Shown here: piece after piece, positions 1 through 64,000 of the stretch
Numbering within the stretch: position 1 is the stretch's first letter
How the letters are laid out: each line of letters opens with the position of its first letter
Made by a program: the position numbers and the translations under genes
The notes under the pieces: generated by a model
Told to the model about the DNA's origin: nothing
The model's input: only the letters and a program-made list of their open reading frames with translations
The model's database searches: none
NCBI RefSeq assembly: GCF_026151205.1
Contig: NC_087080.1
Span: 8,147,720 to 8,211,719 of the forward strand
DNA: 64,000 nt
Direction of reading: 5' to 3'
From: Bolinopsis microptera
Taxonomy: Eukaryota > Ctenophora > Tentaculata > Lobata > Bolinopsidae

Positions 1-6
1 TTGACT

Positions 7-51
7 TTGTGAAGTGCTACTTGTGAAGTGCTACTTGTGAAGTGCTACTTG
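7..51. repeat. 14-bp tandem repeat, three copies
   Basis: The unit ttgtgaagtgctac occurs three times head to tail (7-20, 21-34, 35-48) just before the first ATG of the coiled-coil gene. It lies in the 5' UTR or in the end of an upstream intron. A TGA at 38-40 is in frame with ATG 59, so translation cannot run through the repeat from upstream without a splice. Confidence 0.85.
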
Positions 52-58
52 TTTAGTT

Positions 59-3000
59 ATGCCTAGTCGTACTGGTATCAACTACCGTTTGGATCCATCC
101 TTCCGGTCCCAATCCTGGTTTCAATCGATCTCAGGGTCAACCTCAGAACAAATTGTAAAGCAGAGAAGAACTGAAACAGTTTTCAAAACTTCTTATCGTT
201 ATCAGAAAGAAGAGGTTCAGATATCTCGGACCTCATCTGTTGTTTCAGTTTCTTCTCCACCTACAAAGGAGAAGCAGGAATCAAGCACCCCGACAAAAGA
301 AGGCAACTCTCTTGTTTCTGTGAAGGGGTCCACTCAAAGTACAACTAGTAGAAAGCCACCTCTTATTTCTATCTACAACACTAAAGCATCAGATAGCTCG
401 TATGGTACCTTCCTTCAAGGTTCATTTGATGACAAGGCCCCACCCCCAGTCCCACAAAGAGATCAAAATGTCCCGCCACTAATTCCTAAAAGAGACATTC
501 AAGATCCTCTGATAGTTCCTAAAGAGAAGGAAAATGAAAGAGAACAAGCAATTTTATCTTTCCTATCGAGATTTGTAAAAGAGACCAAAATAATTGATGC
601 TGAGGTAAAATTGGCGGATAAAGCTAGGATTATAAAGTAGGATGTAATTCTAACAAAAATAAATAATAATAATCTTATCAATAACCCGTTTTATTTTGCA
701 GGAGAGCTTAAGGCAAGCTGACGACCGAATAGAAGAAAAGGATCAGTCGAACGAGAACCTGAGGAACAACTGTGACGAACTCCAAGAGAAGGCTCAGCAG
801 CTTTCCCTTCTTATTAAAGAGGTGAGCAGACCAATAACCTTGTCTTTTTCTTTAACTTTAATGTACTCTTTGTGATAAATGGTAGGCTGTTGCTTCAGTG
901 CTTGGTAGTACACTGCACATGGGTTTGTTTGAGCGACGAATCCCAAGTCACGTGGTACTAAATTGTGGGCTTTACGGCTCAAAATGAATGATAACTGCAA
1001 ACTTATTGGTCAAATTTGCACAGATGGTGCCGCCTACTTTAAATATATTTTAGTTATTATGTATGGATATGTCTGTTGTTGAATATTTTAATAGTAAACT
1101 TCTATTTTATTGGAGGAGTGTTATCAAGATCCTTAGCATTTGCTTATTTTATGCTATAACAGTGATACTATCCTAAATAGCCTCACCAATACTTTGTATA
1201 GATCATTTTACGGATGTTAAACTATGAGGATGATAAGGCTATAATAATAATAATGTATTACTATGTACTATTATAATTCTATGTGCTCTCTTCAGCTCTA
1301 ATACATTAAGTTTTATCTTATTACTTCAAGAAAATACATTTTATTTTATCCCAGGTCGAAACTAAGTTTGTAGAGAAGAGTAGACAGTACACGATACTGG
1401 AGAAGGACCTCACAAAACTGAAGGACGACCACAAGGTCATCACTGAGTTCTGTGACAAGAAAAACATTAAGGTAAATGACACGTGACTCACTCAATGACG
1501 TCACGGTTAATCTGTGATGTCATTTTAATTCATGTTCCGTGAGTTTGGGAGGAGGTTTACATTTGAGCTCCATCTAAAAGTCATTAAGTCATCAGAGCGG
1601 CTGTGTTTAACCTCATTGTCAAGCATCTTCCCTCTTTTCCCCTGAGAAAGTGCGTTAAAACACAGTTAAACACCTGCTGTAAGCCAGATCATCGCCTTCC
1701 TGACACTTTAAACGTCTAGCCTGGGTTATACTTATCCTACGATAAAATATCCTCTCAGATTTTATTTTCCGTCCACAGATTTTGTTTTTACATCTCATTC
1801 TAACAATCTCACGTTCCTTTGCTCTGTTTCTCAATGAATACAGCGGATGTTAATCGATATTTCTTCATAAGCCCGGGAAAAGACGTCTGCACTTGGTCTC
1901 AGGTACCCACTGGGCCTGGTTTTGGTTATATGGTGTTCCCTTTGTATCTACTCAGTCATATTCATGCTAATTCATATCCATCTTTAACAAAAAGATACTG
2001 CAATAATAATGAATAATACATGGAGGTATCAAATGACGAAGCCGTGCGATGCTTAGATCACAGAAAGTTGGCTCTCCATCAAAAAACTAAAATGTTAACC
2101 AGATCCTTACTCAACTAATGACCTGATACGAAGACATGCTCGATTTCACACCCCTCAAGTTTTCATGTTGCTCACTTACACCGTTAGGGCATTAATGATC
2201 TAACAAAACATTAACAGACACATTTGTTTTTAACGATTTTGTGTTTGTTTCGACTGTTGAGCAGTATTTTAGTGCAATAGAAGACCGGTTGATTATGGTT
2301 ATCCCCATTTATAAGCGAGATGGCAGGGAAAGAGCAAAGAACGAAATGTCGATTGAATTGTTTCAGCTTCACTTCTTGAATAACCATGAGTCCAAATCAG
2401 AGCTCATCTTGAATCGCCATGAATCAAAATCACAGCATTTCTACCAGTCGTTTTTGTATCATTTGAAAGCGGGCAATATCAATGTAATATATCTTCTTGT
2501 TAATCTGAAATCCAACCGAATCCTAAACTAAATTGTTACCCAACGTCATAATTTCGACTGTTGATGTAATTTACATTGCCTTAAACTCTTAAACCGGTTA
2601 CGGTCACCGGAATAGAAACTCCATACAGCCCGATAAATGTGTCTTTCATAGTCGTTACTCCTTCATAATTTAAGCCTACCAATTTTACAGATCGACGAGT
2701 TAGAGCACGATCTGAGGGATCTGATCAAGGAGAACCAGAAGCTGGTGGAAGAGAACGCTCAGCTCACAGACGAAACACAGGTTAAAGATGAGAAGATCAA
2801 GGAGCTGGAGAACAGGTTGGATGCTAAGGAGAGACTTATCACCGAGCTTGAGAAGGCTGCTAACAAGATGGCCGGTTAGTTCTACTAAGTGTTCTGTAAA
2901 AATGTTGTTTGGGGAGAAATCCCCAGAAAATTCTTGGTATGATTGTGCCTGATCAAGGCTTAATTTCCATCGTTTTCATCGATAATTCTTTAACATATTG

Positions 3001-6000
3001 AGTTACACGAATCCTTGTCCCAGATGACTTAGTTGCGCGAGATAGCGTCCTGCATACCATGAACAACGAGATAGAGAAAATGGAGAAGGAGCTGGACGAG
3101 AAGGACGAACTGATGAAACAACTTGAAGAGGATCTGGAACAGCAGGACAAGGATCTGGAGAAGATTGAACATGTACGTTCAGCTGTTATTTCTTTGGATA
3201 TATTATTTAACCTGGCTTTGAGAACTTATATTTACTTGAATTTGTAAACTTACCATGATAATTCGTGCACATTTGTCGAACCAATGAATGTGATGACAAT
3301 AATTTCTCAGGAGCTTGAAGACACCAAAGATGATGTCAAAGAGAAAGAAGCTGAAAACATCAAGCTAGAAGACGAGAAGAAAGACATCGAAGAAGAAAAA
3401 GCCAAGGTTGAAGATGAAAAAGAAAAGCTTGAGGACGAAAAGCAAAAGTTAGAAGATGATTTGGTAAAAGCAGACGATGAGAACAAGAAGCTGAATGATA
3501 TTATCGATAAGTTGGAAGATATGATCGACAATCTGAAGGAAGATGTCGAGAAACTGGAGAAAGAAGTTCAAGACAAGGATGATACTATCAAGGATCTGGA
3601 AGATGAGATCGAAAAACTCAAGCAACAGTTGAAGGTAAGTGTGACAGCTTATTTTCGTAAATTGCAAATAATAAGAACTTTCGTAACTGTTGACACATTG
3701 TTACCTTTAGGGCGTGGTCTTCTGGTTCCACGTACAGTAATACTATTAAATTCTATATGCGAAAACTACTAAGCAGCATCTCCATTTGATCAGTACCACT
3801 GAAACTAGTTTGTCTGTTGACTGTTTAACCATACAATCTGTTCAGGATGCCAAGCTTGATGACGACAAAGTAAAGGATCTGCTGGAAGATCTGGAAAAAG
3901 ACCTGGAGGAAAAACAAAAGGAGCTAGATGACGCCAATAAAATGATCGATGAGCTCAACGATGAGGTAATATTGGTTACCGTCACCTGGTTTGCTGACTT
4001 TAGAACTCAACTTTCTGTGCAACTACAATATGTATTAACTTATTAATCGATAATGATAATCCAAATTAATCAGCTAATCCCTTTAACAGCTGGAAGAAGC
4101 TAAGCCTGAGATCGAGAGACTTCTAGACGAGGTAAAGAGACTGGAAGATGAGGCGAAGGATCTGGAGGATACTTTGAAAGAAGAGAAGGAGGCTGCTGAG
4201 GCTGTCAAGGACGAAAATGATACACTACTAATCAAATCTGGAAGATGTTATTCTAAAAACTCAAGCAACGTTAAAGGTAGTGTGACAATTATTCTAAATT
4301 AGCATAAAATAAGAATTTACGAACGGTGACACATTGTTACCTTCAGGGGTGGCTTCTGTTCCAGAACATAATACATAAATTCCTTTAGCGAAAAACATAG
4401 CAGCATTCATATTGAAGTACTCTCTGAAACTAGTTATATTTGACTGTTTACCAACAAATGTTACAGGATGCTGCAATGATGAATGACAAAGTAAAGATCT
4501 GCTGGAAGATCTGGAAAGACTGCAGGAAATAACTAAAAGGACTAGATACGCAATAAAATACGATGTCCTCAACGATGAGGTAAATAATGGTTACCGTCAC
4601 GGTTTGTGACTATAGAACTCAACTCTGTGCACACATAGTAGTAACTTATTAATTGATAGATAATCCAAATTGAACAGTATCCTTTAACAGCGAAAAAGCT
4701 TACCTAGATCAGAGACTTCTAACGATACCCTTAAAGACGACTGTAGATAAATTAAAGGTAGGTAATCTTTTAGTGATACCCCCTTCTTACGCACCGAGAA
4801 AGTTAACTGCAACATATGATACTGCTGAAATTCTGAGCGATTCAAATTTCGCACAAATCATATCTGACGAGTATTTTCTATTCTTAGGACACAGTCGACG
4901 ATCAAAAGGACGATCTTGACAATCTAGCTAAAATAGTAGACGATTTGGAAAAAGATATTGAAGAGGCAGAGGGTGATAACAAGGAACTTACCGATGAGAA
5001 TGAGGAACTGAAGAAAAATATCGAAGACCTCGCTCAACAAAAACAAGACATTTTAGGTAACAGTTTGAATTTCTTTTATTCGATACAAGAGAAATGACGC
5101 TCTTGGACGCGAAAATATAAACGTTGTTGTCAATATAAACATATAGATTGGCACGAATTCTTCATCACTTACTGAAATACTGAACGAGTAAACTAATTTT
5201 TCTTCAGATGAAGTGCAAGAAGCAATGAAGGATATGGACGGAGAAAGGGATGACTACAAAGACAATCTAGAGCAGCTGAAGGACTTCCTTGAGGCTCAGA
5301 AAACTGACATGGACGATCTTAAGTCACAGGTAACAAACTTTATCTAACTTCGCTACAAAAGTACTGTATTCCATTTTAATAACAATAGTGTAACTTTGAT
5401 ATGATCCTCAGTCCTCACATAGCAAATGCTAATTCAAATTGTTTCAGAATGACAACTTCAATAAAGTAATTATTTTGTTTGTAACCTTGTATCCTTACCT
5501 CTTGCACCTTGATTAATTCCAAGTTAAACATTTGAAGATTCTCATGTTCATTGTTCAATTATGATTTGTTCTTTGTGCACTTTCAATTGTCCAAAAAATA
5601 AATTCGAATTCTTAGTTTAATATTGTTTCAATAAATGTATGCTTTCGATTGACCTAAGCTTTTAATAATAATGGTTTAGGGATCGTTCACATATTACGTA
5701 ATCAGCTGAGGGGGGGGGGGGTTCCGAATGATTACGTTAGTGTAATTTTGACACAATTGACAATAGCTATGTGTAAAACTGATTACGGAGGGGGGGGGGG
5801 GGGGTAAAAATGTTCCAAAAATGATTACGTTATATGTGAACGACCCCTTATGGTACTGTTGATATAAAGTAGTTGACTCTCCGGAAACTGAATATTTCCT
5901 CCGCATTTCCTCTGAATTTAGTCTCTATTTAGTCAGTATAGCCCAGTTATCAGTATAACTCACTACAACTTCCTTTAGATCGTAGAGAAGCCTGAGATGG

Positions 6001-6443
6001 AGAACAGGTGTATGCAGACTGATGTGAACGAGACAAGATCCGTCCGGCAACAGACGGACGAACAAGAAACCATGAATGTCATGATACAGGTACTTTTATC
6101 TTCACTTTATTCTCTCTCAATATTTCACTTTTATAAAAATTTATCTTTGTTTTCTCTAAATATTTGACTTAAATCCCTGAAGACTTCACTAACCTCTGTG
6201 ATAATGTTCTTGTTTGGAGAAACATTTCTACAACATATTATACCGAGATTCTTTCAGACCGTGATAGAAGAAATGAAGCCCCCAGTTCGAAGCAGACGTA
6301 TCCAAACAGAAATGGACATGAAGTTCATGGCGGCCAAATCCTCATCCAAAACAGAAACCCGGAAATCCTCCTCGATCCATATCATCAAAGCTTTGATGAC
6401 AACAATAGACCGACCCACTCAGACTGTCGACTTACCATTTTAA
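59..6443 (+). CDS. Acidic coiled-coil protein with SH3-ligand-like proline segment, 12 exons
   Basis: I do not recognise the family. Exons: 59-604, 702-821, 1355-1471, 2691-2874, 3024-3172, 3311-3634, 3846-3965, 4090-about 4131 or beyond, 4888-5056, 5208-5329, 5979-6089, 6258-6443. All junctions are GT-AG and the phases agree (mostly phase 0; phase 1 at 2874/3024 and 5056/5208). Residues 1-182 are Ser/Thr-rich and low complexity, with PPPVPQRD and PPLIPKRD near residues 123-145, which resemble PxxPxR SH3 ligands. The remainder, about 480 residues, is dense in Lys, Asp and Glu with heptad-like Leu/Ile spacing (KLEDEKEKLEDEKQKLEDD in exon 6), so it should form long coiled coils. The C-terminus is basic and Ser/Thr-rich. 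Exon 8 has lost its original end through a duplication; a GAG|GTAAAG donor at 4131/4132 would keep phase 0. ATG 59 is the first in-frame start, but a TTTAG acceptor at 52-56 could mean an upstream exon. Probably cytoskeletal or ciliary scaffolding, by inference only. Confidence 0.75.
4228..4757 (+). pseudogene. Decayed tandem duplication of coiled-coil exons 6(end)-7-8
   Basis: This stretch repeats about 3594-4125 in the same order: the end of exon 6, its intron, exon 7 (relic near 4466-4579), the next intron and the start of exon 8 (relic near 4691-4757). Shared blocks include tgacacattgttacctt, aaactagtt, ctgctggaagatctgga and ttaccgtcac. The copy differs by many one- and two-base losses that break every coding frame. 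Both junctions fall at gatac (3589 in exon 6; 4223 in exon 8), consistent with a microhomology-mediated duplication. The exon 8 remnant still ends in aaattaaag|gtaggt at about 4756, probably the original exon 8 donor. Confidence 0.8.
5677..5850. mobile_element. MITE with about 25-bp inverted ends and poly-G core
   Basis: The ends gggatcgttcacatattacg and its near reverse complement cgttatatgtgaacgacccc are inverted, flanked by TTA/TA. Two runs of 12-14 G follow internal gattacg-type motifs. A related element lies at 26332-26473. It has no coding capacity and sits in the intron between exons 10 and 11 of the coiled-coil gene. Confidence 0.75.
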
Positions 6444-7860
6444 AATTAGAGAATGTGTTAGTTTCTTGTAGGAGTGAGCCGACCTTTTAGACTAGCCGCA
6501 GGATTAGAAGAATTGGCATAGCATGGTTACGTTTTAAACCAAGTATTCATTTATAGGAATTACAAATCTCAGAGTCTATTGTAGAGGGGTTGTTAAACTT
6601 GAATTGTGCTCATCAACTTCAAGTTATGTTTCGTGATTGGCGACTATAATTTAGTTCGGTATTAATTTTAATTTGACATATTTCCCGATTTGCTCTCACT
6701 CAATGACATTATTATTTTGCCACTGTTTTACAGTGTTTATCATAGCATTAAGTTTAATAACTTTCAGGTTTTTAACTATTTTATATTTTAAAGAGTTTTT
6801 CAGTTGAAAGAGTTCAGTTCGAAATCAAGTTTAACGTACTATCTTAGGTGAATGTTCTTTTTATTATATGATTGATTGATGATGGATGAAACATCGAATG
6901 ATAACTTCAATAGGTTTATTTTGTATATACAATTATTATTATCATTATTATCACAATTACCTTGCGACTGAAGGTACTTTATCAATCAATTTCTTTTATT
7001 CGCGTATTTTTAACTTCAAGTACAACTAGCCAAACCTATTAAAGAGACGTGCTACTGTAATGTGTAATGTGTATTCAGTATCGACTAAATAGTCAGATTA
7101 TTGGGACATGGGAAACGCTCCTTGGACTATAAGTATAATATAAATAATCATGAATCAACGGATTGCGAACACGTTGCTCCATAAAATTTGCATTGACAAA
7201 TCCTCTAGTACGACCAAATTAATGTGGACGCTTTCCTTTGCGCTCATTCGTTTCTGGTTTTACACTCCTAGCTATCAGTATCTTAATGTGAAAGAATAGC
7301 TAAGCTAGCCGTAGTGATAGACCATGCAGCGAGCGCGCATGAAGGGCTTTTATCATTTTGCTCGCCCTGAAATTATTACGTGACTTGGGTTTTTACGATT
7401 TTGCATTTGCGTCTTGCTTGACACACGCTGTAACCACTTTTGATCGCGTGCACGAGAGGTATACAACGTGTAGCAACGTCTTGCAACCAAAAAAACAGTT
7501 TCACATAAAGTATAATAAACCCTACTCCCCAACAATAAACCAAAAGCTTATATCATTAGACAAAGTCATACTCATAAACCAATTTGCAAATACCAATCTG
7601 GCTGAAAAGTAAAAATTATACAATGAATCATTTTAATTTTTGAGCTCTAGCTTGTTATTCTCTAATTTCAAAATTGTATTCCAATTTGTAATTGATTCAC
7701 GATCATATCAACGATGTCAATCCTTTACAGCTCGGTGAGGCCCAATGGTCCATTTCCCTCATCTAGTACTGAATAGAAGTGTGGTTGCAAGAAACATTAT
7801 TAATCAATGCGCGGCGCGGCCCAGTATAACTATAGTGGGTAGCGCTACAAAATTGTTTAG
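6444..7860. other. 3' flank of the coiled-coil gene; no gene seen
   Basis: AT-rich sequence after the TAA of the coiled-coil gene. I see no splice-bounded coding potential. Short ORFs at about 7353-7612 overlap on both strands and have no protein-like composition. The polyadenylation site presumably lies here, but no single signal stands out. Confidence 0.5.
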
Positions 7861-8182
7861 GGCTCGGGTTCCGGGGTTCGTTATAGGGTTAGGGTTGTGG
7901 TAAGGGTTATATTATGGTAAGGGTTATATTATGGTTAGCTTCGGGGTTATGGTTAGGGTTAGGGTTGTATCACGTTGCGACCCCCACGGTCGTTTCACTT
8001 TATCGTCCTGACGATACAGGGGGAGCCGCGCACTTCGTGCGCGGCGGGTCATACAACGTATGACAAGGTTATATATATTAGGGTTGGGATCAGGGTTTAT
8101 GTAAAACCGTTGTGTATGCGGCTGCAAAACCATAAAAACCAAAGTCACGTGAAATTTTTGGGCGAGCGAATTAGTAAAAGCC
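7861..8182. repeat. Dispersed repeat with telomere-like TTAGGG variants
   Basis: Degenerate ttaggg/gggtta units fill 7861-7970 and 8090-8100. Between them is a GC-rich hairpin, ccgcgcac-ttc-gtgcgcgg (about 8027-8045). The right end (accaaagtcacgtgaaattt, gggcgagcgaatta) recurs in reverse complement at 38942-39060. This is an interspersed element, not a chromosome end: the units are imperfect and unique genes lie on both sides. Confidence 0.75.
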
Positions 8183-8309
8183 ACAAAACGTAAATAGAAA
8201 TTAAAATTAATGAAATTCGTGACATACGTTGCATGCCACTTTTCGCGCGCGAAGAGTGCACCGCCGAAGCTGCGGAAATATTTTTGATATGTGTGATACG
8301 TAACATGTA

Positions 8310-9815
8310 TCAATGAAATTCATAGGTAAATTTTACAATTAAATCGAAAATAAATACAAACTCGACTTCGAAATAAACATAATTTAATAACGCTACCAAA
8401 CTTTTTTATTTTCATGATTTCATCATGTCCATGATCCATTTCATATTTCTTTGGTAAATAATTTGTCTGTTAGGTGTGTTTTATGTGTTTGTTATATAAA
8501 ATGTCCTTTGTTCTGAGTTCTCAATGCCAGGCCAGGTACACAAGCCATTTTTGAATCATTAGACAAACTTTCATATTTCAGATTCAGTGACAGGCGACAA
8601 TGATTTTGTCATATTTTTGCTCATTTCTACCATCTCTTGACTTTGAATCAGGTCTGCAGCGTTTAAAGTTGCGCCTAATGTGCTCAGCCTGTTGACCTCA
8701 TTTGGTTGATTTTGACAGCATGTCAAGAAAAATCTTACGGCATTTAAAAAATACTGCCTCATCTCTTTATTTCTTAAGAAATATATTAGTGGGTTTAGTG
8801 CACTATTCAACGGTACAGCATAGAAAATGCCAAACTTTAATACAAAGTTTTGACTTAAACGATAACCAAAGTAAAGTTTGAGTACTCCCGATACAAAATA
8901 AAATGTGTTGAGAAGAGAAAAGACAGTTGATAAAATCGCAACAGTCACAGTTGCCTGGAGACCAGTTTCCCGTGATCTTTCATTAATATTTGCAATTTTA
9001 AATATGCTTATTATGCTGATAAAGTTTGATATGAGAACTAGAATAATCATTAATCCAACTACTCCTAAATTTAATGCACAATGAACTTTATAGTTGTAAT
9101 TGTCTATGTTTGTGAGCAGTATTATCCAGAATGATATTTCTCGAACGATCGTATGAATAATGAATAAAACTGCTGACATAGCCACATATAACCCTCTTAT
9201 GTTATACCATGGTAAACTGACACTCAGACACCGTGTTATGCTAAGAATTAAGGTTGTAAAGCCAGTCCCTTCAACACTTACCATATACAGGGATTGTAAA
9301 ACGTTTTCAATAGTCACCCAAAAGGCCACCTTTTCAGAACTCTGCTGCAAGATTTGTTGTATGAAAGCAGTAAAGCAAACACAGATATCTAAGCAGTTGA
9401 GGAACATCAGCAACCTGGAACCTGAATTGGTATGTGTTATTAATTGGTCCTTTCCTTCTTCTCAATGAATATACAATTTAGATAGGTGCCGATGATTTGA
9501 TCATAAATTTGACTAATTCTGGACTAGTGCAACATTGATTAACACTTACCAAGCGGGGTATCTCTTTTCCTCCAAAAGAAAGATAAAGACAAGATGTTCA
9601 GAATAAAGCCACATCCTGCTATTGCTGCTATTCCATAAACTTGCCACATGTCTTTGTCTTTCTCTGTTGTCAGCATATGCTATCTGTAGTCCTTCTAGGC
9701 TAATTTATCTATATTTTAAACAATCCAAAAGGAATGATTAAGCAAATGCTACTCTCAAAGTGACTCACTGAACATAGAACCCACCACTGCACTGGGTAGA
9801 ACTGAGAAAAGATGA
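8310..9815. repeat. Segmental duplication copy 1, carrying receptor gene 1
   Basis: Collinear with 12065-13625 from the 3' flank of the receptor (ataaaatgtcct, tttggtaa) through both exons to upstream non-coding sequence (gcactgggtagaact at about 9787 and 13592). The duplicated unit therefore includes promoter and 3' sequence as well as the gene. About 2.2 kb separates the copies. Confidence 0.8.
8571..9676 (-). CDS. Rhodopsin-type seven-helix receptor, paralogue 1
   Basis: Two exons: 9676-9550 (helix 1; ends in phase 1, G|GTAAGT) and 9421-8571, giving about 325 residues. The start ATG 9676 has a second in-frame ATG at 9649. Helix 1 carries GCGFILNIL with the conserved Asn. Helix 2 has NCLD with the usual Asp. 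Helix 3 ends in SITRCLSVSLPW, where Thr-Arg-Cys replaces Asp-Arg-Tyr. Helix 6 lacks the CWxP motif. Helix 7 has NPLIYFLRN (NPxxY). The 60-residue tail is Ser/Thr-rich. Known of the family: class A GPCRs couple to G proteins through the helix 3 Arg. Ligand unknown. The loss of the DRY Asp could favour constitutive activity, by inference. The intron at the helix 1-2 boundary is shared with paralogue 2. Confidence 0.85.
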
Positions 9816-11198
9816 TTTTTTTTGAGAAAAGACAATTTTATTATTTATCGCCAATTCATTGTACAATCAATCAATAAATATTTATCCAAATAAATAATAC
9901 CCAACTAAATTTTAACGCTAGATGGTAACATCAAACAAACAATTATAAATATACTTGATCTGAGTGCAAAGTAAATGAGTATGCTAGCAGCTATTATAGT
10001 GCACTGGTTTATAATCAATAATAGACTTTGTTAAAGTCAGCCTGACCGCTCTGTCACTCTCATTACCGCAGTTGGTGAAATGATCCAGGCACCATTAAGC
10101 TAGTATGAACTCTAATTGACTGCTGAGAGTGGCGACGGGTTTGACATTTAAGTAATTATTCAAAATGTTGATGACATAATTGCTATATTCCAGTAAAATT
10201 TAATGTTTAAATTAATAATACTTTCAACACTACAGCTACTATATTATAACAAATAATTTGAGGCTCTAAGGATGTAGTTTTACGAAGATTTCAAGCCTTA
10301 CGTGTGTGTTTCCCTTCGAGGTCAAAATCAAAATTGTTTTTGCCCACGGACTACCTGACACTCACGTACCACCCCTAACCCCCCAGAAGACCTAGTTTGT
10401 CGTAAAATTGAGGTTAACAATTGCCTATTTTATCAGTTAACCTTGCAAATACCTGGTTCTTAACATTTTGTTCCTATCATCTCAAGTTAATATTATCTGC
10501 TAGAATCATAATTCTATGTAAGTTCATTACCTTTTAGTTTATTAACCTATTCAACCTATTTAACCCTGTATTTCCCATGGGTATCAATCAGCCGTCTAAC
10601 GTCAACAAACATATTTTCTCAAAAATCAGTCTTGGCTCTCCTGAAACCACCTTTAAAACTTATTTTCCCCTACTAGAGCTGTCATTCATTTCATCTCAAA
10701 TTTGGAACTCTTTTTATGAGGTTAACTGTCGAAAATTGTCGAAAATTCAGTGACGCGCACTCATTGTTAACCTCATATCTAAGCTTAGGAGCAAAATATC
10801 AAAAATCGCTACATATTTCCGTTGGACAAAACTTTGACAAACACTGTTGCCAAGTTACAAGGTCCCATTTCGTAAACTGTAAAAGAAGATGAATTTCAGC
10901 CAAAACTTCATTTAAAGTTTTCATTTGCAATAGAATTACAGGTTAACTTCAAAATTTGATGCGCTATATCTATAGATGAGAAACTTCTTTTTTGTTGAAG
11001 ACAAAAGCATTTGAAAATTTTGATCAAGCTTTACAACATGTCTCAAAATTGACCTCAGACCTTTGTCCTTAATTTATTGAATTATTCAAAAGATTTATAA
11101 AATATAATGAATGCAACAAACACAATTTTGCAAATGTAACCAAATTTTGGTTCCTAGTTTTTGTGTAGCCCAAATATTTTGTATTATATATATACAAA
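9816..11198. other. Intergenic repeat-like sequence; no gene seen
   Basis: AT-rich and without plausible exons. A short inverted pair, atgaggttaac (about 10716) and gttaacctcat (about 10767), and repeated gaggttaac-like words suggest an old element. I cannot define its ends. Confidence 0.4.
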
Positions 11199-11252
11199 AT
11201 ATTTGACCATTACATATAATTATATATATATAAATATATGTAATGGTCAAGG
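11199..11252. repeat. AT-rich palindrome
   Basis: ttgaccattacata is followed, after a TA-rich loop, by its exact complement tatgtaatggtcaa. It could extrude as a hairpin or be the core of a small inverted-repeat element. Confidence 0.7.
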
Positions 11253-11484
11253 ACCTACAAATATACCTTCAAGTAAGCAAGGAAAGTAAAACAGTAAAAT
11301 CTGTACATTTTGCAATCATTGTCTTGTCAGGGGCCTTATATATAATATTATATTTTAGTATAATACATTTTACCCTATAATTTAAAACCATCACTCCTAT
11401 CTAGGATGTACTATGTCTTTTTGATTGTATCAACGCGTTTACTTCATTCTACTCTTAACAAGCTTGACATAACTTCCTCAAAGA

Positions 11485-11745
11485 TGATGGCTAGCCCAAT
11501 CCCAAAACTGCAACCTGGACAAAAGGTACGTGACTGGCGTAGACTGTACAATGTACATTGCAGCTACAGCCCTGTAAGTAACAGAGAAGCAACAGATAAA
11601 CCTTCTTCCAGAATATGGAGCAGGAGACGCTGGAGAAATCCTAATTGCAGAAAGCTGACAGCTAAAACTACTACCGTAGCGGCTTTAAATGAGACAAAAT
11701 ACAGTCACACCTGGGGTTCAGAGGAATTTATTTTCTCCCTTTGAA
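11485..11745 (+). pseudogene. Decayed retroelement gag-like fragment
   Basis: Reading one frame from 11485 gives MMASPIPKLQPGQKVRDW, and a neighbouring frame continues with TEKQQINLLPEY about 35 codons later. From memory this resembles the N-terminal part of a gag-like polyprotein in invertebrate LTR retrotransposons. At least one frameshift and stop codons interrupt it. No reverse transcriptase, integrase or LTRs are visible nearby, so it is an isolated relic. Confidence 0.4.
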
Positions 11746-12064
11746 TCAATCAAGCTAGATGATTTGTTGTAAATGCTTCAAGATCAAACTATAAATTTAC
11801 AGGCTATCGTCAAACATGTTGCAAGGTGTCATCTTCAGTGACATAAACCTAAAAACACCTGGGGTTTCGCCTTTTTAAAGTTTGTAATTATTGTTTTTTC
11901 ATTGATATCCATTTTTCTACCAACACATTTTGTTGCTACAAATGAGAGAGTGCTACGACACCGTAATTGGGCTCTCTCAATCCGGCACTCGGTGACTGAG
12001 CTATGAAGGCCAACGTATGGGTAGTGGGTACTGACTTGTGGCCCCCTGTATATAAAAATAAAAA

Positions 12065-13625
12065 AGAATGAAAATTCATATGTAAATCTCACAAAAATAG
12101 CAAATAACTACAATTCGACTAATTAATACAATTCAATGACGCTATCAAACTATTCTTGCATTCTCTTTTGTAGCTTCACAGTAACTTGTCGTGTTTTGCA
12201 ACACCAAGTATTCCCCAATTTACTTCTCACTTCCTGATCCTCGTGATTTCACGTCCATGATCGATCTCTTTGGTAATTTGTCTGTTCGGCGTGTTTGTGA
12301 TATAAAATGTCCTCTGTTCTCATTGCCAAGTACCTACACACACCACTTGGGGAGTTATAAGAAACACTTTCATAATTCAGATTCGGTGACAGGTGATGAT
12401 GATTTGGTCATATTTCTATTCATTTCTCCCATCTCTCGATTTTGAGTCCCGTCTGTATAAGTGTTTACTGTTGCGCCTAATGTGCTCAGCGGGTGACCTC
12501 ATTTGGTTGATTTTGACCGCATGTCATGAAGAATCTAACAGCATTTACAAAGGACTGCCTCATCTCGTTATTTCTCAAAAAATATATCAGTGGATTTAGG
12601 GCACTATTCAGCGGTACAGCATAGAAAATTCCAAACTGTAATATAACGTTTTGACCTAAATAATAAAAGTGAATTACTACTGATACAACATAAGATGTGT
12701 TGAGGAGAGAAAAGACAGCTGATAAAATCGCAACAGTAACAGTTGCCTGGAAACCAGTTTCCCGTGATCTCTCATTTATATTCGCAATTTTTAATATGTT
12801 CATTATACTGATAAAGTTTAATACGAGAACTAAAATGATCATTAATCCAATTCCTCCTAAATTTAATAAGACATGAACTTTTGGGTTGTAATAGTTTATA
12901 TCTGTGAGCATTATTATCCAGAATGATGTTTCTCGAACAATCGTATAACTAATGAATAAAACTGCTGACATTGCCACATATAATCCTTTTATGTTATACC
13001 ATGGTAAACTGACACTTAGACACCGTGTTATGCTAAGAATTAAGGTTGTAAAGCCAGTCCCTTCAACACTTACCATATACAGGGATTCTAAAATGCCTTG
13101 AATAATCACCCAAAAGGCTGCCATTTCAGAACTCTGCCGCATGATTTGTTGTATGAAAGCAGTAAAGCAAACGCAGATATCTAAGCAGTTGAGGAACATC
13201 AGCAACCTGAAACCTGAAATGGTTTGTGTTGGTCCTTTTTGTTCTTCTTGAAGAGTACAAAATTTAGATAGGTGCCAATTCAATCAAAACTGATCGTAGA
13301 TTTGTCTAATTCTGGACTAGTACAACACTTACCAAGCGGTTTATCTCTTTTCCTCCAAAAGAAAGATAAAGACATGATGTTCAGAATGAAGCCACATCCT
13401 GCTATTGCTGCTATTCCATAAACCTGCCACATGTTCCCAGCATATGCTACCAGTAGTCCTTCTATCTTTCTAGGCTAGTTTATCAGTGGTGTTAACAATT
13501 TGTAATAACTATATTATTATGTAAACAATTCAAAAGGAATGATTTAACAAATGCTACTCTCAAAGAGGGCACACTGAACATAGATCCAATCACTGCACTG
13601 GGTAGAACTCGGTAAAAATACTTAA
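12065..13625. repeat. Segmental duplication copy 2, carrying receptor gene 2
   Basis: Second copy of 8310-9815 in the same orientation, more diverged in the 3' flank, where extra sequence lies between about 12155 and 12235. Confidence 0.8.
12486..13432 (-). CDS. Rhodopsin-type seven-helix receptor, paralogue 2 (shortened tail)
   Basis: Exons 13432-13333 (helix 1, phase 1) and 13213-12486, about 275 residues. It is close to paralogue 1 throughout: SITRCLSVSLPWYN at the end of helix 3, NSALNPLIYFLRNN in helix 7, and the same Thr in place of the DRY Asp. The frame closes at TGA 12488-12486 just after NEVTR. In paralogue 1 the matching sequence runs about 40 codons further. Sequence alignable to that tail is still present at 12360-12486, so a one-base loss has removed the Ser/Thr-rich tail. 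If real, this would change phosphorylation and arrestin-type regulation (inference). The in-frame ATG of paralogue 1 nine codons upstream is out of frame here. Confidence 0.8.
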
Positions 13626-14500
13626 TATTGAAATAATGTATTGAAATACTCAAATGATCAAAATATCTATATATTAATATTATATTTTAAACTTGACGAA
13701 ATCTCCCCAGAAACAGGGACATAGTCGTAAAAACACTGAAATTTTTCCAAACACTGACCCTATAATTTTGATTTAGGCTTTAGATTTTTTATAATTAACA
13801 TCGAACTGAGAAACAATTAGCTACAGAATAATGGCGTTATATTAGCAAAGGTTCTAAGGTTAACTGCGTCGTTCCGTATCAAGAGAAAGATATTGCACAC
13901 GTACGAGCAAGCACAGTTTAGCAACAGTAGTGAACAATTGACCAATTTAGTACGTTTCTAAAACTAAATATTTAACAAAAGGACGTGAGGTATATTTTTC
14001 ATTTTCATTGATACGAATCTGTATCCAGCAGAGCAGCATTGTCAGTAGTGCGCCGTCCAATGGTAATACCATATTTTCACACCTGTCACGAAGTTTACTG
14101 TGAGTTAAACAACGAACTATTTTCCAAGATATCCGCCTAAAGAAAGTAACCCTCGAGTTTGGACAAAAGGCATTTTTGACACAAAGAACTACAATAATTG
14201 CTGTTTGAGAAATGTTATGAGTACCATAGTTCGACACGTACGGAAGTTCGACAATTTGGTGCGCTACTTGGACTATGGTTCGGGTGGGCGACAATTGACC
14301 CCCCCCCCCCGACAATTGACCCCCACTGTCACATCGTCCAGTTTGCAGACAGTCTAACTGTACTTCAGATAAATGAGCTGCCGATGGTTTAACTGTATTG
14401 CAAATGCCTGTGCTGCAGGTAGTCTAACTCTAACTGTACTCAATAAAACAATACTGTACTGCAAAGTACAAATGCATTATGCGCTTAATAGTCAATAAAG
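13626..14500. other. Intergenic; no gene seen
   Basis: AT-rich. It contains gacaattgaccccc twice around a C run (14289-14325). I see no coding exon. Confidence 0.4.
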
Positions 14501-14504
14501 ACAC

Positions 14505-15070
14505 CGTGGTTGTTATAAAAAGGAGATGATGAAGCAAGTATTCAGGAACATAGGCATGACACAAAGAAGAATGGTCGGTGGGGATTGGGACCCACTTAAA
14601 TTATAAATTATATTATTTAATTATAATTATATGCTCTCACCTCTCTATATAATAAATATCCGGCAGTATCCAAGTAGCCCGACACGTGTTCGCCAGGTTG
14701 TTGTTCCGAACAGGTGTTCACGAACAACATGATGCTTACTAATATCCTGCAACAGGAGTCAACATGAACCTATTTAAATATCATTGCAAGCTCCCAAGTG
14801 GTCCTTTCTAGAAACCTAGACATTCATTAACGTGTAACGTGACGGTGCCTCATGCCGACGTTATCACTAACACGAAGAAATTGGCTAGATACGTTTATAC
14901 AGCAGGTAGAATTGCTCTGTGTAGGTAGCAAGGTTACCAGGTTAATCTTTTGTTCTACACAAGATCGAGGGTATTGTCCTAGCGGTTCTAATGACATAAT
15001 GGCCTTGGTTTATGGGGATTCAGCAACGGGTTTTCTTGCTACAACAAAGCAGGAACCCTCTGCTTAAAAT
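14505..15070. repeat. Dispersed repeat with TATA-like start, copy 1
   Basis: Shares blocks with 50965-51500: a TATAAAAA-GG sequence (14515), ctcccaagtggtcctttct (about 14790), cgtgacggt (about 14840), and gtagaattgctctgtg followed by aaggttaccaggtta (14905-14945). The internal 120-bp unit is single here and repeated at the other site. This could be a solo LTR or a non-autonomous element; no coding region was seen. Confidence 0.55.
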
Positions 15071-16013
15071 TCTCATGAATACAATTATTATATCATTGGT
15101 CTAGATGCGTGTTTTGACTCCTTCTCTCCTTTCTTTGTGTTATACTAAGATAATCTCACATTAACGGATCTTTAAATTTTCTGACAGAATACACGCTACC
15201 ATGAACGTACTCGGTACTTTCATTGAGAACACTGACTAAATGAATCAGACAAAGAGCTGGATTTAGCTTCTTTTAACTTATACTTATAACAATGACATTC
15301 AAGATAATGAAGAAATCCTAAGTGTTAACAGGTAACTTGCCGTCAAAGAGCTGGTGACATAATCTTAGCCTCTCATTTTCTGTTACTGTTCAGTTATTTT
15401 CCCTCCCTGCTGTCGAGGCTGAGTACGAATTCTCCAACGAGCTAATACAATGCTGTAGCTTCGTAAGATTACCCTACGAAGCTGAAACCTCCCCAGCAAG
15501 CTTTTGCAAAACTGTCAACTCGCTGCTCTCTTGACCCTTCACAGCCAGAATAAGGGAGGAAAATGAACAGGTCGGATTTTGGAGCATCACAACACATGGC
15601 GTGAGAAGTTTCAAGCCGTTTAAAAGTTTACTCTAGTCATAATTTGCCTCAAATCTTAATTTTTATTTTCCGTTATTCATTTTGTCAGTTTTGTTCATAT
15701 TTTACTGTAAAGACATTTAAAAAAACTCTTGGTTTGATATAGTACAGAATGCTGAGATAATAGTTGAATATTATGATGAAAACATAAACAGAACGAAATA
15801 TTACATAGGTACGTACCGCCCAAAAGTGCGAAACATTGAACATGCAAAAAAAGTTATTTTACAAGAGTTCAAATCAAAGACTGACCTATTCCCAAAAAAA
15901 CTAAACACTACCGTATGATTTAATCACAAAATAATTCCATGTGATTTTAAAATGTCGAATATCAATAAATTCCAGAAGTTTTCCTAGAAGTTTTTTTTTT
16001 CAATCCTTTAAAT
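15071..16013. other. 3' flank of tetraspan copy A; no separate gene
   Basis: The right part (about 15735-15990: gaatattatgatgaaaacata, aacattgaacatgcaaa, aatatcaataaattccagaa) recurs beside tetraspan copies B, C and D, so it is part of the duplicated unit and probably 3' UTR or flank. The left part shows nothing recognisable. Confidence 0.5.
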
Positions 16014-16695
16014 TTATTCAGTAGTAGTGACGTTCCTTTCACTGAACAGCAAGAGAGCGTAAAGCAAGCTGAAGAGCACACAGACCACTGTTTGGATGAT
16101 GGGAATAAACTTTACGGAGCCGTCTGGAAGCATGTCTGTAAGCATGCCCTGGATGCATCTCAAAGGTGCTTCGAAAATGGAAACCTGGATAAGGAAGTAG
16201 ATGACAAGTGACACAATGGTTGCAAGAATGTTTCTGGATCTCAGCCATTTCTCAACCACGCACAGAACTAGACCAATGATCACTGCAATCCACCCTATCA
16301 AGCCCATCTTGTCCAAACCTGCACACACTCCTGAAATGGTTTGGGTCTCAAAATTACTCATAATCGTATTTTCATGATTATTGTAAAAATTTCGTCATAG
16401 TTTGGTTATACGTGGCTCTGTTTAACTGTATAACGAGTGATATACTTATTCATATTTAAATTGATCTCTGAACTTTTTACTCTGAAATAAGTAACATCTG
16501 AAATTGTCAAATTGTGATAAGATGAAACATGAGATTAGAATAAATTACTTAATTACCGTCATCAGTTGCAGCAACAATTCTGAGGAAACGGTTCTTCTAT
16601 CAGAAAATACAGAGAAGAAGAAGAGTTGTTGTTACTTCAGGTAACCATGTCCTGAGTGACCCGATCTTGCTTCCAATTTTAGCGTATCTTGCCAT
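16014..16695 (-). pseudogene. Four-helix membrane protein, copy A (broken in exon 1)
   Basis: Exon 1 is 16695-16557 and exon 2 is 16330-16014, joined in phase 1. Exon 2 is intact: GLDKMGLIGWIAVIIGLVL (helix 2), NILATIVSLVIYFLIQ (helix 3), a loop with one Cys, then FIPIIQTVVCVLFSLLYALL (helix 4). In exon 1, after VTTTLLLLCIF, the frame hits TGA TAG. Compared with copies B and D there is one extra base before these stops and two extra after them, so the frame is restored by the donor. It also has a 6-bp CTT expansion. Without the indels it would match copy B. Either a pseudogene or an assembly error in exon 1. Confidence 0.7.
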
Positions 16696-17229
16696 TTTTT
16701 GCTAGACTCTAGGTCCTATCAGTGGAGTATATTAGTTTTTGTATTAAAATCAGGCTTAAGGCTTATAATTGGTGTGAATCTATTTTGCCTTAAACTACCA
16801 CTAACTCACTAATGAATAAGCTCGCAACAAAAACAAACTGATAACTCGATGGAGTTGTGACGTTTCAAAACAAATTCTCATTATTATCAAACAAGGAAAC
16901 ACTATAAGGCATGCTCATTTGAAGTTGATGGTGGTGGTATTTTTCGAAGAATATTGAATTATAATTGAGTGGTAAATAGTTCTTCAAAATCAGATATATT
17001 ATTTTTATTAATTAAAATTCCATTATATAATGTGACAAAATTAACCTCATTTCCCAATGACCAAGTACCTGTATTGCCATTTAAAACAAAATATTTTAGG
17101 GCTATGATCCGTAGAAGAACCATAAAATAATGAGTTTAAGTTTAAATGGTTTTGAGGACACCTCACAGTAGAAAAGTGATCGTATTCTGGTGAGGACAAA
17201 AGATAAACCTAATATTGCCTTATATTTGT

Positions 17230-17580
17230 TGGATCCGTGCTCTTTAACCAATGTTGTATTACAATTATTAGATTGACCTAATCTACTATATTTCAGACCT
17301 AGGAATGATAATTGTAGTATAGTTATTGGGAAAAATAGTATAGTTAACACAGTGTGCTTTTAAACATTATAGTGCCTAACAACAATACATTTTCTTTCTG
17401 CGGGCAGTACATATTATTATTATGGGAGTATGGGTCACGTGGCTAATGCTCAGAACTTCTGAACATGCTAGGCTAACAGATGTAAAATTTATGCCACTAA
17501 TGTCGAAAAACGTTATTTTTTGTGTTAACCAATATCTCAACTTCAAATCAACATGTCCATAAAGGGACACTATAGTTCTA
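17230..17580 (-). repeat. Dispersed 340-bp repeat, copy 1
   Basis: Reverse complement of 41640-41965. Shared words include cacgtggctaatg, gaacttctgaacatgctagg, aaccaatgttgtat and ctactatatttcaga. A short ORF is partly conserved between the copies (SEVL-ISHVTHTP), but both copies have indels. Family unknown; possibly a SINE or MITE. Confidence 0.65.
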
Positions 17581-18977
17581 ATATTAAACAGAACAAATCC
17601 CTTTAAACAATGATCAGAAATAAAACTAAAAAGCCTGCAGTAGACATTTAAGAGGAGAAGAGCATAAGATTACAACCATGGGAACAATGAGTTCAGTGTT
17701 ATAGGCCAGGAGATTCGGGCGGGTGAAGAACTCTAATTAGGTTCCGCAGGTATTTTTGTGTTGTTTATTTACCAGATTCTGTGTTGTTTATTTACCAGAA
17801 CAGACAGGGATATCATCTAAACAGGTCCTCAACTCTGCCAACTCGTTAGCAATTGTCTGCACAATTTGTTGGAATAGGAGCTAAATTCATAGGGCTGTTA
17901 AGGTAATTGGATTTTGTATCGCGTTTATCACGATATAAGTTGGAATTTAAAAATTCCTACTGTGTCCGTATAGAAGGCTGAGGGCTAAGTTGGATACGAA
18001 AACATTCCGAGAAATTATCTAATTGCAACTTCAACGAAGCAGTTATCCGTATATAGATATCGGTTGATTGAGTTCCAACTTTGATCCAACTCAATCATGG
18101 CAGTCGGGCCAATATAACAAACTTAACCTACAGAAGGCAAGATGAAGTCTATAAGTCAGAAGTCTACAGGTGGAATGAAGATGAACTCGGGCAAATGTTA
18201 AGGTAGCTTATATATTAGATTTAACGGAACAGTAGATTATATTCAATGTGCTGTGGACTTAGAAGTAAAGTGTTACCTATACAGCTATACTTTGTGGGCA
18301 AAATCTCCTGTATTTACATTAAGATAAGCTTCTATTGGAAAGTTTCTATAAATGTTCCAGACAAGTTTGGCCAACTTGGGACTTGGGGAGGTTTTAAATT
18401 AGGATAATAGTTTATACTTTACAGTTTACATGTTCCTGGTCATCTTCTCTAAGGACTAAGGTTGAAGTAGTGGACTAAGGTTGAATTAGTGGACTGCTTA
18501 GGTGAGTAGGAGTAGATAGGTTTGTGATTCATAACAGTAGACGGTATTGTACAGGGTGAAACAAATAGGAGTGAACACCTTGCTGCCGACACCAAGATTT
18601 GCCTTAAACCTTACTTTTTATTTTATGTTATTTATTTTTATAAGTTTTATTCAATTCAACTGTAAAGAAATGAAAAAGGTCTTGATACAATAGAGAATAC
18701 TGATATAATATTTGAATATTATGATGAAAAGATAAACAGAATAAAGATATAAACATACAAACCACCCAAAAGTACGGAACATTGAACATGCAAACTAAGT
18801 TATTATTACAAGAGTTTAAACCAAAAACTGATCCATTCCCGAAAAGTCTATTATTTATGTTCTGTATCGATTTTGATTATAATATATCTATCACTACGGT
18901 ATGATCACAAAATATATACACATGGGATTTTAAAACTTCGAATATCAATAAATTCCAGAAGTTGTCCTCAAAGTTAT
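17581..18977. other. Spacer between tetraspan copies A and B
   Basis: No exons seen. The segment 18600-18970 is the duplicated 3' flank described for copy A. The segment around 17590-17720 (ctgcagtag, aagaggagaag, agattacaaccat, aatgagttcagt) recurs upstream of copy B at 19930-20000 and, in part, near 23390, so it is the duplicated 5' flank and a candidate promoter region. Confidence 0.5.
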
Positions 18978-19663
18978 TTATCCTTTAGATTTACGCAGAG
19001 TAGTGACGTTCCTTTCACTGAACAGCAAGAGACCGTAAAGGACGCTGAAGAGCACACAGGACACTGTTTGGATGATGGGAATGAACTTGGTGGAGCCCTC
19101 TGGAAGGGTGTCGTTAACGAGGGCCTGGCTGCAACTCAGAGGTGCTTCGTTGATAGAAAGCTGGATCAGGAAGTAGATGACAAGAGATACGAGGGTTGCA
19201 AGAATGTTTCTGGATCTGTTATATTTCTCAAATACGCACAGAACGAGACCAATGATAACCGCAATCCATCCTATCAAGCCTTTCTTGTCCATTCCTGCAC
19301 AAAGTCCTGAAATTGATTAGGTTTTTAATTACTTATGAATATTTCTTAATTTAAAATGTTATTATAGTTTGTTGATACATTGATCTCTACATAATATTAT
19401 ATAACAGTACAACGAGTGATATACTAATTCATATTTAATCTGATCTCTGAACTTTTTACTTTTTACTAAGTTAATCTTACACCTGAAGTTGTGATGATAT
19501 TTAAATATGAAACATGAGATAAGAATAAATTACCATCATCAGTCGCTGAGACAATCCTGAGAACGGTTCCCACGACCAGGATGCAGAAAAGAGTTGTTGT
19601 TACTTCAGGTAACCATGTCCTGAGGTCTCCAATCCTGCTTCCGATTGTTGAGTATCTTGTCAT
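18978..19663 (-). CDS. Four-helix membrane protein, copy B (intact)
   Basis: Exons 19663-19534 (43 codons plus one base) and 19306-18978, phase 1, about 152 residues. Family not recognised. A short N-terminal segment, MTRYSTIGSRIGDLRTWLPE, precedes helix 1 (VTTTLFCILVVGTVLRIVS). A loop GLCAGMDKK follows, then helix 2 (GLIGWIAVIIGLVLCVFEK), a short basic cytoplasmic turn (YNRSR), helix 3 (NILATLVSLVIYFLIQLSI), a loop with one Cys and an NDT glycosylation sequon, helix 4 (FIPIIQTVSCVLFSVLYGLLLF) and a short tail. The two single-Cys outer loops could pair. Size and topology are MARVEL/tetraspan-like, but no family signature is visible. It is the only copy of five in the array whose two exons join in frame without a break. 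Confidence 0.8.
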
Positions 19664-20689
19664 TTTTTGTTAGATGCTATCCTAACGGTGGATTTAATCA
19701 GTTTTTAGAATAAAAAGAGGCTTATATTTGGTGTGAATCTATTTTGCCTTAAAATGCCACTAACGAATCAGCTCGCAGCAACAACAAACTGATAAATCGA
19801 TGTGAGTTGTGATGTGTTAAAACTAACTCTTATCAGACAAGGGGTCGCTTATTAAACGAAAGGGACAGTGTAGTTCTAATATTACACAGAACAAAGCTCT
19901 AAGGACGATCAGAAATAAAACTGAAACGCCTGCAGTAGTTTAAGAGGAGAAGATTTTAAGATTACAACCATACGGACAACCTGGCAATGAGTTCAGTTTT
20001 ATAAGCAAAATCGGGAAAATCTTGCATTTACGATAACAGTTCAGTTCTCCCGGAAATTCCAGTTCATTGAATACCATAATTATAAAGCACTGTCTTTAAC
20101 GGGACAATAATTGTTAGATAAACTGATAAACAGCACATTTTTCAAGTACCTAAATTCCAGACTAAGTTAAAGTAGCTTCTAACTACGGAAATACCTACGG
20201 TAAAAGCAACATTCTGCAGCTATAACAATCCAAAATCGTGTGATTCTTAAATGAACTTTAAATTTATTATACTTTGTGGGCAAAAATCTTCTTGCATTTA
20301 CGATCTGCTGATGATCTTCTGTTGGAAACTTTCCAGACACATTTCCAGAACAAGAAATGTTCCAGACACAGTTTGCCCCGCGCTTGGGAGTTTTTGAAAT
20401 TTTTTTTCCTCCTACTTGGACAAGGATACACAGTCGTGAACGAGACCTCCGAAGCGATATTTTAAACTCCACAAGAAGATATTTTACGCGGTCACCATGA
20501 TTTTAACTTTTTAATAATAAATGGCTGAGTTTGAAAATTTGATATGTGCGGTTTGGACTATTACCAATTTTACTCCAATCTTACCCGGATAATTACCACT
20601 GTGATAATGAATGATTAGGTATGGCCACCAAACGGCCTTCAAACGGCCGCTTAACGGCCACATATACGCATTTCAAACGGTCCTAATGT

Positions 20690-20775
20690 AGGTACGACCT
20701 CTGCACTGTTACCATACGGCCTCTATACAGCCTCTATACGCGGACTCTATACGGCCTCTATACGGTCTCTACAAG
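20690..20775. repeat. 11-12-bp minisatellite (acggcctctat)
   Basis: Repeated acggcctctat units with variants. Scattered aacggcc words begin at about 20630. Confidence 0.7.
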
Positions 20776-21780
20776 GCACCATATTTCCAATATAAGGCCA
20801 CTAAATAATTTGTGTTCAAATTCGAATCGGGTACAATTTTTCCATGAATTATTTGACTGTAATAGAATTAATAGATAAAGTCTCTTGAAAGTGGAAAATA
20901 TAATTATAGTAAAAAGGTGTTCACGTTTTGTGGATTATTTTAACTAACAATTGCAGACTCACACGTTATATATTTTACAGAAGAAACATAAAACGCTCGT
21001 GTTATTAGAGAAAAAGAAGGAGAAACGTTATCAACAAATTCTAAGTGACACAGAGCGTTTTATTGAAAGCTATAGTTCTTATAGCACTTGCTGACTACTG
21101 TTATACCACTACCAGGACATCTCCAAACCCATTGTTTGATTATTACTATATGGTGAGGGTAGCGCTAATGAAGACGTTTATTTGTGTAAGACTGTTGTCC
21201 ATAAATTCCTTAAGTCTCCTCTGATCTGCAACTATGCAACAAGTTGGAACAATAGCAGTTGCCAATAATCTAAAGTTTGTTTACAGGGGCTACAGAGTGT
21301 CAATAAGGAATGCCATGTGAATTCTACACTAGCTCTAGCCTTCTTATAAGATAATTAGTTGGTATTTCAACAATTTCCTGGTATGGTATATCTCAATCTG
21401 TGTAAGACAGCTGTCCCTTAATTCCTCAAGCCTCCCCTAATCTGCAATCATACAATAGTTATATGGCAATAAGAACCAACATTAGCGGTTGCCAAAAAAT
21501 CTAAAGTTTGTTGATATTTACAGTTCACAGAAACGGCAATAGCGGTCGTACAGAGTTGGCATGCGAACTCTACCGAATTTATTAACTAATGAATCTATTG
21601 ATAGCTCCATCAAATAATCGTCTCTAATTGGGTGACGTAATCTGATCTATGTGGGAGATCTGGCGATAAGGGCCGGGGTAACATGGATTTAATTTGCTTC
21701 TCAATTTTTTACTTTTCTGAAAACTCATTTACCTCTGTCTTCTTAAATAAAAGCAACGAATGGATATGAAATGTTCTGAT

Positions 21781-21875
21781 AGGAATGTGCTGCACGCAAG
21801 GAATGTACTGCAGGCAAGGAATGTACTGCAGGCTAGGAATGTACTGCAGGCAAGGAATGTACTGCAGGCAGGTAG
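21781..21875. repeat. 18-bp tandem repeat, five copies
   Basis: aggaatgtactgcaggca repeated with one-base variants, the first copy most diverged. Confidence 0.85.
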
Positions 21876-22517
21876 TTGTGTACACAATTTCTCGAATTAG
21901 AACCGGTTCAAGTGCATACCTCTAAACAGGTTTATCTTCTCTTCCGGCTCACTATCTGGAATATAATATTGATACAGTAATTCTATTTCAGTTCCCCCGG
22001 AAATTCCAGTGCAATTTGTTTTACTTATATTCTTTAGATACCTTATAGCACTGTATTACCTTATTACGGGACAATAAATAGATAAACGCTAAACAGACTG
22101 GGGATATCAAGATTTGCCAAGATTTGCCTTGAACTTTATTTTCTGTTGTTTATTTTTGTCAGAAATTAAAAGGTCTCGATTTGATACAGTACTAGTAGAG
22201 AATACTGAGATATAATAGTAATTGAATATTATGATGAAAACATAAACAGAATAAAGATATAACCTAAAAGACCACCCAAAAGTGCGGAAGATTGAACATG
22301 CAAACTAAGTTATTAATACAAGAGTTTAAACCAAAAACTGACCTATTTCTGAAAAATCTATTATTTATGTTTTTGTCTCGATTTTGATTATAATTTGTAT
22401 TCATCATTAACCGTATGATCACTTAATCACAAAATAAGTACATTTCATTTTAAAATGTCTAATATCAATAAATCCCAGAACTCAGAAGTCGTCCTAAAAC
22501 ATTTTAATCTTTTCGAT

Positions 22518-23188
22518 TTACTCAGTAGTGACATAGCTTTCACTGAACAGCAAGAGAGCGTAAAGGACGCTGAAGAGCACACAGGACACTGTTTGGATGA
22601 TAGGAATGACCTTGGTAGAGCCCTCTGGAAGGTTGTCGTTGATCAGGCCTGGCTGCAACTCAGAGGTGCTTCGTTGATAGAAAGCTGGATCAGGAAGTAG
22701 ATGACAAGTGACAAGAGGGTTGCAAGAATGTGTCTGGATCTCAGCCATTTCTCAATTACGCAGAGAACGAGACCAACGATCCACCGCAATCCATCCTATC
22801 AAGCCTTTCTTGTCTATTCCTGCACAAAGTCCTGAAATGGGGATTAGGTGTCAAGTACGAATGAATATTTTCATAACTATAAGATGTTATCATTGATTGG
22901 TGATACGTGGCTCTCTATTGTAACAGTATGACGAGTGATATACTTATTCATAATAATATGTAGGTAATCAAACTGTGAACTTTGTAATTTAAAATTAGTT
23001 AATCTTACATCAGCTGAAGTTAATGAGATAATATGAAACATAGTAAGAATAAATTACCATCATCAGTTGCTGAGACAATTCTGAGAACGGTTCCTACGAT
23101 TCAGAATACAGAGAAGAGTTGTTGTTACTTCAGGTAACCATGTCCTGAGTGACCCGCAACTGCTTCCAATTGAAGAGTATCTTGCCAT
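22518..23188 (-). pseudogene. Four-helix membrane protein, copy C (frameshifted in both exons)
   Basis: Exon 1 23188-23058, exon 2 22831-22518. The start MARYSSIGSS and the core LRTWLPEVTTTLLCIL are kept, then one extra base after CTG shifts the frame and leads to TGA TGA at the donor. In exon 2 one extra base in the helix 2 codons (GCGGTGGATCG against GCGGTTATCA in copy B) shifts the frame again. The last two helices and the stop are still recognisable. Without both indels it would be a full member of the family. Confidence 0.75.
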
Positions 23189-23689
23189 TATTTGTTAGAC
23201 TCTAGGTCCTATCAGTGGATTTAATCAGTTTTTAGAATTAAAACAGGCTTCTATTTGGTGTGAATCTATTTTGCCTTGCTACTAAGGAATCAGCTCGCAG
23301 CATGTGACTTAAAAAACAAAAAATCTTATCAGACAAGGGAACACTATAAAGTGACAGTGTTGTTTTAAATTTTGTATTACTATTACAACCATGTGGACAA
23401 CCAGACAATGAGTTCAGGTTTATAAGCCAAAATCGGGAAAATCTTACATTCACGATAAGAGTTCAGTTCCCCCGACAATTCCAGTTCAATTCATTTTACT
23501 TAAATATAATATTCTTTAAATTCCTTAAAGGACTGTATAACGGTACAATCACTGTTAGATAGACAGCAAATTTTTCAGATTCGTAAATTCTAGCTAAAGT
23601 AAGTAAGTAGCTTAATCTAGCTACGAAAATACCAACGGTAAAAGCAACGTACGCTGTCAGTCCGTACTTCAGGGGCAACATTATATAAG

Positions 23690-23870
23690 TGTGGTGGGTG
23701 CGGAATCGCACTATCTATGCTAATAATCTTAATAAATGTGTCTGTCTGTCTGTAATTTACGAATGGTTAAATCAAGAAAACGGTAAGAGATTTGGGACTG
23801 ATTTTTTCGGTATAGTGCCGACAAAGCGGTTTACACTAGTTTACCTATAATATCTGTTCACCGAACCATT
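23690..23870. repeat. Dispersed repeat with (tgtc)n, related to 46790-46920
   Basis: tgtctgtctgtctg, ttaaatcaagaaaac and ttttttcggtatagtgcc recur in reverse complement around 46810-46900 next to the RTE-type LINE. Boundaries uncertain. Confidence 0.5.
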
Positions 23871-24716
23871 TGCCGTTATCCACTCCCTACTTCTAGCTAC
23901 ATAACATAAATGCTTTATTTCACGTTTAGATGAGCAGCTCTACGCAGGTATGCCTATAACTACGGTTAGGATCAATATAGTTTGATGACAAGAAAATTAT
24001 CGAAAAGAAGGAGTTAAGTCAAAAAAGGCTGAAAACAAACATAAAACGATTTTTCCTCCAAACACCTAAAAGTTCATTTTTATCGCATGGCGAACTGACA
24101 ATGGTTATGTAGCGACTTATAATATTATCAATATACACAAGAAAAGAGAAAGGTGGCCAATAAACAACTCATTAATGACGAGCACAATCACCAACAGATT
24201 CAAATAGTGTCACTTTAGCCACCATTAGATATTGTAGTTTACAGCGTATTGTTGTTTGAAGCTTGTACCCACAATGCAATGTGTTGGAATACAATTTGTT
24301 GTTGTAATATCACAATGTTGGGCTCTTCCTGAAGCGGTGCCAATAATCATGTACAAGATAGAGAGAGTCTGACTCAATCAAATTATCAGAACATGTATGT
24401 GTTATTTCAGAAGGGGTAACTGTGGATATCAAGATGTGGCTTTTGTTTCCCATTATGTATTAGTTTGTACTATAAGTCTATTTAATTTGTGCCGACTTAA
24501 ATGGTCTGTAATTGATATAATAGGGAATAACGAAAAAATAGACGAATACAGTTATTAGAACATAAACATTGTCGAACATTGCACATGCAAGTAATATTTT
24601 GAAGGAAAATTAAACCAAAATAAACAGACCCATTTCCAATAAAACAATAATAAAACAGGTAGAACGTCAATAATTATACCCAAAAATTGTCCCAAAATGT
24701 TTCTTGACCTTTTAAT

Positions 24717-25330
24717 TTAGGCAACCTGTACATTCCTTTCACTGAATAGCAAGAGAGAGTAGAGGAAGCTGAAGAGCACACAGATCACTGTTTGGACGAT
24801 GGGAATAAACTTTACGGTGCCGTCTGGAAGCATGTCAGTAAGCATGTCCTGAACGCACTTCAGTGGTTCGTTATTTATAGAAATCTGGATGAGAAAGTAG
24901 ATGACAAGGGAGACGAGTGTTGCAAGAATGTGTCTGGACCTCAGCCATTTCTCAATTACACAGAGGCAATAGGCACAACACCTACTGCAACCATACCTAT
25001 CATACCATTTTTTGTGATCCTTCGCCAATGTCCTGAGAAGGGTTGGGTTTCATGATTATTTAATCCTTTGGTAATATGTGGCTCTAGATAGTAATAAATG
25101 CATGTACTTAAAATCAAGCCATGGGCTATTTATTTTAAAAACAGATGATGGTTAACCTAAAGTTCTGATAAAAAAGTGAGATAAAAAGAAGGACACGTAC
25201 CTTTTTCTGTTGCTGAGACAACCCTGAGAACGGTTCCTACAATCAAAAGACAGAGAAGCGTTGTTGTAACCTCTGGGAGCCATTTCCTGAGTGAACCGAT
25301 CCTGTGTCCTATCTTAGCGTATCTTGCCAT
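24717..25330 (-). pseudogene. Four-helix membrane protein, copy D (frameshift in helix 2)
   Basis: Exon 1 25330-25201 is intact (MARYAKIGHRIGSLRKWLPE, helix 1 LLCLLIVGTVLRVVS). Exon 2 25032-24717 opens in phase 1 with GHWRRITKNGMIGMVAVGVV, then loses the frame within helix 2 (two bases longer than copy B over the same interval). The frame that resumes reads CLCVIEKWLRSRHILATL through helices 3 and 4 to the stop. Copy D lacks the Cys found in the first outer loop of the others, which argues for decay rather than a pure sequencing error. Confidence 0.7.
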
Positions 25331-26331
25331 CTCTTGCCTTTGCTAGACTCTTGTTCTATTAAAGTGTTCTATTGTTAAATGAAATTTAAAACTTAGATTT
25401 GGTGTGAGTCTGTTTTGCCTTCACTCCTAGTAAATAAATAACTGGCAGCAACAAAAAACTGATGCAGCGAATCGCAGAAAAAATCATTTAACGCAATTAT
25501 AAGCTCAGGGAAAAAGTTGACGTCACAACAATAGAGGAAACAAATTTAAGAACAAATGCATCCGCTAAAACACCGTAAGAAGTTGTGAGCATAAGTTTAT
25601 GGACAAACTACCCGTCGGTGTGCTCGTCCACTTGAGCACTTGTTTTGATAGGAAGGGTGCAGTTTGTTTATTTGTTTATTCTCAGCAAAATTACACACTC
25701 TAAATTTTACTAAAAACAATGTTTGTGGTCACACTGTACCAGAAAAATGTCAAATATACTTCTTGTGATAGTATCTTGATATCAAGGTTAGTTTAAACCT
25801 AAATTTGAATTATTAATTTGAAAATATTCAATAGCTAATTTGACACGTGTTTTCACTTCATTCCGTGATATTATCCACGCTTCTATGATAACTGTGTACC
25901 ACGACAATATTTGTATCTTACATAACTGATGGTTATCTTGATAGTATCGACTAAAAAGATAGAATGTACGATAGCTGTACGGTTAAAATCTAGCCGGGCC
26001 ATTCCCTAATCAATTCCTGACAAGATATTCACAACTTGAACGTTATAAAATAAGTTTCTTTCATGGAACAACTGCAGGACATGATAATCAATCAATACAA
26101 GGAAAACACATTAAAGTTGTTATTTGGAAAAATGAGTTGTTTATACAAAATAATATAAGCATTGTAATAAATTTCATACATTTTGTGCCGAATGGTCGTG
26201 TAAAGAAGACTTGTTGCTTAAAACCTCATGGAAGTATTATGCACGGTGGGGCCGCATAATTACATAATATGCCGTATTGTAAGTGTGAAGTGTCGTGACT
26301 TGTACCATTAAAACATTATGTTTTTAATCCA
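25331..26331. other. Spacer upstream of copy D; nothing recognised
   Basis: AT-rich, no exon or repeat that I can define. The first 150 bases should include the copy D promoter. Confidence 0.4.
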
Positions 26332-26473
26332 TAAGGGAGTCGTTTCATATTAGTTACTCTTTTTTGGATCAGTTTTACACATAGCTTGTGTTCAAAAATT
26401 ACAACAGAGTAATCTTTCGGAAAACCACCCCCCCCACCCAGCTGATTACGTAATAGGTGAAACGGACCCCTAA
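26332..26473. mobile_element. MITE related to 5677-5850
   Basis: Inverted ends (taagggagtcgtttcatatt and aggtgaaacggacccctaa), a C/G run and a gattacgtaat motif like the first copy. Flanked by TAA-type target sequence. Confidence 0.7.
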
Positions 26474-26868
26474 TCTACAGCAATGCTTGGACCCCAAGTA
26501 TTGTATCAATAAAATGTACAAGAGATATATCGAACCGACATGTTTTAACTGGTAAACAATTCATAGAATACAACTAAACAGTGCAAGTGTTTAAAAAAAT
26601 GCTCATTCAACTGCAGTCATCTTCTGTATACAGCAGAGAGGTTTGCGTATTATTTTGTTTGAGCCAAGTTCCGCTCTAGTTATGCACGTTTGTGGTTCAA
26701 TATTAGAACCGCAATCATGCGAACTAAGCCTTTTTATCGTGTAATTTTATTATTTTGGCACAAGATTTTAATGAATATAAATATGGATAATGATTACACC
26801 AATGAATTTCTTAATTTTATTAAAAAAATAAATTCAAATGTCTACAATTTTTTCCATGTTACAAGTGT

Positions 26869-27510
26869 CTATAGTTTCTTGTGTAGAATGATGATAAGAT
26901 AGAGCAGGAAGAACAGGAGCACCACAGCATGTTTGAACGATCTCAATAGCATTAGAATCAGACTTCCTTGAATTATCCACCACACATTTGATAGGTGCGT
27001 GTGTAGCGAGAGCTGGATCAACACGTAAGAGATCAGTGCTACTATTGTTGTTCCGAAGTTCTTGGTTGAGAACCATTTCTTCACCGCGATCACGACGGTT
27101 GCTATGGCAAACGCTATCCAACCGATCGTACCGTCTTTGTCTTTATCATTACACAGTCCTGTGTAAGAAGAAATGATGAATATTGCTGGTTTTTAGGTGC
27201 AACAAATCATATTAAGTTGCTGTTTTATCATGTTTCCACAAATACGCACCTGTCTCAAGTCAAGGCTTTTCAATGACAAATAAACAAGGCATAGTTAATG
27301 GTTAATTGAATTTTGTTTCATGCGCCTCGTTAGTGAAATTATACAATTATCATTCGATCAGACCTGTGTGATGGTATATTGAGTTTACCTGGTTTTGGAA
27401 AGCAGCATGCCCCTCAACACAGTACCAACTGCTAGTGGCACACTAGTTAGTGTCCCAATATCAGGGAGGTACGTCTTGGTTAGTCCTATCTCTCGACCAA
27501 ACTTTGCCAT
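26869..27510 (-). pseudogene. Diverged four-helix membrane protein, copy E (phase mismatch)
   Basis: Exon 1 27510-27389 (MAKFGREIGLTKTYLPDIG, then a weakly hydrophobic helix 1). Exon 2 27158-26869 opens as LCNDKDKDGTIGWIAFAIAT, then helix 3 (TTIVALISYVLIQLSL), a loop without the usual Cys and NDT, and helix 4 (VVLLFFLLYLIIIL). Exon 1 ends in phase 2 whereas exon 2 needs phase 1, so direct joining gives an early stop. One extra G in the GGGG run near 27410 would explain this. The intron position matches copies A-D, so it is the same family, but much older. Possibly functional if the G run is misread. Confidence 0.6.
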
Positions 27511-28513
27511 CGCTTTAATTCTCTGTTAACCTTAAAGCTTTGAACAACGATTATTAAATTTAGGGATAGTAACATAACAAACAAAGCAAATGGTGATTAT
27601 GTTTGAGATTGAAATAGAATTTGATATTATAATACGGTCTGATTACACTCACATCTCAACAAATAATACATGTTTAGTTGATCATGCACGACAATAATAA
27701 ACATAATACAAATTACAAATGAAAGTCCTACATTTTAATAATGACGGAATTAGAAATGTGGCACATATGTTCGAGATTAATCCGAGATCATCGATGGGAA
27801 ATAACGAGTTAAAGTTCAAGTATGAAAATAGATACGACTCAATAAGTTACAAAGTAGAGCACAAAAACTAAGAACTCTCAATTTGCTTCCCTTAAACCTG
27901 ATAAGTAAAGTGAGATAACGTGAAGTCTAAAGAAACTCATGGTGTTGCATATCAACTTCCTGACGATCAAGTTTCTCTATGATGTCAATATTCTTAGTTG
28001 CTACCGTTTACCTTATTCTTACATAACCATTAACCATGTTACCCACAGAAATAACCAGTTCTGCTCTTTAAACGTATGTTTTAACATACACAATTAGGTA
28101 AGTATTATATCTTAAATATAAGATATTAATACCTTAAATATCTTACAATTAGGTACTGTCACTCTTATTTAACACAAAGTCATATGAAAGTCTCGAAATC
28201 AGGCAGTTGTAATAAAGTAGTGAACGTAGATACGGAGCTATATTCCCGAGAGTTTGGCGGTAAACCACGCATCGTATTTCTCTGTCACGGTCTGATTCAA
28301 TTCATAGTGGTACAATGGAATTTCTCTAGATCCACCAGCTGGGTTACAGGGCATGTTTGTACCTCATTAAACAACATTGGAATTGGGGAATTCCTGGGTA
28401 CTTCAAGTTACATTCTTGTTGAGAACTTTGGAATGTGATTGAAGCATTTGTGGAATTTGTGGAAAATTTGTCACGTTATTTTATCAAGTTAAATGAATTA
28501 AAGAGTTTTGAAC
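27511..28513. other. Intergenic; nothing recognised
   Basis: The short ORF at 28184-28438 has no domain I recognise and no splice context. A palindromic AT stretch (cttaaatataagatattaataccttaaatat) lies near 28110. Confidence 0.4.
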
Positions 28514-28740
28514 TCAGTGGCGTAACGGAAGGGACCCCGCTGACCCCGCTGTGTGGGGTGGGGGGGGGGGGGGGTGGTGGTGGGGCAATCTTAGGGGGGC
28601 GCAAAATTCGTCGTTTGAATGTTGGACTATTTTGTAAAAACTTAACTGAGGTATTGCAAAACTGCGCGTTTTGCTCTAGAAAACACATTTTTGTATAGAT
28701 TGCCGGCGTATTCTCTAAAATAACCTAATTTGTTCTACTT
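28514..28740. mobile_element. hAT-like non-autonomous fragment, copy 1
   Basis: Starts cagtggcgtaac, a terminus typical of many hAT elements, then accccgctgaccccgctgtg, a G run, and a segment (cgtcgtttgaatg, aaaactgcgcgttttgct) shared with 34496-34680. No transposase ORF. The far end is not clear. Confidence 0.55.
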
Positions 28741-28801
28741 TAAGGAGGTGGCGCCAACAGGGACGGGGGCGCCAACAGGGGTGTGAGGAGCGCTTTTCGC
28801 A

Positions 28802-28828
28802 GGGGGGGGGGGGGGGGGGGGGGGGGGG
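28802..28828. repeat. 27-base poly-G run
   Basis: Uninterrupted G27, following two ggcgccaacagg words. G-quadruplex prone, and its length is likely unreliable in any assembly. Confidence 0.9.
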
Positions 28829-29100
28829 AAATCAGCAACGTTCCGCAACTGCTAGAAACTCATGATTTAGATTACAGTATTGTTGATACCAAGTTGCTTG
28901 TAGTACAAGAAAACGAATGCACAATCTGTTAAATATAATCCTGTAAAAACAAATAATAACGTAACCATTTGATTACATTTACATAAATCAGTAATCGTGA
29001 AGTTGAATTGCTTTTAAATCATCTCAAAAGTTCCAAGTACCAATAAACGAACACAATTTTCCATCTTTGAATAAACAATAAATTTATTAAAAAAATAAAG

Positions 29101-32100
29101 TTAATTCTTATATTTCATTTGTTGTTTCTTGGTTCCCCAGAAAATTGCTCGACTGATAAGCACTAAGCAGGAACATAATATTTCAAACAATCCAACGAAT
29201 GGTATCGTTCTATATTCCATGAAACGATTCGTCCGCCCACAATCCACATATTTAGAGTTTTTCACGTCTTGTTCGTTATAAAGCAAACATTTACCGAACT
29301 GTGAAGCTCATACATGATAAATTGTCAATAAGAAGTTTAACATCTCGCCTAACCTCCCACAAACTATCACCACACGTGACACCTCCCTTCTGACTCCTCA
29401 CTACATCCTTACACTGACAGTATACCACACGTGACAGGTTGTACTGGGCGGAGAAACCAGGAAAGGAACATCTTGTTCTTTAATTTACTGCTCTTTAGAT
29501 TGTCTGGATATCTGGTTCTCGGGCTATAAAACTGGGGATGATTGGTCAGTGTAAAAACTGTGCAGAAACTGTTGTAAAAAAATTGTGCAAAAAACTGTGT
29601 AAAATTGTGCAAAAAAACTGTGTAAAAAAACTGTGTAAATACTGTGTAAAAAAACTGTTTTGTGTAAAAACTGTGTAAAAACTGTGTAACAACTGTGTAA
29701 AAACTGTGTAAAAACTGTAGTAAAAACTGTGACTTACTACGAGGTTACAGGTAGCAACTTTAAGGTTAGCCCTCCTAATCCAGATTAAGAATTCCTCGTG
29801 GTGAGGTTGGCGAGGTTTCCATACTCCAGCTCGCTTTACTGCAGTTGTTTTAGCCATGAAGAAGCTGGTAACGCTGTCCACTTGCTGGCAGTTTCCTGAT
29901 TTAAAGGTGAAATCATACGTTAAATGAGAATTAGGTGTTATCTTTTAGTGCACGACCTTTTTTTTAAGTTCCTTTTTTTTAACTGTCCTAAAAACAATAA
30001 GATGACAGTCAGAAAGATGATAAATAACTGCAACACTATCTCTAGAAGACTCACCATTGATTTCTAGCTGCCATCTAACATCCCCACTCTGCTCTACTCT
30101 GAATAAGAGCACTCGCTAATCTTAACAAGTGCGTTATTATCTTCATCATATCTGGTGAACCTGGGGAAGCTTGAAGATCCGTGTCTCTGTCCACCCACTA
30201 TGTCCGTATCTGTTGTTGCTAGTACTTGCACCATTGTTTCAAGCTGCGACAATAGTTTTACGGTGATAGGTTTACGGTGATAGGTTAATATGGTAAGGGT
30301 GAGATTCTTTACTTTCAGGAAATGAAGAATCAATACCACGTCACATAAACCAAAAATTAAAGTAAAACCAAAATTTTATTACTTTAAAGTTATTACTAAC
30401 ATTAGTTGAATCTGTAAAGACAAAATCGTCGTCAAGTTGCAGGAAAAAAGGAGTCGTTACGAAGCTGAGAGCAATGTTTCTGCTTCTGCCAGTTCCTAGT
30501 TTGTTTTTACCATCAGGGGGTGGAACGAAATGATATTGTACATTTCTGTGACCCTCAATGTTGGTCTCATAATTTGTGTATTCGTTGTCCTCTGAAAAAT
30601 GTTATATTTTGTAGTTCCTTGAATGTATACTTTTGGTTACCTAAATTTCATAAATCTTATTAATCTACCAAACTGATCGGATCGATTTTAGACGCCAAAT
30701 GTTTTAAAACCACTATTCCCTCAGAAGCGATGTCAATGTTGATACTCTAGCTTACAATGAACTCTGCAGAGCAGTGGATGTGATCAGGACACCATGCTAA
30801 TAAACTCTCTGTTTGGAATCCTACACCAATCAGGGGTACCGTTTCTAAACCGCCAGTTTGGTTCCAAAACTCTCCCTTTCTCTACAATTGGTTCTCTTGG
30901 CGGGTTATTCACTTTTTCAAACAACTGTGATAACACCGAGCTCTCTCAGTTCTCTAAAGGATCTCTAAACGTCAGGTACAAGCTCTACAATGACATTATT
31001 CTCCTCATCCACGTGACCACTGATAAACTTATCACTGAAGCGTACGTTTCACAAGCGTTAGACCATGTTCACCTGTTTATTATATCAGAGTTTGGGTTGA
31101 ATAATTTGAACTCTTGTCAGAACGCTGATAAACTGAAATCAGCTTTGTCAACCACTCTGAACACGATGGCCTGCTGGGCTATTTGAGGAGTTTACATGTA
31201 TAACCTTACACTTGTTAGCGTACCCAGTGTCGTTCTTCAACAGGGGAACCAAGCTGTGGCAGACTAAGTTGGAGAAGTATTTAGATGTAGCTGAGACAGC
31301 GTACGGTTGTGTGTTCCATGATCACAATGTACACACAGTGTCATCTGAATGGCAGAAACTCCCCTTTGTTGAGTGTCTTAATTTGTTGCTGACTTGCTCT
31401 AAAATGACACTTAGTCCTGAGAAAGTTCTGGCTAAAAAGCTGGTGTATCTGCCAGTATCATCATCAAATAGTCAGTTTCTGCTTGTGTGTTGCAACTACC
31501 ATCCTTTTAGAGTGTTCGCTCTTTGTCCACCGAGTATGGAGGACAGCGAAATATTATCCGCATTTAACAGAAGCTTCCCTCAAAAAGATAGTAGTACCCT
31601 CATTAAGGAGGAACTGTTCGATTCGTTAAAGTTTGATAATTCTATAGTGGCACTCACTGCTGTTAAGAATTCTGAGAGTATTGTGTATGTCTCAGAAAAC
31701 TGTTTCGTCAGACGAGCATGAAATAAGGAAGACTCTATCTTATACCATTACAAGAGGACTTGTATCAGCTGATGTTGTTGATGATCATGGTGCTTTAGGT
31801 GATGTTAATGCGTTCTTTTTCGTGAACAAGAACATTAATTGTCACCTGATATCAAATCAAGATATTTTGATATCAGCACTTTTTAAGCCTGGTATTTCAC
31901 AAATTTTATCCGGGGCACTTATTGCTGATATTGTTGATTATTTTCTAGAGAAGAAGAAGAAATGATTCTTTACATTAGTATTATAGTCAAATTGTAGCAG
32001 TTTAGGATATTATCTATAAACATTGTATCGATTTACCGTATAAAAAGTTATACTTTATTTAGTATTTTGAGTATCAGTAACTGGGTACTACCATTTTTAT

Positions 32101-33190
32101 TAATTAAATTATAGTTTTCGTCCGGGTACATGGACTATCCAATCTAAACTATTTAAACTATTTAGACTAGTCTAGATTTACCTGGTGGTTGATCGTTAAT
32201 CACAATAACTTCCATGTTACCATATCCAGATTTAAAGATGGATCTTATCAATCTTACAACTGCTTCCAATTTACCGTGAGTAGTGACAATGGCAGTCACA
32301 CAGTCTTTTACAGTAGGACATCTGAGAAAAGTCGGGTGGTAAATTATACATTAGAGAGAGAATTACGATTTATATAAGATGTGTTTCAGGAATTTCAGGA
32401 ATTTCAGGAACACATCAATATGAATTGTGTTTTTTGGAATTATGATAGTCATAATAATATTCAGCATCTTAATACATAGCATAAAATATACATTATTTAT
32501 TATGCAAGTTATACACGTTACGAGTAACGTCCTTTTACTTACCGTGTATGCTGGTCCAATAGTTTTATAGGCTCCGGAACTCTGTTTAAGAGTAATTTAA
32601 GTTCCTCAGCTGATGTGTTGATGTATTTTGATTTTTTCTCGTTAAATAGTTCTCCCGAGTTTCCGTTGTTGCTGTCGATGATTATTGAATATTAGCGTAA
32701 TGTTATTGTCTTATTATGATGTTGCAATTTAAGGGAGTATGTCCGAATTTATTGATACGTATTATTTGTTGACATTGTGTCTTTTGCTAATAATCTGTTC
32801 AATTTTATAAAGTTTTTGAATAACAGCGTATTTTAATCAAAAGTCCTTGACATGACAAAACAACATAATGACGGTTGAAATTATGTTAAAATCATAAATT
32901 TACCCAGTTGTAAATCTGTTGCCAGTTTTTGTATTATGACGTCCCTGCTCGTCCATTGATGTGTATTTCTAAATAGACATCTCTCTGGTAGAAATTATTG
33001 ACCTGCAACAAACAAAACCTGATATTCTATTTTCAACCTACTCATATAAACGTGGGAGTACATTGATGCAGTTTATGTTAAATTAAACGTGGCTGAAAAT
33101 AAACTATAGATGAAATGTTGTAATTAAGTTTAAACCTACCGAAACTACCCACACAAACACGAAAAACAAACAAAAATACAACAAAAACAT
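29101..33190 (-). CDS. Beta-1,4-N-acetylgalactosaminyltransferase-like (GM2/GD2-synthase or B4GALNT2 type)
   Basis: Golgi type II enzyme that transfers GalNAc to glycolipid or glycoprotein acceptors. Exons: 33190-33140 (MFLLYFCLFFVFVWVVS, signal anchor), 33002-32904, 32671-32543, 32321-32182, 30591-30401, 30243-30055, 29895-29738, and a candidate last exon 29298-29101. Domain signs in order: CVTAIVTTHGKLEAVV and MEVIVIND (first Rossmann strands of a GT2 fold), GTGRSRNIALSFVTT, FFLQLDDDFVFT (Asp-rich metal/UDP site), LETMVQVL, DIVGG, then TSFFMAKT and HHEEFLIWI (acceptor side). These match the order in B4GALNT1/2. Two frame breaks: one extra G in GGG near 32945, and one missing base near 30115, after which RVEQSGDVRWQLEIN resumes. 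With those single-base changes all phases agree. The last exon fits by phase only; its hydrophobic tail is unusual. A Fuzzy homologue lies in the intron 32181-30592. Confidence 0.75.
29551..29731. repeat. 11-bp minisatellite (ctgtgtaaaaa)
   Basis: About 15 degenerate units, within the last intron of the GalNAc-transferase-like gene, directly against the donor of the preceding exon. The long ORFs read on the minus strand here come only from the repeat. Confidence 0.85.
30794..31968 (+). pseudogene. fuz: Fuzzy (FUZ) planar-polarity/ciliogenesis homologue, single exon with two frame breaks
   Basis: FUZ, with Inturned and WDPCP, forms the CPLANE complex that supports ciliogenesis, and FUZ-INTU has a longin-type GEF-like core. 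Frame 1 (30794-31186) reads FGILHQSGVPFLNR and LPFSTIGSLGGLFTF, matching the N-terminal longin domain of FUZ (SGVP, LPFSxIGSLxG), then YNDIILLIHVTTD. A one-base shift near 31165-31180 moves the reading to 31212-31721 (LWQTKLEKYLDVAETAYGCV; LVYLPVSSSNSQFLLVC). A second shift near 31690-31710 moves it to the frame ending at TGA 31963-31965 (DVNAFFFVNKNINCHL). The total is about 390 codons, close to the usual FUZ length. No internal introns. It sits antisense in an intron of the GalNAc-transferase-like gene. Whether the breaks are real (pseudogene or retrocopy) or assembly indels is undecided; no poly-A tail follows, which weakens the retrocopy idea. Confidence 0.7.
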
Positions 33191-33781
33191 GGTCAGAATA
33201 TCTGCTACAAAACCCAGACGACATCACGATATAAATGAAACACTGAAACAGATGTGCGGTATAAAGGGCTCAATCAAGCGGAGTAATAATGCGACTTTTT
33301 ACACCAAGTGTTACTACAAAGCCTCTAAACACAGATTTGTATCAATTGGATTACATTCTCCTCACTACTGACTCAGTACTGAGGGTGATATTGAGAAGTA
33401 GAACATGTGGTGCCCGGCTGATTGTCTCATCTCATGGAACCATGGAACAGCTATATGTTGGTTATGTAGGCTATTTTGATCTGGTTTTACTGCGCTATCC
33501 CATGTGACCATCTGGCATACCACAATTGTTCGACTATTATTTTTCGACAGCAGCTAAATCTGATTATTCCTAAAAGTTTAGCAACTGATTCAATCAATCA
33601 TAAGGAAAATTGAGACAACTTGTTTGAACATTCAGAGTTAACGAACTAATTAAGTTATAGCTGTAAGGAAAATTGAGATAATACATTGATCTTTGAACCT
33701 TCGGATACTAATTTAGTTAGTTATTATAAAGTTATAAAGAAAATTGAGACAAAAAGTTTAACCTTTACAACATGTAGGAGG

Positions 33782-36700
33782 ATGAGTGAAGTTGAAAAAG
33801 CATGGATGTACCTCCGGAAGAGTAAATACAACGACATCATGGATCCTGAAGAACTGAAAGAAGGTTCTTTCTTATTTAATTAATATATTGTACATAATTA
33901 GTACAGTTAGTTTAATTACATAACCATTAACCATGTAAAGCTGCCAAGTCCTGTTTTAAGTAGTCGAATAGATGGAGCGATGATGTGAAATTAATAAGGA
34001 ACATTATTAAAACGTTATGTGTTGCGCGCGAACGCCAAACAAGATTTTAATATTCTAAAAACGTTTTTCAGCCGTTAGTGTAGCTTTTTGAAACGGCGCG
34101 CGCAGCTAATAATTTGACTGGCGGCATGCATTGATGAGACAGTGAACGTTTTAAATATTGCATACAGATAAATGTTTGCCGATTTTCATCGGATTACTAA
34201 CACATTTTTCGCTTGTTTACTATATCAATATATTTCAGTTCTCCATCTTTGTGGCAAGGATGTGACCAGCAAGCAGATCAAGACTATAATGAAGAACGAA
34301 GGAGGTAATTATACTTTTATGTTTTATGATTTTGAAGTATGATAGAGGAAATCAAAATAAAACACGATATTTATACAATTTAACAATAGAATAATGGGGA
34401 ATAAATCAGCGCAGCATATTTAATATCAGATATGTACAATAATCAATATACTTACTAATTACTTTCAATGGACGGTAACCGTAATGGGTGCCACACAGTG
34501 GCGTAACGAAGGGCCCCGCTGACCCCGCTGTGCAGGGGGGCGCCGTCTTAGCTAGGGGGGCGCCAAATCGTCGTTTGAATGTGGGACAATTTCGAAAACT
34601 TAACTAAAGTACTAGCAAAACTGCGCGTTTTGCTCAAGATTGAGTAGATACACACTTTTTTAGAGATTTTACCGGTGTGTCCTTAAAAATATTTACTTCA
34701 CGACTCGATCTTCGAGATTTTTCTAAAATTTCGATTTAAGTTGGTTTCAACTTAAATCGATGTAATTTCGGACGCTGATTCTGAATCACCCCCCATGACT
34801 TAGGGTTTACTAGATGATCCCCTGGCGCATCACTATTTGCCTAATTTTATAATGCCTTGGCGATCATTTCATTTTTCTCGACCGATTGATCCCAAATATC
34901 CATCGAAAAAAACCGATTACGCTACCGAACATTACAAATTATAGAAATTACCGTAGACAAAAATTATCCTAAAAAAAATATTTACTTCACGACTGAGCGT
35001 GCTTATAATCACTCTACACTCGATCTTCGAGATTTTTCTAAAATTTCGATTTAAGTTGAAACCAACTTAAATCGATATATTTTCGGACGCTGATTCCGAA
35101 TCATCCCCCATGACATAGAGTTTAGATGATCCCCTGGCGAGATATTGGTGAAATCTCGATCACGTGATATGACCGTATAAGGAGATTGGTCTAATTTCTC
35201 GTTAGGGTTTAAGAGTTAGGGTTTCAGGCTTCAGCATATTTACTTACTTCGTTACTTCGTTGAGTTCATCCGTGGAGCCGGAAGGGTCATCAGATATCTG
35301 ACCACCTGGATGGCGAGTAGTCGACCAGTGAGTTTGACCAACTGCAGCTGTAGCCGGCGACCGGAGGGTTGTCCGGTATCAAAGCAAGAAAGTTCGACAA
35401 ACTACACTTAAACATGTCAAAGGATGAATCAGCCTTTACTGTGTGAGGCACTTTGTTCCACAGCTTCGGTCCTTGAACTGCAAAAGACCTGTCGTACAGT
35501 GACTGGTTGCGTAAGGAACTTGACTTTGACAATGAGGGTATGACAGCTACATCCCCGTGTCTTGGGGTCACCTTGAATTTGATATCACCGCAGTTTGGTA
35601 CCACATTATGGAGAATCTTCCACATCATCAGGATGATATACCTCTCCCGTCTGCGCTGTAGAGACATCAATTTAAGCTGTACGAGTCTTTCCCAATAGTT
35701 GAGATGTTGAAGACCGCCAATACGACTGGTGAAAGTTCTTTGCACCCCCTCTATCAGCTGTATTTCAGTCACCTTGGTAGGGCTCCAGAGTGGGCAGCAA
35801 TACTCTAGTAAGCTACTTACTAGTGACTTGTAGAGAGTAATCATTACGGTCTTGTCGCGAGTTTTGAACACACTGAATACCCAAGATAGTGTGCTCCTTG
35901 CTTTGGGTACCATGTTGCCGATGTTGTCGACCAGCTAAGATCACTTGAAACCATAACTCCAAGATCTCGGACGTTTTCGACAGGATAAAGTATGTCCTGA
36001 CTGGATACTTTGTAACGCAGTGTTTCGGCAAAGAAGGGTAGTTCGGGGAATGAGCTCTTACTGTTATGGAGGTGATTTAACAGCTCGAACTTCTGCTCGT
36101 GAAGCTTCATGTTGTTGCTACGTGACCAGTCAAGAATCTTATAGATATCTTCTTGTAACAACTGACAGTCTTCAAAACAGCCAATCTGTTTGGAGACTCT
36201 AGTATCATCGGCGAAAAAACTCACCCTAGATGAGTCCACTACTTGTTCTAGATCATTGATGAACAAGATAAAGAGAAGCGGCCCCAAAACGCTTCCCTGG
36301 GGAACACCACTTAAAACCTTTGCGATAACCGAGTGAACTCCATTAAGCACCACGACTTGTTCGCGATCAAAGAGAAAGGACTTTATCCACTCTATGAGCT
36401 TGCCATATGATTTTGTTAGAGATAGTGTTAGGGTTGGGATCAGATTAGAGGGTTAGGGTTTCGAATAGTCGTTCAGGGCCAGCCATAGAACGGGTTGAAA
36501 AAGGCACGTGACAGTCGAGTGTAGAGTGATTAATCGTCATCCCTTCACGATAAGATTGCAAATGAAGTAAGTGTTAGGTTTTAGCAGTTATAATAATTCT
36601 TTGATAGCCTCATTTTCATACCTGTATCCTCTGTAAATTTAACGTTCAGGTGTCATAACGTACGAGAGACTTTTGGAGCTTGCTAGGGAGATAAAGTCGA

Positions 36701-39700
36701 TCTCACTGGACGACATTATGCGAGCCTTCAAAACGTTTGATATTAACGGTGACAATTTCATAACCCTGACTGAACTCAGTGCACTCTTACAAAAGGTTCG
36801 ATATATATCTGGTTATTTTCTTTACTTTGTATCATTGTGTTCCATTTCAGAATAAATAAAAATGGACCAAGGTCAAGCACACTTGTTTTGAAGTTTGGTC
36901 ACAACTGCTCTAATCTTTATCCAACAGTTAGGTGAGAAGATGTCTGCAACGGAGGTGGATAAAATATTTGCTACTCTTGATGTTAACAAGGACGGTAAAC
37001 TGGACTTCAAGGAGTTTACTGGACTCTATGAGAACACCTCCAGACAGCTGAACCACTTGTTATCTGTCAGAGGTATTATACTTTCAGTTCTTCGAGTAAT
37101 TGAATCAGGCGGTTTTAATATACTTCTCATATTATCCTTACTGATTACTTAGGTAAACAATTGTTTTACCTTCAGCATGCCTCGTATAATATGTTAGAGT
37201 AGAAATAGTTTGACTGTTGATTTTTGTTAGAATATGTCTGAAAACTTACCTGTCACTGCTTCAGTGCCAAATGAGAAACCTAGCACAGAAAGTAAGATAC
37301 CAGCTGTACCTAGTTCAGTGTCTGTTACCGAAACTGAAACGGAAACTGAAACTGAAACGGAAACTGAAACTGATGAAGATGATGACATCGTTGTGGTTCC
37401 TAGAAAACAGCCCCTTAAAATTGCAGGTTTGATTTTACCCGAAAGTTTACTTTTTCTATGATCCATATCGCATGAATGAAGGCTCATTTGATAGGTTCAT
37501 ACTCACCGGCAAATATTCTCATTATTTGTAACTATTCGAGGAACTCCTTCCCTAACCAGAGGACCAGGTGTAAAGAGGAATTATGAGATTGTGGGTATCA
37601 CAAATTATCAACAAACTTCATGGGCGCTCTACTCCACCTATTATCTGCACACCTTCACCACCTCATGTTGGCACGTTTATTCGATTTATTGTTTTCAATT
37701 TAATCTAATCAGGAAGGTTTCTGTGAATGTCTAAAGTAAACATTTAGTTTTATTCTTGATTTTCGCCTTATTTATCAAGTAACCCTAAACATTGTCAGAA
37801 AAAGCTAAAGCTGTGACAGATCCTAAAAAACTTACAAAAACAAAAGTCGATGAGAAAAAAGAAGAGGCCAAATCAAATGTTGTGGAAAAGAAAGAAGAGA
37901 AGAAAGAAGAGAAGGCAAAAAAAGGTCTTCAACCTAAACCGGCTGCCGAAAAGAAAAAGATAGCCACCGAGAAGAAATCAACCGAGCCCAAGAAAGCTGC
38001 ACCATCAAAAGCTAAAGAAAAGACGGTGCTAAAATCTACGACTAAATCCGCAAAACCAGCAGAAAAATCACCAAAAGCCTCAAAAGGTAAGGAATGAGGA
38101 CCAACTTTATCAAATAATGTGTATATTTATAAACAAATTGTATGAGCGGTAGGTTTTTATATAGATGAGTAGATGACTCGGTTTCACCGTTTCAAAATTT
38201 CCCACATGACATGTGAAGTCATACTAACAAACCGGTTTCTCATACTGTCCATAATATCATAACTCTGTTATCTGTGTAACCTCACTGACAAACACCCCAG
38301 AAGAAGAAGCAGCCCTGAAACACCACCGTAATGTTCGCGGTTGCACCTACGCTGGTACACGCGGTGATTGGACCGCACACCAATACCTCCTCACGGTCCC
38401 GAAGAAGACTAAACTTGTCATGCTCTTATCACCGCTCGCTCAAAGTAAGCTATTTACTTTTTAATTTCTAAGAAAATTTCTAAAGAAATTTCGAAGATGA
38501 ATGAGTCACTAATTGGTTCAAGTTTCGCAACATGTTATAACTTGACAGTTGACTCACTTAAACTGCTCCAGAAGTTTAATTCGTACACGAACAAAGTTAT
38601 TATAAAATGGTAGAAATTAGATCCCTAAATAGCTAAATGGATCTGAACGCACTTTTCGTACAAGAGAAAATACTATGATTTTCAAAATACGTGGCTCCTC
38701 AGACCCCAATTACAGAACACCCAAAATTACCGCGGATATGAGGACTTGTTCATATTCTGGCATAAGGAGCTCAGCAATATATATATGATAAAGCAGCAAC
38801 TGTTAACAGCTGATTTTACTTGGATTTAATTACAGACAAATTTAATTTCAAAACACAGCTAATTGAAATTCATGACATACACCACGCCCGTTTATAAGTC
38901 ACACGCTACAAACAGTTCATTTGGAGTTACAAAGGGCTCTTACTAATTCGCTCGCCCAAAAATTTCACGTGACTTTGGTTTTTATGGTTTTGCAGCCGTA
39001 CAAAACGGTTTTACATAAACCCTAATCCCAACCCTAACCCTAACCATAACCCCGAAGCTATCCATAACCCTTACCACAACCCTAACCCTAACCCGAGCCC
39101 TAAACAATCGAATTCATGTTTTACTAGCCTGTCACGTGACCAAAACGGTTTTTTGCCCATAACTCTCCAGGGAAGCATTTTTACCCTACGTCATGGGGGG
39201 TGATTCGGAATCAGCGTCCAAAAATACACCGATCCAGATAAATTTCATACCCAAAGGGCCTTTTCACAAGAATTTTCTTAAAATTTGGGCGAGCGATTTA
39301 GTAGGAGCGGTTACAAAGAGTCACAATACCCCTTGATGCCCCCTCAAAATAGTGATGATACACAAGCTCTGTTTCTTATCACGTGACCTCCCCGTTTTAA
39401 TCTGATTGGTGGGGGTGGGGGAGGTGCAGGTCTTAACTGAAACGTGGACTCAGATTCTGATTTAGAGAACCGTGCCCCTTGTCCAAAAATTACGTCCTTA
39501 ATAATTACTTGAGGGGTGGATGAAGAGAAAAATACTTTTTTCTCGGATCTATACTTGAATATCTGAGCTCTCAACCAACTTCCGTGCCACAACCTCCACA
39601 GTTTGCTCCTGCTGTCTCTACAGCACAGGTAGAAAATAAGAGGGTTCATTGCAGATAGAAAGCAGGGAGACAAGCAGTCCTTCATGAAGTTTATCTTAAG

Positions 39701-42700
39701 GAGAGTGTATATCATCATGGGTTTCACCGCGTGCAGGGCTATGGAGGTGGTAATGAGACGAGAAAGAGAGTGTTACCCAGGTTCATGAGAACAATTGCCC
39801 AGCTGCTCTGTCTGCATTTAGCTCGTGTCTCTGTGATCACACTCCTCTTTGTTTTAAGTAGATGGTAAATTGTTAAGAGACTGGTTATCAGAGATACCAG
39901 ACAGTGTGCCAGGTAGGGCACTGCCACTGCCATCTGCCAGCTCACGTTCGTTTCCCTCCATGAAATCTGCTGGAACCGGAGCCAGTACGGCTTCCCGGTA
40001 ACAGGGTGGCCTGGGCCACAGAACATGATGTTTCTCACCAGGACCGCCACCAGGAAGATAACGTTGAGTGCAATGTAGAAGAGTAGAGAGCGGATCCTGA
40101 AGTTGGTGAAAGGTCTGATTATCTTGATGTAGCGGGTGATGGAGAGGAGTGATGTCAGAATGGCGGAGATGGAGATTACTGTTACGTTGAATATGCTCCA
40201 GAGTTCCTACAAAGGTTTATTTGTTATTGTAAATCTATATCGCGACATATGTATGCATAACTGTGCATGGAAATGAAGTTGAGCATAAGATACAATTTTG
40301 AGCATTTCTTTTGCCAACAATCTTATCATTTTCTCACCATTTAGTCTTTACAAAATATTGCTCTACCTTCGTGAATGTAGAATGATTCTTGATAGGTGAC
40401 ACTTGGCTGCTGAGCAAATTAGATATGATAACGAAGGGGAAGGTGACATTAGTCAGGAAGTCTGCCACTGCCAGCAATTTGAAGAGTATAGCAGCAGTGG
40501 TTTTCCTCTGTGTGTGGTTGTAGTATATCAGGAGAGGATTTGCTATGCTTGATACACCGGCAAATGTACCCAGTAGCACAGCAAATGCTTTGTTGAACAC
40601 CTGATGAAGAGAGAGAGTTAGTGGATACGTGGGGACCCTTGGTGGGAGTTTGTGGTCTAAAATATTTGAATACTGTATAATGATTAAATGAATTAGAATC
40701 CTAGTTTCTCGTATCCTGCTTCGTAATCTAAAGATTTACGTATTGAATGAATAATTATTATAAACCTTGGCTTGGTTATGCATTAAGTATCAATTAAATT
40801 TTGACCCTGTATTAAATCTGAAAATGATGTCCAACCTCATCGTAGTGGTTGCCTGTATGGATAGGATGAAGCTGCCCGTCTGGTCCGGGAATTCGCTCCA
40901 CCAGGCTACCGAATATTACCATCCTAGTAGGATTAAAATGTAGGATCTTATGGTTTCATGTTATTAGTTTAATTTTGCCTTGGCTGAGTTTCTGACCATT
41001 CATGATCCAGACAGCAATAAATTTTATTAAAAGAAATTTTTAAAAACGTACAACAAACGTGAATAATTTGTTAATACTTAATAAGTGATGTCGAAAGTGT
41101 TGAAACACGTTATTATGAGTAAACTAAAACCAGTTTGAATTCCAGGTCAGGAGGACAAGGTTCTGCCCGATGTGACACTCTACCTCGTCAAAAAGGACGA
41201 TACTTCTGTTACGCTCATGTCCCTGGATCGAACCGACGATAACAGGTAATAAAATTGAGGGTAAATGTAATAAACATGTAGGTTAAGGTAACACTAACAG
41301 ATGCTACAAGTGTGATTATCTCGAATAAACTGAACGTGGCTCACTGGTCATTAGTTCATCGGACATAATTATTCCGGACATTACTTTCACGCTGAAGACC
41401 TTAGCGTGAATAATTGTGTCCGATAAGGTAGTTTGTTGGCGTTGGTGCGTTCAACATGAGAGTAAGACATTGAATATTGATGATCCGTTCAAGTTAAAAG
41501 ACACAAGGAAATCAAGGAGATCACCAAGGTAATAAATATTCAAATAGCGTTCCTGCGAAACCATGCAATTAACGCAACATCTTCCACAGCTTGTGATTAA
41601 GCTGTTTTTGAACACTCGAAAGTAAAGTACTAATATGGACTTCTTTTAGATAATGATATATGGACACGTTCATTTGAGTTTGAGGATATTGGTAAACAAA
41701 AATAATAGCGTTTTCGACGATAGTGGCTTAATTTTGACATCTATTAACCTAGCACGTTCAGAAGTTCTGAACATTAGCCACGTAACCCATACTCCCATAT
41801 GCACTGCTCAGAAAGAAAATCTATTGTTGTTAGGCACTATAATGTTTCAAATGTCACATTTTGTGTGACTTAGTTAACTGCAGTTGTCTAATTATCATTC
41901 CTTGGTCTGAAATATAGTAGATTAGGTTAATCTAACAATTATGATACAACATTGGTTAAAGTAGAAGCAGGGAGCTAACCCTACCTCTATCTTAGAGTAA
42001 AGCTGGAGGGTGAAGTAGAAGCAGGGAGCTAACCCTACCTCTATTTCAGAGTAAAGCTGGAGGGTGAAGTAGAAGCAGGGAGCTAACCCTACCTCTATTT
42101 CATAGTAAAACTGGAGGATGAAGAAGAAGCAGGGAGCTAACCCTACCTCTATTTCATAGTAAAACTGGAGGATGAAGAAGAAGCAGGGAGCTAACCCTAC
42201 CTCTATTTCAGAGTAAAACTGGAGGGTGAAGTAGAAGCAGGGAGCTAACCCTACCTCTATTTCAGAGTAAAGCTGGAGGATAAAGTAGAAGCAGGGACCT
42301 AACCCTACCTCTATTTCAGAGTAAAGCTGGAGGGTGAAGTAGAAGCAGGGAGTTACTCAGTTCTGACCCACACAACAAGTTGTAACTTTGTGAACGAGTC
42401 CGATCTGCCCATCACTCCCGTCCCGGTGAAAAGTGAACAGAAGCTGAGTCCTACTGCTGCGTGAGTTTAATGAGTACGCCTATAATATAATTTCTTAGAA
42501 CATTACAAAATATTAAGCACAGCTGTTTACTATTTTTTAATTGAAACTCCTTTAAATCAATCAATTACATACAAATTACACAATGGAATAGGCTACAAAA
42601 TATACCTTGAGAGACTACGGTGTACAAATTATCGTTTTATAATCTACTAGTGTAACCCGGCCTTCGGCCGTGATTTCACTGCCGCAGTTAAAAAGGGTAG

Positions 42701-45700
42701 GACTATTTACCCGCTGAGTCAAAACCTGCATCAGGTGACCAATTCTATTCGGAGACCGGAGTACCCTCACTTATCCAACAGTATTTAACATCATTGCATA
42801 ATCAGTTCTTTCTCGTGGATAATTGAGTCATTATTAGGCACCACATTCAATGATCATAAGGTCCGTACACCGACTATTACACCGCTTTCCATTTTTATTT
42901 AAATCTTTAAAAAATTAACCCTTATTAACTCCGGCCTCCGCACCACACCCGCCTATTATATTTGAAAACATGCATTAAATTGTCGTATGAAAGGATGAAC
43001 TCTCTCTACAGTCCAAACAGACCGCAATGAGCGCTTCCTCCCCTAATAAGCTTATAGTATATATTACATGACAATTGACAGTGTAATTATGAAATATATG
43101 ATATATGTACCAACGCTACATAATATGCAGTAATGGGAGAGAGAGCGAGGAGGGAGAAAATGTGAGCCATTTTATTTAACATTTGTGGTACAAGGGGTTT
43201 TCCAAACACAAGGGGTTTTCCAAACTCCAGGGGCTCGTGAAGTGTCTTACACAACCTCTCCGAGCCCAAGATCCGTAGTGCGTGGTGAAGAGCCACACCC
43301 TTCTCGAGGTGCCACTGTTAAGCTTAGTAGCCTGTTCTGGGTGATTCCAGTTAAAACAGGTGAACGGTAACAGAACACTGCGGCTCTAGACCAGTACAGG
43401 TCGAAAAATATAACCGGGACATCTGTCTCGTTAGGACTGCATGCAGTTCATCGGGTGCGAAGGGCCAGCATCCCTTCCACCTCAAATAACAACGCTACTG
43501 AAACAACACACACATCAAATGGACGGAGTGCTACTTCCAATTCAAGGACGGATGGTTCCAGCATGACGGAGGCTGGGCAAAGCCTACGGGACCCCAGTCG
43601 CCTGATGAGAAGAGGGGTTACTCGTCATCTGACCAGATTTATTAGTCAACAGATCATCCATGTTGACCCTGCTTCCAACAAATCCAATCCAGTAAATTAT
43701 TGCAAACAGTTTTTACGTTTTGGAACATGGAACGTTCTATCTCTTGTCAGCTCATCTACACAGCTCTACCAACTTAGTCAAAACATTGATCAGTACAGAT
43801 TGGATCTTTTGGGGATCACCGAGACTCACATGCCTGGATCTGGCACCACTCTACTGGACAATGGCAGTCTACTCATCCATTCCGGTAGAGTCGACGGGAT
43901 CAAGAGACAGGGAGTCGGTCTCAGTCTTTCAAAACGAATCAGAAACTCCCTGATATCGTTCACTCCCACATCGGAGCGGGTTTTAACTGCTAGGCTGCAT
44001 AGTAAGCAAATCAACATCTCTGTTGTTGTGGCCTATGCTCCAACTGAGGGTGCAGAGGAGAGTGAGAAAGATAAGTTTTATAGGACACTCACAGATACAT
44101 TTGATGGGCTACCTCGTCACGATATCAAGTTACTGCTCGGCGATTTTAATGCAAAAGTAACATCAGGCAGATATGGAAGTGAAGCGGTCATCGGTGGGGA
44201 ATCACTCCATAGCTCATCAAATGACAACGGGACAAGACTTGTGGATTTCTGTGCGACGAACCAGCTTGTCATCGGGGGAACTCTCTTCGAGCACAAGAAA
44301 ATTCACAAGGGAACATGGCGGTCCCCCAACGGGATCACCGTCAATCAGATAGATCATATCTGCATTGGAAAGCGGTTTCGTCAGTCACTTTTTGATGTTA
44401 GGGTATGTCGCGGGGCAGACATCGGCTCCGATCATTATCTGGTTCTAGGACTGCTGAAAATCAAACTTCAGTCAGTGACAAAGATCAACGCCAACAGGCC
44501 CAATGTGCCTGCCATTGAGCGCCTGAGGGATAGTACTACGGTTACAGAGTACAATGTGGCTCTTCAAAACCGATTTGCAAGTCTGGATAGTGAGGTCAAC
44601 CTCGAGGATATGTGGCGTAATCTCAGTCAGACCGTCACTGATGTCTCACTGGAGGTACTAGGCAAGAGACCCCGGAAGGCAAAGGAGCAACACCTGTCAC
44701 GGAAGACCAAGGATTTATTGATTCAGCGGGCACAGTTTAAGCGCAAAGACCCAAACTCGGACGCTAACAGGTCAGAGTATTCTAAACTTAATAAGTTAGT
44801 CAAGAAAAGCAGCAAGCTAGACGACAATAACTGGGCAGTTAGAGTAGCTACTGATCTTGAGGAAGCAGCGAGCAAAGGTCAGCAGCGTGAAGTATGGGCA
44901 AAGATCAAGAAGATCTCTGGTAAGAACAAGAAGCCTCAAGCATCTTGTGTCCGGGACAAGGACGGTAGGAAGATCACGGATCCCCAACAGCAGAGGGATA
45001 GGTGGAAGGAGCACTTTACTGAACTTCTGAACCCTCCATTATCAAGTGTCGACCTTGCCGACCTTGATACAGTACCACCCCAACCCCACTTTAACTCTCT
45101 CTCTTGTTCGGATGGACCACCCACCAGAGACGAGATTAGTTACTCCCTGACAAAGCTTAAGAACAACAAAAGCCCAGGAGTGGACGGGATAACTAACGAG
45201 CAACTGAAGTATGGTGCGAGTGCTCTAGTTGATCAACTAGAGTGTCTATTCAAGAAAGTCTGGGAAGAAGAGACTGTTCCTGAAGATTGGTTAAAGGGTG
45301 TGATCATTGTTATTGGGAAGAAAGGAGACACTTCAGTCTGCGGGAACAACAGAGGGATCACCTTAAGGTCTACAGCATCTAAGCTTTTTCAGATGATTCT
45401 TCTTAAGCGGTTACATGCTGGTATGGAGTGTCTTCTCAGGGAGAATCAGTGCGGATTTAGACAGAACCGCTCATGTATTGATCAGATTTATTCTCTCCGA
45501 ACTATTATTCATAACTGTCTTGAGTTTAACATTCCTCTCTACATTAATTTTGTCGATTTCAAGGCAGCGTTCGATTCTATCAGAAGGGACTTTATTTGGT
45601 GCAGTATGAGACACTATGGGCTGCCTGAAAAATATGTCAGAATATTTCAGTCATTTTTTGGGGGTACCATGAGTGCCGTGAGGGTTAATGGGGAGCTGAC

Positions 45701-48700
45701 AGACTGGTTTGATGTTAACTCAGGCACAGGTCAGGGCGACATTCAAGCACCTCCTGTCTTTAATTTCTGCCTAAACTTTTCTGCATTTCTGGCTGAGACC
45801 AACAAGATCATCAGTCAAGGCGCAGTGCTGCAGAAAGAGACGAAGACGGTCGAGGAAAAGGTCATTTTGGACACCGATTATGCTGATGACATGGCTATTA
45901 TGGACAACTCAGGGGAAGGCCTACAGGAGTCAACTGATCTATTAGTTCATTACAGCTCCTACGCTGGGCTCAGAATAAATGCAAAGAAGACCCAATGCAT
46001 GGCTGTAAGCAAGTGCGCCTCCCAGCGACCTTTCATCAAGGATGATTGTATTGAGCTGTCGGTTGAGGGTGAACCCGTCGAGCAGGTTAGCAACTTTGTC
46101 TACCTGGGTGCAACTATCAGTGGGGATGGGACAATCAACAGAGACCTGGATGTCCGTATCCAGAAGGCTAATGGCGCCTTTCATCAGCTCTGGAACATTT
46201 GGAATAGCAGAACTATAAAGACTCCAACCAAGATCAGGATCTATAGGGCTGCTGTCCTCACCATCTTGTTGTACGGAGCTAATGTCTCAAACACCACCAA
46301 AAAGCAGATGAAACGCTTCGAGGTTTTCCATCAAACCTCCTTGAGAAGGATCCTTAGGATTAAATGGTTCTTTCATGTGACCAACGAAGAAGTTCTTAGG
46401 AGGGCTGGCATCAAGTCAGTCGAGACTTTCATCAGTGCTGCCAGGTTACGTTGGTATGGACATGTAGTTAGAATGCCAGACTCTAGACTACCAAGGTTTC
46501 TGTTGAACTGGAAGCCAAATTATGGAAAGAGGTCAAGGGGCAGACCCCGTAAGAACTGGAAGTCCTGCGTACTCGAAGATGCTGCTAAGTTTACAGGTGT
46601 TGAAAACATCGACAACAACACGACAGAAGCTTTGGCTACCAACCGAGTACAGTGGAGACATATGTTACGCCGCCAACGCGATGTGTGTGATGCAGGCCAC
46701 TCCAACGACTAGGAGGAGACCTTACCATGTATGTATGTACAAAACCATCAATTAAACCACTTTCCACCGACCGATTTAAAAAACATTTACCATTTGTCTT
46801 CCTCATAGTTTTCTCGGTACTATACCGAAAAAAAGTCCAATAACTCTAACCATTTTCTTGATTAAGCCGCTCGGAAATTACCCTCGCACACACACACACA
46901 GACATACACAGAGACACACACTCTGAGATTATTGTTTAAGATTGAAAAGGCGAGAAAGGTTGGCTGATTGAATTACTCTAAAAACTCAAAACTTGGAGGC
47001 CAGCTTTTCACGGCTTCAATAATGAAGATTCTTCGTTTTCTTGGCTTTTATCGCGTCTAGTCAGTTAAATATAATGATTTGACTAGTGGTCCGTGATGTG
47101 GCGAATCTATTCCAATTTCCAAGTAAATTATGTCAATTGTGGAGTTAAAAGTGCCTATCAAATACGTTTGAAGTGCATCAACGACCAATGAAATCACCCT
47201 ACAGTAAATTCGCTGTCACGTATTTTAATCACGTATTTAAGCCTTATTTCAGTTTATGTCCAGTTTATCAACAGTTTATTAACCTAAGATGAGAAGTACG
47301 AATGAGTCGGACTTTTCAATTTACTCGTATCGTACGTACTTTTCAATTCTATTGAAAAGTTCTCCTTCTAGAAATCGATGGAAGAGTTCTAAATCGCATG
47401 TTACGGACTAATATTGAGCGTTTTCAAAAACTTGTGTTTCTATATTCCAATCGTCGATTAACTTAAAGTTTAACTTTAAGAGAAACAAGCTGTTTAAATA
47501 AGTAAATTGTCTAGCAATTTTGTAGAATTTTTGTTTTACTTTAAAATGCTTGCCTGACCTAAGAATTGTGTGTTTAATTTATTCGCGAACGGTATATTTT
47601 CTCTAACATCGGCAAACAATTACATTTTACAACGGCCCCGATGATAATAATTCAAAAACAAAAAAATTCTATCTGAATCGTACGTCGTATGAGTCGGACT
47701 TTTCAAAGTTGCGTACAAGTACGTACTTTTCCCCCTAAACGAGTCCGTACTTCTCATCTTAGTTATTAACCTTCTGTCAAGTAGTTGACAGTTATTCTGT
47801 GTATATAAGACTTATAGTTGCCAGGGTAAAGAGGCACCCTTGCTATAAGCTATCAGATTTCCTGTGCAGACGTCAGCAATGGTTCGTCTAGCATAGTTAT
47901 TTAAATAAGACACAGTGGCCCCCAAGTAATTGCTCACACGCAATAAACCTTTAATATGTCACGAAATTTGTGTCAGAATTGCACAAACATTTCAGAGATC
48001 ACAGATATATGGATCGAACTTTCAACTTATGGATCAAACTATATAGATTTCTAAACAGTAAATTTAAGTCGATAACAGTGAGTGTGGCATTCCCTCCTTA
48101 TTTTTCACAATTGTAGTCATGAAAAAATAACGCTTCTAGCTAGGAAGTCGAAATATTGTGTACACATTTGGTTGGACGAATGAACACTTAAAGCTTGGGG
48201 TGAACGTAATTGTACTGACAAAAAACAGAGGCGAAATTCAAATTTCAAATTCAAATTCTGTTGGATAACGATTTTGGGTATTCACCCAAGGGACACTTGT
48301 GCCAAGTTTCAGGCCGTGGGTGTGGACAGTATTTTCCAAAAGTCGAGATTCACTTTAAAAAAATTCTAAGTTTAAGTTTTACTAGTATATTAAAGGTATT
48401 AACCTCAAACTTTAACGCGAAATATCTAAAGAACGTAAAGTTAGATGCAGTTAATCCTACTTGTTGGTTTCCAGCAGTTCTATCACAGACTATATAATCG
48501 ATTTTTTATCTCCCGCCTAGCTTTAACTATTTAAAAACTCTGATAGCTATATAGTCGGGTCTCAGTCAAATTATCTGACCTTGTGGTATAAGGCGATCAA
48601 ATCATTGGATTCACTAAATGTAAACTCTAACTGGGAGTGTCTAAGAGATATAAGCAAATAAGCCGGAGATTAGTAAGAACTGAGAAATTTAAGTAATGGA

Positions 48701-51700
48701 GAGTATACGAAGTTTCTAGACGGGTCTCAGTCAATTCGAGAGTGTTCAAATTAAAAAATAGAGGTGATTCATCCGTCTCCTGAAATAGGGAGTATGATTA
48801 TGCTTGGTTTTTAGCTCAATTTCGGAAATCAATGGGAAACTCGTCCAATATGTAATCCTAATTTTCCGAATGATAAAGATTTGCATCTAGAATGGTCTCG
48901 CGGTAAATTTATTGCATATTATTTTTAATTAAATTAAGAGGCTTTACAAAACTCGTTTACTATGCTAACGTATTAAATACCTGGAAAGTTACTTCTTAGT
49001 TAAATTAAAATTCAGTTAAACAGTATTACTGCACTTTAAATCATTCACGTGCGTATTTGGCCAAGGATTGAAAGGGATATGCAGTAATGTGGGTGGTTAT
49101 GTAATCTTTTGTGTGAGTATAATGCAATTAATGTCTTTGACCGTTTATTTTCGGTTTCAAGCATTCAAATTGCCAAGTGACCAAAGTAATGAACACTGGA
49201 ATATAAATTAATAAATGTCACCAGATGCTTCTATTATCTAAAACTTTAATGTGGTATTCGCGCTTAGCATAAATGTCTTATTGGCTGATTATTCAGCCAA
49301 TGAGAGGGCGGTATAGCTTGACAACTACCGAGAGCTGTTTTATAAACTTTCCAGAAGGCTAAATTGCTCTGACACTATCAAGAATATAATCGCAATTTTC
49401 TATAAGGAACAAATACCATGAATATTATGATAGAATTTATTATTTCAAAGCCCTTGTGGTATAAGGCGATCAAATCATTGGATTCACTAAATGTAAACTC
49501 TAACTGGGAGTGTCTAAGAGATATAAGCAAATTGGCCGGAGATTAGTGAGAAATTTAAGTATTGGAGAGTATACGAAGTTTCTAGACGGGTCTCAGTCAA
49601 TTCGAGAGTGCTCAAATTAAAAAATAGAGGTGATTCATCCGTCTCCTGAAATAGGGAGTATATGGGCTTTTCTTCTCTCTTGGGTTTATTATGCTTGGTT
49701 AGCTGGTTTTTAGCTTAATTTCGGAAATCAATGAGAAAATCGTCCAATATAACTGAAAAAAACGTCACCACTAAAAGATAATATATAATGTAAACCTAAT
49801 TTTCCGAATGATAAAGATTTGCATCAAGAATGGTCTCGCGGTAAAATTATTGCATATTATTGGCTTTACAAAAATCGTTTACTATGCTAACGTATTAAAT
49901 ATCTGGAAAGTTACTTCTTTACTTAAATAGTTAAATTCAAATTCAGTTCAACAGTATTACTGCACTTTAAATCATTCACGTGTGTATTTGGCCAAGGATC
50001 GAAAGGGATATATGCAGTAAAGTAGTTACGTAATCTTTCGTGCAAGGTGTAATGCAAATAATGTCTTTGACTGTTTATTTTTCGGTTTCAAGCATTAAAA
50101 TTGCCAAGTGACCAAAGTAATGAACACTGGAATATAAATGAATAAATGTCACCAGATGCTTCTATTATCTACAACTTTGATGTGGTATTATACCGCCTTC
50201 CTATTGGCTGATTATTCAGCCAATGAAAGGGGGGTATAGCTTGACAACTACCGAGAGCTGTTCTATATACTTTATAGCAGGCTAAAGTGCTCTGATACTA
50301 TTAAGAATATAATCGCAATTTTCTATAAGGAACAAATACAATGAATTTTCTGATAGAATTTAAATGAATCAAACGGTAAACTTCTTAATGTAAAACCCGC
50401 TCCGTGACTTGATAGCGCTTGAACTCTGTTCTGATGTCACTTGTTCAGCACAGCTTCCATTAAATCATTTTAAACCGATAAAATGTTGAAGCTATATGAG
50501 GTATAAATTAGTAGACTGTAAAAGAGCCCTCTGATTCATGGAAGAGGAGACAATGAATCACTTTATTGGTCAGTGTCCAAAGTTGTCTTTCCAACGAGGA
50601 GTATACTTTCACTCATTTTATCTCAGTGTGACAGACATCTAATAATTCCCAAGGATTATCGGTTTCAAAACCGCGACAAAACGTTTCACCAAATGTGGGA
50701 AAAACAAAGATTCAAACTTTTACTTTCTTAGTTTCTACATTCATAACATTTTACCGGGGTAAGCACAGGGAATAGGGATTCAATCTTAAATGGTGGTCAT
50801 CTTGACAATTACAGCCCCCTACGAAGAAGAATCAAGAATGGGCGGATGGAATTTAAATGAATAAACCATGGTGACTTGATAACCCTCGAACTCTAGCGTA
50901 ATTTGTCCCTGACTTGAGCACAGCTTGAGGCAATACTGAGAAAATACTGAGGACTGCAAATTTGGACTACTATAAAAAGGGTGACTATCACGTCATGCAG
51001 TTTTACTACGCAGACAGCCTGAATACACTTCATTAAATTTAACTGCAAATAGATCCTTTTTAATTATCATTGTAAACTTCCAAGTGGTTCTTTCTAAAAA
51101 CCCAGACTTACATGCCCTTTCAAGTTTATTTATCTGCTCGCACCTGTATATATCCTGCAATAGGAATGAACAGGACCCTATTTAAATATTATTGTAAGCT
51201 CCCAAGTGGTCCTTTCTAAAAACCTAGACTTACATGCCCTTTCAACTTTATTTATCTGCTATCACCTGTATATATCCTGCAATAGGAATCAACAGGACCT
51301 ATTTAAATATTATTGTAAGCTCCCAAGTGGTCCTTTCTATAAACCTAGACTGTATCCATTTACGTGTCACGTGACGGTACAATTTTATTGGCCCCTCACT
51401 GCAGATAGTTTATCACTACAGGCGATGATCTCATTGACAAATTTGAATGTGCAGGTAGAATTGCTCTGTGCAGGAACAAGGTTACCAGGTTATGGATTGA
51501 TGCCCTTCTTTTTCTTCTTCTCTTCTTATATGGACGCTTCAACTTCTTAAATGCTGTCGGTAATCGGTGGCCGGTGCTTGTTTGACCAACAAAATATGCA
51601 CTTACTCTATTAATTAAATAGGTTACTCCTTCAATTATGGTTTGAGAACATTGCTGAAGACAATCGCAGGCCTAATACAAACACTAATCGTCTGCGCAAT

Positions 51701-54700
51701 TCAATAAGGGTTCAAAAAATATTATATTAATTAGGTTATAATCTTACTATATATAAAGCGAGACGATATATATATGTTTACATATCCGTACCATTTTACT
51801 GACACCACGGTATCAACTTGACAACACGACTTTCCGCAAAAACAGTAAAAGATAAATAACTTAAACTTTTTTGACTGGTTCAACTGCTTTAAATTTAATG
51901 GCCTTCAAATCAGCATGAAAATATTAATAATTTTACCGTAGTGATTATCCCTAAAAGGACCACCACGCCAGCCACTACATACACCACTATTGCCTGCAAA
52001 TATCCGCATTAATACGAGATTATCGATCACGTTTAAAATATGATTTACCATAGAACTACAGAAGTACAAAGTAAGTGGTGTTTGATCGTCCTGACAGGTG
52101 TAGTGCAGTTCTTCCTTGTAAGGGAGAGATGAGATGGAGGGATCGGGCAACTTGGCTTTCTCCGAACTTTTATTGATAGGACACGTTTCTGAAGAATCAG
52201 CAGTTTAGTTAATAAAGGGACTCATATAAAGGGATGATACAAGGTTTACAAGTTTACAAGGTTTACAAAAGATAGATCTATATATTAAAGTGAAATAATG
52301 TCAGATCAGCGTTGCTAAAAATGCAGAGTCCGAAATCCAAGTAGAAAAAGCCGTTACCAATACGGGTAAACCGCCCCTAAAATGTCACCTGTTTTTTGGG
52401 CCCAGATTGCCGAGTTAGGGCTAAATTTACAGGGTTCTGAAGTGTCTAGGAATAATATTTAAACCTTTTTCTAGCCTGCCAGGAAGATTTGGAAATTTGA
52501 AAATAAAATCAGGTACAATTTTTTTGACGTTGAAATGGGGTCACTTTTAAAACACCTCCCCTAAAATGTCAACTCTATATGTGTGATAATTACAAAATGT
52601 ACAGGAGGCCTGATTTATATTTTGTCACTAGTACTATTTGTTTTGTCTTATTAAAACATTAAGCTACTTGAAAACATTCACTCACTAAAGGAAGTGCCTC
52701 AAAACCGTAATTACCCCCTAAAATGTCACATGCACCACCCCTAAAATGTCAGCTAAAACAGGTTGTGTAGCACTCAGAATGTTGCTCAATTATTAATTTT
52801 AACCACTTCTGGGACAAATATAACCTATTTCTGAGAGGTGTTGACCAGAATTTCTCTCTCTGTTGAAAAAAAATGGTGGAATTTAGTCAATTTACTTTTT
52901 GTGACTTTTTGGGGACTTTTTTTTGAATACCCAGAACTTACGGCAAAACAGTAACTCAGTCAACAAAATTTACACCTGTAGTTAGATTATCTAGTTATAA
53001 ACTAACAATTGACACAAAGGAAATGGATTCAATGTGATTTTAACCTAGTGCAAATTGCATGTTTTAATTGCATTTTTTGGGATTTTTAACATCATCCTGC
53101 ATTTTGGCAATTTTAGTGACCTGTAGTTAACTAAGCCAACCCAGTAATCGATCTGACCTTCTCTATAGACTAGATTTGACTGCTTTTAGCAAAATTGGAT
53201 GTCAAAAACTACTAGTTTATGGTAAACCTATGATATGCCCCCTAAAATGTCATTTTTTTCTCCCCTAAAATGTCAAATTTGTTGTTTGTTCGCATGGTGT
53301 GCGATAATAGCTCTTGTTTTGGCACTTGTTAATTATTAACATCAACTATTAACGATATGTGTAGTAGGGATAAGGAGAAGAAGAAATTCATTAAAAGATC
53401 AAAGGCATAGCAGAATTAGCAGGCATCTAGAATTAGCAGAAACCGCGCGTATATACATATAAATATTACAGACCTTACTAGGACCTGGTGGCGTGAGTGG
53501 TAGGCACGTTCGCTCATTGGCAGCAGATTGCATGTTCGATACCCGTCGGAGGTAATTATTCTCCCACATTTTTTTGGCATTTATGAAGAACTTTATTTTA
53601 AATTGAACTTTTATTGACTTATTGGCATTTTCTAGGCCAGATTGAGATAAATTTGGCTGGAAGGAGCTGTTCTTGTATGTAGCAATGCATTGCATCTTAG
53701 GAAAAGCCTGAGTAATTTGATCAGGTTAAAATGACATTTTAGGGGGGATAATTAGACATTTTAGGGGATGTTTATTGCGATTAATAATATAAAACTAATT
53801 CCTTGAGCTGCCAAAGCTTTCCAATATTACCATTAGATGCTAAATATGATGTTTAATAGGCTGGTACCTCCATTTTATGGTGCTTGTAGTCTCAAAGCCA
53901 GAATCTGATAAAATGACATTTTAGGGGGCGGCCAGGTGACATTTTAGGGGAGGGTAGTAATATTGAGTAATGTATAACTTTCCATATCTCCAGTCATATG
54001 TACAAAGTTGCTAAAATATGTAAATATCACTATCCTAGACCAAAACCGAGTTAATATTAATGAATCCCAGAGTTATAAAATTGTGCGCTTTTTTTCAAAA
54101 GTAAAAAATTCGTACAAAGTGAAAAAAATGCCCTTATGGCATCATTTAGATTCAATTTCAGGATGTGGCAGGGTCCGAATGATATTTTTTTATGTTTAGG
54201 AGTTACAAATGATTAGGTAAGATACTTTTTAAGAAGCTGGGATCCAATCAATCAAGAGTGGCATTTTAGGGGTGGCTGACATTTTAGGGGCGGTTTACCC
54301 GTATGTCATGTTGTCAAGCTCTAAAGGCGAGAGCAAATCGATCAAGTTAGTAGCTAACAAAAAGAACGAAAAGCACGCAAACCCTTAAATATATATATCG
54401 TCTCGCTTTATATATAGTAAGATACATTAATACGCTAAGGTTGTATTAATACGCTTGAGTTATTTCTACACGATAGCTATGTTTCAAAAGCGGTTACCAG
54501 AGGGGAAATGGCTTACGTAATGTGAGAACTGAAGATCAAACCCGGGCTTTTGTTTATCAAAAAAATCTGGAGCTACTAGATTGAGCTATGGATTTTGTAC
54601 GTGGCAAACAACTGGAGTATGACATTTAAATACTACCTTACTCGGTGGCCGACCTTTCAAGTTTTTTTTTCAGAGGCAACAAATTTTCAACCGAAATTTC

Positions 54701-57700
54701 TGTTTTTGTTACTTGTTAAAGAAGTTATTTCAATTACGGTTATTGATATTACTCAGAAATAGAAAAAAAAAGACGTCTATTTAAAGGAAAATAAATCTAA
54801 GCAATAATAAGTCAAATCTTCATTATCGCTAATGTCCCCGCCATTATCATTATTGATATTCCCATGAGCTGCTGACCGTCACATTCGAAGTTGTATTGTT
54901 GTCTTAACAAGACTTTCATTTTGTCTGCTAATGGGGCTACTGCTCTGAAGGTCAGCCGGAGCTTAATTTCCTGCCCACCGCTTGGTATTGGGGAACGTTT
55001 TGGCTTTGCATCTGCCATCTTCAACTGCTCCAGTAATCAATCCACCGTGGACCATGAAATAGTGGCACAGTTTACTCACTTCTAGCGGGATGTGGCCACA
55101 AATTACTTTAACGGGAAAAACTCCCTCTTTCTTTAGTCTACACACTACACACGAGAAGCGATCAATCTTTAGAGACATTATTATTATTATATATATTATA
55201 TATTATTATTATTTTCGTTTTCTTCTATAACATATAAATTGTTTTCTTCTCTACGATTCACTGATTCATGGGCAAGAGAAGTGAGAATCACGGTCCACCC
55301 TGAAATCTGATTTCTGTAACCAAATTGTGATTTTTATAACGAAATTATGGTAGCAACCGCCAATAAAGTTACAGCCCTCCATCCACTGCTTCAAAAGTCT
55401 TCTCTAGCACATATGAGACTTCAGGTAAAATATGATGATCACCACCCCCTTGGAACCACATAATCTGAGTCGGCGGGTTTTTCTATGACTGGTAAAATTT
55501 TTGACCGGGAAAAATATGGCGGAATCTTCCAAAACCCACCACTTTATCCCGGTTATAATATTCCCGAGTAAGGTATATGAAACTATGCTTGGTGTAGCTC
55601 GTTGGGATAGTATAGGAATTCTGGTTCCTATAGTTGGGAATGAGATAGTTGTCTGTTCACAGATCGCCCTCTAAACTTACAAGGAAATGTTTCCTGTAGA
55701 TCCTTGGTATATAAGCAACATTTGACAGAGCATAGTGTGGAGTGATCAGCTATGTGCCCATCCTTGCTGTTATACGGCAGTGTTAAACAAGGAACTGAAA
55801 CAGAGGGGTTCTGTTCAGACCCTTTACACTTTGTTTCTGTCTAGTTCTAATGTACTGTCACAATAGTGACTTTAATATAGTTATATAATGATATCGTTAC
55901 TATTTAGACTATTTAGAACCCAGCTTCTCGCACACGCTGCCTGCCCCATCATCTCTTTGATGAGAAGCCGTTCTGAGCACGTGAGGGAACCTGCCTGTCA
56001 AAAGTTAGAGCGAAATTAATTCACAAATCTGTACGTCCCGCTTTTGATCCTTGTCTCCACGACAATTCAAATGTGCCAACTAACAAGGTCGTGCTTTTAT
56101 ATGATACAAATATACTTTAAAGATAAATTGATACAGTTTTATTTTGACCTGACTAATATTACAAATGTTTTTGGAAATAGAATGCAGAGAAACTAATATT
56201 AATTCCTTGAAATCGGGATTATAATTCGGAATTCGGATGATAGTTATACTGAAATCATGAACTTCATCACTACGGTAGAGCGGTATAATAGCGCCTTACA
56301 ACTATATAAGGGACTGCGGAGCGAGAGCACACAGGATAGTAAGTTTTATCAGTGACGAAACCTTCAACACTCATTAACGCTCATTAACGCTCATTAACGC
56401 TCATTAACACTCATTAACACTCGTTCCCCTTGCAACAACAACATGACGAACCTAGCAAGCTAGGAACGAGGGGCCGATCTCTTTTTCTTTTGCGGTGCGG
56501 CCACGGTCCTTTCGGTACAGATTTCCCTGCAGTATAGTCGGGACGCAACCCCAGGCATGTAGGTACACTCGTTTTATTTTCGCAGATCTAATGCTACCCT
56601 TGCAGGAACGTGCTAATGAACATATTCCACTGTCTCGATCTGAACGGTGATATGCTACTGAGCAGGAGCGAGTTTGAGCTGTTCCATCTTACCTCCTCTG
56701 GAGAGCCGCTCAGTGACTCCATGTGGGATGTAATTAGAGGTTTGATTTTCACATATTTATGATTTAGATGATTTAGAGAATTTAGAAGTCTTGATGAAGT
56801 TGCTTTATTTTAATCAAATGCGTCAAGTGATCACGTATGGTATAAGTGCTAGAAATAAATTATAGCACCATTTCTGGTGCATAAAGCACCAACAGCCACT
56901 GCTTTTTCAAAAAGCTTACTGGGCTCTCAACCCAATAAAAACTCACCCACAATTTGTAACAAAAATCTCTCTTAGAAAACTTTGAGCTGAAAGAGGAGTG
57001 TGTGACGTTGGAGAGCTTCATGAAACTCCATGAAATGGCGCTAGAGGACGAGGAGGGAGGGGAGGAGGAAATCAGGGAGACTCTCACCAGTATGGGGTAC
57101 AACGAGGCACTTCAACTTGTCAGGGTAAGTGCGGGGATGGGGGGGGGGGGGGGGTAACTGCGGGAATATATAGGGAAGCTTCCATCATGAATGCTACGGA
57201 ACAATTATAAACCAGGCTAGTTTCTGGACTACCAGCAGCGAGTTATAGCGCGCCGGCACGTACAGGGATTACATTTCAGCTTATTCCTCGCGCCGCTTAG
57301 AGCTTGCTTAGCACGAGGAATTGTTATGGAAATAACCCTGATGTACATAGCAGGGAGTATTTTAATATTTATATACAGGTGGGAGGGGCCGGGGGGGGGG
57401 GGGGGGGGGCAAAAGCCAGTACAGTAAAACCCGCGGAGTTTGGGGGAAAGGATACATCCGCGGTAAATCGGGGCTCGGGGTTTTACTGTAACCATACGTT
57501 GGCCTTTATAGCTCAGTCACTGCAGAGTGCCCGATTGAAATAATTTTTTGGTATGACTTACTATCACCACTCATTCGAGGAATACACGATTTGAAAATGT
57601 ATTTGTTATACAGGAATAATTTAAACAATTATAAAGTTTAAAATTAAAAATATAGTACTACCATCTGAAGTAGAATACTAACATGGTTGATGAGAGAGCT

Positions 57701-58589
57701 TCAAACATGGCGATGGAGGGAAAAGTAATACCTGTTATATCGCGATGGTATACATCAAATCAAAGAATATTCGTGTTAATTATTTTCGAATGAAGGTTCA
57801 TTTTTGCATTCATTTGATAGATTAAATGATCGCATCTAGCCAAATTGTATTGAATTTGCATTTGGCCTGAAAAATTGAGAGTTGTAGCATCTCAGATGAC
57901 CAAGATATGAAGCATAACGAGTTTGTTCATTCTTTCATTACGTGTGATCAGGTGATTGGGTTGAAACTAGATCTGCATTATGGGAATCGTGCAGAGAGCC
58001 CAATTACGGTGTGGTATCACATGATTAATGATTAGGTAATCATTTATTACCCTATCGATTTTGCTAACGAGATAAAGTTAAACAAATTGCTTGATAACTG
58101 CGTCATTTTAAATCCGTGTCGCACCATCTTTTCAGATATTATTCCGGATTCAATGACCTATATGCTATACTTATAGTAAGTTACAAGTCTCAAATATGAA
58201 ACACGGAGGTGGTATAAGACCCAACGTATGCGGTATGGGTACTGACGTTTGGTCCCCACCCCCTGTATTATGAAAATACCCCCTCTTGCTACGCACATTA
58301 GGGTTATTTTCATAACGAGCCCTCTCTCCTGAAGTAAAGTCCAACAAAGTAGACGACGGCTCATATCAAACTGGGCACTCGGTACACGGTTCAACAAAAT
58401 ATACCGGAAAACTTAAACTGTATCAGGAAAGGCAAATTGTCAATACTGGTCCAAGTTGCTGACTTTACCAGCAATTTTGCCAACGCCCACAAGCTTGGCA
58501 ATCAATAAGCAGATCTATATAATTGTTCTAGGGTACCGGAGGTGGTATAAGACCCAACGTGTACGGTATGGGTACTGACGTTTGGTCCC

Positions 58590-58627
<38 letters not shown>

Positions 58628-61600
58628 AGTATTATGAAAATACCCCCTCTTGCTACGCACATTACCAGCACTTTACCAGCGCCCACAAGCCTGGCAATCA
58701 ATAAGCATTCTATATGATTAGTAGCTTGGGTTTTTGGGCCTGTACACACATACGTACTTCATACTCTGACTCGGTGCAAAGTATAGCCAGTAAGTGTTGG
58801 ATGTCATTTTTCAGTAAAGGATGTCTAATTTCAAGGACATAATTTACACGTGCATTCTATTTTCTGTTTGACTTGTATGATTAAAATAATATACGTTTTG
58901 AGAAATAGTTTGGTATAATCTATTTATAATTGAGGTTTTGATATTATTTTTATTTTTTGTTTGTGTTAATATTAGGAACTTTACGCTTGGTTTTTGTTGG
59001 GATTAGCAACGTATACACCTTTAGTGGGATGTTCACGTGGGTGTTAATCCCGTATATGCTAATTGTTTTATTCTGAATAGTATGGCGTCTTTATTATAGG
59101 ACAATTGCCCGTCTCCCTAACGAATTTTAGACAGCTTCCTAAGAATAGTTGACTTTTAACTGTTTTGTTGTCTTTCTTATAGTGTATAAATAGGGCTGGC
59201 AGTTTTTTTTACTGATTACTATTACGTGTAATACAATTTATTTACTACTGAATTATGAGTGTGTATCTTATAGTACTTTAAAGTAATCTATTTAGATGAG
59301 TAAAATATAATTTTATCCAATATATAAAGTTATTTATGTTTTTTTGATCTTTCTGGTTTTGGCATGAAGGGTTCACTATCGTTTGAACATCTTTAGTGAT
59401 CTGATATCTCATAGTTGACAAATAAGTGACCAAGTGAGTTAAGTGTTTTTGTGTGTGACTGTGAGACTTTTAAGGCCCATCACCTGTCTTTCCGCCATAT
59501 CTCGATTCTCTATTTTTCATTATCATTTGGATCATATTCATTCGAAAGTGTTCCCCGGATGTTTGGTAGAGGTGATAGCTGCACGGTTTTAATGTGTCGA
59601 ACAATTTGTCATATTTATGTCAAATTATTTGTAATGTTGAACGTATCAAAATTTAAATTCATTCTTTTTTAATTTTACGACTCATAATTCAAATTCCTTT
59701 TGAATTACTGTGGCGTAATGATAAATCTAACCGCTAAACCGTGCGAAAATCGTCGATTTTAAATCGATCATTACCAGCAAATATAAAGCCGGGAAATTTA
59801 GTCGCGAATTACCCGTTTAATAGTTCAAGATGAAATTTGAACTCGTTGGCTATGTTGAATGTTGATCGAGGTCGTATTAAAAGCGATTTTTCGGGTCAAC
59901 CTCTTGCTCTCTAAATGATGAATAAATCATTTGGCTTCCATAACATTTTTTTAAAGGCCACATCCTATGCCTGAGTTTTGCGGTCACTCGGATTTTTGCG
60001 ATTGCAGCCAATACCAGGAAAGTATAGACTATTCTATACAATATTAATATCTTAAAATTTGTATTTTCGGAAATATGGCCAAAAAACTATCTTGACTCGA
60101 CGTGAACGGTGAAAATACTTATAAATAGGTGATTGGACTGGAAGGTCCTAAAGCTCTGAAATGGATGTCAATATCGCATTAAAACATGGAAAATTTTACG
60201 AGCTACGTTTATATTTATCGAAACCTGTATCACAGTGCTGGCAAGCACGAGCGGTGTCTTTATTGGGGGTATACTATGTACCCCCTTTACTATTGTACCC
60301 CTTTACTATTATACCCCCTTTACTATTATAACCCCTTTGGTACTCGTCGGAAGCCTCTCTCGTGCACGCGAAGCGTGCACTCCGGCCGGAGGCGGCGGCC
60401 GAAGGCCGCCGCCTCCGGCAGGAGTTTTTCAGGCATTAAGACTCATCGGAAGTCGTTCAGCAGATTTATTTTTAGTTCAAAACATTATAATTTGATGTCA
60501 AAGATGACAGGAATAAAAAATAGTTATGTTGAGATTTTTAAGAAATTTGCATAAAATACTATATACTCGCCAGCACTGTTATACGAAATTCGGTAAAAAA
60601 CCCAAAATCGCCATATTCAGGTGCCTTAAAAACCATGTTAAAATTGAGTTAGAGATCTGAAATTTTTCAGGGCGTCTAGACGTTGACCAAATCGACTGCA
60701 AAAAAAGTTTCAGGTTTCAGGAGCATCGGGAAATGGGTTTTCTAGAACCCCTGTTTTACGATAGATTGTCGTGATATATACATATATTCAGGGATAGACG
60801 CTTTGCCATTCAATTGTAGCCTGTATTTAAGTGTCCATAGATTCAAAAGTATAAAAGATACAGCCATTTCCGACCACAGGTCTTGCAAATAATTGTTTAT
60901 ACTTTAGTTTACATTGTATAAACAAATTATTTGACGTCATAAACACCCCTTGATGACGTCATCAAGTTAACCGTTTTTAAAACTTGATTTTTGACAAAGT
61001 AATAACTTTTAAAATTAATTTTAAACCATTAAGGAGTAATTTTATTCAAAATCTGAGGAAATTTTTACCTTAGATAATTGTTCAAGCATTCAGAAAATCT
61101 ACCGGAAAGTTTTTCTAGCTTGCTCCTTCATAAAGATATTCGTCATTGAAGTTTGTGCTTTTTTGAAAAATTATTTTATAAAAACGTCAATTTTGCGATT
61201 TAGTATTCTCTGGTGTTGGGCCATGCCTTGGGTTGTGGAGCTCAGTTCTGCTTCCTATAGGTATAAATTGTGCATTAGGCTAGTTTTAAAGTTGAAAATC
61301 GAAAAGTTGCACACGCGGGGACACGCCCAAATTGATAGAAAATCGCTAAAATCACTGAAAATTGCTGTTTTCGTCATTTTCTGTCAACTTTAGAGTGCCG
61401 TTGTGATTACAGTTCTTCTTGAAATACTTTGAAACTTTGCATGCTTATTAAGCTATATATAAAACAATTACATGCAAAAATTTACGGCGATTCAATATTG
61501 AATGCGCACGCAACGTCCGCTCAAAGTTTGCACGTGCGAAAGGTGTGAATTTTGCTCATTCGTGATTTCCAACAAATTCTGCTTTGCCACGACAGTTTAA

Positions 61601-63661
61601 TGTCATTATATATGAATTTAATGCCTACTTGAATGAGTATTAAGTGGCATATTCAGTCAGTGATCGACCGATATGCTTCCCTAAACACAAGGAAATGTTT
61701 TTAAAGGAAAAATTTCGAAATCGTTGAAACTTCCTCCTTATTAATGAAGATATTAGTTTATATTTCGACTTTATAAAGTACCCTGACATTATAATCAAAA
61801 AGAGATGATATTTTACCAAAACCCATAATCATGGGTAGAGTGGACCGCTGTCAGTGTCTCTCTTTCCCAAACAAAAGGAAATGATATTAATTTGATTGAC
61901 CGTTCTCAAATGCAAAATGATACCGAGAATGAAATCGGTCGCTCGCTTTTCCCATTCATTTACAATTGTAATAGATTAAGAAGAACTACCCAAAGGCAGC
62001 TGTACTCGGCAATGAAGATTAAATAAACTTCAGCTTGTTCAATAAGTAATAACTACCACCCTTGTCCCTTACCCCGAAATACTAGGTATCGACCCGAACG
62101 CAACCCAAAGAGATTTTTACAGCATCTGATTGATGTAATCAATCGAAATTATACAATTCGTAAGCCGTGAATGAATGGGAAAAGCGAGCGACCGATTTCA
62201 TTCTCGGTATCATTTTGCATTTGAGAACGGTCAATCAAAGTAATATCATTTCCTTTTGTTTGGGAAAGAGAGACACTGACAGCGGTCCACTCTACCCATG
62301 ATTATGGGTTTTGGTAAAATTAATCATTGTTAATGATGGTGCATTTCAATATAATATGTATTTGGGCTCTGACTATCAAATCTGAACCATTTGCTGAAAT
62401 CAATGTCGATGGATATTTACCGGGGTGTAATTGCTCTCGACATGTTGAGCAAAAAGTTAAAAGGTACTCAACTTTGATAGTTTGAGGTGGTAGAATAAAT
62501 AGATATTTATGACATTGTTGCGCGGTAGACCCCGAAAATACCAAGCCCCTCTAGAATATTAAATTTATCAGATTCCCACAAGCCTGTTTGACCTAGAGTG
62601 CTGAGAAAGTTCACAGTTTGTTAGCAACAAAACCTTTTTTGAACAAGCCCTACCCGCGCGACTCGCGAGGACCCACCAATCCTATAGCTCTATAGGTCCT
62701 GCATAGATCACTGAGCTTCTAGTGGTAGTAGAACTAGAGCTGACACTGTGAACATACTGACCATTTATAAATGGTTTTATAAATGGTTATACCTATATAT
62801 AATATATATAAATTTAACTGCTTTAAATGCCAAGCATTCCAAGAATTTCAAGACTCACCTTGTCATGTTCCAAGAAATGTTCTCAGAAGACACACACACA
62901 CGTGCTCTGAGTTAATCAAAGTATCCAATACAGATTTATTGATTTGAGGTGTATCTATCAACGACATGTTCACGACTTGCTCTCTTCAAATAAATTTATC
63001 AATCGAATCATGTTGTTTTGGACTGACAGATCTATTGAGAGACAAAGTAAAGAGGACATGCTCTCCTGATAGTAATATGACAGCAAAATTAAAAATGGTG
63101 ACCATATGTTCCACACATTTCCAAGGAACAAACTAAATAATCAGACTTGAAAGGTTCATTTCTTACTAATATCACTTCCTCAATCCTCGCGATAACTTTA
63201 TTGCTCTGTCAACTATCAGATTATCAGTATTCAGTATGAATTGTCCAGTATTTCGAATGAACTCCAAATAAAGCAATCTTAATTTAAATTAGGTATTCAG
63301 CCTCTCTGCGAACGATTTCACGAAGTACAACTATAAATTTATCAAATTCCTTCCTCCGAAAACTTACGTTCGGTACGGATCACTACTCGTAGTCATACTA
63401 CCTAATGTTAATTTCTGATAGAAATTGGAAATAATTGTCAAATTGTAGCTATTACCAATTTAATTAACTAAATTGGCACCGCTTTACGATTATAACGATT
63501 AATATAAAGAAAGATAAAGAAGTCCATGTGGTCTCACTTTTTGATTAAAACTAATGATTATATTTTTCAGGCGTTACCCTGGCACATCGATGTGTACTCG
63601 GATTCAGAGGTAGAACTTTCTGTTCAAAGTCTAGTCGCCCTAACAGCCAACCAAACTCTAG
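33782..63661 (+). CDS. efcab7: EFCAB7-like EF-hand protein, continues beyond window
   Basis: EFCAB7, with IQCE, tethers the EVC-EVC2 complex at the ciliary base for Hedgehog signalling. Exons: 33782-33863, 34239-34304, 36650-36795, 36928-37072, 37231-37426, 37799-38086, 38301-38444, 41146-41245, 42320-42460, 56606-56739, 56976-57124, 63571-63661. Phases agree except 37072/37231. Domains: an EF-hand pair with loops DINGDNFITLTE and DVNKDGKLDFKE; an acidic (TE)n stretch and a Lys/Glu-rich linker (37.2-38.1 kb); a middle domain (RGCTYAGTRGDWTAHQY; VTLYLVKKDD; GSYSVLTHTTSC); a third EF-hand (DLNGDMLLSRSEFE); then SMGYNEALQLVR and WHIDVYSDSEVE. This order and several motifs match vertebrate EFCAB7. 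The first donor (G|gttctt) is weak. The gene is 30 kb because its introns carry transposons, including LINEs and a receptor gene. ATG 33782 is the probable start. Confidence 0.8.
34496..34683. mobile_element. hAT-like non-autonomous fragment, copy 2
   Basis: Same family as 28514-28740: cagtggcgtaacg, ccccgctgaccccgctgtg, ggggggcgcc, cgtcgtttgaatg, actgcgcgttttgct. In an intron of the EFCAB7-like gene. Confidence 0.6.
34684..35140. repeat. Two direct copies of a hairpin-bearing repeat
   Basis: Copy 1 is about 34684-34830, copy 2 about 34975-35140. Both carry aatatttacttcacgact, cgatcttcgagatttttc, a 13-bp perfect hairpin (34731-34760 and 35046-35075), ttcggacgctgatt and agatgatcccctggcg. The hairpin loop is gttt in copy 1 and aaac in copy 2. 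The word ggacgctgattc-gaatca recurs inverted at about 39195-39220. Confidence 0.8.
35225..36425 (-). pseudogene. 5'-truncated CR1/Jockey-type LINE reverse transcriptase
   Basis: Minus-strand frames 36353-35844 and 35913-35290 encode the C-terminal half of a non-LTR reverse transcriptase: SGVPQGSVLGPLLFILFIND and FADDT (palm motifs), RDLGVMVSSDL, YKSLVSSLLEYCCPLWSP (thumb) and a C-terminal region to the stop at 35290. A frameshift near 35900 separates the halves. The 5' part, including the endonuclease, is missing. Homology begins at about 36420, beside telomere-like ttaggg words, which also flank the 3' end (35200-35225). The short 3' tail has acgaagta repeats. Confidence 0.75.
38942..39303. 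mobile_element. 360-bp inverted-repeat element with telomere-like core
   Basis: Ends taattcgctcgcccaaaaat and its near-complement aaaatttgggcgagcgattta are inverted. The core holds ccctaaccctaaccctaac units. It ends with ggtgattcggaatcagcg, shared with 34.8 and 35.1 kb. The left half is the reverse complement of 7861-8182. It lies in an intron of the EFCAB7-like gene just downstream of receptor 3. Confidence 0.65.
39344..40600 (-). pseudogene. Third seven-helix receptor gene, partial and frameshifted
   Basis: Exons 40600-40367 (starts at an acceptor, tcatcag|GTG, so an upstream first exon is missing) and 40206-39344, joined in phase 0. Exon 1: helix 1 (LGTFAGVSSIANPLLIYY) and helix 2 (FKLLAVADFLTNVTFPF). 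Exon 2: helix 3 ends in SITRYIKIIRPF, again with Thr for the DRY Asp; helices 4-6 follow; then a one-base shift near 39740-39760 breaks the frame between helix 6 and helix 7 (CFLSAMNPLIFYLCC, NPxxY). The tail is Pro-rich. It sits antisense inside the EFCAB7-like gene, between its exons 38301-38444 and 41146-41245. Receptor class as for the 9- and 13-kb genes, but not a recent copy. Pseudogene or assembly indel. Confidence 0.7.
41640..41965 (+). repeat. Dispersed 340-bp repeat, copy 2
   Basis: Opposite-orientation copy of 17230-17580; see there. It ends directly at the start of the 54-bp tandem repeat. Confidence 0.65.
41961..42354 (+). repeat. 54-bp tandem repeat containing a 3' splice site and exon start
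   Basis: Seven full units start at 41961, 42015, 42069, 42123, 42177, 42231 and 42285, followed by a last partial unit that runs into an EFCAB7 exon. Each unit reads ctaaccctacctctatttcag|, then about 33 bases equal to the beginning of the exon (agtaaagctggagggtgaag...). Two units have tttcat instead of tttcag. Within each unit the exon-like frame ends in TAA (gggagctaa), whereas the real exon has gggagttac. Confidence 0.9.
42640..43130. repeat. Repeat-like sequence left of the LINE
   Basis: Begins with ctagtgtaacccggccttcggccg, including the triloop hairpin ggcc-ttc-ggcc. With 46790-46920 it may be the two halves of a repeat into which the LINE inserted; 23690-23870 is a related copy of the right half. 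Not proven. Confidence 0.35.
43197..46740 (+). mobile_element. RTE-type non-LTR retrotransposon, full-length ORF
   Basis: 5' region with a short direct repeat (caaggggttttccaaa twice, 43191-43225), one long ORF, and a short tgtatgtatgta tail at 46729-46740, as is usual for RTE-clade elements. Target-site duplications were not identified, so the left boundary is approximate. It lies in the intron of the EFCAB7-like gene between exons 42320-42460 and 56606-56739, on the same strand. Confidence 0.7.
43455..46712 (+). CDS. LINE endonuclease / reverse transcriptase polyprotein
   Basis: 1085 codons without interruption. The N-terminal 85 residues are Ser/Thr/Asn-rich. Apurinic-like endonuclease: FGTWNVLSL (about residue 92), ITETH, VAYAPTE, LLGDFNA, NQIDHICI, SDHYLV (residues 90-330). 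Reverse transcriptase: KSPGVDGI (about 575), FVDFKAAFDSI, SGTGQGDIQAPPVF (the usual RQGD is GQGD here), DTDYADDMAI (catalytic YADD, about 810), AGLRINAKKTQCM, YLGATISGDG. C-terminus: HVTNEEVLRRAGI and RLRWYGHVVRM, typical of this LINE group. An intact frame suggests recent activity. Nicks the target and copies its own RNA. The start at 43455 is the most upstream in-frame ATG-type codon; ATG 43560 is an alternative. Confidence 0.85.
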   Translation: MRRASIPSTSNNNATETTHTSNGRSATSNSRTDGSSMTEAGQSLRDPSRLMRRGVTRHLTRFISQQIIHVDPASNKSNPVNYCKQFLRFGTWNVLSLVSSSTQLYQLSQNIDQYRLDLLGITETHMPGSGTTLLDNGSLLIHSGRVDGIKRQGVGLSLSKRIRNSLISFTPTSERVLTARLHSKQINISVVVAYAPTEGAEESEKDKFYRTLTDTFDGLPRHDIKLLLGDFNAKVTSGRYGSEAVIGGESLHSSSNDNGTRLVDFCATNQLVIGGTLFEHKKIHKGTWRSPNGITVNQIDHICIGKRFRQSLFDVRVCRGADIGSDHYLVLGLLKIKLQSVTKINANRPNVPAIERLRDSTTVTEYNVALQNRFASLDSEVNLEDMWRNLSQTVTDVSLEVLGKRPRKAKEQHLSRKTKDLLIQRAQFKRKDPNSDANRSEYSKLNKLVKKSSKLDDNNWAVRVATDLEEAASKGQQREVWAKIKKISGKNKKPQASCVRDKDGRKITDPQQQRDRWKEHFTELLNPPLSSVDLADLDTVPPQPHFNSLSCSDGPPTRDEISYSLTKLKNNKSPGVDGITNEQLKYGASALVDQLECLFKKVWEEETVPEDWLKGVIIVIGKKGDTSVCGNNRGITLRSTASKLFQMILLKRLHAGMECLLRENQCGFRQNRSCIDQIYSLRTIIHNCLEFNIPLYINFVDFKAAFDSIRRDFIWCSMRHYGLPEKYVRIFQSFFGGTMSAVRVNGELTDWFDVNSGTGQGDIQAPPVFNFCLNFSAFLAETNKIISQGAVLQKETKTVEEKVILDTDYADDMAIMDNSGEGLQESTDLLVHYSSYAGLRINAKKTQCMAVSKCASQRPFIKDDCIELSVEGEPVEQVSNFVYLGATISGDGTINRDLDVRIQKANGAFHQLWNIWNSRTIKTPTKIRIYRAAVLTILLYGANVSNTTKKQMKRFEVFHQTSLRRILRIKWFFHVTNEEVLRRAGIKSVETFISAARLRWYGHVVRMPDSRLPRFLLNWKPNYGKRSRGRPRKNWKSCVLEDAAKFTGVENIDNNTTEALATNRVQWRHMLRRQRDVCDAGHSND
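46741..47284. other. Intron sequence right of the LINE
   Basis: 46790-46925 is the repeat related to 23690-23870, with (ca)n at 46885-46925. The remainder shows nothing I recognise. Confidence 0.4.
47285..47761. mobile_element. 477-bp MITE with 16-bp inverted ends
   Basis: taagatgagaagtacg at 47285-47300 and cgtacttctcatctta at 47746-47761. Flanks are ttattaacc (47276-47284) and g-ttattaacc (47763-47771), a probable target-site duplication of 8-9 bp. Internal gagtcggacttttcaa occurs near both ends in the same orientation. No ORF. Confidence 0.75.
48579..50375. repeat. Two tandem copies of an 872-bp sequence
   Basis: Copy 1 starts at 48579 and copy 2 at 49451 (ccttgtggtataaggcgatc). Long identical blocks: taaactctaactgggagtgt, gacgggtctcagtcaattcg, ttcatccgtctcctgaaata, gactgtttattt. 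Each copy holds the palindrome attggctga-ttat-tcagccaat (about 49278 and 50203) and ends near gcaattttctataaggaaca. No coding potential. Confidence 0.85.
50965..51550. repeat. Dispersed repeat with TATA-like start, copy 2, with 120-bp internal repeats
   Basis: A TATAAAAAGGG sequence (about 50971) is followed by units starting at about 51059, 51179 and 51300, each with ttgtaa-ctcccaagtggtcctttct and, in the first two, gcctt-tttatttatctgct-cacctgtatatatcctgcaatagga. The right part matches 14840-14960. The repeat unit is about 120 bp and repeats 2.5 times. Confidence 0.7.
52361..54303. mobile_element. Inner 1.94-kb TA-flanked element with arrays of a 14-bp motif
   Basis: Perfect 27-bp inverted ends including TA (52361-52387 and 54277-54303). 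The motif cccctaaaatgtca occurs at 52374, 52558, 52715, 52738, 53239 and 53262, and its complement tgacattttagggg at 53732, 53754 (one mismatch), 53914, 53937, 54259 (one mismatch) and 54277. All left copies point one way, all right copies the other. TA flanks suggest a Tc1/mariner-superfamily-type insertion. No ORF of transposase size, so it is non-autonomous. The motif may be a transposase binding site (inference). Confidence 0.85.
53484..53576 (+). repeat. tRNA-derived SINE-like sequence
   Basis: tggcgtgagtgg (53489-53500) fits the Pol III A box and gttcgataccc (53534-53544) fits the B box at tRNA-like spacing. A T run follows at 53568-53575. A full cloverleaf is not obvious, so a SINE head or tRNA pseudogene is more likely than a functional tRNA. 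It lies at the centre of the inner inverted-repeat element. Confidence 0.6.
54812..55178 (-). pseudogene. Small conserved-domain protein fragment (GHxPxExSK...RSPIPSGG), frameshifted
   Basis: Frame 1 from ATG 55178 reads CVVCRLKKEGVFPVKVICGH, then IPLEVSKLCHYFMVHGGLIT. About 15 codons later the neighbouring frame continues with KRSPIPSGGQEIKLRLTF to a stop at 54812. From memory, a short protein with GH-P-EIS...FF...GG...SPIPSGG-E recurs, often in many copies, in invertebrate genomes, perhaps carried by transposons. I cannot assign a function. One frameshift lies between about 54995 and 55010. Confidence 0.45.
56371..56420. repeat. 10-bp tandem repeat, five copies
   Basis: tcattaacgc three times, then tcattaacac twice. 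About 60 bp upstream is a tatataaggg sequence, so the pair could belong to a transposon promoter; no transcript evidence. Confidence 0.85.
57390..57409. repeat. Poly-G run in EFCAB7-like intron
   Basis: About 19-20 G. Another run of about 15 G lies at 57139-57153, right after the exon ending at 57124. Confidence 0.85.
57422..57488. mobile_element. 67-bp pogo/Tigger-like MITE
   Basis: TA-cagtaaaacccgcgg...cggggttttactg-TA: inverted ends with TA on both sides. Ends of the form cagtnaaacc are known from pogo/Tigger elements. One of the smallest such elements I would expect. A related partial copy is at 63758-63840. Confidence 0.75.
58200..58670. repeat. Two copies of a gtggtataagacccaacg repeat with a C37 run
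   Basis: 58208-58300 and 58543-58665 share ggaggtggtataagacccaa, ggtatgggtactgacgtttg, attatgaaaataccccctct and tgctacgcacatta. The second has an uninterrupted run of 37 C (58591-58627) where the first has a short C-rich stretch. A more diverged relative is at about 12005-12060. Confidence 0.75.
58750..60230. other. Intron sequence of the EFCAB7-like gene; nothing recognised
   Basis: AT-rich, short ORFs without protein-like composition. No exon with phase-1 or phase-0 borders stood out. Confidence 0.4.
60270..60420. repeat. tactattatacccctt repeats and two GC-rich GAA-triloop hairpins
   Basis: Four ctttactattataccccc-like units (60285-60332) precede gtgcacgc-gaa-gcgtgcac (60362-60380) and a 15-bp-arm hairpin with a gaa loop (60386-60418). 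The first contains GCGAAGC, known to form an unusually stable DNA mini-hairpin. Confidence 0.85.
61811..62319. mobile_element. Long inverted-repeat element, arms about 153 bp
   Basis: Left arm 61811-61963 and right arm 62166-62319 are nearly perfect reverse complements (ends ttttaccaaaacccataatc and gattatgggttttggtaaaa), separated by about 200 bp. A foldback-type or MITE element. A transcript through it, as in this intron, would form a long hairpin. Confidence 0.9.
62320..63570. other. Intron sequence before the last visible EFCAB7 exon
   Basis: AT-rich, with a small ataaatggttttataaatggtt repeat at about 62767. Nothing else recognised. Confidence 0.4.
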
Positions 63662-63757
63662 GTGAGTGTGAGATGTTAATTAAAGACGTGAAATTTAGAG
63701 ATATCAAATGTTGGAGTAGTTCGCTGTTTATTAGTCTCATGATGAAATACTGATACA

Positions 63758-63840
63758 GTAAAACCCTGATTTACCGCGGGTTTTGGAGAAGGCTAAAACC
63801 TGCGGGAATCGCGGGGTTCGCAGTAAATCGGTGTTTTGGT
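63758..63840. mobile_element. Partial pogo/Tigger-like MITE
   Basis: TA-cagtaaaaccctgatttaccgcggg, then gcggggttcgcagtaaatcgg. The left terminus is clear; the right end lacks the cagtaaaa complement. Confidence 0.55.
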
Positions 63841-64000
63841 TTTTGAGGTCCAACTGCCAACATTGGCCAAAAAGGGTGGGAAAGGCCTTTAATCCATAGA
63901 GGGGATATTTTTGATAGTCTTACGATTGTACTCAGTAATTCTTATTAGTATCAACATGCTAGAAATTCAATCAAACTCTTGCTTTCTTTGCATTGCATTG

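Follow-up and report, generated by a model that had tools for sequence, protein, structure and literature searches.

The window, the whole 64,000-base stretch of ctenophore DNA that was analyzed (GC content, 37.4%), contains an EF-hand gene in which one intron ends in a tandem array of 54-bp units that crosses the acceptor and enters the following exon (Table 1). The exons on either side of this intron joined in phase 2 and kept the reading frame open. Pfam searches identified an EF-hand pair (E 1.1e-18) in the joined exons around 36650-37072; a second, weak EF-hand match, which fell below the cut-off (E 0.005), came from the region of about 56600. The two exons flanking the array-bearing intron matched no Pfam family, and a PDB search with both of them returned a single match (E 1.2). 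The gene is putatively EFCAB7, the name used in the earlier note, which agrees with the order of the EF-hands and with the human protein.

Table 1. Positions, in the window, of the array, its candidate acceptors and the surrounding exons and intron.
Feature	Position	Strand	Evidence
Upstream exon, EFCAB7-like gene	41146..41245	+	Open in one frame only; phase 2; donor ACAG/GTAATA (slash marks the junction); continuous with next exon
Intron, 1,074 nt, array at its 3' end	41246..42319	+	GT-AG, phase continuity
Tandem array of 54-bp units (7 complete, then a 16-bp partial copy)	41959..42352	+	Tandem Repeats Finder, sequence
Unit 1 acceptor AG (TTAG)	41994..41995	+	PWM score above 5/29 reference acceptors
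Unit 2 acceptor AG	42048..42049	+	Matches true site in all 21 intron bases and 33 exon bases of the unit
Unit 3 AG, two bases 3' of lost CAG	42104..42105	+	Weak, above 3/29
Unit 4 AG, two bases 3' of lost CAG	42158..42159	+	Weak, above 3/29
Unit 5 acceptor AG	42210..42211	+	21 intron bases equal to those of true site
Unit 6 acceptor AG	42264..42265	+	21 intron bases equal to those of true site
CTAAC, branch-point-like motif of exon-nearest unit	42299..42303	+	Sequence; branch-point role putative
Unit 7 AG, putative true acceptor	42318..42319	+	Only open-frame choice among 11 AGs tested; PWM score above 19/29
Exon, 141 nt (multiple of three)	42320..42460	+	First 33 nt equal to exon part of unit; donor GC/GTGAGT

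Three further features were observed around this intron. A weak 21-bp repeat (41244-41291; 2.3 copies, 74% matches) crossed its donor. On the 3' side of exon 42320-42460, an uninterrupted frame of 1,113 amino acids with endonuclease and reverse transcriptase domains (43371-46709) belonged to a LINE-like element that apparently lies inside the next intron. Minus-strand frames at 39742-40735, between two exons of the EF-hand gene, may represent a receptor gene nested in it; two of these frames were scanned, and one gave a weak match, below the cut-off (E 0.00013), to a family of 7TM receptors.

Structure and history of the array

Tandem Repeats Finder assigned the array a period of 54 bp with 7.3 copies, 95% matches, 0% indels, and a score of 690, in agreement with the earlier note, which had described seven 54-bp units at an EFCAB7 exon. 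Seven full units (41959-42336) were followed by a 16-bp partial copy (AAGTAGAAGCAGGGAG) located inside the exon, where the array ends. When the array was cut at the CTAAC motifs, each of the seven blocks consisted of 21 intron bases (CTAAC, a pyrimidine-rich run, and AG) and 33 exon-start bases, and block 7 continued into the true exon, whose sequence no longer follows the repeat from base 34 onward. The description of each unit as an acceptor followed by about 33 bases of exon start was thereby confirmed, with the AG shifted by two bases in units 3 and 4. GT dinucleotides were present in every unit, and 16 exon-derived bases preceded the first CTAAC at the 5' edge.

Such an array is not attributable to chance. 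A comparison of its DNA with the whole genome (264,652,675 bases, 232 contigs), using a search in which only the top candidates are scored and very frequent words are passed over, gave no other match besides the array itself. Degenerate older copies of the unit were not seen in the remainder of the intron (best local score of 14 versus a shuffled median of 16), and Rfam gave no match at the gathering threshold. A coding repeat on the minus strand, where 41922-42356 is open, was considered and rejected, since a period of 54 keeps open any frame that lacks a stop; a gene there was unsupported.

Blocks 3 and 4 were identical 54-mers, as were blocks 2 and 7, and variants were shared among neighboring units, a pattern of turnover between units (concerted evolution). 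The differences between units were staggered along the array. Because blocks 3 and 4 are identical, the loss of CAG in these two units would most simply represent one mutation that was later duplicated once. The earlier suggestion that the array grew by slippage across the intron-exon boundary was borne out by the identical block pairs and by similarly built arrays elsewhere in the genome, which support growth by slippage or by unequal exchange across this boundary. The same note had proposed that selection possibly acts on the acceptor; the numbers of variable columns in the three parts of the unit (2/16, 3/21, and 3/17) did not bear this out, the acceptor part being no less variable. The 16 exon-derived bases at the 5' edge are not explained by a single clean duplication; the left edge may have been trimmed, or the initial event may have been more complex.

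Competing acceptors and their stops

The array offered seven acceptors including the true one, and not up to eight as first proposed. The AG was found at its home position in five of the seven units and two bases further on in the other two; in these, CAG had changed to CAT, so that the reported loss of CAG was correct, but the AG was retained two bases downstream (CATAG). The TTAG of unit 1 is still a possible acceptor. Units 2, 5, 6, and 7 shared identical 21 intron bases and scored equally, above 19 of the 29 reference acceptors, with a small position weight matrix (PWM) built from acceptors of the same genome (19 from CCT chaperonin genes and 10 from the EF-hand gene) whose junctions were placed by eye. 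In the exon-nearest unit, the distance from the fourth base (A) of CTAAC to the intron end was 17 nt. A CTAAC whose A precedes the end of the intron by 10 to 20 nt occurred in one of the 29 reference introns; judged from these introns, such a placement is not the rule in this genome.

When joined to 41245, all six upstream acceptors led to a stop within 5-12 codons. For units 1, 2, 5, and 6, the stop was a TAA located 11 codons past the junction codon, and for the shifted AG sites of units 3 and 4, it was a TGA 4 codons past it. Four extra AGs, two bases 3' of the CAGs in units 2, 5, 6, and 7, all led to stops as well. The claim that every upstream unit carries an in-frame TAA was therefore right about the premature stop (6/6) and wrong about the codon in units 3 and 4, where the CATAG site leads to TGA. 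The TAA that follows each home-position upstream acceptor is part of the CTAAC of the following unit. The stop needs no selection, because a copied CTAAC that is read as exon gives this stop in one of the three frames.

Similar arrays elsewhere in the genome

A genome-wide search combined CTAAC and TTTCAG at tandem-unit spacings. The patterns matched 203, 136, and 106 times, compared with 49, 59, and 15 times for the reversed patterns; these pair counts represent copies within arrays and not arrays, a single array contributing many of the rows. No enrichment at splice sites is therefore claimed for the arrays, although the forward counts exceeded the reversed ones. Twenty other array loci (L010-L029) were picked by eye among the matches listed (about 100 per list), leaving out repeated-looking entries such as C1:25593266, C3:16762476, C7:998661, and C7:11570429. 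Judged by their frames, their donors, and their resemblance to known exons or to the window array, 13 of the 20 arrays seemed to abut or enter an exon (L010-L015, L019, L021-L024, L028, and L029), many of these exon calls being readings of open frames. Among the other seven, L018, L020, L025, and L027 had no clear exon, the array of L026 ran off the locus, and L016 and L017, for which the data were repeat tables and flank scores, were placed outside the 13.

Pfam was applied to the exons of eight of the 13 loci, a set that left out L014, L015, L019, L022, and L029. Two exons matched above the cut-off (L011, PSI; L013, NF-YA), two had plausible matches below it (L024, reprolysin, E 7.9e-5; L012, ketoacyl synthase, E 0.0019), and the remaining four were unsupported. 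At L013:645-1225 (C4:10257344-10257924), about nine 65-bp units preceded the NF-YA exon; the true acceptor of this locus is uncertain, because an in-frame TGA separates the array from the NF-YA frame. Of 19 arrays, 14 had a higher codon-usage score in the 3' than in the 5' flank (p 0.008 by Wilcoxon test, p 0.064 by sign test). The mean score of the 3' flanks, 0.02, was close to the -0.05 of introns, a reference that may include unrecognized exons, and far below the 0.51 of exons, a reference that is the training set itself. The training set was without the CCT gene L005 and without matches containing stops; the 19 arrays included six loci outside the 13 and were without L026, because its array extends beyond the locus. 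With 0.56, L016, which is not among the 13, had the highest flank score, and the codon-usage score is a weak aid as exon evidence.

The arrays differed in how far they extended into the exon. Long copying of the exon start, as in the window, was found at L010, L012, L013, L014, L024, and L028 and, in diverged form, at L029. At L011, L015, L021, L022, and L023, the array ended no more than a few bases from the splice site, and at L019, it ended just before the last acceptor. The unit lengths of the 14 exon-adjacent arrays, with the window array first, were 54, 46, 32, 65, 65, 42, 25, 32, 23, 34, 34, 77, 54, and 41 bp. A multiple-of-three unit was rejected as a sign of coding use; because only three of these 14 arrays have one (the window array, L014, and L028), the divisibility of 54 by three looks like chance. 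In the window array (at 42352) and, by reading, at L010, L012, L013, and L024, the exon part was joined directly to CTAAC. This joint may hint at the origin of the first duplication, or it may be meaningless given the bias of the search. A rule that units always begin at the branch-point motif was rejected: L014 and L028 have CTAAC inside the exon-derived part, and the search required a nearby CTAAC, which makes the sample biased.

Repeats with a period of at least 20 covered 1,367 of the 64,000 window bases (2.1%) and 3,372 of 91,907 sampled bases (3.7%), a sample that includes the window and in which L003 alone contributed 1,949 bases. With this coverage, junction-spanning arrays are to be expected. 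At about 2%, a dozen introns give a gene a fair chance of containing one such array, and chance placement is enough to account for the one in the window. The repeat of L003 (L003:2949-4776; C13, a CCT chaperonin gene) had a period of 30 bp and about 61 copies that were rich in CTAACC and pyrimidines. It occupied most of a 2,399-nt intron and ended about 19 bases before the exon, such that branch-point-like motifs were multiplied and the final AG was uncopied.

Discussion

The window array probably belongs to the minisatellites known as "mirages": we assign a probability of roughly 0.78 to the reading that it arose by tandem duplication and slippage, that its exon-nearest acceptor is the one used, and that it is mainly a by-product of a genome with many short tandem duplications. 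The array and its phase are established directly, as are the stops, the identical sites, and the similar arrays elsewhere, and they would fit the following course. In a first duplication, exon base 33 would have been joined to the intron's own CTAAC motif, and slippage or unequal exchange would then have added units. The spliceosome would mostly pick unit 7, with pairing across the 141-nt exon to the donor at 42461 favoring the nearest complete acceptor; the upstream acceptors would be silent or would give rise to rare transcripts with an early stop, and the array would be tolerated because one intact site stays beside the exon. Exon definition is plausible as the chooser of the acceptor, because the 24 introns measured span 125 to 2,399 nt. 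A preference for the first acceptor of the intron would instead make most messages of the gene truncated. Against exclusive use of the exon-nearest site stands the observation that the acceptors of units 2, 5, and 6 score the same as the true one. In classical experiments with duplicated sites, the donor-proximal site can be favored; given these experiments and the equal scores, leakage to the upstream acceptors could be large.

Mirages have been described in the Adh3, globin, troponin C, and PGBD5 genes of lancelets, according to excerpts of two papers (PMC3087553, PMC3902484), the second of which reports similar repeats for PGBD5 (PMC3902484). In these excerpts, the units measure about 10 to 160 bases and contain the end of the intron together with the splice site and the beginning of the exon, or else the donor side; they evolve in concert within an array, and splice signals are retained in many of them (PMC3087553, PMC3902484). 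The same excerpts report undisturbed splicing (PMC3087553, PMC3902484); RT-PCR suggested that it was normal, and the Adh and troponin C mirages are stated to generate no aberrant mRNAs (PMC3902484). The window array resembles what is described there in its boundary-spanning unit, in its minisatellite size (54 bp, within the lancelet range), in the turnover between its units, and in the retention of the splice signal in many of them. It differs in its ctenophore host and in being one of many loci recovered by a few motif searches of a single genome. In the literature searched, among the matches listed, mirages under that name were found for lancelets only, and repeats at exon-intron boundaries are known from human DNA, as described in part of PMC2812944. 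The host group, the number of loci at which such arrays occur, and the identical competing sites seem to be new.

The earlier note had suggested that the upstream acceptors could act as a poison-exon switch. Under this reading, their regulated use would produce an early stop and nonsense-mediated decay and thereby set the level of the gene. In the poison exons of splicing-factor genes, an alternative splice choice brings in a stop codon. The window array is comparable to the extent that alternative acceptors lead to stops in all six cases (5-12 codons) and that three of the upstream sites have the 21 intron bases and the score of the true one. It is unlike them in that the stop comes from a copied branch-point motif and in that no sign of conservation or regulation was seen within the array. 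The in-frame CTAAC accounts for the stop, a unit length divisible by three is found in just 3 of 14 comparable arrays, the acceptor part lacks any excess conservation within the array, and the lancelet counterparts are reported to splice normally in the excerpts cited (PMC3087553, PMC3902484). The switch is thus unsupported, and we regard it as unlikely.

More improbable still is an intron nursery, in which the units would serve as tiny exons or introns at an intermediate stage of intron gain by tandem duplication. This model was proposed for lancelet mirages (PMC3087553) and for Drosophila, where introns arising by tandem duplication are described (PMC2891723; both papers as excerpted), and the GT dinucleotides in each unit would agree with it. 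As in the Drosophila excerpt, a short tandem duplication has copied splice signals; there, however, the duplicated segment must be removed as an intron (PMC2891723), whereas an intron between neighboring units would measure at most 54 nt, compared with 125 nt for the shortest of the 24 introns measured. Micro-introns between neighboring units were rejected on these grounds, although jumps over several units would be long enough; by eye, no strong donor was present in the unit. Human segmental duplications contain variable internal tandem repeats at exon-intron boundaries with an average unit of 30 bp and 4 copies, according to the available part of PMC2812944. They share with the window array the expansion of a minisatellite at such a boundary; they differ in varying between recent paralogs and in being reported, in some cases, to form novel introns (PMC2812944), whereas the DNA of the window array had a single match in its genome and a unit-sized intron is not expected. 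The least probable alternative, an assembly artefact through which the real array would be shorter or longer than seven units, recalls the excerpted report that one lancelet mirage looks aberrantly assembled in the draft used (PMC3087553), but the staggered differences between units argue against a simple duplication of reads, and the existence of the array is beyond doubt.

The array bears on how splice sites are chosen. Choice by sequence and choice by position are hard to separate, since competing sites usually differ in sequence. Unit 2 matches the true site in all of its 21 intron bases and 33 exon bases, and any preference between the two must therefore come from position or from the wider context. 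The comparison could apparently be repeated in several further genes of this genome, whose arrays differ in unit length and copy number. A broader proposal, which we put forward tentatively and consider doubtful as a whole, is that boundary-spanning arrays are widespread, in hundreds or thousands of genes and on both the donor and the acceptor sides, and that the exon-nearest of identical sites is chosen by position alone through exon definition. If this were true, the arrays would be ready-made, polymorphic experiments in splice choice and might contribute to differences in gene output between individuals.

Arrays on the donor side

Donor motifs were counted over the whole genome as copies and not as arrays. 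Pairs of AGGTAAGT spaced at 20-50 bases occurred 1797 times, compared with 44 for the reversed pattern. For CAGGTAAGT, pairs at 25-55 bases numbered 507 versus 2 reversed, and single occurrences 2465 versus 1212 reversed, these again being counts of copies. Two of the three donor-side arrays that were read adjoined exon-like frames; nothing clear adjoined the third. The first, a 54-bp donor-spanning array at L030/L031 (C1:428531 to C1:430927), would comprise about 44 units as estimated from its length, its middle part being unread, and it adjoined the end of a Sushi-like exon (Pfam E 0.002, just below the cut-off). The frame adjoining the second had no Pfam match and is presumably dynein-like. 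At C8:7268823-7269127, the unit of a 37-bp array consisted of TTATTTCAG followed directly by GTAAGT, which places acceptor and donor motifs back to back in an arrangement that resembles recursive splice sites.
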